Part shown: positions 1 through 39,827 of the stretch, one piece after another
Numbering within the stretch: position 1 is the stretch's first letter
Layout: every line of letters starts with the position of its first letter
NCBI GenBank assembly: GCA_015061495.1
Contig: SUWL01000022.1
Coordinates: 1 to 39,827, forward strand
Direction of reading: 5' to 3'
Source of the DNA: Lentisphaerota bacterium
GTDB lineage: Bacteria; Verrucomicrobiota; Lentisphaeria; Victivallales; Victivallaceae
Length of the DNA stretch: 39,827 bases
Position numbers and translations under genes: made by a program
Notes under the pieces: generated by a model
What the model was told of the DNA's origin: nothing
Database searches by the model: none
Seen by the model: the letters and a program-made list of their open reading frames with translations, nothing else

Positions 1-100
1 CCTTGGCGGGCGCCAGAGGGGGTGCAGGGGGGGCGGCGTGAGCGCCCCCCTGCAAAGCCGGGAATGCATGCAAAGACGGCGTGAGCGCCCCCCTGCAAAG
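1..100. repeat. GC-rich palindromic repeat, left copy plus partial second copy
   Basis: Positions 23-54 form a strong palindrome: TGCAGGGGG on the left arm and CCCCCTGCA on the right, around a GGCGTGAGCGC core. A partial copy of the right half follows at 75-100. The block 1-54 is nearly the reverse complement of 39625-39680 and shares its core with 25612-25641. It is intergenic, lying beyond the stop of the minus-strand PanE-like gene, and has no coding capacity. It may act as a transcription stop or as a REP-like element; no T-run supports a classical terminator. Confidence 0.75.
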
Positions 101-130
101 GGAATGCATGCAAGCAGACTGGCGGATGGA

Positions 131-1036
131 TCACAGCAAATCAGAAGATGACAATTTTTCCAGAACTTTGCGGTTGTACGGCACATTTATGCCGTACTTT
201 GCTGCTTTGCGGCAGATAGTTCCGGCGAATGCGTCCAATTCTGACGGGCGGCGGGCGATAAGATCCTGGAGCATGGAAGTTTTCACATTGCCGGGCATAC
301 ACATGATCACCTGCATGGCATCATCGATCATAGTTTCCGTGCCGGAAATCTGTTCTTTTTCAGCGACCATCAGAGCTTCATTCATCAGCTGGCGGCAGAA
401 TTCGAGCATTTCGGGGGAGTTCTGCACCATGCCGTAATCCGCCATGAAATATGCCTGGGTCTGATTGATGCCGACATTCAGGACAAATTTTTTCCAGATG
501 GCAGAATCCATATCCTGCGGCACATCCATATTGATCCCGGCGGCAGTGAAAAGTTCTTTGACTGCCCCGATGGCAGAAGCATTCCCGCCGCAGTAAAAAG
601 TTCCCACGCCGTCGTGACAGATCCGGTTGTACTGCCGGACACTGGCGTGACCGAGGAAATAGCCGCGCAGTACGGTATTATCCGGAAATTTTGCTGAAAT
701 GACTTCATGGGCGGTGATCCCGTTGAGCAGCGGCAGAAAAATGGTATTTTCGGCGGTTGCCGTAACGACGTTTTCCAATGCTTCAGCAAGAGAAGGTGTT
801 TTAGTGGCAGCGATGATCAGATCCGCCGGCGGCAGTTTGGCAAGTTCATCCGGAGTTGCGAAGGTCAGCGGCAATTTTTCGCCATTGAAAAATATTCCGT
901 CGCGGCGGTATCGTGCCACCCGGCTGGTATCAGCGGCGCATACCAGCGAAATGCCGGCGGTATGCAGCAATTTTTCAGCGGGCAGAACTCCAACGGCTCC
1001 CGCTCCGAGGATCACGATATTTTTCAGCTTATTCAT
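131..1036 (-). CDS. panE: Ketopantoate reductase family protein (PanE/ApbA-like)
   Basis: Predicted NADPH-dependent 2-dehydropantoate 2-reductase, which makes pantoate for coenzyme A in the cytoplasm. The 301-residue length is normal for the family. The N-terminus carries the Rossmann dinucleotide motif GAGAVG at residues 11-16. The C-terminal helical domain has the family pattern W-x-K-F-x-x-N at about 181-187, with Lys183 the likely catalytic lysine, and a later SELDAFAG segment near 266-273 matching the conserved Ser/Glu substrate-binding region. It lies 42 bases downstream of the M20 amidohydrolase on the same strand, so the two are probably co-transcribed. No strong Shine-Dalgarno precedes the start, which fits translation from an upstream message. 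Many PanE-like proteins act on other 2-oxo acids, so the substrate is less certain than the fold. Confidence 0.8.
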   Translation of the reverse strand: MNKLKNIVILGAGAVGVLPAEKLLHTAGISLVCAADTSRVARYRRDGIFFNGEKLPLTFATPDELAKLPPADLIIAATKTPSLAEALENVVTATAENTIFLPLLNGITAHEVISAKFPDNTVLRGYFLGHASVRQYNRICHDGVGTFYCGGNASAIGAVKELFTAAGINMDVPQDMDSAIWKKFVLNVGINQTQAYFMADYGMVQNSPEMLEFCRQLMNEALMVAEKEQISGTETMIDDAMQVIMCMPGNVKTSMLQDLIARRPSELDAFAGTICRKAAKYGINVPYNRKVLEKLSSSDLL

Positions 1037-1078
1037 AAATAGCTTTTATTGGTATATTTAACAAAATATTATTGCCTG

Positions 1079-2365
1079 TTAATATGCTCCGAAGTGTTCT
1101 TCGGTAATAAATGAATCCAGAAATGCCAGATACTCTGCTTTGGTCATTTTCGGCTTGATCGCCGCGATATCCTTTGCCGCTGCCGCATCGCCCCAGAGCA
1201 GATCAATGGCATTCATCGCCATGATTTTGGCGGGATTGACAAACGATTCCACCTCATCGGTCCAGTGAAACGCACTCTGGTGGCCGATCCCCACCCACTG
1301 ACCGCCGTAAGGATGGATCGCCGGCATGATCTGGCTGACATCGCCCATATCAGTGGATGAAGGACGTTTGCCGAAGTTGATGAAATCCGCTTCCGGATGC
1401 TGCAGCTTGAGATTTTCCCGGTGGATCCTGATCAGTTCAGGCTCATTGTAAAGCGGCATATATCCGGGGTAAGTGGTAATATCCACGCTCAAGCCGAATG
1501 CCGTGGCGGCTCCGCGCATACAGCGGTCGAACATTTCCGAAGTCGAACGGATCGCAGTGGTGGACATCGCCCGCAGCTGATACTCCAATTCGACCACTTC
1601 GGGAACGATATTGACCACCGATCCGCCGTTGGTGATGATCCCGTGGATCCGTACACAATCCTGATCCTGACCGAGATCGCGCTGCATATCCACCGCCGAG
1701 AGAGCCAGCCGGGCAGCCGAAAGTGCGTTGCAGCCGTCCCACGGTCTGCCGCAGTGTCCGGCTTTACCGTGGAACACCACTTTTTTCATAACGAATCCGT
1801 TGCTGCATTCGGCTGCTCCGTAGTTGGCATTGGCGTGGGTCATAAACGCCATTTGGATATCGTCAAATACCCCCTGACGGATCAATTCGGCTTTGCCGCC
1901 GAGGTATTTTATTCCTTCATGACGGACGATGCGGCACTCTTCGGCGGGGCAGGCGATAAAGGCGATTTTACCGGCAAGTTCTTTGCGGACTTCCGGGACG
2001 GAACTCAAACCGATGGCGGCACCGAGCAGACCGGTGACCTGCATATTGTGACCGCAGGCATGGGCGGCGCAGGTGACAGGATCGGCATTGGGGTTTTCCG
2101 GCATGACCAGTGCATCCATTTCGCCTAAAATGGCGATTACCGGACCATCTTTGGCGGTTTGCAGATCGGCTCTGACGCCGGTGCGTGCCAAACCGGTGCG
2201 GCAGGGCAAGCCAAGTTTGTTGAATTCTTCTGCCACGATTTTGGCAGTGCGGAACTCTTCATAGCCGGGTTCCGGATGGTTCCAGATATCTTTGCCGATG
2301 GCAATCAAATGGCTGGAAGCCTGATCGATCGCCTTGCACACCAACTCTTTAACTTTGTTTTTCAT
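1079..2365 (-). CDS. M20 family amidohydrolase (AbgB/peptidase M20D-like)
   Basis: Predicted cytoplasmic metal-dependent amidohydrolase that cleaves an N-acyl or aminobenzoyl amino acid bond. The 428-residue protein has the M20 metal motifs in order: GEMDA at 81-85, HACGHN at 102-107, and the Glu pair AEEC at about 141-144 that supplies the general base. A dimerisation (lid) domain with GKAGHCGRPWDG follows, then a C-terminal STDMGDVSQ metal segment. The HACGHN form and overall length resemble AbgB, the p-aminobenzoyl-glutamate hydrolase subunit, rather than DapE or ArgE. The start is supported by AAGGAG six bases upstream. Only 42 bases separate it from the downstream PanE-like gene. That pairing suggests salvage of pantothenate or folate fragments, but this is inference. 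No AbgA-like partner is present. Confidence 0.8.
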   Translation of the reverse strand: MKNKVKELVCKAIDQASSHLIAIGKDIWNHPEPGYEEFRTAKIVAEEFNKLGLPCRTGLARTGVRADLQTAKDGPVIAILGEMDALVMPENPNADPVTCAAHACGHNMQVTGLLGAAIGLSSVPEVRKELAGKIAFIACPAEECRIVRHEGIKYLGGKAELIRQGVFDDIQMAFMTHANANYGAAECSNGFVMKKVVFHGKAGHCGRPWDGCNALSAARLALSAVDMQRDLGQDQDCVRIHGIITNGGSVVNIVPEVVELEYQLRAMSTTAIRSTSEMFDRCMRGAATAFGLSVDITTYPGYMPLYNEPELIRIHRENLKLQHPEADFINFGKRPSSTDMGDVSQIMPAIHPYGGQWVGIGHQSAFHWTDEVESFVNPAKIMAMNAIDLLWGDAAAAKDIAAIKPKMTKAEYLAFLDSFITEEHFGAY

Positions 2366-2502
2366 TTTTACTCCTTACATATTGTCTTGTTGTGATGCAA
2401 TTGTACCGGCGGCGGCGCGGTGCGGGATAATGCCGCAAATTTGCCGGGAGACCATCCGCAATACGGCGGCATGATCGTGTCTGATGCGTACCTGAACTTA
2501 AA

Positions 2503-3576
2503 TCAATCGATAAAAGGAACCTTGACGATCTGCGGCAGCCGTGCAAAAGCATCGATATTCAGCGGAGAAAACTCTTTTTTCCGGAAGGCGTGCCACGCGA
2601 TTCCTCCCACCATTGCCGCATTATCAGTACAGTATTTGGGCGGTGCGATGCGCAAACTCACATTTTTCGGAAGTTTCTCCGCCATCATCCGGCGCAATTC
2701 GGCATTGCACGCCACCCCACCTGCGACGACGACAGTTTTGACCGGATGATGTTTCAGAACGGTCAAAGTTTTTCTCACCAGCACATCAACCACAGCCATT
2801 TGGAAACTGGCGGCAGTATCATGAAGCCACTGTTCATTGATGCTGTTGCTCTCTTCGGCTTTGCGGACATGGTAGAGCAGTGCGGTTTTGATCCCGCTGA
2901 AACTGAAGTTATAGAGATTTTCCGGAGCAAGTGCCCTGCCGGCTCCTCCGGTAAGCGGCCGGGGGAAGTCGAACCGCAGCGGATCGCCGTTTTCAGCGGT
3001 TTTCTGCATGATCGGTCCGCCGGGATACCCCAATCCCAACAGTTTGGCCCCCTTATCCAGAGCTTCTCCGGCGGCATCGTCGATCGTGCATCCGAGCTGT
3101 TCGGCGGAACCGTCTTCCCGGATCAGCAGCAAAGAGGTGTGCCCTCCGGAAACCACCAGTGCCAGCATCGGATAACTCTCTTTCTGCTGAAGAACTTCCA
3201 AACCGCCGTCCAGAAATGCTCCGTAGATGTGCGCGAGGAAATGGTTCACGCCGATCAGCGGCAGATGGTTCGCCTGGGCGATACCTTTGGCAAAATTCAT
3301 ACCGACCAGCAAAGCGGGGATCAACCCCGGCCCCCGGGTCACTGCCACAGCACTGATATCCTGCAATGTGACATTGGCGGCGGACAGGGCGCTTTCAGTG
3401 ACCGGGATCACCGCTTTAAGGTGTTCCCGGGCGGCAAGTTCCGGCACCACTCCGCCGTGAACGGCATGTTTGGCGATCTGGGATGCCACCACGCTGGCTA
3501 AAACCTGCGAACCGGAATCAACTATTGCCGCAGCTGTTTCGTCACAGCTGCTTTCTATACTCAATATCAGCCCCAT
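2503..3576 (-). CDS. tsaD: tRNA N6-adenosine threonylcarbamoyltransferase TsaD
   Basis: Essential ASKHA-fold enzyme that transfers the threonylcarbamoyl group to A37 of ANN-decoding tRNAs, working with TsaB and TsaE in bacteria. From the ATG at 3576 the protein is 357 residues, close to the usual 335-345. Visible motifs are the N-terminal SIESSCDET, the metal-binding HxxxH at His112/His116 (NHFLAH), VSGGHTSLL, the DDAAGEALDK loop, and the VAGGVACNAELR nucleotide-binding segment. The frame is open two codons further to a TTG at 3582, but the ATG at 3576 has a GAG-containing ribosome site at better spacing, so it is chosen. Neighbours on the same strand are functionally unrelated. Confidence 0.95.
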   Translation of the reverse strand: MGLILSIESSCDETAAAIVDSGSQVLASVVASQIAKHAVHGGVVPELAAREHLKAVIPVTESALSAANVTLQDISAVAVTRGPGLIPALLVGMNFAKGIAQANHLPLIGVNHFLAHIYGAFLDGGLEVLQQKESYPMLALVVSGGHTSLLLIREDGSAEQLGCTIDDAAGEALDKGAKLLGLGYPGGPIMQKTAENGDPLRFDFPRPLTGGAGRALAPENLYNFSFSGIKTALLYHVRKAEESNSINEQWLHDTAASFQMAVVDVLVRKTLTVLKHHPVKTVVVAGGVACNAELRRMMAEKLPKNVSLRIAPPKYCTDNAAMVGGIAWHAFRKKEFSPLNIDAFARLPQIVKVPFID

Positions 3577-3626
3577 TGTCAACTCTTTCTATTATGCTGT
3601 CATGTGTTTTCCACCATAATATAACA

Positions 3627-5750
3627 TCAGAACAGCGGTTTTGCCACCACATTACCTGACAAATCCGGCACTATTTGCCAAATCACCGCATCGTAACCGT
3701 CGATCATTCCGGAAATCCTGCCCTGCCGGTGCCGGATCTCAAAGTTGCACCCGGTTGCAGAAGTATTGACCGCACCGACAAATATTCTGTCCTGATATTT
3801 CCACGCTTTGACCAGCAGCTGCGGGGAGGAGTATTGGATGAAACCGGTAAGTTTTTCGCCGTCGGCATAGGTGAAATACCATTGGGAAATTTCCCGGTTG
3901 ATCCCCGAAATCAGTGACCATAACCGCTTTTTTCCCGCCGGAATACCGCCGTGGGCGAGGTGGAATATCACTCCTGCCATATCATTGAAAACTGCCGAAT
4001 AGACCCCGGCACGGATCTCTCCGGCACAACGCGATTCAGCATGCGGTACCGAAATCCCCAGCCAGAAGATCACCGGTTTATTTTTGGCAATTTTGCGCAC
4101 ATAAGCCATATCTCTCTGCAGATAAGGCATCAGATGTTCAGCGTAAGATGAGTGCCATGAGGCGGCTTCCAGCACGTCGCAGTGATCGGCGAACCGGTGG
4201 ATATCTTCAATACGGTCGCACTGCTGGGTAAAGAAGCGGTCGGGATATTTCTCCTTGACCGTGCGGTAGACCATGCTGACGAAATCTGCCGTATCCAGTC
4301 GGACGGTTTTGCCGTTGCGGTCCACAAATGTATCCATCTGCACTTCGTAACAGATGCGGTGCAGCCGGTCAGGTTCACTGCGGGTGACTGTCCGGTGCAG
4401 TTGCTGCTGCCAGTCATTTTTCCAGAGATAACCGACACTCGGATTGCGGATCAGACGGTGTACCGGCAGCTGCCGCAGCGGCAATCCTCCCGGCACGATA
4501 CCGACCGTCCCCAGATCCAGGGAAAAGGTATTTTTATTCAGCAGATGCCAACTGGTCGAACCGGTCGTGCCGATGAAAAATACCGCCTTGCCGCCTTTGC
4601 GGATCATTTTGCCGTTGAGGGAGATATTTCCCGGCGGCAGCGGCGGTGCGGAAATACCGTCACTGTTGACGATCAGCACTCTCCGGGCGAATGAACCGTT
4701 TTGCTGCGAAACTGCGCTCACGGTGATTTTGCCGTTCCGGGCGTGCGGGATATCCAGCATATCGGCAGGGGGAGCATTTTTCACTTCTGCAAGCACTTTC
4801 CCGTCCTGATACACAGTAAGAGTCACCGGCGCAGGAAGCTGCTGGACGAAGCCGAAACGGCGTTCTCCGGTCACATAAAAGCGGTCGATTTCCAGTGCTT
4901 TGCAGCTTTTCCATGCGATCAAATGTCTTTCGGAAAAGATCACCTTTTCCTGATCGGCGATCTGCATATCCACTACGGCAAAATTTTTCGCACCGATCTC
5001 TTTGCCGCCCAATTTCACGGAAACTCTGCCGTCGGATGCCGGGTATTTCACCCCGGAAATCAGACAGTAAGCAGCCGACTTTTCCGGTACGGCAAATTCC
5101 ACATCCAGCACATTGCCATCGACATTCCAACTCCTTATGCCGGTGAATTTTTTGCCGGTGAAAACGATTTTTCCAAACCCGTTGACATCGTGGAACGATG
5201 CCGTTTTGCTCCACGAAGCCTGCCGCCGGATGCTTCCGTCATAAATTGATATGGCGAAATTCGCCCGCCATACCGTCCCTTCCCGGGGTTCGGCGGCTCC
5301 GATGGATTCCAGCGGGATGACAAATTCTGCTATCCAGCGGTCATCAAGCACTTTGACCGCTGAATCGATCCTGCCGTTCCATGACTTATCTTTGCGGCGC
5401 GCCGAATAAAGATGGCCGGCGGGATTGAGCGCAAACTGATAATAATCCGGGGAATTATCCGGCATCAGAAAAACTTCGGCAGTTTCAGCTCCAAACATCG
5501 CCGTATCATCGTCCGCACTGCCTTTGGATTCCGCCCGCCACCCGGGGAAACGGCGGGAAACCAGCGTGATATGCAGTTTTTTATTGGCATATTCCACAGT
5601 TACCGATGAGGGTTTGCCGCACTGCACATCCGCAGGAACGGCGACAAATTTGCCGCTGAAACTTTTTCCTCCGGCGGGATCGACAAAAATTTCCGCCGCA
5701 TGAATACCCGTCAGAACCAGCATCGAAACCAATGTCATCAAAAAGCGCAT
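3627..5750 (-). CDS. Secreted protein with CBM9-like domain and glycosidase-like barrel
   Basis: Predicted exported protein of 707 residues with a signal peptide at about 1-18 (MRFLMTLVSMLVLTGIHAA, cleaved near AEIF). Roughly residues 20-195 read as a CBM9/DOMON-like beta-sandwich: paired Trp/Phe positions, a YYQFALNPAGHLYSA strand and WIAEFVIPLESIG, typical of carbohydrate-binding modules fused to surface enzymes. A second beta-rich region follows. About 400-640 looks like a TIM-barrel glycosidase-like region, with a DCDRIEDIHRFADHCDVLEAASWH type stretch spread across strands and KPVIFWLGISVPHAES. No catalytic pair could be assigned. The ATG at 5762 is possible, but GGAGG sits five bases before the ATG at 5750, so that start is chosen. 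A clear minus-strand promoter lies at 5794-5822. The function is probably glycan binding or degradation in the envelope; the exact family is unknown. Confidence 0.65.
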   Translation of the reverse strand: MRFLMTLVSMLVLTGIHAAEIFVDPAGGKSFSGKFVAVPADVQCGKPSSVTVEYANKKLHITLVSRRFPGWRAESKGSADDDTAMFGAETAEVFLMPDNSPDYYQFALNPAGHLYSARRKDKSWNGRIDSAVKVLDDRWIAEFVIPLESIGAAEPREGTVWRANFAISIYDGSIRRQASWSKTASFHDVNGFGKIVFTGKKFTGIRSWNVDGNVLDVEFAVPEKSAAYCLISGVKYPASDGRVSVKLGGKEIGAKNFAVVDMQIADQEKVIFSERHLIAWKSCKALEIDRFYVTGERRFGFVQQLPAPVTLTVYQDGKVLAEVKNAPPADMLDIPHARNGKITVSAVSQQNGSFARRVLIVNSDGISAPPLPPGNISLNGKMIRKGGKAVFFIGTTGSTSWHLLNKNTFSLDLGTVGIVPGGLPLRQLPVHRLIRNPSVGYLWKNDWQQQLHRTVTRSEPDRLHRICYEVQMDTFVDRNGKTVRLDTADFVSMVYRTVKEKYPDRFFTQQCDRIEDIHRFADHCDVLEAASWHSSYAEHLMPYLQRDMAYVRKIAKNKPVIFWLGISVPHAESRCAGEIRAGVYSAVFNDMAGVIFHLAHGGIPAGKKRLWSLISGINREISQWYFTYADGEKLTGFIQYSSPQLLVKAWKYQDRIFVGAVNTSATGCNFEIRHRQGRISGMIDGYDAVIWQIVPDLSGNVVAKPLF

Positions 5751-5793
5751 AATTTCCTCCATGTAATGTTATGTTGAAACCGAAGCAGTTTAT

Positions 5794-5822
5794 AAGATAT
5801 CATGCAGTGGAAAAAATTGCAA
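5794..5822 (-). promoter_or_regulatory. Sigma70-type promoter for the secreted CBM9-like gene
   Basis: Reading the minus strand, TTGCAA (5817-5822), a 17-base spacer and TATCTT (5794-5799) lie 44 bases before the chosen ATG at 5750. It is back-to-back with the plus-strand promoter at 5851-5879, so regulation of the two could be coupled. Confidence 0.6.
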
Positions 5823-5850
5823 ATTTCTTCCCGGCAATCTGCGCTATATG

Positions 5851-5879
5851 TTGACAAAAACCGGTTCACAGAGTATATT
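5851..5879 (+). promoter_or_regulatory. Strong sigma70 promoter for the nagA-like operon
   Basis: TTGACA (5851-5856), exactly 17 bases, then TATATT (5874-5879): a near-consensus promoter about 45 bases before the start of the NagA-like gene. The same -10 hexamer recurs at 17323, 25830, 26650 and 36859. Confidence 0.8.
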
Positions 5880-5924
5880 TCAAGAAAAACGTTTACCAAA
5901 TCATAACTGTTTTGAGGTATTTTT

Positions 5925-6845
5925 ATGTTCAATCCTGGATGGGTGGACCTGCAGGTCAATGGTCATAACGGCGTGGATTACAGCGCCGATGACTTGAGTG
6001 CCGATGAGGTTTTGAAGTCGATCGAGGAATTGCTGGCAAGCGGTACGGAAATTTTCCTGCCGACAATAATTACCGGTTCACTGGAAAAAAACAGCCGCAA
6101 CGCCGCGCTGATCATGGATGTCGTCGAAAAACACGGACTGCAGTCTCATGTCCCCGGACTCCATTTTGAAGGCCCGTTTATTTCCAACCTCCCCGGTGCC
6201 GTCGGAGCGCATGATCCGGATTTCGTCTGCGTGCCGACCATCGAAAATATCGATAAATTGCTGGATGCCGCCAGAGGCAAGGCCAAAATCATCACCCTCG
6301 GCGCCGATGTCGAAAACGCCCCCGAAGCGATCGCTTACCTTAAAAGCAAACACGTCATCGCCAGCGTCGGTCACCACATGGCTGACTATGAACAGGTGCG
6401 TTCCGCCGCCGACGCCGGAGCTCTGCTCCTTACCCATCTGGGCAACGGCTGCCCAAATCTCATCGACCGCCACCGCAATCCGGTTTATGCCGGACTTGCC
6501 GAAGAACGCCTGACCGCTATGATCATTTCCGACGGTCATCACCTGCCCGGCGAACTGGTCCGCATCATCATCCGCACCAAAGGCACAGACAAAATCATCA
6601 TCACCAGTGATGCTTCCAGTCTGACCGGATTCCCTCCGGGCGAATACTCCACTTTGGGTAACCGGGCGGTGCTTTATCCCAACGGTAAACTTTTCAATCC
6701 GGACAAGCAGTGTCTGGTCGGTTCGGCATCCACCATCACTATGTGCATGGAATTTCTCGCTTCACTGGACTTCCTTACCATGGATGAATTGACCATGGCA
6801 GGCAGAACCAACGCTTTGAATATTCTTAAACTTACGGAGGCATAA
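5925..6845 (+). CDS. Minimal NagA-like N-acetylglucosamine-6-phosphate deacetylase
   Basis: Amidohydrolase-superfamily protein predicted to remove the acetyl group from GlcNAc-6-phosphate or a related phosphorylated amino sugar in the cytoplasm. Matches to NagA are PGWVDLQVNG at 4-13 (the Q/N form of the metal-entry motif), HFEGPF with metal ligand Glu82, His150, THLGNG with His171, and ITSDA with catalytic Asp229. At 306 residues it is shorter than the usual 370-390: it begins right at the first barrel strand, so the N-terminal part of the small beta domain is absent, and the C-terminal beta strands are also reduced. The start is supported by GAGG six bases upstream and by the promoter at 5851, so the short form looks genuine. 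It is three bases from the epimerase gene, clearly an operon. Confidence 0.8.
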   Translation: MFNPGWVDLQVNGHNGVDYSADDLSADEVLKSIEELLASGTEIFLPTIITGSLEKNSRNAALIMDVVEKHGLQSHVPGLHFEGPFISNLPGAVGAHDPDFVCVPTIENIDKLLDAARGKAKIITLGADVENAPEAIAYLKSKHVIASVGHHMADYEQVRSAADAGALLLTHLGNGCPNLIDRHRNPVYAGLAEERLTAMIISDGHHLPGELVRIIIRTKGTDKIIITSDASSLTGFPPGEYSTLGNRAVLYPNGKLFNPDKQCLVGSASTITMCMEFLASLDFLTMDELTMAGRTNALNILKLTEA

Positions 6846-6848
6846 GTC

Positions 6849-7868
6849 ATGAAAGGCGAAAAATTTTTCACTCTGCCGGATGATTCGGCCGCAGAACTTT
6901 TCAAACTCCGGCTGCCCGACGGATTCGGGGCCGATATCACCAATTTCGGCGGATGTGTCACTTCTCTGTTTGTCCATGATGCCCAAGGCAATCTGCGCGA
7001 CATCGCTCTGGGATGGAAAAATCCGGCAGATTACATGGTCAATAACTGCTATTTCGGTACTCTCGTCGGCAGAACCGCCAACCGTATTTCCGCCGGAAAA
7101 TTTCAGCTGGACGGCAAAATCTACCAGTTACACCTCAATGATAACAACGTCTGCTCCCTGCACGGCGGATTCGGCTATTCACACCGACTCTGGCAGGTCG
7201 AAAGTGCCACGCCCACTGAATTGATCCTCACTTTGTTCAGCCCCCACGGCGATGCCGGATATCCCGGTAATCTATTCGTCCGCGTAACTTACCGGCTGCG
7301 CGAAAACCATACCTTTGAAATCGAATACTCCGCCGAATGTGACCGACCCACCGTGGCGGATTTCACCAACCATACCTATTTCAACCTCAATGGCGAAAAT
7401 TCCGGTTCATGCAGCGGACATGTGATCACTCTGGCTGCCGATTTCATCACCGAAACCGATAACTTCCTCCAGCCGACCGGAAAACTGCTGAAAGTCGATA
7501 ATACCTGCTTCGATTTGCGCAGCGGCAGGAATTTTGCCGATATTTTTTCTGAATACGACGGCGGATTCGATGACAATTTCGTCATCAGCCGCACCGATCA
7601 CAACTATCAGGAAAATGTCGCCGTCGTCACCGCCGAATCAGGTATCAAACTCAAACTCCATACCAGCCGCCCCGGTATCCAGCTCTATATGGGCGGATTC
7701 CTGAATAACGCCGCCGGTAAAAGCCGCTACCCCAGAAACAGCGGCTTCTGTCTGGAAACCCAATGCTGGCCGGATGCAGTCAATCATCCGGATTTCCCGT
7801 CCATCCGTATCGAACCGGGAAAACCGCACCACAGCATCACCCGTTATGAATTCGATACTGTCAAATAA
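6849..7868 (+). CDS. galM: Aldose 1-epimerase (galactose mutarotase)
   Basis: Interconverts alpha and beta anomers of free hexoses in the cytoplasm, feeding sugar kinases or isomerases. The 339-residue protein has the typical length and motifs: GRTANRIS at 74-81, LHGG with His105, TNHTYFNL with catalytic His175, DDNFVI, and LETQ with catalytic Glu303 before the PDFPSIRIEPG ending. A strong GGAGG site lies eight bases upstream. It is sandwiched between the NagA-like gene (3-base gap) and the aminotransferase (17-base gap), so the three form one transcription unit from the 5851 promoter. Confidence 0.93.
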   Translation: MKGEKFFTLPDDSAAELFKLRLPDGFGADITNFGGCVTSLFVHDAQGNLRDIALGWKNPADYMVNNCYFGTLVGRTANRISAGKFQLDGKIYQLHLNDNNVCSLHGGFGYSHRLWQVESATPTELILTLFSPHGDAGYPGNLFVRVTYRLRENHTFEIEYSAECDRPTVADFTNHTYFNLNGENSGSCSGHVITLAADFITETDNFLQPTGKLLKVDNTCFDLRSGRNFADIFSEYDGGFDDNFVISRTDHNYQENVAVVTAESGIKLKLHTSRPGIQLYMGGFLNNAAGKSRYPRNSGFCLETQCWPDAVNHPDFPSIRIEPGKPHHSITRYEFDTVK

Positions 7869-7885
7869 ATTAAGGATTTAATATT

Positions 7886-9085
7886 ATGCAGCTGCTTTCC
7901 AATGAAGTCAAGGGCTACCTTGGCAACGCTTCCATGATCCGCCGGATGTTCGAGGCCGGTATCGAACTGAAACGTACCTACGGCGAAGATAACGTGTACG
8001 ACTTCTCCCTGGGTAACCCCGATCTGCCGCCGCCGCCGGAAATCAAAACCGCCATGCAGGAGATCGCCGAAAACAGCGATCAGCCATTCGCTTTCGGATA
8101 TATGCCCAACGCCGGAGAAAATTCCGCGCGCGAAGCACTCTCTCAACTCGTTTCCGATGAACAGGAACTCCACGTGCCCGCCGCCAATATCGTCGTTACC
8201 TGCGGCGCCGCCGGCGGTATCAACGCATTTTTCCGCGCAACCCTTACCCCCGGCGATGAAGTCATCTGTATCGCCCCCTACTTCGTGGAATACGGCTTCT
8301 ACGCCGGAAACTTCGGCGGCATCCTGAAACCCGTCATGTCCAATCCCGATTTCTCCCTCAATATCGATAATATCGCCGCCGCTATCAACCCCAAAACCCG
8401 CGCCATTATTCTCAATTCACCCAATAACCCCACCGGTAAGATCTACAACCGCACCGAACTCGATGCCGTCGCCAAACTCCTGACCGATGCCAGAAAAAAA
8501 TACGGCAGAATGATCTATATCGTTTCCGATGAACCATACCGCTTCCTCAATTACGACGGTACCCCCGTGCCATCCATGTTCAAAGTTTATGACGGTACCG
8601 TCGTCATCGGATCATTCTCCAAAACTTTGTCCCTCCCCGGCGCACGCATCGGATACGTCGCCGTTAACCCCAATCTGGAAAATTGCTCCGAACTCATCGG
8701 CGGACTTACCCTTACCAACCGTACTCTGGGATTCGTCAACGCTCCCGTCGTCGCCCAGAAACTGATCGCTAAATGCATCAACGCACGTATCGATCTGGAT
8801 GTCTACCGCCGCCGCCGTAACCTCATGGCTCAAATCCTTACCGATGCCGGAATCGAATTCATTATGCCAGGCGGCGCTTTCTACTTCTTCCCCAAATCTC
8901 CCGTGCCAGATGAAAAAATCTTTATCAACGCCCTGCTCAAAGAACGCATCCTCGCTGTCCCCGGCAGCGGCTTCGGTATGCCCGGCTACTTCCGCCTCGC
9001 TTTCTGCGTCTCCGAAAAAATCATCGCCGCCAGCGCCCCCTCCTTCTCCCACGCCCTTACTTCTTTTCGAGGAGAAAAGAAGTAA
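7886..9085 (+). CDS. Class I/II pyridoxal-phosphate aminotransferase
   Basis: Fold-type I PLP enzyme of 399 residues, of the aspartate/alanine aminotransferase type. Motifs are NSPNNPTGK (cofactor-ring contacts), VSDEPYRFL with the PLP-pyridine Asp, and SFSKTLSLPGARIGY, where Lys246 would form the Schiff base. Substrate cannot be read from sequence; the operon context (deacetylase, epimerase) would permit amino-sugar nitrogen or amino-acid metabolism. Oddly, the last residues (TSFRGEKK and the stop) are encoded by the first hairpin of the 91-92 bp repeat array, and the GckR-like gene at 26902-28593 ends the same way. The original C-terminus was therefore probably replaced or trimmed by the repeat. 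AAGGA precedes the start by nine bases. Confidence 0.88.
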   Translation: MQLLSNEVKGYLGNASMIRRMFEAGIELKRTYGEDNVYDFSLGNPDLPPPPEIKTAMQEIAENSDQPFAFGYMPNAGENSAREALSQLVSDEQELHVPAANIVVTCGAAGGINAFFRATLTPGDEVICIAPYFVEYGFYAGNFGGILKPVMSNPDFSLNIDNIAAAINPKTRAIILNSPNNPTGKIYNRTELDAVAKLLTDARKKYGRMIYIVSDEPYRFLNYDGTPVPSMFKVYDGTVVIGSFSKTLSLPGARIGYVAVNPNLENCSELIGGLTLTNRTLGFVNAPVVAQKLIAKCINARIDLDVYRRRRNLMAQILTDAGIEFIMPGGAFYFFPKSPVPDEKIFINALLKERILAVPGSGFGMPGYFRLAFCVSEKIIAASAPSFSHALTSFRGEKK

Positions 9086-9650
9086 GACAAGAAAAGCCAA
9101 CTACCCTACTTTCTTTTCCACGAAAAGAAAGTAGGCAAAGAAAAGCAATCATTACTTTTCGAGGAGAAAAGAAGTAAGACTGGAAAAGCCAACTACCCTG
9201 CTTTTTTTTTCACGAAAAGAACGTAGGCAAAGAAAAGCAATCATTACTTTTCGAGGAGAAAAGAAGTAAGGCAAGAAAAGCCAACTACCCTGCTTTTTTT
9301 CCACGAAAAGAAAGTAGGCAAAGAAAAGCAAAAATCACTTTTCGAGGAGAAAAGAAGTAAGACAGGAAAAGACAACTACCCTGCTTTTTTTTCCACGAAA
9401 AGAACGCAGGCAAAGAAAAGCGACTGTCTCTTTTCGGGGTGAAAAGAAGTAAGACAGGAAAAGCCGACTACCCTACTTTTTTTCCACGAAAAGAACGCAG
9501 GCAAAGAAAAGCAAAAATCACTTTTCGGGGTGAAAAGAAGTAAGACAAGAAAAGCCAACTACCCCTCTTTCTTTTCCACGAAAAGAACGCAGGCAAAGAA
9601 AAGCAATCATTTCTTTTCGAGGTGAAAAGAAGTAAGACAGGAAAAGACAA
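9056..9650. repeat. Tandem array of 91-92 bp double-hairpin repeats, array 1
   Basis: Six full units and a partial seventh begin at 9063, 9155, 9247, 9338, 9430, 9521 and 9613. Each unit holds two inverted repeats: CTTTTC-GAGGA-GAAAAG, and TTTCTTTTCC next to GAAAAGAAAG, linked by AAAAGCCAACTACCC-like spacers. The first hairpin (9056-9086) has perfect 13 bp arms and contains the aminotransferase stop codon. Units differ by scattered substitutions and are not separated by unique spacers. A related array lies at 28565-29030. Confidence 0.9.
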
Positions 9651-9972
9651 CTGTCGCGGCGGCTTCGCTCGCTTGCGGTGAATACAGTGCGAGGTAAGGT
9701 CGCCGTTAAACCGGGGCAACAGTGAAGGAGTGCAGCATACCTGCATGACTGAACTGTTGCCGCTGGTTTGACAAGAGATTACCCGCAATGTTTTCACCGC
9801 CTTGGTCGGGCGGGCGGACAAGCCGCCCTCAACGGTGGCTCTGCCCCGGTACCCCCCGAATGCCGGTCACCCAAAAACTGGCGTTTGTTATCGGCAATAA
9901 AGGTAAGCTGACAACGTTTTGAATACATCCCGGTTAAAGCCTCACAAGGAGGCGATCCGTCTCTGCTATGCT
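9651..9972. other. Non-coding stretch with a large inverted repeat
   Basis: No credible gene is seen. An imperfect inverted repeat spans 9708-9769 (AAACCGGGGCAACAGT against ACTGTTGCCGCTGGTTT) with an inner TGCAG/CTGCA pair, giving a long two-part hairpin. The sequence is G+C rich and lacks ribosome sites in front of its short open frames. Confidence 0.5.
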
Positions 9973-10063
9973 CCGCCGGGACAAGGCGCGCAATATGCAT
10001 GCAATTTTTGCCCAGCAGTATGCGGGCAATGCGTGATATTGCCCATAATGCCAAGCAAAAAGG
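9973..10063 (+). repeat. Dispersed intergenic repeat, forward copy
   Basis: Two elements abut. Positions 9973-9996 are a 24-base exact match to 17120-17143. Positions 9996-10063 match the reverse complement of 36644-36710 over about 67 bases with only a few differences. The element starts with TGCATGCAATTTTTG and ends with AAGCAAAAAGGG. No open frame is shared by the copies. Confidence 0.75.
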
Positions 10064-10228
10064 GAGCGTTTGAGAGAAAAACCGTTTCCCTCTCAACTAT
10101 GCACGCATCCGCATACCGCCAACCCGCGTTTTATGCACAGACACCCGCTTGTACCACTGCAAGCCAACCCCGTTTTTAATGCCAGTTTTACAAAATTCAG
10201 GAAATTACCGTTTTTTTATTTCCGGATA

Positions 10229-10257
10229 TTGCAATTTGTTGATTTACATGCTAAATT
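10229..10257 (+). promoter_or_regulatory. Candidate promoter of the ESCRT-like operon
   Basis: TTGCAA (10229-10234), 17 bases, TAAATT (10252-10257), in an A+T-rich stretch about 180 bases before the first gene. The spacing is ideal; the -10 is a moderate match. No clear operator palindrome was seen beside it. The stretch 10258-10439 is otherwise A/T-rich leader without a gene. Confidence 0.45.
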
Positions 10258-10439
10258 ACATGAAACGTTTTTGTGCCGGCAGGATCAAGCCGTTATTGCG
10301 TGCCTGTAAAAAAATCGGATTTTTTTTATTTTTTATTCTGCAGGGTGTCAGAAAACAGGTAATTCGGGTTCTCATAAGGCAGATACAGTACAAAATTTAA
10401 CAAACACACAACTTCAAAATAAGGGAAAGAGGTAAAAAA

Positions 10440-11063
10440 ATGGGTATGGGAGATCTTTTCAAATCCAGCCGTCAGATCGAACGGGAAAAAGAGCGGGCGA
10501 TCAAAAAGGCTATGCTCAATGCAAACAAGGCTTTGGCAACGGTCAAAAACCGCGGTGAAGTCCTCCGTCAGGAACGGGATAAAGCCTGGAACGACGCCCG
10601 GGAAAAACTCAAACAGGGGCAGAAAGCCGCCGCCCAGCGTCTGCTGCGTTCCGTACAAGCCAATGATGTCATGCTCCAGAAACTTGACCGTAAAGCGTGG
10701 GTTTTCAGCGAATATGTCACCAGTCTGGAAATGGCACGGACCGATGAAGCATTCGCCAAAGCTCTCGGCAAACTCAATGTCACTATGAAAATCAATCCCG
10801 ATCTGATCGCCAATACCATTGAAAAAACCGATATGATGCTTGAAGATCAGGCCGATGTCGAAGCCATCTGGGATGAAAAATACGGCGACAGCATGAATAA
10901 TCTCGCCTTGAATGATACGATCACTTCAGAAGCAGACTATATGGCGATGCTGGAAAATGAAGCCGCAGGTTCGATCGGCACTCCCAACGTTGCCACCGAC
11001 AGCAGCAATTCTGAAAAAATCAATGCCATCCGGGAAAAATTGAGCAGTCTGAACGCCAAGTGA
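10440..11063 (+). CDS. ESCRT-III/Snf7-like helical protein A
   Basis: A 207-residue, all-helical, highly charged protein that I read as a divergent ESCRT-III (Snf7/PspA) homologue. The short N-terminus (MGMGDLFKSS) could be a membrane-inserting segment. A basic helical hairpin (about 11-95) includes LKQGQKAAAQRLL at 57-69, resembling the Snf7 pattern in which a Gly and Lys precede an Ala-rich helix. A central region (103-165) with KINPDLIANTIEK and EDQADVEAIWDEKY resembles the alpha4-alpha5 region of Snf7/Vps24 proteins. An acidic, flexible tail ends in IREKLSSLNAK, matching the LxxRLxxL core of a MIM1 motif (I197, K200, L201, L204). It is clearly paralogous to the third gene of the operon. 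AGAGG seven bases upstream supports the start. PspA/Vipp1 membership is the main alternative. Confidence 0.65.
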   Translation: MGMGDLFKSSRQIEREKERAIKKAMLNANKALATVKNRGEVLRQERDKAWNDAREKLKQGQKAAAQRLLRSVQANDVMLQKLDRKAWVFSEYVTSLEMARTDEAFAKALGKLNVTMKINPDLIANTIEKTDMMLEDQADVEAIWDEKYGDSMNNLALNDTITSEADYMAMLENEAAGSIGTPNVATDSSNSEKINAIREKLSSLNAK

Positions 11064-11129
11064 TCACATTTTTCAGCAGTACTTTACAACCCAGATAACT
11101 TCAATAAAAATATACAGGAAATATCAATC

Positions 11130-11735
11130 ATGGCTATTAATGATGCATTGGCGGCTATCGCCCAGAAACTCGGTTTGGCAGATACTGAATTGTCCACTCT
11201 TGAAAAACAGTCTGCCACCGTCGCCCAGCAGATCCGCGACAATAAAGACCGCCTCTCCAACCTCAAGCTCAAAGTCGCCAACCTCGATGAACAGTTGAGC
11301 CGCAAAAAGAAAGAGTATGAAGCCGCAGGCGCCGGTATGAAAATGATCATCAAAGAGGAGATGAAGATCCTTTTCGCTTCCCAGGATCGGCTTTTCAAAG
11401 AAGAGATCGCCATTATTGCCGACCGGATCCAGAAAGATACTCTGCTCTACGACCGGATCCAGAACATGATCTTTTACGTCAAAAATCCCTCCCGGACCGA
11501 CCTTATCGCCGATATCGCCGCCGATCTGGAAATCCAGTATGATGCCATGGCAGAAGAAGATCAGGAGATCGACACCCTTGCCAACGCTGGCTATACCCGT
11601 CAGCAGAGTGTGGAAAACAGTGCTGCCGATGCCCAGTTTGATGCCTATATGAGCGGCAGTTCCAAACTCTCCTCCGCCGTGGATGCCGCACAGGAGGATG
11701 ACGACTTCCTCAAACGTTTAAGCGATGTCAACTGA
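11130..11735 (+). CDS. Coiled-coil protein B with C-terminal MIM1-like motif
   Basis: A 201-residue, almost entirely helical protein of unassigned family. Residues about 10-115 are coiled coil (LSTLEKQSATVAQQIRD; LKLKVANLDEQLSRKKKEY), followed by an acidic C-terminal third. The extreme C-terminus reads DDDFLKRLSDV at 190-200, fitting the eukaryotic MIM1 pattern (D/E)xxLxxRLxxL with Phe and Val replacing two leucines. This would be a natural ligand for the MIT-like domain of the operon ATPase. The overall plan (basic helices, acidic tail, terminal motif) parallels proteins A and C, so it may be a more divergent ESCRT-III-like subunit or an adaptor. The gene sits 66 bases after A and 41 before C. 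AGGAAA lies about 10 bases upstream of the start. Confidence 0.6.
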   Translation: MAINDALAAIAQKLGLADTELSTLEKQSATVAQQIRDNKDRLSNLKLKVANLDEQLSRKKKEYEAAGAGMKMIIKEEMKILFASQDRLFKEEIAIIADRIQKDTLLYDRIQNMIFYVKNPSRTDLIADIAADLEIQYDAMAEEDQEIDTLANAGYTRQQSVENSAADAQFDAYMSGSSKLSSAVDAAQEDDDFLKRLSDVN

Positions 11736-11776
11736 TCAAAAGTATTGCCAATTTGTAATCATAAGGAAATAATAAA

Positions 11777-12418
11777 ATGGGATGGTTCTCTAAACTCGTT
11801 ACTCCGTCTTCCACCCTCAAACGTCAGGAAGAGCGTGAACGCCGCCGTGCCCTTAATGAAGCCAAACGTCTTGCCGACAGTACCAGCAGCCAGATCGAGA
11901 AACTCGGTCAGGAACGGGATAACGCCTGGGAAGAAGCCAAAGCATATCTCGCCCGGGGACAGAAAGCTGCCGCCCAGCGTTTGATCCAGACCGTCCGGGC
12001 AAAAGATGCCCAGATCCAGAAAATGGAAAAGAAAACCTGGGTTTTCAAAGAATATCTCGGCACTCTGGAAATGGCGGAAACCGATAAAATGCTGGCAGAG
12101 TCACTCAATGTCCTCAATCATGCCATGAATATCGATCCGGATAAAATCGCCGCCACCGTCGACCGCACTGAAGATCTGATTGCCGATCAGACCGACGTCG
12201 AATCCGTCTGGACTGAAAAATATAATGACAGCATGGGTACTCTTGCCCTCAATGATGCGATTCCTTCCGTGGAGCAGATGATGGGCGATCTGGAAGCAGA
12301 AGTCAGCGGCGATATTGCCCCGATGTCACAGATAAAAGTCGCCGATGATGCCGGAGTACAAACCGAAATCGACAGCAGACGCAGTCAGCTCTCTGCCATG
12401 CTTGCCGATAAACAGTAA
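11777..12418 (+). CDS. ESCRT-III/Snf7-like helical protein C
   Basis: A 213-residue paralogue of protein A: between about 43 and 160 roughly half the positions are identical by eye, including QERDNAWEEA, ARGQKAAAQRLI, KTWVFKEYL, TLEMAETD, ADQTDVESVW and TLALND. The N-terminus MGWFSKLVTPSS has a hydrophobic/basic pattern like the membrane-inserting N-termini of CHMP4/Snf7 proteins. Charge is polarised: basic helices 14-90, acidic region 130-190. The tail SQLSAMLADKQ is a weaker MIM1-like match than in A or B. Two paralogues plus a third helical protein suggest a hetero-polymer, as ESCRT-III subunits form. AAGGAA precedes the start. The function as a membrane-remodelling filament is inference from architecture and neighbours. 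Confidence 0.65.
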   Translation: MGWFSKLVTPSSTLKRQEERERRRALNEAKRLADSTSSQIEKLGQERDNAWEEAKAYLARGQKAAAQRLIQTVRAKDAQIQKMEKKTWVFKEYLGTLEMAETDKMLAESLNVLNHAMNIDPDKIAATVDRTEDLIADQTDVESVWTEKYNDSMGTLALNDAIPSVEQMMGDLEAEVSGDIAPMSQIKVADDAGVQTEIDSRRSQLSAMLADKQ

Positions 12419-12444
12419 TCAACTGCCGCATGGAGTGATGAACA

Positions 12445-13572
12445 ATGAGTGATTTTAATGCAAGCAAAAAAAAAGAGTTCGAAGATGCCGCAGTCAAGGC
12501 TGTTGAATGCAAGGATTATAAAAAGGCTTTCGCGTGTACTGTACAGGCAATCGAGTATACTTTGAAACTTGCCGAACAGTGCGGCGGCAAACTCGCCTGC
12601 GCCTATCTGGACGATGCCAACGGCTTGCTGGAAGTCGCCGCTCAACTCAAAGAAAAAGCCGCTCAAGCCCCCCAGATGGTCGCGGCCGACAGTGACGGTG
12701 CGGCGAAAAACGGCGAGGCTGCCGGGGACGATGATTCCAAGATGCGTCTGGCAGAATTGCCCAAAGAAAAACTCGCCGATGTCGCCGGTATGGATGCCGC
12801 CAAAAAGGAGGTGCTGGTCAAAGTTATCGCACCGATCAAAGATGCGGATAACGCCAGCAAATACGGTCTTAAAGCCGGCGGCGGTATGCTGCTGTACGGC
12901 TTGCCCGGCACCGGAAAAACCTTTTTCGCCAAGGCGGTCGCCGGTGAATTGGGGATGCCTTTTTATGTCTTTGAGACCTCCAAAGTGTTGAGCAAATACG
13001 TCGGCGAATCCCAGCAGAAACTGCAGGAACTCTTTGATTCCGCCCGCCAGAACCCCATGTCGGTGATCTTTATCGACGAAATCGATGCGATCCTCTCCAG
13101 CCGCGGCGGTGACAATGTCCATCAGACCAATAAAGATCTGGTCAATATCATCCTTACGGAAATGGACGGAATCTCTTCCGGAGGCAAAAATCCGTTCCTG
13201 CTGATCGGTGCGACCAACTATCCGGATAAAGTGGATGATGCCGCACTCTCCCGTTTCAGAGCTAAAATCGAGGTGGAACTGCCCAATGAGGATGTCCGCC
13301 GGAGCATTATCAAACGGGAACTGCTCAAACAGCTCTCCGAAGAGATCAAAGTCGATGACAATGCCCTGGGATTTCTGGTGGCATCCACCAATGGTTTCTC
13401 CGGTCGGGATCTGGTCACCGTTTGCACCGCCATCAGAGAAAATGCCTATCTGGGCAAATTGCCCCGCTTGACTCTGGAATTCTGCAAAGCCAATTTCGTG
13501 GATAACCACGTGGTCAGCAAAGAGGTCGCCGAATCCATTGCCAACTTCAAAAAGCGCATCGGAGCCCAATAA
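12445..13572 (+). CDS. AAA ATPase with N-terminal MIT-like domain (Vps4-like architecture)
   Basis: A 375-residue single-ring AAA protein. Residues about 8-72 form a three-helix MIT-like domain; DYKKAFACTVQAIEYTLKLAE at 24-44 lines up well with the second helix of Vps4 MIT domains. An acidic linker (80-100) leads to the AAA core: Walker A GLPGTGKT 152-159, pore loop KYVGES 184-189 (Tyr where Vps4 has Trp), Walker B VIFIDE 207-212, sensor 1 Asn258 in GATNYP, and Arg270/Arg272 as candidate arginine fingers. The Vps4 beta-domain insertion seems absent, consistent with the shorter length. Predicted role: ATP-driven extraction of subunits from the polymer made by A, B and C. GGAG lies nine bases before the ATG, 26 bases after gene C. 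FtsH, proteasomal and CDC48-type ATPases are less likely. Confidence 0.85.
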   Translation: MSDFNASKKKEFEDAAVKAVECKDYKKAFACTVQAIEYTLKLAEQCGGKLACAYLDDANGLLEVAAQLKEKAAQAPQMVAADSDGAAKNGEAAGDDDSKMRLAELPKEKLADVAGMDAAKKEVLVKVIAPIKDADNASKYGLKAGGGMLLYGLPGTGKTFFAKAVAGELGMPFYVFETSKVLSKYVGESQQKLQELFDSARQNPMSVIFIDEIDAILSSRGGDNVHQTNKDLVNIILTEMDGISSGGKNPFLLIGATNYPDKVDDAALSRFRAKIEVELPNEDVRRSIIKRELLKQLSEEIKVDDNALGFLVASTNGFSGRDLVTVCTAIRENAYLGKLPRLTLEFCKANFVDNHVVSKEVAESIANFKKRIGAQ

Positions 13573-13592
13573 TATCACAAGGAGAAGAAAAT

Positions 13593-14552
13593 ATGCCATT
13601 CGGTAGTGATGTTATCAAAAAAATCTTTACATTTACCCTGCTGGGCAGGATCGTCCCGGTTTTCGGCAGTCTGGCATTTGCCGTTTACATCGGTTTCATC
13701 GCCTGGCAGAGTGTCGGTCCGGAAAAACCCGAACCCGACCGCGCCCGGAAAACGATCGCCACTGCGGCGGTCAATAAAGCTGTCGAAGAGATCCGCGCTT
13801 CCCGCGGTGATATCCGCAGTGCCGTGATGGTGCATTTCGCCAACGACCCCTCGGACTTCGTTTCCGATGCGATGCGCAACAAACTCAATGCTTCCGGAGT
13901 GCTGTTCCTCGAAGATATCACCTTTTCCGAGAGGATCGACAAACTCCTGAATCTGCGTACCGAAGGCGTTTCCAGTACCAGAGATGCCCTCGCCGCCGCT
14001 AAAGGCTGCAATGTTGACGGTATCCTCTGGGGCAAAATTGACTCATTTGAATCCTTTGACAAAGGTGCGGTATTCACCGGCGAATGGACTTTGATCGACA
14101 AAAAAGGCAACGAGATCTGCCACGGTACATTCAATGAAGATACCACGGTCAAAAAGGTGGAAACCGCCAAAGCCGACGGCAAAGATAAAGATGCTCCGGC
14201 GGCAATCGACCTCGATCCGATCAAAAAAGAGCTGGAAAATGCCGCCGCTCCCGTCCGGCAGACCGCTTCCCAGATCCCCTGGTATCTGCGTTTCCTCGGA
14301 TTCGTACTGCTGGTGCTGATCCTGCCGGTGGTCACGATCAGTTTCCTGCGCTGGATGGTCAGCAAAAAATCCAACGGCATCAACGCCTTTGTGCTGGCTC
14401 TCTACACCATTATCGGAGCGATTTGCGCCTTTTTCATGATCGGCGGGGAATTCACCTCGATCTGGACGACTTTGCTCTTTATGGGCGCAGTGGTATTCTC
14501 GTTTTGCTACAATGTCGCCCTGATGAGTTTCGCACTGAAACTGGAAAGCTGA
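13593..14552 (+). CDS. Four-helix membrane protein with TolB-N/FlgO-like domain
   Basis: A 319-residue inner-membrane protein. Hydrophobic helices lie at about 18-39, 231-253, 263-284 and 290-313. Between the first and second is a domain (about 50-190) that reads like the TolB-N/FlgO/CsgG-type alpha/beta fold: KTIATAAVNKAVEEI, a strand SAVMVHF, STRDALAAAKGCNVDGILWGKI, and a strand pair ending WTLIDKKGNEICHGTF. In known relatives this fold binds proteins or peptidoglycan-associated partners in the periplasm. An acidic/Lys-rich linker (190-220) precedes the helical bundle. With four helices both termini are predicted on the same side, so the domain would be extracytoplasmic. AAGGAG precedes the ATG by nine bases, and the gene is 20 bases after the ATPase. 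It is a plausible sensor or membrane anchor for the system. Confidence 0.65.
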   Translation: MPFGSDVIKKIFTFTLLGRIVPVFGSLAFAVYIGFIAWQSVGPEKPEPDRARKTIATAAVNKAVEEIRASRGDIRSAVMVHFANDPSDFVSDAMRNKLNASGVLFLEDITFSERIDKLLNLRTEGVSSTRDALAAAKGCNVDGILWGKIDSFESFDKGAVFTGEWTLIDKKGNEICHGTFNEDTTVKKVETAKADGKDKDAPAAIDLDPIKKELENAAAPVRQTASQIPWYLRFLGFVLLVLILPVVTISFLRWMVSKKSNGINAFVLALYTIIGAICAFFMIGGEFTSIWTTLLFMGAVVFSFCYNVALMSFALKLES

Positions 14553-14559
14553 TCTTAAC

Positions 14560-16017
14560 ATGAAAAAAGCAGCTCTTTTCATCGGTATCAACACCTACGC
14601 CAACGGCATCTCCCCGCTGAAATACGCCATGGGAGATGCCAGCGATCTGAATGCTGAATTCAGCAGCGGCGGATTCCGCACCCGGCTGCTCTGTGACCAC
14701 AGTGCCACCGGAGAAGCGATAGTTGCCAAAACTAAAGAACTTATGCAGGAACTCCACGCCGGAGATATCTTTGTGTTTTACTTTTCCGGACACGGATACT
14801 TTGCCCAAGATCAACTCCATTTGCTGGGTGTTTCCGCTGAAGCTGCTCTGCTGGATGCCGGATACGGTATGCTGCCGCTGCCGGTCATCGAAAAACTTAC
14901 CTGCAAACCGGGCGTGAAACGGTTTTTCATCCTCGATTGCTGTCAAAACGCCCTCCACGCCGGGGGCAAAGCCATTGCTCTTTGTCAGAAACCGGTGGAG
15001 TGTACTGCTTCAAACGGCGGCGAACTGCCATTGATTCTGACCTCATGTTCAGTAGGCGAGATCTCTTTTGAAGATCCCGCCAGCGGGCATTCGCTTTTCA
15101 CCAATGCAGTATTGAATACTCTGCGCTCCAGTACCGCCGGAACCATTTCAGCATTTCTTCTTTCGCTGAAACATCACATGAGTTCCGCAGTACAGCACCC
15201 GTGCATATCCGGAAATATCACCGGATGGGAAAATGTCCCGTTATTCGGCACCACGGATGTTCAGGAAGAGACCGCTCCGCCTCCGCCGCCTCCGGTAAAC
15301 ACCGTGCCGGAAACTTCTCACACTGATTCGCTGGATGCGGCACTGCACGATTCTGAATGCGGCGAAATGATAAATTTGCTGCAGAATAATATCAATTTTC
15401 TGCGGCAGGCGGAACAAAACGAAGTTATCCGCAATTTCGCCGGTATCCAGACCACGGTCGCGGATAATGCCAAAAAAGCCTTCGCCGCCGGCAACCGCAA
15501 TCTGGCTATGCAGATCCTCACCGATAACCGCCAGGAGTGTACCCGGATCGCCAAACAATCTGCCGCTAAAGGAAAATACGATCATGCGGCAATAGCTGCC
15601 GCTTTCGCCGATCAGAGCGATCCGGAAATCATCAAAATCATGGTCAGTTCAGCGGGAAAAATCATCCCTTACTGTCCGGAATTTTACCGGGGATTATTCT
15701 ATTACGATACACTTTTCGGCGATTCCCGGCTCAACTGGTTCCTGCGGCAATCATTTGCCCAACTGCCGGCAATGCAGCGTTTCAGCAGCAAGAGGGATTT
15801 CAAAATCGCTATCCGTAAAAATATCCCGCCGACCTTCGGGATGCGTTTCAAATTCGCACTTTTCATAATCAGTTTATTAATTACCTATGTGGGTATTTTT
15901 CTTGTACTCCTGATCGACATGCTGAATAATTTTTACGCCGGGCAATTCGCATACTATGATCCGGAACTGTACGGAAAACTGTTCCTGAAAAATGTCCACC
16001 GCCTCAACCGGAAATGA
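14560..16017 (+). CDS. Membrane-anchored caspase-like protease (peptidase C14 family)
   Basis: A 485-residue protein whose first 230 residues form a caspase/metacaspase-like domain: AALFIGINTY at 4-13, the catalytic His78 in SGHG, and the Cys in DCCQN, where Cys128 corresponds to the second Cys of the metacaspase DCCHSG motif. A Pro-rich linker (about 239-250) leads to a helical region (255-350) with repeat-like AKKAFAAGNRNLAMQIL, possibly TPR-like, and a membrane helix at about 431-456 near the C-terminus. The protease domain is therefore probably cytoplasmic and tethered to the inner membrane. It begins seven bases after the membrane-protein gene, so co-translation is likely. By analogy with other bacterial C14 proteins near signalling or conflict modules, it may be the effector. 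Its 3' end overlaps the convergent DeoR gene by 14 bases. Confidence 0.85.
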   Translation: MKKAALFIGINTYANGISPLKYAMGDASDLNAEFSSGGFRTRLLCDHSATGEAIVAKTKELMQELHAGDIFVFYFSGHGYFAQDQLHLLGVSAEAALLDAGYGMLPLPVIEKLTCKPGVKRFFILDCCQNALHAGGKAIALCQKPVECTASNGGELPLILTSCSVGEISFEDPASGHSLFTNAVLNTLRSSTAGTISAFLLSLKHHMSSAVQHPCISGNITGWENVPLFGTTDVQEETAPPPPPPVNTVPETSHTDSLDAALHDSECGEMINLLQNNINFLRQAEQNEVIRNFAGIQTTVADNAKKAFAAGNRNLAMQILTDNRQECTRIAKQSAAKGKYDHAAIAAAFADQSDPEIIKIMVSSAGKIIPYCPEFYRGLFYYDTLFGDSRLNWFLRQSFAQLPAMQRFSSKRDFKIAIRKNIPPTFGMRFKFALFIISLLITYVGIFLVLLIDMLNNFYAGQFAYYDPELYGKLFLKNVHRLNRK

Positions 16018-16714
16018 TTTCATCAAACGCCTGACGGGACGCAAAACGGAACAGCCCTTTGCGGTCAAATTTACTGCGGTCAAGCAGCAATATCCGCTGA
16101 CCTGCCATTTCCATAAGTTTGAGCATCAGCGCAAAATGTTTCTCATGGTTGGTCGTCACCGTCTCATCACTCAAGCCGAATGCCGAAATAAAGGCCTTGG
16201 ATATCGACAGCTGTTCCAATTCCCGCATCGTGGACTGACCCAGAAACGCATTGAGCTGCATGTCATAGGTCCCCCCCAGACCGATCAAAACATAGTGCGC
16301 AGGAAATTTCTGGAAATCCTGGATGATCGATACCGCATTGGTCACGATGGTCAGATTGGAAAATTGCGATTCCAACAGCTTGCGCGCCAAAAGCAATACC
16401 GTCGTGCTGGAATCCAAAAACAGAATATCCCCCTCTTCGATCCGGGTGAATGCCTCTTCGGCGATCAACTGCTTCTCCCGGCTGTGCCAGTTGAGCCGTT
16501 CCTGAAATGCCGTGGATACCGGTAATTCCGGACGTTTGCCGCCCAGTGCCACTCCACCGCGCATCCGGCGGATGACGCCGCGGGATTCCAGGGAGGCAAG
16601 ATCCCGGTGGATGGTGGCGTTGGAAACCTGAAATTTTTCCCGCAATTCCGGAATGGTACAATATTTTTTTCCCTTCAGATATTCCACGATTTCGTAGGAT
16701 CTGACATTCTTCAT
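16004..16714 (-). CDS. DeoR-family transcriptional regulator
   Basis: A 236-residue repressor-type regulator. Residues about 5-55 form the winged HTH (CTIPELREKFQVSNATIHRDL; RRMRGG wing). The remainder is the ISOCOT-fold sensor domain (DSSTTVLLLARKL, IVTNAVSI, GGTYD, FGLSDETVTT, LLLDRSKF) that binds a sugar phosphate. It is transcribed divergently from the sugar operon at 17519-25604, so a phosphorylated intermediate of that pathway is the likely inducer. The start codon sits directly after a leader repeat also found before the PfkB gene; AGGA lies about 14 bases upstream. A minus-strand promoter is proposed at 17190-17217, giving a leader of about 470 bases, unusually long for a regulator. 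Confidence 0.9.
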   Translation of the reverse strand: MKNVRSYEIVEYLKGKKYCTIPELREKFQVSNATIHRDLASLESRGVIRRMRGGVALGGKRPELPVSTAFQERLNWHSREKQLIAEEAFTRIEEGDILFLDSSTTVLLLARKLLESQFSNLTIVTNAVSIIQDFQKFPAHYVLIGLGGTYDMQLNAFLGQSTMRELEQLSISKAFISAFGLSDETVTTNHEKHFALMLKLMEMAGQRILLLDRSKFDRKGLFRFASRQAFDEIISG

Positions 16715-16921
16715 TTTTTTTTATTTTTCCTATAGTTTACTACGTTTAGAACGCGCTCTTACCGGCGGCGGCGGCTCGTGGACAATCTCTTGGCAAATCT
16801 GCGGACGTTTTCGCAGTCGTTTTTTTTATTTTTCCTATAGTTTACGTTTAGAACGCGTACAAGCCGGCGGCGGCGGCTCGTGGACAATCTCTTGGCAAAT
16901 CTGCGGACGTTTTCGCAGTCG
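16715..16921 (-). repeat. Tandem ~100 bp leader repeat (two copies)
   Basis: Two head-to-tail copies, 16715-16819 and 16820-16921, differ at only a few bases. On the minus strand each reads from CGACTGCGAAAACG through GCCGCCGCCG and TTCTAAACGTAAACTATAGG into an A-rich end; the first copy ends at the DeoR start codon. A third, shorter copy in the opposite orientation (17453-17518) ends at the PfkB start codon. The neighbouring 16921-16937 is a GTGTAC/GTACAC inverted repeat. Confidence 0.85.
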
Positions 16922-16990
16922 TGTACGGTCAGTACACTCCTGCTCATCCGCCTTGATTTACCTGCGACCTTGTCGCACGATCCATCCGCC

Positions 16991-17143
16991 GTTTGGATCG
17001 AACCGCCTGGGCGGGGGTGAAATTCTCTCCCCGGCGCGTGGATCAGACCGTTTTGGTGAGGGTGAAATTCCTCCTGCCCGTTTGGATCTGACCGCTTGGG
17101 CTGGGGTGAAATTCTCTCCCCGCCGGGACAAGGCGCGCAATAT
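16991..17143 (-). repeat. Three tandem 42-47 bp repeats and a dispersed 24-mer
   Basis: Three units start at 16991, 17038 and 17080, each with TTGGATC, an ACCG core and GGTGAAATTC. An inverted copy of one and a half units occurs at 17385-17440 in the PfkB leader. Positions 17120-17143 match 9973-9996 exactly. The area lies in the long DeoR leader and has no gene. Confidence 0.75.
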
Positions 17144-17189
17144 ACACGCACACATCCGCATACCATGAACCAACTGTTGCCACGCCCTT

Positions 17190-17217
17190 AATATAGTTGT
17201 CAACGGCTGTTTTTCAA
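17190..17217 (-). promoter_or_regulatory. Candidate DeoR promoter
   Basis: On the minus strand TTGAAA (17212-17217), 16 bases, TATATT (17190-17195). It faces away from the plus-strand promoter at 17300-17328 and is four bases from a perfect inverted repeat. Confidence 0.5.
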
Positions 17218-17220
17218 CTG

Positions 17221-17253
17221 TTTTCTCATTATTTTTGAGATAAAATGAGAAAA
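17221..17253. promoter_or_regulatory. Inverted repeat, candidate DeoR operator
   Basis: TTTTCTCATT (17221-17230) and its exact complement AATGAGAAAA (17244-17253) are separated by 13 bases. The palindrome lies between the two divergent promoters, where autoregulation and operon control could share one site. Binding by the adjacent DeoR protein is inference. Confidence 0.5.
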
Positions 17254-17299
17254 TTTCTTTTTGTATCAAAAATTTTCGGCTAATATCACCAGAAAACTC

Positions 17300-17328
17300 T
17301 TGCAAGAAAGGCAAACCGGTACTATATT
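17300..17328 (+). promoter_or_regulatory. Promoter of the PfkB-aldolase sugar operon
   Basis: TTGCAA (17300-17305), 17 bases, TATATT (17323-17328). Predicted transcripts carry a leader of about 180 bases that contains the inverted copies of the repeats found in the DeoR leader. Confidence 0.65.
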
Positions 17329-17384
17329 TTCTACGACAAGATAGGATAATGACCGGCAGCGGTGTATGGTGCCGCCGCCCAAGC

Positions 17385-17518
17385 GGTTCGATCCAAACGG
17401 GCAGGAGGAATTTCACCCTCACCAAGACGGTCTGATCCTATCGGCGGATGGATTGTCCACGAGCCGCCGACGCCGGCTTGTACGCGTTCTAAACGTAAAC
17501 TATAGGAAAAATAAAAAA
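17385..17518 (+). repeat. Inverted copy of the DeoR leader cassette in front of pfkB-like gene
   Basis: 17385-17440 is an inverted copy of the 42-47 bp repeats, and 17453-17518 an inverted copy of the ~100 bp repeat with part of its middle missing. The copy ends exactly at the PfkB ATG (17519) and supplies its weak AGGA ribosome site about 11 bases upstream. The frame is open through this leader, but the encoded Arg-rich peptide simply mirrors the repeat. Confidence 0.8.
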
Positions 17519-18412
17519 ATGAAATTCGTAGGCCTGGGCTTCTGCAGCAACGACTACCTTGCCGTTCTGCCCCATATTCCGATGGACAGTAAAGTCCAGA
17601 TCGAGCAGCATCTCATCCAGGGCGGCGGTCCATCCGCCACCTCCACCGTAGCCGCCGCCAGATTGGGTGTTTCCGCGGCATACATCAGCAGTGTCGGAGA
17701 CGATGAAGCCGGTAAAATGATCATCAATGATCTGGAAAAGGAAGGCGTTTCCACCTCATCAATGGTCATCCGCGAGGGTACAGCTTCACCGGTGGCATAC
17801 TGCTGGATCGATGCTCCCACCGGCAAGCGCAGTGTGGCATGGACGAGGGGCGGACTGGTGGAAGTCAAACCGGAAGAGGTCGATTACGAATTGATCGCCA
17901 ATGCCAAAGTGCTTCATCTGGACGGCCATCATACCCAGGCCGCCATTGCGGCAGCCAAATTTGCCCGGCAGCATGGCGTGCTGGTCAACTTTGATGCCGG
18001 GACGATGCGTGACGGAGTGCCGGAACTTCTGAAATATTCGGATATTCTGATCACTTCTGAAGAGTTCGCGCGCCAAGTCACCGGCGAAAATGATCTGGAT
18101 AAAGCGATATATCAGCTGGCATCCATCGGTGCGCAGGTTACCGGCATCACGATGGGCGAACTTGGTTCCATGGTGCTTGCGGAAGGAAAAATTTTGCGCT
18201 GTCCGGCATTTCCGGTGGCAAAGGTGGTCGATACCACCGGGGCGGGAGATGTTTATCACACCGGATTTGCGGTGCGTTATCTGGAAACCGGAGATCTGAT
18301 GGAGTGTATGCGTTTCGGTTCGGCGGTTTCGGCGCTCAAGTGCGGCAAACTCGGCGGCAGGACCGGCATTCCGACCCGCAAAGAGGTGGATGAATTTCTG
18401 GCGAAAAATTGA
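17519..18412 (+). CDS. PfkB-family carbohydrate kinase (IolC/ribokinase-like)
   Basis: A 297-residue ribokinase-fold kinase that phosphorylates a sugar or sugar acid with ATP in the cytoplasm. It shows the N-terminal GGGPSATSTVAAARLG motif (35-50), a substrate-lid region SSVGDDEAG, and the C-terminal DTTGAGDVYHTGF signature with the catalytic Asp near residue 243. The frame is open back to 17366, but that part is repeat sequence; the ATG at 17519 begins the family-typical MKFVGLGFCSNDY strand, so it is chosen. First gene of a seven-gene operon. In inositol catabolism a PfkB kinase (IolC) acts after IolB and before a class II aldolase, and both such genes are present here. Substrate is otherwise unknown. 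Confidence 0.87.
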   Translation: MKFVGLGFCSNDYLAVLPHIPMDSKVQIEQHLIQGGGPSATSTVAAARLGVSAAYISSVGDDEAGKMIINDLEKEGVSTSSMVIREGTASPVAYCWIDAPTGKRSVAWTRGGLVEVKPEEVDYELIANAKVLHLDGHHTQAAIAAAKFARQHGVLVNFDAGTMRDGVPELLKYSDILITSEEFARQVTGENDLDKAIYQLASIGAQVTGITMGELGSMVLAEGKILRCPAFPVAKVVDTTGAGDVYHTGFAVRYLETGDLMECMRFGSAVSALKCGKLGGRTGIPTRKEVDEFLAKN

Positions 18413-18450
18413 CATTTTACAATCTTCACAACATATAAAGGAATGAAGTT

Positions 18451-19824
18451 ATGAGCAAAAAATTCAAAATCTGTTATCTGGCTCTGTCCAAGGTCAACTG
18501 GACCAATGACCGTCTGGAAGCCGCCCGTGCTTCGGCGGTGGAATTTCTCCGCACGCTTCCGGATGTGGAGATCGTCGGCGGCGACAAAATGGTTACGCTC
18601 GAGGATGAAGCAGTCGCCCTGCTTGACGAAATGGAAAAGATCCAGCCGGATCTGATCATCACCCATTTCATGACCTTTACTCTGGGCGTGGTGCCGCCGC
18701 TCTTTGCCCAGCGTCTCAATATACCGGTGGTTCTCTGGAGCATGCCTGAACCCGATCCGGCAGGCGGCAGACTGCAGAGCAACTCTTTCTGTGCGGCAAA
18801 TATGAATTCCCACCATCTGTGGCGCCTGCACATCCCCTACTTCCACGTCCACGCTGAACCCGGCACCGCCGAAGCCGCCGGAAAACTCACCGCTTCCATC
18901 CGGGTCGCCCAGGCGATGAAACAGCTCAACCGGATGCGCATCGGTCTGATCGGCGGCAGAGTTCCCGGCTTTTATACCAGCAGTTTTTCGGAACTTATGC
19001 TCCGCCGCAAACTCGGTCCGGAAGTAAAGATCATCACCCAGCATGAACTTTTCACCATTGCTGAAAATCTCACCGCCGATGAGGTCAAAGATGCCACAAA
19101 TACCATTCTTGCCGATGCCCAGTGCCATCCGACCGACGGTCCCAGAGACGGTCAGCTGGAGAAATCCGCCCGTCTTTTCGGCGCGGTGAAAAAACTCAAA
19201 GACAAATTCCTGGTGGATACCTTTGCCATGCGCTGCTGGCCGGAGGTTATTCTCAACGATCTTTACGGTATTGCCGTGTGTTCCACCATCGGTCATCTGA
19301 CCAACCACGGCCTGACCACCGCCTGCGAAGGTGACATTTACGGAGCAGTGATGATGCAGGTCGGCAAGACGATTTCCGGAGACATGCCGTTTTTCTGCGA
19401 TATGATCGTCGCTGAAGGTGAATATGCCGTGGCATGGCACTGCGGTGCTGCACCCTGCAAACTTTGCAAACCCGGTTTCACCCCGGCATTGCGCTGCAGT
19501 GCCACGGTGGAAGGCGGCGGGGTCAAGGGTGTCACCAATGAATTTCCGCTCAAACCCGGCAGAGTTACCGTCGCCCGCCTCGGCGAAACCCGGGACGGTG
19601 ACGGATACCGGATGCTGATCGCCGCCGGTGACGGTCTGGATACCGATCTTTTCGTCCGCGGCAATCCGCTTAAAATCAAATTCGATGCCGGCTGCGAAGC
19701 ATTGAGCAAAGAGATCATCGGCAACGGCTGGGAACACCACTATGCGCTGATGTACGGCGACCAGACTGAAGCTCTGGCGGACTTCTGCCGCAATATGGAT
19801 ATCGAAGCGGTCATTTTGAAATAA
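18451..19824 (+). CDS. L-fucose/L-arabinose isomerase family protein
   Basis: A 457-residue protein of the FucI/AraA fold, which interconverts aldoses and ketoses with a bound divalent metal. The N-terminal Rossmann-like part includes PDLIITHFMTFT and IPVVLWSMPEPD; the middle has MRIGLIGGRVPGFY; the C-terminal catalytic part has FAMRCWPE, GIAVCSTIGHLTNHG and TACEGDIYGA, matching the conserved acid residues of the family. It is shorter than true FucI (about 590) and closer to the uncharacterised fucose-isomerase-like group. AAAGGA lies eight bases upstream and the gene follows the kinase by 38 bases. It is likely the entry isomerase for a deoxy- or pentose sugar; some family members may act on other substrates. 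Confidence 0.8.
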   Translation: MSKKFKICYLALSKVNWTNDRLEAARASAVEFLRTLPDVEIVGGDKMVTLEDEAVALLDEMEKIQPDLIITHFMTFTLGVVPPLFAQRLNIPVVLWSMPEPDPAGGRLQSNSFCAANMNSHHLWRLHIPYFHVHAEPGTAEAAGKLTASIRVAQAMKQLNRMRIGLIGGRVPGFYTSSFSELMLRRKLGPEVKIITQHELFTIAENLTADEVKDATNTILADAQCHPTDGPRDGQLEKSARLFGAVKKLKDKFLVDTFAMRCWPEVILNDLYGIAVCSTIGHLTNHGLTTACEGDIYGAVMMQVGKTISGDMPFFCDMIVAEGEYAVAWHCGAAPCKLCKPGFTPALRCSATVEGGGVKGVTNEFPLKPGRVTVARLGETRDGDGYRMLIAAGDGLDTDLFVRGNPLKIKFDAGCEALSKEIIGNGWEHHYALMYGDQTEALADFCRNMDIEAVILK

Positions 19825-19926
19825 CAGTTGCAGTCTCTGTTGTGATGCATCGCAGACAGCGGATCTTGAATGCAATACAAAATCTGATACATCACCGGAT
19901 AATATAACTCAAAGGAACTTACTGAT

Positions 19927-20727
19927 ATGAATGACAAAAACCTGCTCATCCGTACCGATGTCAAACAGGGGTACAACCAAGTTTTTGACGTCGGTCAATA
20001 CAACATGGTACTGACCCGTTTCGGGATCGTGCAGCTGGCACAGGGAACGATCTACTCCGGCAACACCGGGGATTTTGAAATGGCGATCGTCACGCTGGGC
20101 GGTAAATTTGCCGCCAAAGGTGACGGTTGGGAATTCGCGGAAGTCGGCGGCAGAAAAAATGTCTTCGACGGCAAACCCCACACCCTCTACATGCCCCGCA
20201 ACACCGCATTTACCATCACGGCACTGACCGATTGCGATTTCGCGGTCAACGAATCACCTGCCAGCCGGGACACTGCCCGTCCGACGGTTATCACTCCGGA
20301 AATGACCCGCACGATCTCCATCGGCAGGGACAATTTCACCCGGGCGGCGACCATCATGCTGGATGAAACCTTTGATTCCGAACACTTCTACATCGGTGAA
20401 GGCATGATCCCGTCAGGCAACTGGTCGGGTTATCCGCCGCACCGTCACGACTTCGACGATCTTCCCGGGGAAATCGATATGGAAGAGACCTACTTCTACC
20501 GCTTCGATCCTCCGCAGGGTTTCGGCATCCAGAAGGTCTACCAGCCCGACGGTTCCATCGACGAAACTTACACCGTCAAAAACAATGACACCGTCGCCAT
20601 TGCCGAGGGTTATCATCCGCTGTGCGGCGCACCGGGGTATCAGATGTACTACCTCTGGACAATGTGCGGCAAAGTCAACCGCGGTTTGATTTCCGCCAAA
20701 GATCCGCAGCACGCCTGGGTGAAGTAA
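19927..20727 (+). CDS. IolB/KduI-family isomerase (5-deoxy-glucuronate isomerase-like)
   Basis: A 266-residue bicupin. The second cupin carries PSGNWSGYPPHRHD, with His and Asp metal ligands, then EETYFYRF, QGFGIQKVY, GSIDETYTV and GYHPLCGAPGYQMYYLW, all diagnostic of IolB, which converts 5-deoxy-glucuronate to 5-deoxy-2-keto-gluconate in inositol breakdown. The length matches IolB. The rest of the classical upstream inositol genes (iolG, iolE, iolD) are absent from the window, so the natural substrate may be a different deoxy-uronate or ketose. AAAGGA lies ten bases upstream. The FGGY kinase starts one base after its stop, so the two are translationally coupled. Confidence 0.85.
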   Translation: MNDKNLLIRTDVKQGYNQVFDVGQYNMVLTRFGIVQLAQGTIYSGNTGDFEMAIVTLGGKFAAKGDGWEFAEVGGRKNVFDGKPHTLYMPRNTAFTITALTDCDFAVNESPASRDTARPTVITPEMTRTISIGRDNFTRAATIMLDETFDSEHFYIGEGMIPSGNWSGYPPHRHDFDDLPGEIDMEETYFYRFDPPQGFGIQKVYQPDGSIDETYTVKNNDTVAIAEGYHPLCGAPGYQMYYLWTMCGKVNRGLISAKDPQHAWVK

Positions 20728-20728
20728 G

Positions 20729-22237
20729 ATGACGGCTGAAACTCTGCTGCTTGGTATCGATTTCGGTACCGGCGGATGCAAAGTTACCGCGATCGGTACC
20801 GACGGCAAAGTTGCCGGGGAACATTCCGTGGAATACACCACGGAATATGCCCATCCCGGCTGGTCGGAACAAAATCCCGCCGACTGGTATGCCGCCATGT
20901 GCAAAGCTCTGAAAAATCTTGCGGCAAAAGGCGTGGATATGTCCGCCATTGCCGCAGTCAGTCTGGATGGTTCCACGCACAATGCCGTTTTGCTGGACGG
21001 CAATATGCAAGTGCTGCGCAAAACCATCATGTGGACCGATCAGCGCAGTATTCAGGAATGCGCTTTTCTCAAGGAAAATTACGGGGATAAGATCTTTGCC
21101 ACAGCGTACCAGATGCCGACTCCGACCTGGACTCTGCCCCAGCTGCGCTGGCTTGCCGGACACGAACCGGAAGTATTGAAAAAAGTCCGGCACATCCTGT
21201 TTGTCAAGGATTATGTGCGTTATCTGCTTACCGGCATTGCGGTTACCGACTATATCGAAGCCCAGGGTACGCTTTTCTTTGATATGAAAAAGATGGCGTG
21301 GTCAGCGGAACTTGCGGAATTGGCAGGCATCTTGCCGCAAGTGCTTCCGGAACTGGTCAAACCCACGGATATGGTTGGCAAAGTCACCTGTCAGGCAGCA
21401 AAAGATACCGGTTTGCCGGTAAATACACCGGTGATCTGCGGGACATCCGATTCCGCCGCCGAGGATTACGGTGCCGGAGCAATCGAACCCGGCGACTGCA
21501 TCATCAAACTTGCCACCGCCGGCAATGTCAATGTCATGACCGCCCAAGCCCACCCCGATCCGGGTATGCTCACCTATTCGCATGTGATCCCGGGCATGTG
21601 GTATTCTGTGGCGGCGACCAATGCGGCTGCCCTCTGCCAGAGATGGTTCAGAGATGCGCTCTGTCAAGCCGAGATCGCCGAAGCGGAAAAACTCGGCACC
21701 CAAGCCTTTGTGCTGATGGATAAACTTGCCGCCGGCTCCCCCGCCGGAGCCAACGGAGTGATGTTCCACCCCTATTTGCAGGGAGAGCGTTCGCCGTACT
21801 GGGATGCGAAACTGCGGGCGAGTTTCACGGGATTATCGATCTCATCGACCAAAGGTGACTTTATCCGGGCCATTTTTGAAGGGGTCGCCTTTTCGCTGGC
21901 GGATTGTTTCCGGCTGATCAAAAATGCCGGACTGCCGGTCAACAGGATCTTTCTGATCGGCGGCGGTGCCAAAAGCAAACTCTGGAGTTCCATCGTCTGC
22001 AACGTATTCGATCTGCCGGTGCAGATACCGACTCCGGCGGATGCGTCATTCGGCACGGCACTGATCGCCGGTACCGGTGCGGGGATATTCCCGGACAGTG
22101 CATCTGCGGTGCGGCAGTGTCTGCATCTGGATGGTTCACTGGTGCCGGATCCGGAGTGTGCCGGATTCTATCAGGAACTTTTCAAAACCTACACCGGTAT
22201 CCACGATGCGCTGGCACCGGTATATGCCAAACGTTAA
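20729..22237 (+). CDS. FGGY-family carbohydrate kinase (xylulokinase-like)
   Basis: A 502-residue ASKHA-fold sugar kinase. N-terminal phosphate-1 loop DFGTGGCK (10-17), SLDGSTHNAVLLD, MWTDQRS, the central CGTSDSAAEDYGAGAI region with the catalytic Asp, and the adenosine motif IGGGAKSKLWSS followed by PTPADASFGTALIAG. These match xylulokinase/ribulokinase-like enzymes; substrate specificity among FGGY kinases is not readable by eye. It begins one base after the IolB-like stop, with only a weak GAAG ribosome site, so coupling is likely. Having both a PfkB and an FGGY kinase in one operon is unusual and suggests two phosphorylations or two converging substrates. Confidence 0.9.
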   Translation: MTAETLLLGIDFGTGGCKVTAIGTDGKVAGEHSVEYTTEYAHPGWSEQNPADWYAAMCKALKNLAAKGVDMSAIAAVSLDGSTHNAVLLDGNMQVLRKTIMWTDQRSIQECAFLKENYGDKIFATAYQMPTPTWTLPQLRWLAGHEPEVLKKVRHILFVKDYVRYLLTGIAVTDYIEAQGTLFFDMKKMAWSAELAELAGILPQVLPELVKPTDMVGKVTCQAAKDTGLPVNTPVICGTSDSAAEDYGAGAIEPGDCIIKLATAGNVNVMTAQAHPDPGMLTYSHVIPGMWYSVAATNAAALCQRWFRDALCQAEIAEAEKLGTQAFVLMDKLAAGSPAGANGVMFHPYLQGERSPYWDAKLRASFTGLSISSTKGDFIRAIFEGVAFSLADCFRLIKNAGLPVNRIFLIGGGAKSKLWSSIVCNVFDLPVQIPTPADASFGTALIAGTGAGIFPDSASAVRQCLHLDGSLVPDPECAGFYQELFKTYTGIHDALAPVYAKR

Positions 22238-22276
22238 ACATCAACCAATTCAATGTTATAAGGAGATATTGAAAAG

Positions 22277-23731
22277 ATGCTCGTTCCAAAAGACAATTAC
22301 ATGTACGAAATGATTCGTACCGAGTTGATCGACGCCGTCGGTCAGGAGTATGTCAGCACCAGTGACGCTGATAAATTCGGTCATTCCGTGGACTATTACT
22401 GGATCCCGGAAATGTGGCACGATCGCGGCAAAGAGACTCCGAAACCGGATTTTGTCGTCCATCCCGGAAGCTCCGAAGAGGTTTCCAAAGTGATGAAAAT
22501 CGCCAACAATTACAAGATCCCCGTCACCCCGTGGGGCGGCGGATCGGGTTCCCAGGGCGGCGCTCTGCCGGTCTACGGCGGCATCATCCTGGATATGAAA
22601 CGGATGAATAAATTCATCGGCATCGACAAAGAATCCCTCACTGTCACCTGCCAGACCGGTATCATCGCCCGCCATCTGGAGTGGCGCTGCAATAAGGAAG
22701 GTTATTCCACCATGCACCTGCCCGCCTCCATCGCCTGTGCGACCATCGGCGGATTTCTGGCGCACCGCGGTACCGGCGTGCTTTCCACCAAATACGGCAA
22801 AATCGAAGATATGGTCATGTCTCTGGAAGTGGTCACTCCCACCGGTGATATCATCCGGACGCTGCCGGTTCCCCGTCACGCTTCCGGTCCGGATCTGACG
22901 ATGCTTTTCCTCGGCAGTGAAGGCACCCTGGGCGTCATCACCGAAGTCACGCTCAAAGTTCACCCCGAACCGGAAGCCCGGGAATTCCGTGCTTACATTT
23001 TCAAAGACTTCCACACCGCCATGAGTGCCGGCGCGGAACTTATGCGCAGCCGTCTGCAGCCCTGTGCGGTCCGTCTTTATGATGAAGAAGAGACGATCCA
23101 CCATGTCCGCAAAGTTTTCGGTATGGAACTGGATCAGGGTGCTTATCTGGTATTCGGTTTTGACGGTGCCAAAGATATCGTGGAGTGCCAGATGCGCCGC
23201 GCCAGAGAGATCATGGAAGAAAAATACCACGGCAAAGATCTCGGCAGCAAAGGCGGGGATCTGTGGTGGGAAAACAAATACAAATTTTTCTATCCGCCCT
23301 ACATGTTCCACATTCCGCAGGCATTCGGCACGCTGGATACCGTTGCCACCTTTGCCAATATCGAGAATGTCTACTGGGCAATGAAAAAAGTGGTCAATGA
23401 GAACTTCCCCGAAGCCCGCTTCATCGGTCACTTCTCCCACTGGTACGAATGGGGCTGCATGCTCTATGCCCGCTTCATCTTTGAAGGCGACAAAGTCCCC
23501 GCCGATCCCGCCGAAGCCGCCCAGCTCTACAACCGGGTCTGGGATATGGCGATCCGCGCCGCTATCGCCAATGGCGGTGTGATCAACGAACACCACGGTG
23601 TCGGATTGAAACTGGGCAGATTGATGAAAGAACTTTACGGCCCGGCAATGCCCGTCCTCGAAGGTATCAAAAAACAGCTTGACCCCAACAACATTATGAA
23701 CCCCGGCAAATTAGGCTTCAAAGGAGTGTAA
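22277..23731 (+). CDS. FAD-linked oxidase (GlcD-like, VAO/PCMH family)
   Basis: A 484-residue flavoprotein predicted to oxidise a 2-hydroxy acid such as lactate or glycolate. The PCMH FAD-binding domain spans about 57-235, with VTPWGGGSGSQGGALP (83-98) contacting the FAD pyrophosphate and GSEGTLGVITEVTL closing the domain. The C-terminal cap has the family signature NGGVINEHHGVGL near 430-445 and ends NIMNPGKLGF. AAGGAG lies about 11 bases upstream. The Fe-S protein follows after two bases, a pairing typical of two-subunit glycolate/lactate oxidases. In this operon it could oxidise the lactaldehyde-derived product of an aldolase or a sugar-acid intermediate. Confidence 0.88.
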   Translation: MLVPKDNYMYEMIRTELIDAVGQEYVSTSDADKFGHSVDYYWIPEMWHDRGKETPKPDFVVHPGSSEEVSKVMKIANNYKIPVTPWGGGSGSQGGALPVYGGIILDMKRMNKFIGIDKESLTVTCQTGIIARHLEWRCNKEGYSTMHLPASIACATIGGFLAHRGTGVLSTKYGKIEDMVMSLEVVTPTGDIIRTLPVPRHASGPDLTMLFLGSEGTLGVITEVTLKVHPEPEAREFRAYIFKDFHTAMSAGAELMRSRLQPCAVRLYDEEETIHHVRKVFGMELDQGAYLVFGFDGAKDIVECQMRRAREIMEEKYHGKDLGSKGGDLWWENKYKFFYPPYMFHIPQAFGTLDTVATFANIENVYWAMKKVVNENFPEARFIGHFSHWYEWGCMLYARFIFEGDKVPADPAEAAQLYNRVWDMAIRAAIANGGVINEHHGVGLKLGRLMKELYGPAMPVLEGIKKQLDPNNIMNPGKLGFKGV

Positions 23732-23733
23732 TC

Positions 23734-24768
23734 ATGAATATTGATAAATATACCGACGCAATCAAAAACTGCCGTTTCTGCTTTATGTGCCGCCACCTGT
23801 CGGCGATCGGCAATGTCACATTCACCGAAGCGGATACTCCCCGTGTCCGCGCTTCCATGATCTACGGAGTGACCATGCACCCGGAAAAGATCAGTGACCG
23901 GGACTTCATTGATACGCTGTACCGTTCGGATCTTTCCCGCTGCTGCTGCTATCACTGTGTGAACCACTATGATGAAAACAGCCTCAATATCGCCATGCGT
24001 ACCGATATCGTGGCAGCCGGATTGGCTCCGGACTACATCCGGGCGATCGCCGCGGAACTCAAAGCTGCGGACTCTTGGGACGTTGCCGGTAAAGGTGATG
24101 TATTCTACTTTGCCGACCCCTACACCACTGAAGCCGGAACGGTTCAGCCGGCGTTTGATGCGCTGATGAAAAAAGCCGGTGTCGCCTACGGCGTCATTTC
24201 CGGCGGCTGCATCGGCAGAGCGCTCAAAGTGCTGGGTTACGCCGCTGAAGCCAAAGCTGCCGCAGAGAAATTCGTTGCCGCGGTCAAAGCCGCCGGAGCG
24301 AAAACCCTGGTGGTTTCCAATCCTGCCGCTTATGAACTGCTGAAAAACGATTGTGCGGAATTCGGCATCGAAGTGCCCTTTACGGTCATGCACACTTCCG
24401 AATACATCATTTCGCTCGGTCTGAAATTCAACGCCGTCGGCAAAGTGTACTATCTGGAAAGCGACTATCTGAAAAATTACAACGATAATCTCGCTTATCC
24501 CGCCGAATTGCTCGCCGCTCTCGGCGCCGAACGCAAACCATTCGGTACCAACAATGAGGAATCCTACACCTGCGGTGAAGGCGCCGTCGTCCTGCCCAAA
24601 ATCAACGAAAATCTCGTCCGTAAACTGGCAGAATACATCGCCGACCGTGCCGATGATCCGGCAAATGACCTCATCGTGGTCGCTTCTCCCTACACCAAAA
24701 TCTGCTTGAGCAAGTACACTGCTCTCAAGGTCGTGACTTTGGAAGAACTCGCCGCTTCGGCACTTTGA
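23734..24768 (+). CDS. Fe-S oxidoreductase subunit (GlcF/LldE-like)
   Basis: A 344-residue cytoplasmic electron-transfer partner for the preceding FAD oxidase. The N-terminus has CRFCFMC (Cys13, 16, 19) and later SRCCCYHC (Cys70-72, 75), which can ligate one or two Fe-S clusters. The rest resembles the Cys-rich (CCG) repeat region of GlcF/HdrB proteins (SGGCIGRALKVLGY, LVVSNPAAYELL), but several canonical CCG cysteines are missing. It is therefore a divergent or reduced member. AAGGAG lies seven bases upstream, and only two bases separate it from the oxidase stop. The aldolase follows immediately. Electron delivery to quinone is the usual role in relatives. Confidence 0.75.
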   Translation: MNIDKYTDAIKNCRFCFMCRHLSAIGNVTFTEADTPRVRASMIYGVTMHPEKISDRDFIDTLYRSDLSRCCCYHCVNHYDENSLNIAMRTDIVAAGLAPDYIRAIAAELKAADSWDVAGKGDVFYFADPYTTEAGTVQPAFDALMKKAGVAYGVISGGCIGRALKVLGYAAEAKAAAEKFVAAVKAAGAKTLVVSNPAAYELLKNDCAEFGIEVPFTVMHTSEYIISLGLKFNAVGKVYYLESDYLKNYNDNLAYPAELLAALGAERKPFGTNNEESYTCGEGAVVLPKINENLVRKLAEYIADRADDPANDLIVVASPYTKICLSKYTALKVVTLEELAASAL

Positions 24769-24776
24769 GGTGGATC

Positions 24777-25604
24777 ATGGCTCTGGTCACTATGAAAGAA
24801 ATGCTCCTCGCCGCCCGCAGAGAAAAACGGGCGGTGGGCGCATTCAATATCGCCAACTATGAGACCGCAAGAGCGGTGCTGATGGCGGCGGAACGGGAAA
24901 AACAGCCGGTCATCATCCAGCTGTACATGCGCTTGTTCGATTCCGAAAAGGCCTACGACCTTGCCGGTATGCTCATCCGCCTTGCCAACCGTGCCAGCGT
25001 GCCGGTGGCGATCCACCTGGATCACGGCAATACCATCAAACAGGTCAAAGATGCACTGGCATGGGGGTATACTTCTGTGATGTATGACGGCTCCCGGCTG
25101 CCCTTTGAGGAAAATGTTAAAAATACCGCTTTTTGCGTGCAGTATGCCCACAGTTTCGGCGCTTCGGTCGAGGGAGAGATCGGCCACGTCGCACAGGGTG
25201 ATGAAACTGCCATAACCGAGGTTTCGGAAGCAGTCGAATTTGCCTCTGCAACCAAAGTTGATGCCCTGGCAGTATCCATCGGCACGGCGCACGGTTACTA
25301 CACCAGCGAACCGAAACTGGATATTGAACGCTGCAAAGCGATCGCCGAAGCCCTGCCGGAATTGCCGCTGGTGCTTCACGGCGGTTCCGGTACGCCGCTT
25401 GCCGATGTCCGCAAGGTCATTGAAAACGGCGTCGCCAAGGTCAATATCGCTACGGAATTCATGGATACCTATCTCAAAAGTTCCCGCAGTGAACTGGAGA
25501 AGCTCAACGGCAAATTTCTTCCCATCGACAAATATTTTGATCCGATCGTGGATGAGTGTGCCGCCCATGCCGCGCGCTTGATGCGCTTTTTCGCCGGTAT
25601 GTGA
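24777..25604 (+). CDS. Class II (Zn-dependent) fructose-bisphosphate/tagatose-type aldolase
   Basis: A 275-residue aldolase that cleaves a phosphorylated ketose or keto-acid to dihydroxyacetone phosphate and an aldehyde. Motifs: GAFNIANYE (21-29), IHLDHG with Asp82 and Zn ligand His83, EGEIGHV, GTAHGYY and VLHGGSGTP with further Zn-binding histidines, and NIATE near the phosphate site. An in-frame TTG at 24765 overlaps the upstream stop, but GAGGTGG precedes the ATG at 24777, so that start is preferred. FbaA, KbaY/GatY and IolJ all share this fold; the nearby PfkB and IolB-like genes favour an IolJ-type role. It is the last gene of the operon; a GC-rich palindrome follows eight bases later. 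Confidence 0.9.
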   Translation: MALVTMKEMLLAARREKRAVGAFNIANYETARAVLMAAEREKQPVIIQLYMRLFDSEKAYDLAGMLIRLANRASVPVAIHLDHGNTIKQVKDALAWGYTSVMYDGSRLPFEENVKNTAFCVQYAHSFGASVEGEIGHVAQGDETAITEVSEAVEFASATKVDALAVSIGTAHGYYTSEPKLDIERCKAIAEALPELPLVLHGGSGTPLADVRKVIENGVAKVNIATEFMDTYLKSSRSELEKLNGKFLPIDKYFDPIVDECAAHAARLMRFFAGM

Positions 25605-25611
25605 TTTTTCA

Positions 25612-25641
25612 CCGGGGGGCGCGCTCACGCCGCCCCCCCGG
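25612..25641. repeat. GC-rich palindrome after the sugar operon
   Basis: CCGGGGGG and CCCCCCGG arms surround the GCGCTCACGCCG core also found at 1-54 and 39625-39680. It may form a stable hairpin ending the operon transcript, although no T-run directly follows. The rest of 25642-25806 holds no gene. Confidence 0.65.
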
Positions 25642-25806
25642 ATCCCCTTGTGCCTCACGGCTTGCTGCCTCTGATTCGTCCTGCAAACGGTTGCCCGCGC
25701 GCTGGCGTTTTTTTTTGCTTTGTGTTTTTATTGTTACAAACCGATCATCGGAAACAGTATTGCTGCCATCGGTTGTGAAAAAAAACGGTTTTAATCTCCG
25801 GCAGAC

Positions 25807-25835
25807 TTGACTTTTTTTTCATCTGATACTATATT
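25807..25835 (+). promoter_or_regulatory. Promoter of the small exported-protein gene
   Basis: TTGACT (25807-25812), 17 bases, TATATT (25830-25835), about 63 bases before the start at 25898. The same pair of hexamers with the same spacing recurs at 26627-26655. Confidence 0.7.
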
Positions 25836-25897
25836 AGAACTGAATTAATACAGATCAATATGGTATCGTTCAAATTAATCAAGGAGTTGTCATTGTC

Positions 25898-26542
25898 ATG
25901 TTGAGTACGATCAAAAAATTTGCAGTATGTGCCATTTTTGCGGCGGCATTGTTTTCGGCCGGCAGTTTGTCGGCTGCCCAGGAGAATGATTCTGAAGCAA
26001 AGCAAGCCGATGCCGAATACTACAACCGGGCTGCTGATGAGAGCTGCTGGAAAAAATTCAGCAATGGCGTGATATGGTATCTGCCCAACCGTCTTTCCGA
26101 CCTGTTGGATATATTCACGGTCGAACTCAAAGCCGGTGAAGTCGCTCTGGATCTGAAACTTACCCGTTACGCCACATTCGGCGGAGCTGTCGGCAGACAG
26201 TATAGTTTCGGCTGGAGCATCTACGACCAGCGCGGAGTTTACTGGCAGCGCGGCTGGAGTGTCGATTTCCTGAACTACCGCGCTGAAGATATTTACCGCA
26301 AAACCGTTTTCGGTTACTACAAACCGCTTTTCAAAAACACTTCCGGCGAAGTGGATATCGCCGGAATGTGCAAAGAAAAATCCGCCGATCCCTGGGCGAT
26401 CGGTATCAATGCCAGTTTGCTGCTGGGCGCGAATATCGAAATCCACCCGGTTGAGTTGGCCGACTTCATCGCCGGTATTTTATGCGTGGACTTCAAAGAC
26501 GATGACCGCCGGGAGATCCACTGGTTTTCCGATGACTTATGA
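25898..26542 (+). CDS. Small exported protein of unknown function
   Basis: A 214-residue protein with a clear signal peptide (about 1-26: basic MLSTIKK, hydrophobic core, SLSAA cleavage region) and no other membrane helix. The mature part has a recurrent pattern, WYLPNRLSDLLDIF then ELKAGEVALDLKLTRYATFGG and aromatic-rich beta strands, which I recall from uncharacterised envelope proteins but cannot assign to a named family. It has its own promoter (25807) and a strong terminator (26565), so it is a monocistronic unit. AAGGAG lies about 11 bases upstream of the ATG. A periplasmic or outer-membrane-associated role is likely. Confidence 0.75.
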   Translation: MLSTIKKFAVCAIFAAALFSAGSLSAAQENDSEAKQADAEYYNRAADESCWKKFSNGVIWYLPNRLSDLLDIFTVELKAGEVALDLKLTRYATFGGAVGRQYSFGWSIYDQRGVYWQRGWSVDFLNYRAEDIYRKTVFGYYKPLFKNTSGEVDIAGMCKEKSADPWAIGINASLLLGANIEIHPVELADFIAGILCVDFKDDDRREIHWFSDDL

Positions 26543-26564
26543 TCTTTCGGATCGCTGAATACAG

Positions 26565-26593
26565 GGCTGCCGCTTCTACGGCAGCCTTTTTTT
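26565..26593 (+). terminator. Rho-independent terminator
   Basis: Perfect 8 bp stem GGCTGCCG/CGGCAGCC (26565-26572, 26579-26586) with a six-base loop and seven T at 26587-26593, 22 bases after the stop of the small exported protein. Confidence 0.95.
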
Positions 26594-26626
26594 GCCTCAT
26601 CGCAGTAGAAGAACGGTTTTCATGGT

Positions 26627-26655
26627 TTGACTTCAAAAAAATAATGTGATATATT
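26627..26655 (+). promoter_or_regulatory. Promoter of the HTH fragment and GckR-like gene
   Basis: TTGACT (26627-26632), 17 bases, TATATT (26650-26655). It lies just downstream of the terminator and drives the region 26700-28593. Confidence 0.75.
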
Positions 26656-26677
26656 AATTGCCAATGAATAACAGTTG

Positions 26678-26694
26678 ATTTCACAACGTGAAAT
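26678..26694. promoter_or_regulatory. Inverted repeat operator candidate
   Basis: ATTTCAC-AAC-GTGAAAT, a perfect 7 bp palindrome positioned about 25 bases downstream of the -10 box and just before the HTH ORF: a classic place for a repressor site. Confidence 0.5.
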
Positions 26695-26699
26695 AAGCC

Positions 26700-26876
26700 A
26701 TGAAATCACGGCATAAAACTCTGGATATACTGGAATATATTTCGCTTTGCAACGGTGAAAGTGTCACGCTTTGTGAAGCTGCCGGAGAGTTGAAAATCAC
26801 TCCTGCCGCCGGTACCCGGATCATGGGCGAACTTGTCCGCCGCCGCTATGTACGCGTACTGAACGTAATTATATAA
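26700..26876 (+). pseudogene. Truncated IclR-type winged-HTH ORF
   Basis: A 58-residue frame starting at ATG 26700 reads like the N-terminal DNA-binding domain of an IclR regulator: KTLDILEYISLCNGESVTL (helix 1 and turn), EAAGELKITPAAGTRIMGEL (helix-turn-helix), RRRYV (start of the wing). It then stops; the ~190-residue effector domain is missing. The last codons coincide with the motif GTACGCGT-CTGAACGTAA, which closely resembles the leader repeat before the DeoR and PfkB genes, suggesting truncation by recombination at that element. Alternatively it is a stand-alone HTH protein acting on the palindrome at 26678. It has no good ribosome site. Coding status is uncertain. Confidence 0.5.
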
Positions 26877-26901
26877 TTATAAATAAAAAAAGGGAAGTAT
26901 T

Positions 26902-28593
26902 ATGAGTAATGCACTTCAAGCCGCAATGGATTTTATAGAAAATGAGCAGCAGTTTCATCTCGGTTTCCTGCCCACCGAACAATCCAGCCCCCTGACCCGG
27001 GAACTGGACAAAAAATTTGCCGCTTCTTATGCCGATGGTGTCCGCAATCTGCAGAGCGTTGACCGCAACGTCGCTGAAATGGCAAAACGCATTTTTGCTT
27101 CTCCGGAATTCGCAAAACTCGTCGATACCGGTGAAAAAATCCTGCGTAACGGCGGCAAAATCATCTTTTCCGGATGCGGCGCCACCGGCCGTTTGAGCAT
27201 CCTGCTGGAGTGTATGTGGCGCAGCTGCTGCGCCGGTACCCCCGCCGCCGCAGCCTACGCCGATCAGGTTTTCAGCATCATGACCGGCGGCGATTACGCT
27301 CTGGTCAAGTCCGTGGAATTTTTTGAAGATTATCAGGTTTTCGGCCGCCGTCAGGTGCAGGAACACAATATGGGCAGCCGCGATATGCTCGTCGCTATCA
27401 CCGAAGGCGGCGAAACTTCTTCCGTATTAGGTTCGGTTTTTGAAGCACTTGACCGCGGTTGTCAGGTCTTTCTCATGTTCAACAACCCCGCCGATCTGCT
27501 CGCTGAACATCTCGAACGCTCACGTAAAGCGATCCGCGATCCCCGGGTTTGCATACTCGACCTCTCCTGCGGCCCCATGGCTCTGGCAGGTTCCACCCGG
27601 ATGCAGGCAACCACCAGCGAACAACTCGTCGCCGGCGGCGCACTGGAATCCATTATGAACCGGATCACCGGCACAAAATCCCCGGATTACGCCGCCGAAT
27701 TTGAAAAACTCCTCGATGATCTGGAATCACCCGCCGCCGTGGACGGCATCGCCGATTATATCGCTTTTGAAACCGGTCTCTACCGTAAAAAAGCTCTTGT
27801 AACCTACTTCGCCGATGAATATCTGCTGGATATCTTTACCGATACCACCGAACGTTCCCCGACATTCATGCTCCCCCCATTCCGCAAAAACGATGACCGG
27901 ATATCCCCGCCATCATGGGCGTTCGTCAAAAACCCGCTCCATTCCACCACCGAAACCTGGCAGTTGGGCATGCACAGACCTTTGCGCTGCCTGGAATGGG
28001 AAACCTCTGACTATTTCAATATGGGTATCCCAGAATCTTTGAGCAATAATCCACCCAAAATCCGCGCCGCCGAATTGCTCAAATTCGAAGTCGGTAACGA
28101 AAATCCCGCCGAACGCGCCGCCACCGGTAACGATGCCGCCGTTTTGATCACCGTCGGAAATCAACCATGCCCGGATAATCTGAATCAGGCTTTCCAACAC
28201 ATCAACGCCCCTTTTGCCCACTTCAAATACCTGTGCATCGGCGGAAATCACCACGCCGATTTCAACGTCCCATGCAATATCTCCGAATCTCCACTCCACC
28301 TCATGGGACATTTGGCTGTCAAACTCGTACTCAATACCGTTTCCACCGGTACCATGGCAGCCCTCGGCAGAATCACCGGCAACTGGATGAGCTGGGTCAA
28401 CGTTTCCAATAAAAAACTTATGGATCGCGGTATCCGGCTGATCTGCGAAATCGGTAAAACCGACTACAAAACCGCCTGTATCAAACTCCACGAAGGTATC
28501 GAATACATGGCCGCCCATCAAGACGCTTCCACCGAAGCCGAATCCATCGTCCAATACGTCCTCTCTTACTTCTTTTCACGAGAAAAGAAGTAA
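26902..28593 (+). CDS. GckR/MurQ-like SIS-domain protein
   Basis: A 563-residue protein with SIS (sugar isomerase) folds. The first SIS region has SGCGATGRLS near 89-98, GGDYALVKSVEFFED, and AITEGGETSSV, matching the phosphosugar-binding loops of MurQ and GckR; AGSTRMQATTSEQL follows. It is almost twice the length of MurQ (about 300), like the two-SIS-domain glucokinase-regulatory-protein type, with a second SIS-like half in the C-terminal part (AAVLITVGNQPCPD). It could be a lyase of N-acetylmuramate-6-phosphate or a sugar-phosphate-responsive regulator. GGGAAG precedes the ATG. The final residues SYFFSREKK and the stop lie in the first hairpin of repeat array 2, just as in the aminotransferase at 7886-9085. 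Confidence 0.8.
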   Translation: MSNALQAAMDFIENEQQFHLGFLPTEQSSPLTRELDKKFAASYADGVRNLQSVDRNVAEMAKRIFASPEFAKLVDTGEKILRNGGKIIFSGCGATGRLSILLECMWRSCCAGTPAAAAYADQVFSIMTGGDYALVKSVEFFEDYQVFGRRQVQEHNMGSRDMLVAITEGGETSSVLGSVFEALDRGCQVFLMFNNPADLLAEHLERSRKAIRDPRVCILDLSCGPMALAGSTRMQATTSEQLVAGGALESIMNRITGTKSPDYAAEFEKLLDDLESPAAVDGIADYIAFETGLYRKKALVTYFADEYLLDIFTDTTERSPTFMLPPFRKNDDRISPPSWAFVKNPLHSTTETWQLGMHRPLRCLEWETSDYFNMGIPESLSNNPPKIRAAELLKFEVGNENPAERAATGNDAAVLITVGNQPCPDNLNQAFQHINAPFAHFKYLCIGGNHHADFNVPCNISESPLHLMGHLAVKLVLNTVSTGTMAALGRITGNWMSWVNVSNKKLMDRGIRLICEIGKTDYKTACIKLHEGIEYMAAHQDASTEAESIVQYVLSYFFSREKK

Positions 28594-29030
28594 GACAAGA
28601 AAAGCGAGATTCCCTACTTTCTTTTCCTGAAAAGAAAGTAGGCAAAGAAAAGCAATAATTTCTTTTCACGAGAAAAGAAGTAAGACAAGAAAAGCGAAAT
28701 TCCCTACTTTCTTTTCCTGAAAAGAAAGTAGGCAAAGAAAAGCAATAATTTCTTTTCACGAGAAAAGAAGTAAGACAGGAAAAGCGAGATTCCCTGCTTT
28801 CTTTTCCAGAAAAGAACGCAGGCAAAGAAAAGCGATAATTTCTTTTCACGGGAAAAGAAGTAAGACAGGAAAAGCGAAATTCCCTACTTTCTTTTCCAGA
28901 AAAGAAAGTAGGCAAAGAAAAGCGATAATTTCTTTTCACGGGAAAAGAAGTAAGACAGGAAAAGCGAAATTCCCTACTTTCTTTTCCAGAAAAGAAAGTA
29001 GGCAAAGAAAAGCGATAATTTCTTTTCACG
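28565..29030. repeat. Tandem array of exact 90 bp double-hairpin repeats, array 2
   Basis: Five full units and a partial sixth start at 28572, 28662, 28752, 28842, 28932 and 29022, exactly 90 bases apart. Each has a CTTTTC-ACGA-GAAAAG hairpin and a CTACTTTC/GAAAGTAG hairpin. The first hairpin (28565-28594) has perfect 13 bp arms and holds the stop codon of the GckR-like gene. Because the period is a multiple of three, a reverse frame stays open through all units. The remaining 29031-29131 holds no gene. Confidence 0.92.
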
Positions 29031-29131
29031 AGAGCGGAAATCCGCCCTGTTTATCAATTTAAGACTGCCTTGATGGTGATTAAGCGTGCAATATGCATGC
29101 CAAACAAGGCACCGCATTGCCTTAATAACCG

Positions 29132-31624
29132 TCACAGTTTCTGATGATCTGTCCGGATATAATAAAAGAGGTCGAACGAGCGTTTTTCCGGTAAAGCGAC
29201 GGTTATTGCCGCCAGTTCACTGCCGGAAAGTTCTTTGACTTCGCCGTTATGAAATTCCAGACGGTAACGCGCATCCGGCTTGATGTTGTGCAGATGCAGT
29301 TCCATTTCCGCTTCCGGAGATTCGGGTCTGCGGAAAGCAACCACCACTCCGCACTCTTTTGCCGGGTCATCGCCCTGCCATGCGTGCCATGATTTCAGAG
29401 ATTCGCTGTAAGGTGTAAGCATATAATAATCTCCCCGGTACAGAATGTCCCTGACCCGGGCGGCATCTGCAGCCCATTTTTTCAACCTTACGGTATCTTC
29501 CGGGGTGAATTCCACCAGACCGTAGTGGTATCTTGCCATATTCATATGCATGGCGGAATCAACATAGCTGTACGCCGAATACGGATCATCAAATGTCCGT
29601 TTGTAAGAACAGCTGCACTGTATCGGTGCGTAGCTGACCGTCAATGCGATGGTATTCTGCATCTCTTCGGGGACATCGTGATCTTCGGTGCGGTCATTGA
29701 TGGCGTAGCAGTGGCAGCGGGAAACCGTTTCAAAGTCGATGCGCCGCCCCCCGGAAGCGCAGTTGTCAAAGAGCAGATCCGGAAAACGCTTTTTCAACTC
29801 ATCCCAGAACCGGTACAGTCCGGCGATATATTTAGCTTCAGTCACGCCGATGCGGTACGGTTCATCCGCATTCTGCCAGCTCCGGAAGGTCATGTCGGTA
29901 AAGTTGAAATCCTGCCGGTAGCAGTCGATGCCGAACTCCTCCACCGCGTGCGCCACGGTATCGAACATCCATTGCCACGCATCCTCATTGCCCAGATCAA
30001 GCAGCCGCCGCTGATCGAGGGGATTCAGTGCTGTAAAGAAGTATTCCGGATGCTCCCGGACTACCGGAGTTTTGGCAATGGCGCACTCGGTGGAGAACCA
30101 GAGCAGAAACTTCAATCCCGCAGCATGCGCTTTATCCGCCACGGTTTTAAGCGTACCGGAAGGATAAAGCACCGGATTCACCCGCCAGTCACCAGCCTCC
30201 TCAAACCAGTGCGCCCAGCCGCCGCACGGCTGCCACGGGTCGGCACTGCGCGGGGGACCGTACCATCCGGCATCTACCCAGAATGTATCGATCGCAAAGT
30301 TATTATTTTTCGCATAATCGATCTCATCGAGCAGGATTTTTTCACCGATATGCCCGCCGTTGCCAAAGGAGATCGAACCGGGAAAAAGTTCCCCTTTGCT
30401 GTTGCGCGGCGATTTGTATTTGAGCATGAAACGGCGGAAATCCCGTTTGGCATCACCGATGCTCATATCTTCCCGGAAAAAGATCAATGCCGACGGCTGG
30501 CGCAAAGTTTCGCCGGGGTGGAGGAAAAATCTCGTCCGCATCATTCCGGCGGTGATGCTCAATTCATTTATGGTATTGATGATATCCAGTTTCCATGAAC
30601 CAGTCCAGCCGATTGCCACTTCCATGCCCTGTTTTTCGCTGGCATCGATCCCGGCATAAGGGAACCACGTCGCTGAACTTGATCCCCAATCGGTATCCAT
30701 CAGCACCCGGTTGCGGCCCCAACGTTGACCGATGGTGAGCGTTTCACTGCGGAAGTCTTCCGGAGAATTTTTCACTCCGCTGATACGGCGGACTGTCACC
30801 TGTCTGCCCGGAACGAGCGATTTTACGGAAAGGGTGTGGAAGTTTTCCACGACTTTGGTTTTCTGTGAATTTCCGGCGGTAAGTTCCGGCAGCACCTCAT
30901 AGACCGGGAAATCTTTGTAAAGTTTGACGGTACAGCGCAAAGTGAGCAGACCGTCCGGAGAATAGAATTCCAGACGGTACACTTCCATATCCTGATCGTC
31001 AACCAGCAGCTGTGTCCGCCGTTGCCAGTTGATCAGATCCGCCGGGACTCCATCGTATTCAAACGCCGGGAGCAATTCATTGATCATGAATCCCATCCCC
31101 GGCAAAAATTCCCTGCCGTCGGCAAGTTTGATCACCGGTTCGACCCAGCAGGCATAAGCGCAGCTCGGAGTGCCGGTATATTCCGGCGGGAAGCCTGTCT
31201 CCTGACTTTGCAGGACAAATTCGGTCGCGCCATTGAGGTCAACGGTCAGTTTTTCCGGAGAGCTTGACCACTCCAATACGCTGCTTTGAGCGGCGATTTT
31301 ACCATTGACCCACACGGTGAAACGGATATGGGCGGTCGGATTGACCGGAGCGCGGGAGCTTTCACACTCCTGGACGCCGACGAGTACTTCAAAACTCTTT
31401 CCGGGACCGGGCAGTTTGATGACATGTCTGCTCTGGGCGTGGTCTCCCCAGCCGCGCAGATAATTTCTGCCGCCGAGCAAAAATGTGTCTCCGCCGATGG
31501 CTCTGCCGGAACGGAAACCGGTTCCCCAGCCCATCTGTCTGGTTTCAACTGAAATATTTTCACTGCCGCCTAAAGTAAGAAGTTCTTTGATCCGGGCGGT
31601 AAATGCTTTACTCAATGCGGTCAT
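29132..31624 (-). CDS. GH36-like alpha-galactosidase with N-terminal NPCBM-like domain
   Basis: An 830-residue retaining glycosidase of clan GH-D. Residues about 25-165 resemble an NPCBM carbohydrate-binding domain (FEVLVGVQE, FTVWVNGK). A beta-supersandwich precedes the (beta/alpha)8 barrel at about 420-740: TFWVDAGW at 447-454, KFLLWF, CYRQDF with Asp572 as probable nucleophile (GH36 usually has KWD here), NCASGGRRID at 621-630, and Asp644-Asp650 in the INDRTEDHD stretch as candidates for the acid/base. No signal peptide is visible, so it is probably cytoplasmic and acts on imported oligosaccharides. GGAGAT lies about ten bases upstream. It is 51 bases downstream of the small lipoprotein gene on the same strand. 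Specificity could be for other alpha-linked sugars given the altered nucleophile motif. Confidence 0.85.
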   Translation of the reverse strand: MTALSKAFTARIKELLTLGGSENISVETRQMGWGTGFRSGRAIGGDTFLLGGRNYLRGWGDHAQSRHVIKLPGPGKSFEVLVGVQECESSRAPVNPTAHIRFTVWVNGKIAAQSSVLEWSSSPEKLTVDLNGATEFVLQSQETGFPPEYTGTPSCAYACWVEPVIKLADGREFLPGMGFMINELLPAFEYDGVPADLINWQRRTQLLVDDQDMEVYRLEFYSPDGLLTLRCTVKLYKDFPVYEVLPELTAGNSQKTKVVENFHTLSVKSLVPGRQVTVRRISGVKNSPEDFRSETLTIGQRWGRNRVLMDTDWGSSSATWFPYAGIDASEKQGMEVAIGWTGSWKLDIINTINELSITAGMMRTRFFLHPGETLRQPSALIFFREDMSIGDAKRDFRRFMLKYKSPRNSKGELFPGSISFGNGGHIGEKILLDEIDYAKNNNFAIDTFWVDAGWYGPPRSADPWQPCGGWAHWFEEAGDWRVNPVLYPSGTLKTVADKAHAAGLKFLLWFSTECAIAKTPVVREHPEYFFTALNPLDQRRLLDLGNEDAWQWMFDTVAHAVEEFGIDCYRQDFNFTDMTFRSWQNADEPYRIGVTEAKYIAGLYRFWDELKKRFPDLLFDNCASGGRRIDFETVSRCHCYAINDRTEDHDVPEEMQNTIALTVSYAPIQCSCSYKRTFDDPYSAYSYVDSAMHMNMARYHYGLVEFTPEDTVRLKKWAADAARVRDILYRGDYYMLTPYSESLKSWHAWQGDDPAKECGVVVAFRRPESPEAEMELHLHNIKPDARYRLEFHNGEVKELSGSELAAITVALPEKRSFDLFYYIRTDHQKL

Positions 31625-31675
31625 CAGGTGGATATCTCCTTTGAAAAGTTATATTTACAAACGAAAGCAAGCGTT

Positions 31676-32074
31676 TTAAAAGGTTGCTGTATACCAACCT
31701 CTGCCCCCACACATATTGCAATTTATCAGATTGCCGTAGTAATCATAAACTTTGCCGTACTGGCAAAAATTACAGGGCAATCTGCGGACATTATTATTAT
31801 ACTGATTGGTGCCGTAGGCAGCAGTACCGGTGGCACCGGCACCGGTAAATACATAATTCACACCTTTTTCACCGGCTTCTTGCAATACTGTATTAAAAGT
31901 TCCGCTGCTGCTGCGGGGTGTGTGTGCGGCACCTTTGACCAGATTTATGGATCCTGGTTTACTGCCGATAACTTTTTTTGAAGCCTTAACGACTGCTTTA
32001 GCGACTGATGGTTTGCAGGAACAGAGGAACAAAGTTGACACAACTGCTGCAAAAAGTACCAAACATTTTCCCAT
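31676..32074 (-). CDS. Small putative lipoprotein with DnaJ-like zinc motif
   Basis: A 132-residue protein. The N-terminus (MGKCLVLFAAVVSTLFLCSC) is a short signal sequence with a lipobox LCSC; Cys20 is the likely lipidated residue. A Lys-rich and Gly/Ala-rich middle follows. The C-terminus has CNFCQYGKV and CNMCGGRGW, two CxxC pairs of the DnaJ zinc-finger type (CxxCxGxG), about 18 residues apart. Such half zinc-ribbon ends occur in small envelope proteins, but I do not recognise the family. A GGGAAG ribosome site is seven bases upstream. It could share a transcript with the GH36-like gene. Confidence 0.65.
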   Translation of the reverse strand: MGKCLVLFAAVVSTLFLCSCKPSVAKAVVKASKKVIGSKPGSINLVKGAAHTPRSSSGTFNTVLQEAGEKGVNYVFTGAGATGTAAYGTNQYNNNVRRLPCNFCQYGKVYDYYGNLINCNMCGGRGWYTATF

Positions 32075-32519
32075 TTTTTACTTCCCTAAAAATTCCGCAA
32101 TTTTAAAATAGCCAAAATATTAAATATCGTGATACAAAATACCGGACGGGCATTAAAATAGCATAACGTTACTGACTTTTCAACATCATCTGCCGATATC
32201 GTCTGGAAAAATCGTAAAAAGACGCGGTAATGCCCCAAATTTTGTGAAACTTGCATTCCTAATGATTTGTCAACCGCCAAGTAACGGATAGATCCGCACG
32301 GCTTGCCACGGCGCAGTGAAACGAAGACGGGGAATGCGGTGTGATCCTCTTTCCCACAAGGCTCCGGCGGACAAGGCGACTCTTCCGCCGCCGCAGGGAG
32401 ATTTTCCGGAGAATCCGCAATGCGCACCGCCGGTATGAATAATACATCACAGCAAATAAGACAATAACCCAAAGCTGCTCAACTGGTTGTGACAGCAAAT
32501 CATGATTTTTTTTTTAATT
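32075..32519. other. Intergenic stretch without a supported gene
   Basis: About 445 bases between the lipoprotein start and the end of the AraC gene. A 128-codon minus-strand frame (32086-32472) exists, but it lacks a ribosome site, a family resemblance and normal codon character, so it is not called. A/T-rich segments near 32090-32200 may hold the lipoprotein promoter; no convincing -35/-10 pair was found. Confidence 0.5.
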
Positions 32520-33320
32520 TCAATACATCGACATGGCAGTTTTGACATATTTCCCCGGAGAAACCCCCGTGATTTTGCGGAAATTCCTGGAAAAATGGTA
32601 AGGATTGCTCCACCCGCACCGGGCGGCAACCTCTTTAACGGAAATTTCCGGCTCGCTCAACATCACTCCGGCGGCATAATTGATCCGTTCATTAAGGATG
32701 TAATCGCCCGGGCTCATACCGGCAGCCGCCCGGAAAAGCGCGAACATTTTTGAACGCGAAAAGGGAAACTTTTTTTCCAGATCGGCGGCAGTGATCTTTT
32801 CAGCGGCGTGCTGTTTGACCCAAACCAGCAGTTTTTCCATGATTTCCGGATAAATGCTCTTTTCCCGCGGAGTCATAAAAGCCCGCAATCTGCTCAACAG
32901 CAGCATAAAATCTGACGCATAAAGAAACTTATCCTGCCGGGAAACACCCAGCAGTCTCCGGATGATCTCTGCCGGTTCACGGCAGACTGACGGGGGGAGT
33001 GACAATGGCAGTTTCTGCTGAAAAAACGGATCGATACCGCGGGAATTTTCGATGATGAAGTGGACAAATCTGATGCGCATCACGCCGCTTGTTTTATTCA
33101 CATAATGCCAGATTTTCAGCGGCGTATCGGGCGGTACGAAAAAAGCTCCACCCTCCTGACAGACGGCAAATTCACCATCGGCTTCGACTTCATAATGCCC
33201 TTCAAAAGCCTGGGCAAAAATGTAGAAAGGAATGGTTTTCTGATGGCAAAAACCATTATCCGTCAATGAAAATTCCGCCGCTTGAGCGTAACGCAATACC
33301 GGAAGAGAATCAAAAAACAT
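32520..33320 (-). CDS. AraC-family transcriptional regulator
   Basis: A 266-residue regulator with an N-terminal cupin-like sensor domain (about 1-140; FEGHYEVEADGEFAVCQEGGAFFVPP is its core spread over several strands) and two C-terminal HTH motifs at about 165-262, ending in the AraC signature VKEVAARCGWSNPYHFSRNF and ITGVSPGKY. AAGGAG seven bases upstream supports the start. It is divergent from the glycyl radical enzyme pair with a 255-base A/T-rich spacer, so it is probably their activator, responding to a sugar or small ligand. It could also control the GH36-like gene. Confidence 0.93.
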   Translation of the reverse strand: MFFDSLPVLRYAQAAEFSLTDNGFCHQKTIPFYIFAQAFEGHYEVEADGEFAVCQEGGAFFVPPDTPLKIWHYVNKTSGVMRIRFVHFIIENSRGIDPFFQQKLPLSLPPSVCREPAEIIRRLLGVSRQDKFLYASDFMLLLSRLRAFMTPREKSIYPEIMEKLLVWVKQHAAEKITAADLEKKFPFSRSKMFALFRAAAGMSPGDYILNERINYAAGVMLSEPEISVKEVAARCGWSNPYHFSRNFRKITGVSPGKYVKTAMSMY

Positions 33321-33575
33321 CAGTTTTCTCCTTGTTTGTTGTTTCTGTCATTGATTGTAATGCATTCATACCGGCAGAACAGCTTGCATTCAAAACTCTT
33401 TTTTTTTTGCGATAAATGCTTCACAACCAAATGGGACAATAACATAATATAACTCCGGAAAAAATATCTGCAATGGACAAACAGATATTTTTTTGGACTA
33501 TTTTTCTATTGAAATTATCCGCCCGGGGTGTACATTATATTCCGGGAACTGACATTGTGTTGCGGAGAGTGAAAA

Positions 33576-35723
33576 ATGAAAAAATTAAGCAAAGAAACCA
33601 TTGATCTGGCGCATCGTTATCTGACCGGAGAGTATTACAACCGATTGTCGGATATGGGCTTCCGGGTTGCCGATCTCAACCTTGCCCCGGATTGTCCGCC
33701 GGCATCTGCGCGCGGCAAACTGGCGATACTTACGGCGGAAAAGTCTGCGATCCACATCCTGCCGGAAGAGCGTCTGGCGGGCAATGCATCAAACATTCAG
33801 GCATTGTTGCACCGGGTACCGGGATATCCGGATGAAGAGCCGGCAAGTTCCATCAGTCACACCACTGCCGACTTCGGTGATGCCGTCAGCAAGGGGTTGA
33901 AAGGGTTGGCCGCTGAAATCACCGCAAGAATGGCAAACGATCCGGACCCGTTCCATCAGGATTTTTTCACCGGTCTGCTCTGCACCATTGAAGCCATGCG
34001 GATTTGGACTGCCAGATATTGTGTGCGTTTGCAGGAAATGATCTCTTCTGCACAATATTCAAGCTGCCGTGAAAATCTTTCTGCAGTGCTTGCCCGGTTG
34101 AGGACCGTCCCGGAAAATCCCCCGGAAACCTTTGCCGAAGCGATCCAGTCATTCTGGAGTTTTTTTGAATTTCAGCGTGTATGCGGCAATTGGAGCGGTC
34201 TGGGACGGTTTGATGAAATTCTCGGACCCTACCTTGCCGCCGACCTTGACAAAGGGCTCATCACTCTGGATGAGGCACGGGAATTGATCGCCCACTTCTG
34301 GATCAAAGGAAGCGAATGGTGTTTCGGACTGCGGGGCAAACAGCACGCAGCTCCCGGTTCCGGAGATGCCCAGTTCTATCAGAATATCATTCTCGGCGGC
34401 ATCGGCAAAGATGATCAAAATATTGAAAATGACGTGACGTTTCTGGTGCTTGACGTTATCGAAGAGCTGCATATCAGTGATTATCCGGTCACAGTGCGCC
34501 TCAATTCCCGCACTTCGGAAAAATTGCTCAAACGGGTCGCTGAAGTACAACTTGCAGGCGGCGGGATCGTGTCAGTTTACAACGAACCGCTGATCATCCG
34601 CAATCTGCAGCAAATGGGCATCCCCGAATCCGACGCCCGCAGCTTTACCAATGACGGCTGCTGGGAGATCATCATTCCCGGACAGACCAATTTCAACTAC
34701 ACTCCCAAAGATTACCTTATCGCTTTTCAGGAAGCGCTTTTCGCAGAAAAAACTCCGGAATCATACGGAGAACTCTATGCGAACTTTATGGAATGTTTCC
34801 GCAAGTCAGTTTCCGAAGTACATCAGAATATCAGAAACACTCCGCTGAAAGATAAAAAAAATCCGGGTGACTGCTCCCCATTCTCACCCGACCGGCTCCG
34901 CAAAAGCGATGTGGTCATCTCCCTGCTCATGCCGTCATGCCGCTTATCCGGATGCAGTTACAACCTTTACGGCACCAAATATGTCTTTGAAGCCATCCAT
35001 CTGGCAGGTCTGGTCGATGTCGCAAACAGTCTTCATGCGATCCGGGAAAATGTCTTCAAAAAACAGCTTCTTACGCTCAAAGAACTGGTGCATATCCTGA
35101 AAAATGACTGGCAGGGCTTTGAAGCACTGCGGCTGCGCTTCGCCAATTCGCTCTCATATTACGGCAATGATGATCCGGATGCGGACGGCATACTCCGGCA
35201 ACTGCTGGCAGATTGTTCCGCGATTGCCGGTAAGGATCTGAAACTTGCCAATGTGTTTACTCCGGTCGGAGTAAGCACATTCGGCAGGGAGATCGAATAT
35301 GCCAAAAACCGCATGGCAACGGCTTTCGGCAAGCACGCCCATGAATTTCTCGCCCCCAATCTCTCTCCGACACCCGGTACTGACAAAAGTCCGCTTACGG
35401 CACTGCTCAACTCCTATTGCCGGATGGATTTCTCCTGCACCCCCAACGGCTGCCCGCTGGATGTCCGGCTCTGCGCCGGTATCCGCAAAGTTTCCGGTGC
35501 AGCGGATGTGCTGGCACAGCTGTTGCGGACTTTTGTTGAAAAAGGCGGACTTTATCTGCAGATCGATGTAGTCGATCCGGATATACTCCGCGCCGCCAAA
35601 AAAGATCCTGACCGTTTCCCCAATCTGGTGGTGCGTATTTCAGGATGGTCGGCACGTTTTGCTTCACTGGATGAAAAATGGCAGGATATGATCATCAACC
35701 GGACCAGTTTGGAGATGTTATGA
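33576..35723 (+). CDS. Glycyl radical enzyme (PFL-like, GCxE type)
   Basis: A 715-residue glycyl radical enzyme. The thiyl-radical site is Cys362 in NDGCWEI, followed by Glu364, so it has the GCxE arrangement of the dehydratase/lyase branch rather than the double-Cys of pyruvate formate-lyase. The C-terminal glycyl loop is RISGWSARF with Gly690 as radical site. SGLGRFDEILGPYL and VSVYNEP are further family segments. At 715 residues it is shorter than most GCxE members (780-850). The substrate is unknown; candidates are diol-, choline-, or hydroxyproline-type eliminations or a C-C lyase reaction. GGAGAG lies six bases upstream. Its activase overlaps the stop codon by four bases. Oxygen-sensitive chemistry implies anaerobic growth. 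Confidence 0.9.
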   Translation: MKKLSKETIDLAHRYLTGEYYNRLSDMGFRVADLNLAPDCPPASARGKLAILTAEKSAIHILPEERLAGNASNIQALLHRVPGYPDEEPASSISHTTADFGDAVSKGLKGLAAEITARMANDPDPFHQDFFTGLLCTIEAMRIWTARYCVRLQEMISSAQYSSCRENLSAVLARLRTVPENPPETFAEAIQSFWSFFEFQRVCGNWSGLGRFDEILGPYLAADLDKGLITLDEARELIAHFWIKGSEWCFGLRGKQHAAPGSGDAQFYQNIILGGIGKDDQNIENDVTFLVLDVIEELHISDYPVTVRLNSRTSEKLLKRVAEVQLAGGGIVSVYNEPLIIRNLQQMGIPESDARSFTNDGCWEIIIPGQTNFNYTPKDYLIAFQEALFAEKTPESYGELYANFMECFRKSVSEVHQNIRNTPLKDKKNPGDCSPFSPDRLRKSDVVISLLMPSCRLSGCSYNLYGTKYVFEAIHLAGLVDVANSLHAIRENVFKKQLLTLKELVHILKNDWQGFEALRLRFANSLSYYGNDDPDADGILRQLLADCSAIAGKDLKLANVFTPVGVSTFGREIEYAKNRMATAFGKHAHEFLAPNLSPTPGTDKSPLTALLNSYCRMDFSCTPNGCPLDVRLCAGIRKVSGAADVLAQLLRTFVEKGGLYLQIDVVDPDILRAAKKDPDRFPNLVVRISGWSARFASLDEKWQDMIINRTSLEML

Positions 35724-36595
35724 ATATCAGCGGTATGATTTTTGATCTGGCAAGATTTTCTCTGCATGACGGACCGGGAATAAGAAGCGTGATCTTTATG
35801 AAAGGCTGCCCGCTGCACTGCATCTGGTGCCATAACCCGGAATCCATCTCCGCTCATCCGGAAATACTCTTTGCCCGGGAAAAATGTATCAACTGCCGGG
35901 CGTGTTCACAAATCTGTCCGCAAAATGCCCACACTCTGTCGCCGGACCGGCATGAATTGAACCGGAATCTCTGCCTTGCCTGCGGGAAATGCGCTTCAGG
36001 ATGTTTTGCCGGAGCCCTCACGCTGGCAGGCAAACGGCGCTCCGCTGCAAGCATTCTCGAAGAAGCTGCCAAAGATGCCGATTACTACGGCAAAACCGGC
36101 GGGATCACCCTGTCCGGCGGTGAACCGCTGGCGCAGCCGGACTTTTCCGCAGCTTTGCTTGACGGCGCCAGAAAACGCTCCTGGACCACCGCTGTTGAAA
36201 CTTGCGGTATGGCTCACCGGCAGGTAATTGAACAACTGCTGCCGCTGACCGACTTCTGGCTCTTTGACATCAAAGCGATCGACCCGCTGAAACATCAGAA
36301 ATTTACCGGCAGAAGTAATGAAATCATCCTCGAAAATCTCCGGTTTCTGGATGCCCGAAACGCCAATATCGAATTGCATTGCCCGCTGATACCGGGATTG
36401 AATGATTCAAATGACGACCTGTTGGCGATCCGCTCTCTGGCAGATTCTCTCCGCCGGAAACCGGAAATCATAATAAAACCATTCCACCCTTTCGGCAGAG
36501 GGAAATTGCTCCAATTGGATACCATGCCTCTGGAAAATGCCCCCATCCCGGAAGAAAAAGATATCCTCCGCTGGAAAAAACTTCTGCGTATTTGA
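35720..36595 (+). CDS. Glycyl radical enzyme activase (radical SAM)
   Basis: A 291-residue radical SAM protein that uses a 4Fe-4S cluster and S-adenosylmethionine to install the glycyl radical on the preceding enzyme. Cluster motif CxxxCxxC is Cys30, Cys34, Cys37; the SAM-binding GGEP is at 133-136. Between them is a ferredoxin-like insert with two more 4Fe-4S sites (Cys56, 59, 62, 66 and Cys85, 88, 91, 95), typical of activases of GCxE-type enzymes but not of PflA. The ATG at 35720 overlaps the upstream TGA (ATGA), and GGAG is six bases upstream. Earlier in-frame codons lie inside the preceding gene and are rejected. Confidence 0.95.
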   Translation: MNISGMIFDLARFSLHDGPGIRSVIFMKGCPLHCIWCHNPESISAHPEILFAREKCINCRACSQICPQNAHTLSPDRHELNRNLCLACGKCASGCFAGALTLAGKRRSAASILEEAAKDADYYGKTGGITLSGGEPLAQPDFSAALLDGARKRSWTTAVETCGMAHRQVIEQLLPLTDFWLFDIKAIDPLKHQKFTGRSNEIILENLRFLDARNANIELHCPLIPGLNDSNDDLLAIRSLADSLRRKPEIIIKPFHPFGRGKLLQLDTMPLENAPIPEEKDILRWKKLLRI

Positions 36596-36643
36596 GCTGT
36601 CGGCGAAAAACATGCACATACCGGCGATTCTTTTGCCGGGCGC

Positions 36644-36710
36644 CCTTTTTGCTTTGCATTATGGGCAATCTCACACCTTGCCTCATACTGCTGCGCAAAA
36701 ATTGCATGCA
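36644..36710 (-). repeat. Dispersed intergenic repeat, reverse copy
   Basis: Near-exact reverse complement of 9996-10063 over about 67 bases (TGCATGCAATTTTTG at one end, AAGCAAAAAGGG at the other on the minus strand). It lies in the 362-base gap 36596-36957, which holds no gene. Confidence 0.75.
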
Positions 36711-36835
36711 AGTCAAATACGCTCTGAATGCATCCGGGGCAGATGAAAATCATTATGCTTTTCGGTCACCAACTGTCGATTCGGCGAAAAGACAGCTGTT
36801 TTTCATTAAATTCCATAGTTATCAACCACTTCGAT

Positions 36836-36864
36836 TTGTAAAAATGCGAAATAACGGCTATATT
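36836..36864 (+). promoter_or_regulatory. Promoter of the EIIA-CBS and transporter pair
   Basis: TTGTAA (36836-36841), 17 bases, TATATT (36859-36864), about 94 bases before the start at 36958. Confidence 0.65.
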
Positions 36865-36957
36865 ATATATATTCCGCTTGAATTTATTGCGAAACACTTT
36901 AAGCGGAAATTGCGCCTCCGCAACTGTTAGTAACACTTGATAAATGGATGAAAAAAA

Positions 36958-37878
36958 ATGATGGACACACAGCCGCGTTGTTTTTGTAATTTCCTCCAGA
37001 TCAACAACATTCTTTGCAATGTCACCGAATCTGACGGCAAAGTGGTGCTGGGGAAACTGATTGAACTTCTGAAAAGACATTTTCCCGATCTGGATGCTGA
37101 ATACACCCGCCGGGAAATCGCCAGCCGGGAAGAACTTTTTCCGACGATGGTCGCTCCGGGATTGGCGATCCCCCATGCCCGTATTCCGGGGCTGACTGAA
37201 CCGCTGACCGCGATCGCCTGTATCCCCGGCGGCTGTGACTTCGGCGGCGGCACTCCTGCCAAAGTGATGATCCTGCTGCTTACTCCGGTGGATGATCCGA
37301 ATTTGCATATCCAGCTGCTTTCTGCGCTCGCCGCCGAATTTGAGGACAATTCTGTCACTGAAAAAATTTCGCAGATGGCAACTGCCCAGGAGCTGCTCAA
37401 CCACTTCTCATGTACGCTGAAAAATATTCCGGACTACCTCACTGCCGGCGACCTGATGGTGCGTTTCCCGGATATGCTGCAGGAAACCGATTCCATTCTG
37501 GATGCAATCAAAAAATTCGCCGTCACCCGCTGTGGTGAACTGCCGGTCGTGGACAATACCGGCGACCTGCGCGGCGTGCTGTCTCTGGCGGATCTGCTCA
37601 AATACAGCTTGCCTGAACATTTGCTCTGGCTTGAAGACCTCTCCCCGATCTATCAGCTGCAGCCGTTTTCAGATATGCTGAAAACCGCCGACGAAACCAA
37701 AGTCGCCGATATCATGCGGGAAGAATTCATCAGCGCCCATATCGCTGATCCCGCCGTCAAACTGGCAAAAATATTCCTCACCGAAAACCTCTCCCGCCTG
37801 ATGATCATCGATGATGACGGAAAACCCGCCGGAGTGGTGACGTTAAAAGATTTTTCAGCAAAACTTTTCTGGGAGTAA
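36958..37878 (+). CDS. PTS EIIA type-2 domain protein with two CBS domains
   Basis: A 306-residue cytoplasmic protein. The first ~155 residues are a fructose/mannitol-type EIIA (PTS_EIIA_2) domain with the phosphorylatable His73 in AIPHAR and GCDFGGGTPAKVMILLLTP. Residues about 160-305 hold a CBS pair (VTRCGELPVVDNTGDLRGVLSLADLL and LSRLMIIDDDGKPAGVVTLKDF are the typical strands), which usually bind adenine nucleotides. No EIIB/EIIC genes are nearby; instead the next gene, six bases on, is an ion-transporter-type membrane protein. The likely role is regulatory: coupling PTS phosphorylation and adenylate level to that transporter. Two in-frame ATGs (36958 and 36961) are possible, and no strong ribosome site is visible. 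Confidence 0.87.
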   Translation: MMDTQPRCFCNFLQINNILCNVTESDGKVVLGKLIELLKRHFPDLDAEYTRREIASREELFPTMVAPGLAIPHARIPGLTEPLTAIACIPGGCDFGGGTPAKVMILLLTPVDDPNLHIQLLSALAAEFEDNSVTEKISQMATAQELLNHFSCTLKNIPDYLTAGDLMVRFPDMLQETDSILDAIKKFAVTRCGELPVVDNTGDLRGVLSLADLLKYSLPEHLLWLEDLSPIYQLQPFSDMLKTADETKVADIMREEFISAHIADPAVKLAKIFLTENLSRLMIIDDDGKPAGVVTLKDFSAKLFWE

Positions 37879-37884
37879 TCAATC

Positions 37885-39570
37885 ATGAGTGAAGAAGCAT
37901 CAAGTGCAAAAATGTCCGCCGGCGCAATGATTTCGCGCTTTCTCATCCTGCTTGCCGCCGCCGGTCTGGTCGGATTCGGCGGAACGAAGATCGGCATGGA
38001 CAGTAATCAGGCAACTGCTTGTGCCGTATTTATTTCCATCATTTTTGGAACGCTCTTTTTCTGGGGCTTCCGGTTGGCGATCGCCTTTCTCGGACTGGCG
38101 GTGCTTATTTTCAACAAATCACTGGATATCCCCACGTTTGTAACCTCATCTTCGCTGGAAGTGATCATGTTCCTGGTCGGAATGATGGTCATTGTGGGAG
38201 CATTGCGGGATCTCGGTTTCTTTACCTGGATCGTGCAGCTGATCGTTTCCATGCCCAATTTGAATGGCAGGAAATTCATCTTTGTCACTGCCACTGCCAG
38301 TGCGCTGCTGGCGTGTGCCGTGGATGAAGTGACTTCGATCATCTTTATTTCCACACTGATTTTTCAGGTATGCGACCGCCTCAAACTCAATCCGACCCCC
38401 TATATTCTGATTGCGGTGCTGGCGACCAATATCGGCAGTTCCGGAACGATGATGGGCAATCCGGTGGGTATTTTCATCGGAACCAAAGGTCAGTTGACTT
38501 TTGGAGATTTCATGGTGTGGGCGTTTCCGCTGATGCTGCTGTCGCTTTTCATCGTCACCGGCATGCTGCTCTGGTACTTCCGCAAAGATCTTGACAAGTT
38601 TGACGAAAGTCTCCAGGCCCGTCTTGCCCGGGGGCTGTCCATTGCTCCGGTGGTCAAAGTTCCCTATGTGCGCGGATTGATTTTGATCATCCTGACCGTG
38701 GTTGCCATCGCTTCACACCACCAGACTGAAGAACTCCTCGGACTGGAAAAGAACAGCGTGCTGCTCGTGATGCCGATGATTTGCGCCGGTATCGTGATGA
38801 TCCTCAAACCCAGCCGTGCCAGATACTATATCGAAAAAGAAGTGGACTGGTGGACACTGATCTTCTTTATGCTGCTCTTTGCTGTGGCAGGAACTCTGGA
38901 ACATACCCATGTGGATCAGGTGCTTGCCAATGGATTTTCCAAAATCGCCGGAACTACCATGGGATCGCTGGTGCCGTTTATTTTCACCGTATCCGCCTTT
39001 GGTTCAGCATTTGTGGACAACGTTATATTCGTAGCGGCATTCAGTCCGGTCATCGAACAGTTGTCGGTGAATATCAAAGATCTGCCGCTCTGGTGGGCAC
39101 TGCTTTTCGGTGCGTGCTTCGGCGGCAACATCACCATGATCGGTTCAACTGCCAACATCGTGGCTCTGGGCATGCTGGAAAAACACGGCGGCAGTCAGAT
39201 CACCTTTTTCCAGTGGTTCAAAATCGGTCTGCTCTGTACCATCGTTTCCGGAACTCTGGCAGTTGGCGCTCTGGTCATCCTTGCTCCCCAAATGGCTGAC
39301 CATAAAATCACCTTTGAGAAACTTGCCGCTGAATCCGGCTACGTTCCATCTGCCGCCGAATTTGACGGCGAACTTGCCGGCAATGTCACCAATGAAAACG
39401 GCAAATATACGCTTTCCAATGAAAACGGTGCCCAAATCACCCTGATCTATCCGGAAAACATCACGCCGCAAATCGGTAAAAACCGGGTCGCAGGAACCAT
39501 TTCAAAAGATGAAAGCAACGCCGGATATCCCTGGAAACTTACCGTTAAAAAACAAACTCCGCTCAAGTAA
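37885..39570 (+). CDS. ArsB/NhaD/SLC13-superfamily membrane transporter
   Basis: A 561-residue polytopic inner-membrane protein with about 11-13 hydrophobic helices through residue ~470, including the repeated inverted motifs typical of the ion transporter superfamily: ATNIGSSGTMMGNPVGI in the first half and SAFGSAFVDNVIFVAAF plus GACFGGNITMIGSTANIV in the second. These match Na+/H+ antiporter NhaD, ArsB and dicarboxylate (DASS) carriers. The last ~90 residues form a soluble, beta-rich tail that seems additional to the core. The gene follows the EIIA-CBS protein by six bases and GGGAG precedes the start, so the two are a unit. Sodium/proton exchange or anion transport cannot be told apart by eye. 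Confidence 0.85.
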   Translation: MSEEASSAKMSAGAMISRFLILLAAAGLVGFGGTKIGMDSNQATACAVFISIIFGTLFFWGFRLAIAFLGLAVLIFNKSLDIPTFVTSSSLEVIMFLVGMMVIVGALRDLGFFTWIVQLIVSMPNLNGRKFIFVTATASALLACAVDEVTSIIFISTLIFQVCDRLKLNPTPYILIAVLATNIGSSGTMMGNPVGIFIGTKGQLTFGDFMVWAFPLMLLSLFIVTGMLLWYFRKDLDKFDESLQARLARGLSIAPVVKVPYVRGLILIILTVVAIASHHQTEELLGLEKNSVLLVMPMICAGIVMILKPSRARYYIEKEVDWWTLIFFMLLFAVAGTLEHTHVDQVLANGFSKIAGTTMGSLVPFIFTVSAFGSAFVDNVIFVAAFSPVIEQLSVNIKDLPLWWALLFGACFGGNITMIGSTANIVALGMLEKHGGSQITFFQWFKIGLLCTIVSGTLAVGALVILAPQMADHKITFEKLAAESGYVPSAAEFDGELAGNVTNENGKYTLSNENGAQITLIYPENITPQIGKNRVAGTISKDESNAGYPWKLTVKKQTPLK

Positions 39571-39624
39571 ATTTCCCGGAATAATTGGATCAGGCAGCCC
39601 CCTGCACCCGCATCAGCGTTTTTT

Positions 39625-39680
39625 TGCAGGGGGGCGCTCACGCCGCCCCCCCCCTGCACCCCCCACGGCGCCCGCCAAGG
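39625..39680. repeat. GC-rich palindromic repeat, right copy
   Basis: TGCAGGGGGG-CGCTCACG-CCGCCCCC with a further CCCTGCA arm, followed by CGGCGCCCGCCAAGG. Almost the reverse complement of 1-54. It is intergenic, 54 bases past the transporter stop. Confidence 0.75.
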
Positions 39681-39739
39681 CGGGATTTGTTCGGGGGGTT
39701 AGCGCGTTTCCAGGCGGGGCTGGCTTTCGGCTCAATCAT

Positions 39740-39803
39740 GCGTTCACAATCAGACCCGCTGCCGATTTTTATATCGGCAGTCGGGATCTTGGATTGTGAA
39801 CGC
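39740..39803. other. Nested inverted repeat near the right end
   Basis: Outer arms GCGTTCACAATC (39740-39751) and GATTGTGAACGC (39792-39803) are perfect 12 bp complements. Inside lies a second perfect pair, CTGCCGAT (39759-39766) and ATCGGCAG (39773-39780). A two-level hairpin of this kind could be a structured RNA, a protein-binding site or a mobile-element end. No gene overlaps it. Confidence 0.6.
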
Positions 39804-39827
39804 GGTTGCCGCACCCGGGGGAAAGTT

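Follow-up and report, generated by a model that had tools for sequence, protein, structure and literature searches.

The window, i.e. the whole analyzed stretch of 39,827 nucleotides from a Lentisphaerota bacterium (contig SUWL01000022.1), carries an operon of six genes, A to F, all located on the forward strand with intergenic gaps of 7 to 66 bases between the open reading frames (Table 1). The product of gene A ends with SEKINAIREKLSSLNAK and that of gene B with EDDDFLKRLSDVN, the last residue of B being N (...LSDVN). The sequence-only reading of this DNA had quoted the tail of A correctly and had omitted this final residue of B. For protein E, the Pfam search gave no match. Several homologues of protein F adjoin the operon in locus L023, where four caspase-domain-like proteins, one papain-like peptidase and one DUF4384 protein flank it (L023:918-16981). 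The window also contains two tandem-repeat arrays (9063-9652 and 28570-29033) with units of about 92 and 90 bp in 6.4 and 5.2 copies. The units of both arrays are alike (AAAAGAAGTAAGACAGGAAAAGC-type), and one of the arrays lies just upstream of the operon. The host genome is bacterial, as it encodes a bacterial RpoB (1688 bits) and contains a tubulin/FtsZ-family gene. A match to PspA_IM30 was not found in this genome (89% completeness).

Table 1. Features of the operon in the window and natural fusion genes in related loci.
Feature	Position	Strand	Basis or remark
Protein A, ESCRT-III (Snf7)-like, 207 aa	10440..11063	+	Pfam Snf7, SNF7 profile, family model
A C-terminal tail, EKINAIREKLSSLNAK	11013..11060	+	variant of IxxGxx[RK]ΦxxΦL; Ile where the family has Gly
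Protein B, helical hairpin, 201 aa	11130..11735	+	AF2 helices 20-65, 68-118, 120-157
B tail, EDDDFLKRLSDVN	11694..11732	+	variant of the B-family motif [FL][DE]xxL[AS]xF
Protein C, ESCRT-III-like paralogue of A, 213 aa	11777..12418	+	44% identity to A
C tail, TEIDSRRSQLSAMLADKQ	12362..12415	+	family motif, Arg where the family has Gly
MIT-like N-terminal domain of D	12445..12660	+	fold of the family MIT model
Protein D, Vps4/CdvC-like AAA ATPase, 375 aa	12445..13572	+	Pfam AAA 5.3e-39; NCBIfam CdvC 2.6e-40; tree
Protein E, conserved membrane protein	13593..14552	+	most loci sharing the window's subtype have a homologue
Protein F, caspase-domain protein	14560..16017	+	Pfam Peptidase_C14 5.5e-20
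ESCRT-III-AAA fusion gene, L122	6721-8112		natural, no MIT
ESCRT-III-AAA fusion gene, L123	1256-2668		natural, no MIT
ESCRT-III-AAA fusion gene, L124	6299-7849		natural, no MIT
ESCRT-III-AAA fusion gene, L125	7002-8417		natural, no MIT

Protein A matches Pfam Snf7 above the cutoff (8.6e-7, 29.2 bits, cutoff 27.3), and its paralogue C matches below the cutoff (2e-4). With a profile of 20 A-family proteins, yeast SNF7 was the best match (1.3e-8), and Heimdall ESCRT-IIIB was also reached (0.0032). For structural comparison we modelled the A protein of L032 as one chain with the MIT encoded after it, translating the natural DNA through the stop codons, which were read as Gly. The resulting structure shows helices at residues 3-7, 11-59, 63-117, 121-162 and 165-180, a tail helix at 191-204 and three MIT helices. 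The model superposes on IST1 (Z 9.8), Asgard ESCRT-IIIB (Z 9.3), Snf7 (Z 9.2; 108 residues, 2.1 Å) and Vipp1 (Z 8.7). The ESCRT-III architecture predicted for A from this family member consists of an N-terminal amphipathic stretch, the alpha1-alpha2 hairpin and alpha3-alpha4. The MIT part of the model resembles the MIT domains of VPS4A (Z 10.6, rmsd 1.6 Å) and Sulfolobus Vps4 (Z 10.2). As neither the PDB sequence-profile search nor Pfam (16 members) named an MIT in the D family, this domain is accepted by its fold alone. For helical folds such Z values count as moderate, and they were therefore relied upon jointly with the profile and the gene linkage. Protein D itself matches NCBIfam CdvC over residues 12-327 with 138.5 bits against a cutoff of 650, and FtsH/CDC48 models score alike.

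In a sample across the phylum, A-family genes were detected in 16 of 388 genomes and 13 of 198 genera; they are commoner in one order (25/162). A occurs as a gene of its own in 37 loci. In 32 of them, a D gene with an MIT is found on the same strand no more than 3.6 kb away; in the remaining five (L066, L067, L112, L114, L116), A is close to where its contig ends. Four genomes (L122-L125) encode an ESCRT-III-like N-terminal hairpin that is fused straight to a Vps4-like AAA. These fusion proteins contain neither an MIT domain nor the tail motif described below, and no MIT was found elsewhere in the four genomes (74 to 97% complete). That tail and MIT are missing together would be expected if the fusion renders a tether superfluous. 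Taken together, the Snf7 match, the SNF7 profile, the MIT fold, the linkage of A and D and the A-AAA fusions make an ESCRT-III/Vps4-like identity of the operon well supported, and the earlier assignment of the operon to the ESCRT system is upheld on these grounds.

The loci differ in composition. L028, L029 and similar loci form another subtype with zinc-ribbon SPFH/Band_7 and FHA proteins, in which the B-like proteins are longer and have a cysteine-rich N-terminus. The D homologues of L031 (5962-8982), L032 (2372-4762) and L033 (941-3166) have two AAA domains after the MIT, and that of L031 extends further at its C-terminus into a region that contains a HELGH metalloprotease-like motif. In one genus (L118:8075-9172, L036, L119-L121), the same MIT type is found on another AAA class, AAA_lid_6 (CbbX/SpoVK-like), and this gene adjoins an A-family gene.

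The sequence-only reading had classified the C-termini of A and B as MIM1-like motifs and had counted this as independent support for the ESCRT assignment. We compared the MIM1 positions (D/E)-6, L-3, R0, L+1, L+4 and K/R+5 and searched for two degenerate patterns, an A-type (Hxx[RK]HxxH) and a B-type ([DE]xxHxx[RK]HxxH), where H stands for LIVMF. The background consisted of 345 non-overlapping ORFs. The A tail of the window fits the A-type pattern and its B tail the B-type pattern. Since the A-type pattern is frequent in the background (22/345 last-25 tails, 9/345 last-15 tails), the match of A is unremarkable when taken alone. Among the 43 A-family tails it occurs once, in the window's own A, and the strict LxxRLxxL was found in none of the 43. 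The family consensus is I-x-x-G-[RQ]-x-[RK]-[VL]-[KR]-x-[LI]-L, which is present in 23/43 A-family tails compared to 2/345 background tails and is preceded by a variable linker. Among the tails which do not fit are that of L033 and those of one of two copies in L031 and one of four copies in L032. In the 25 A/C tails that align in register, position -6 is I/L/V/A in all cases and never the acid of MIM1. Position -3, Leu in MIM1, is Gly in 23 tails, with Ile and Arg only in A and C of the window. R/K occupies position 0 in 20 tails, V/L/I position +1 in all 25 and K/R position +2 in 20, while L/I/M at +4 and L/M/I at +5 (K/R in MIM1) are found in 24 tails each. The A/C motif thus agrees with MIM1 at three of six positions (0, +1, +4).

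The B-type pattern was found in none of the 345 background tails (last 25 residues) and in 2 of 34 B homologues, namely in the window and L109. A different motif, [FL]-[DE]-x-x-L-[AS]-x-F, is shared by 24 of the 34 homologues (e.g. DDFDAELAGF, ESFADKLAEF and NLEDALAEF). It is mostly internal, often 10 to 60 residues ahead of the C-terminus. The segment DDFLKRLSDV of the window is a divergent instance of this motif, and most homologues do not share its Arg. As the motif is kept in two fusion loci, L122 and L124, and no MIT was found in either genome, it is probably no MIT ligand, and the sequence comparison indicates that it probably has another partner. Protein B gave no match to Pfam Snf7 and no profile link to the A family by hhalign (6% probability). 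The structural matches of its model lack specificity, since Snf7 and PspA appear there amid numerous other coiled coils, and the hairpin is likewise unspecific; B is thus left as a candidate ESCRT-III member.

The similarity to a degenerate MIM1 therefore stands for the window's own letters and is not found in the relatives. When orthologous C-termini are aligned, conservation does not fall on the MIM1 positions; these C-terminal regions are conserved under different motifs. Judged by the sequences of the relatives, MIM1 is the wrong name for the A/C motif as well as for the B motif, and the MIM1 reading of the A and B tails was rejected. For the same reason, the match gives no independent support for the ESCRT assignment. 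The conserved A/C tail may do the job of a MIM.

Several observations bear on a contact between this tail and the MIT of D. Two clades possess an MIT without the tail motif, with ends LEKEL and PSAV/SSAV. Their MIT domains have lost F29, H31, E37, F38, the hydrophobic residue 40 and Q45, which are conserved elsewhere, and still have the core residues A19, A28, A43, G48 and A65. Wherever an MIT has both His12 and His31 (20 domains), it goes with Gly(-3), and 11 of the 12 MITs paired with tails without Gly(-3) lack both residues. L126 is an exception, with Gly(-3) retained and neither His present. The window has Phe12/Cys31 in its MIT and Ile/Arg at -3 and differs in this respect from L023, L032 and L035 of the same genus. 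In the D tree it groups with L033, apart from both motif-less clades, so that the His/Gly change probably arose more than once. An all-pairs mutual-information control with APC in the motif-bearing loci gave 0.172 for tail-MIT pairs versus 0.202 for A-core-MIT pairs. As the tail columns show no excess of covariation, the His/Gly association can be explained by lineage divergence; it is consistent with a tail-MIT contact, although not decisive. In the joined A-linker-MIT model, several four-helix matches begin at 191-198 and run to 300-305. Here the tail helix (pLDDT about 60; model pTM 0.49) appears, with low confidence, to pack against the MIT. The construct itself favours such a contact, as it ties the tail to the MIT at a distance of 22 residues. 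At similarly low confidence, the order of the four-helix matches suggests a contact on the H1/H3 side and not in the type 1 H2/H3 groove, following the classification of MIT-MIM contacts in eLife 2022 (PMC9477494). Binding of the A/C tail to the MIT of D is the best explanation of these observations; it is unproven, and we consider it fairly probable.

A true MIM1, with the A and B tails in the H2/H3 groove of the MIT as in VPS4-CHMP1A, would agree with the degenerate pattern in the letters of the window, with the MIT fold of D and with the conserved residues at 0, +1 and +4 of A/C. The pattern is however limited to 1/43 A and 2/34 B relatives, the A/C family has Gly for Leu(-3), Ile for the acid(-6) and Leu for K/R(+5), and the B motif persists without an MIT. 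The orthologues largely refute this reading, and we regard it as very unlikely. A kinship-free origin of A and C, i.e. ordinary coiled coils whose similarity to ESCRT-III stems from coiled-coil bias, might account for the modest Snf7 scores and for middling structural Z values of helical models. It is hardly credible given that SNF7 is the best profile match and Asgard ESCRT-IIIB is also reached, that alpha1-alpha2 of Snf7 is aligned over 108 residues at 2.1 Å and that the MIT-AAA neighbour is regular; B, by contrast, gave nothing but unspecific coiled-coil matches.

C-terminal helices of ESCRT-III are capable of autoinhibition. The A/C tail could accordingly be an autoinhibitory or polymer-contact helix which folds back onto the ESCRT-III core without binding the MIT, and the covariation control, which does not favour tail-MIT pairs, would fit such a role. 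Nevertheless, the fusion proteins keep the hairpin and miss motif and MIT together, and the motif comes after a low-confidence linker, so we judge this alternative unlikely, though worth keeping in mind. Binding of the tail to another protein of the operon (B, E or an SPFH/FHA neighbour) or to the membrane is quite unlikely in our view. The helix is amphipathic and basic and the neighbours are conserved, which speaks for such binding, but the neighbours vary by subtype while the motif is constant across families and classes, and its loss is accompanied by changes of the MIT surface. The ESCRT-like operon is real and MIM1 was wrong in detail; the leading hypothesis is that A and C carry a noncanonical MIM.

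The operon resembles the eukaryotic and archaeal ESCRT-III and Vps4/CdvC systems in its Snf7-like subunits with the alpha0 stretch and alpha1-alpha2 hairpin, in the adjacent MIT-AAA gene and in the amphipathic C-terminal helix past a flexible linker. It differs from them in its bacterial host (FtsZ-family gene, bacterial RpoB), in the tail IxxGxxR-hydrophobic-xx-hydrophobic-L instead of MIM1 and in its caspase, papain-like, DUF4384, SPFH and FHA neighbours. As in MIM1 of the CHMP1A/Vps2 tails, the A/C motif forms an amphipathic helix near the ESCRT-III C-terminus with R/K and hydrophobic residues at +1 and +4, whereas Gly(-3), Ile(-6) and Leu(+5) set it apart. The bacterial PspA/Vipp1 proteins share the hairpin of the ESCRT-III superfamily, and the model of A superposes on Vipp1; PspA_IM30 was not found in the window's genome. 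Whether bacterial PspA/Vipp1 proteins have a Vps4-like ATPase was called unclear (Cell 2021, PMC8281802). ESCRT components were described as absent from bacteria, with ESCRT-III and the Vps4-type MIT ATPase being archaeal/eukaryotic (mBio 2024, PMC10936438). Transfer of VPS4-like AAA to bacteria was reported, including some operons that pair PspA/Snf7 with AAA and the displacement, by a TPR-6TM gene, of snf7 beside the VPS4-like gene (mSystems 2024, PMC11237479). Unlike in those loci, the Snf7-like genes are retained here. In the open-access literature that was searched, we found no description of a bacterial Snf7-Vps4 system in this phylum.

In our proposal, this operon gives rise to a bacterial machine of the ESCRT-III/Vps4 type that remodels membranes. 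A and C would be the ESCRT-III subunits, which may polymerise on the membrane via the modelled N-terminal amphipathic stretch and alpha1-alpha2 hairpin, and D would be the AAA ATPase that bears the MIT. Serving as a noncanonical MIM, the amphipathic helix at the C-terminus of A and C would dock on the MIT of D, and the docked D could then pull subunits out of the polymer, driven by ATP. The B motif would bind a separate partner and not the MIT. We hold this proposal as a whole, including the noncanonical MIM and the other partner of B, with moderate confidence. Envelope repair, vesicle formation and a caspase-linked stress response are candidate cellular roles, none of which is singled out by these data. 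In the wider phylum, the odds lie slightly in favour of a bacterial ESCRT-III/Vps4 machine in at least two classes, with a Gly-containing MIT-interaction motif that forms a class of its own and with the MIT-tail contact replaced at least once by a covalent ESCRT-III-ATPase fusion.

These operons show that a motif match which looks plausible in a single sequence may be misleading before relatives are compared. They also make a Vps4-like motor for bacterial ESCRT-III testable in bacteria. How such a motor engages the filament could be studied in the natural ESCRT-III-AAA fusions, which represent a minimal system in one chain.
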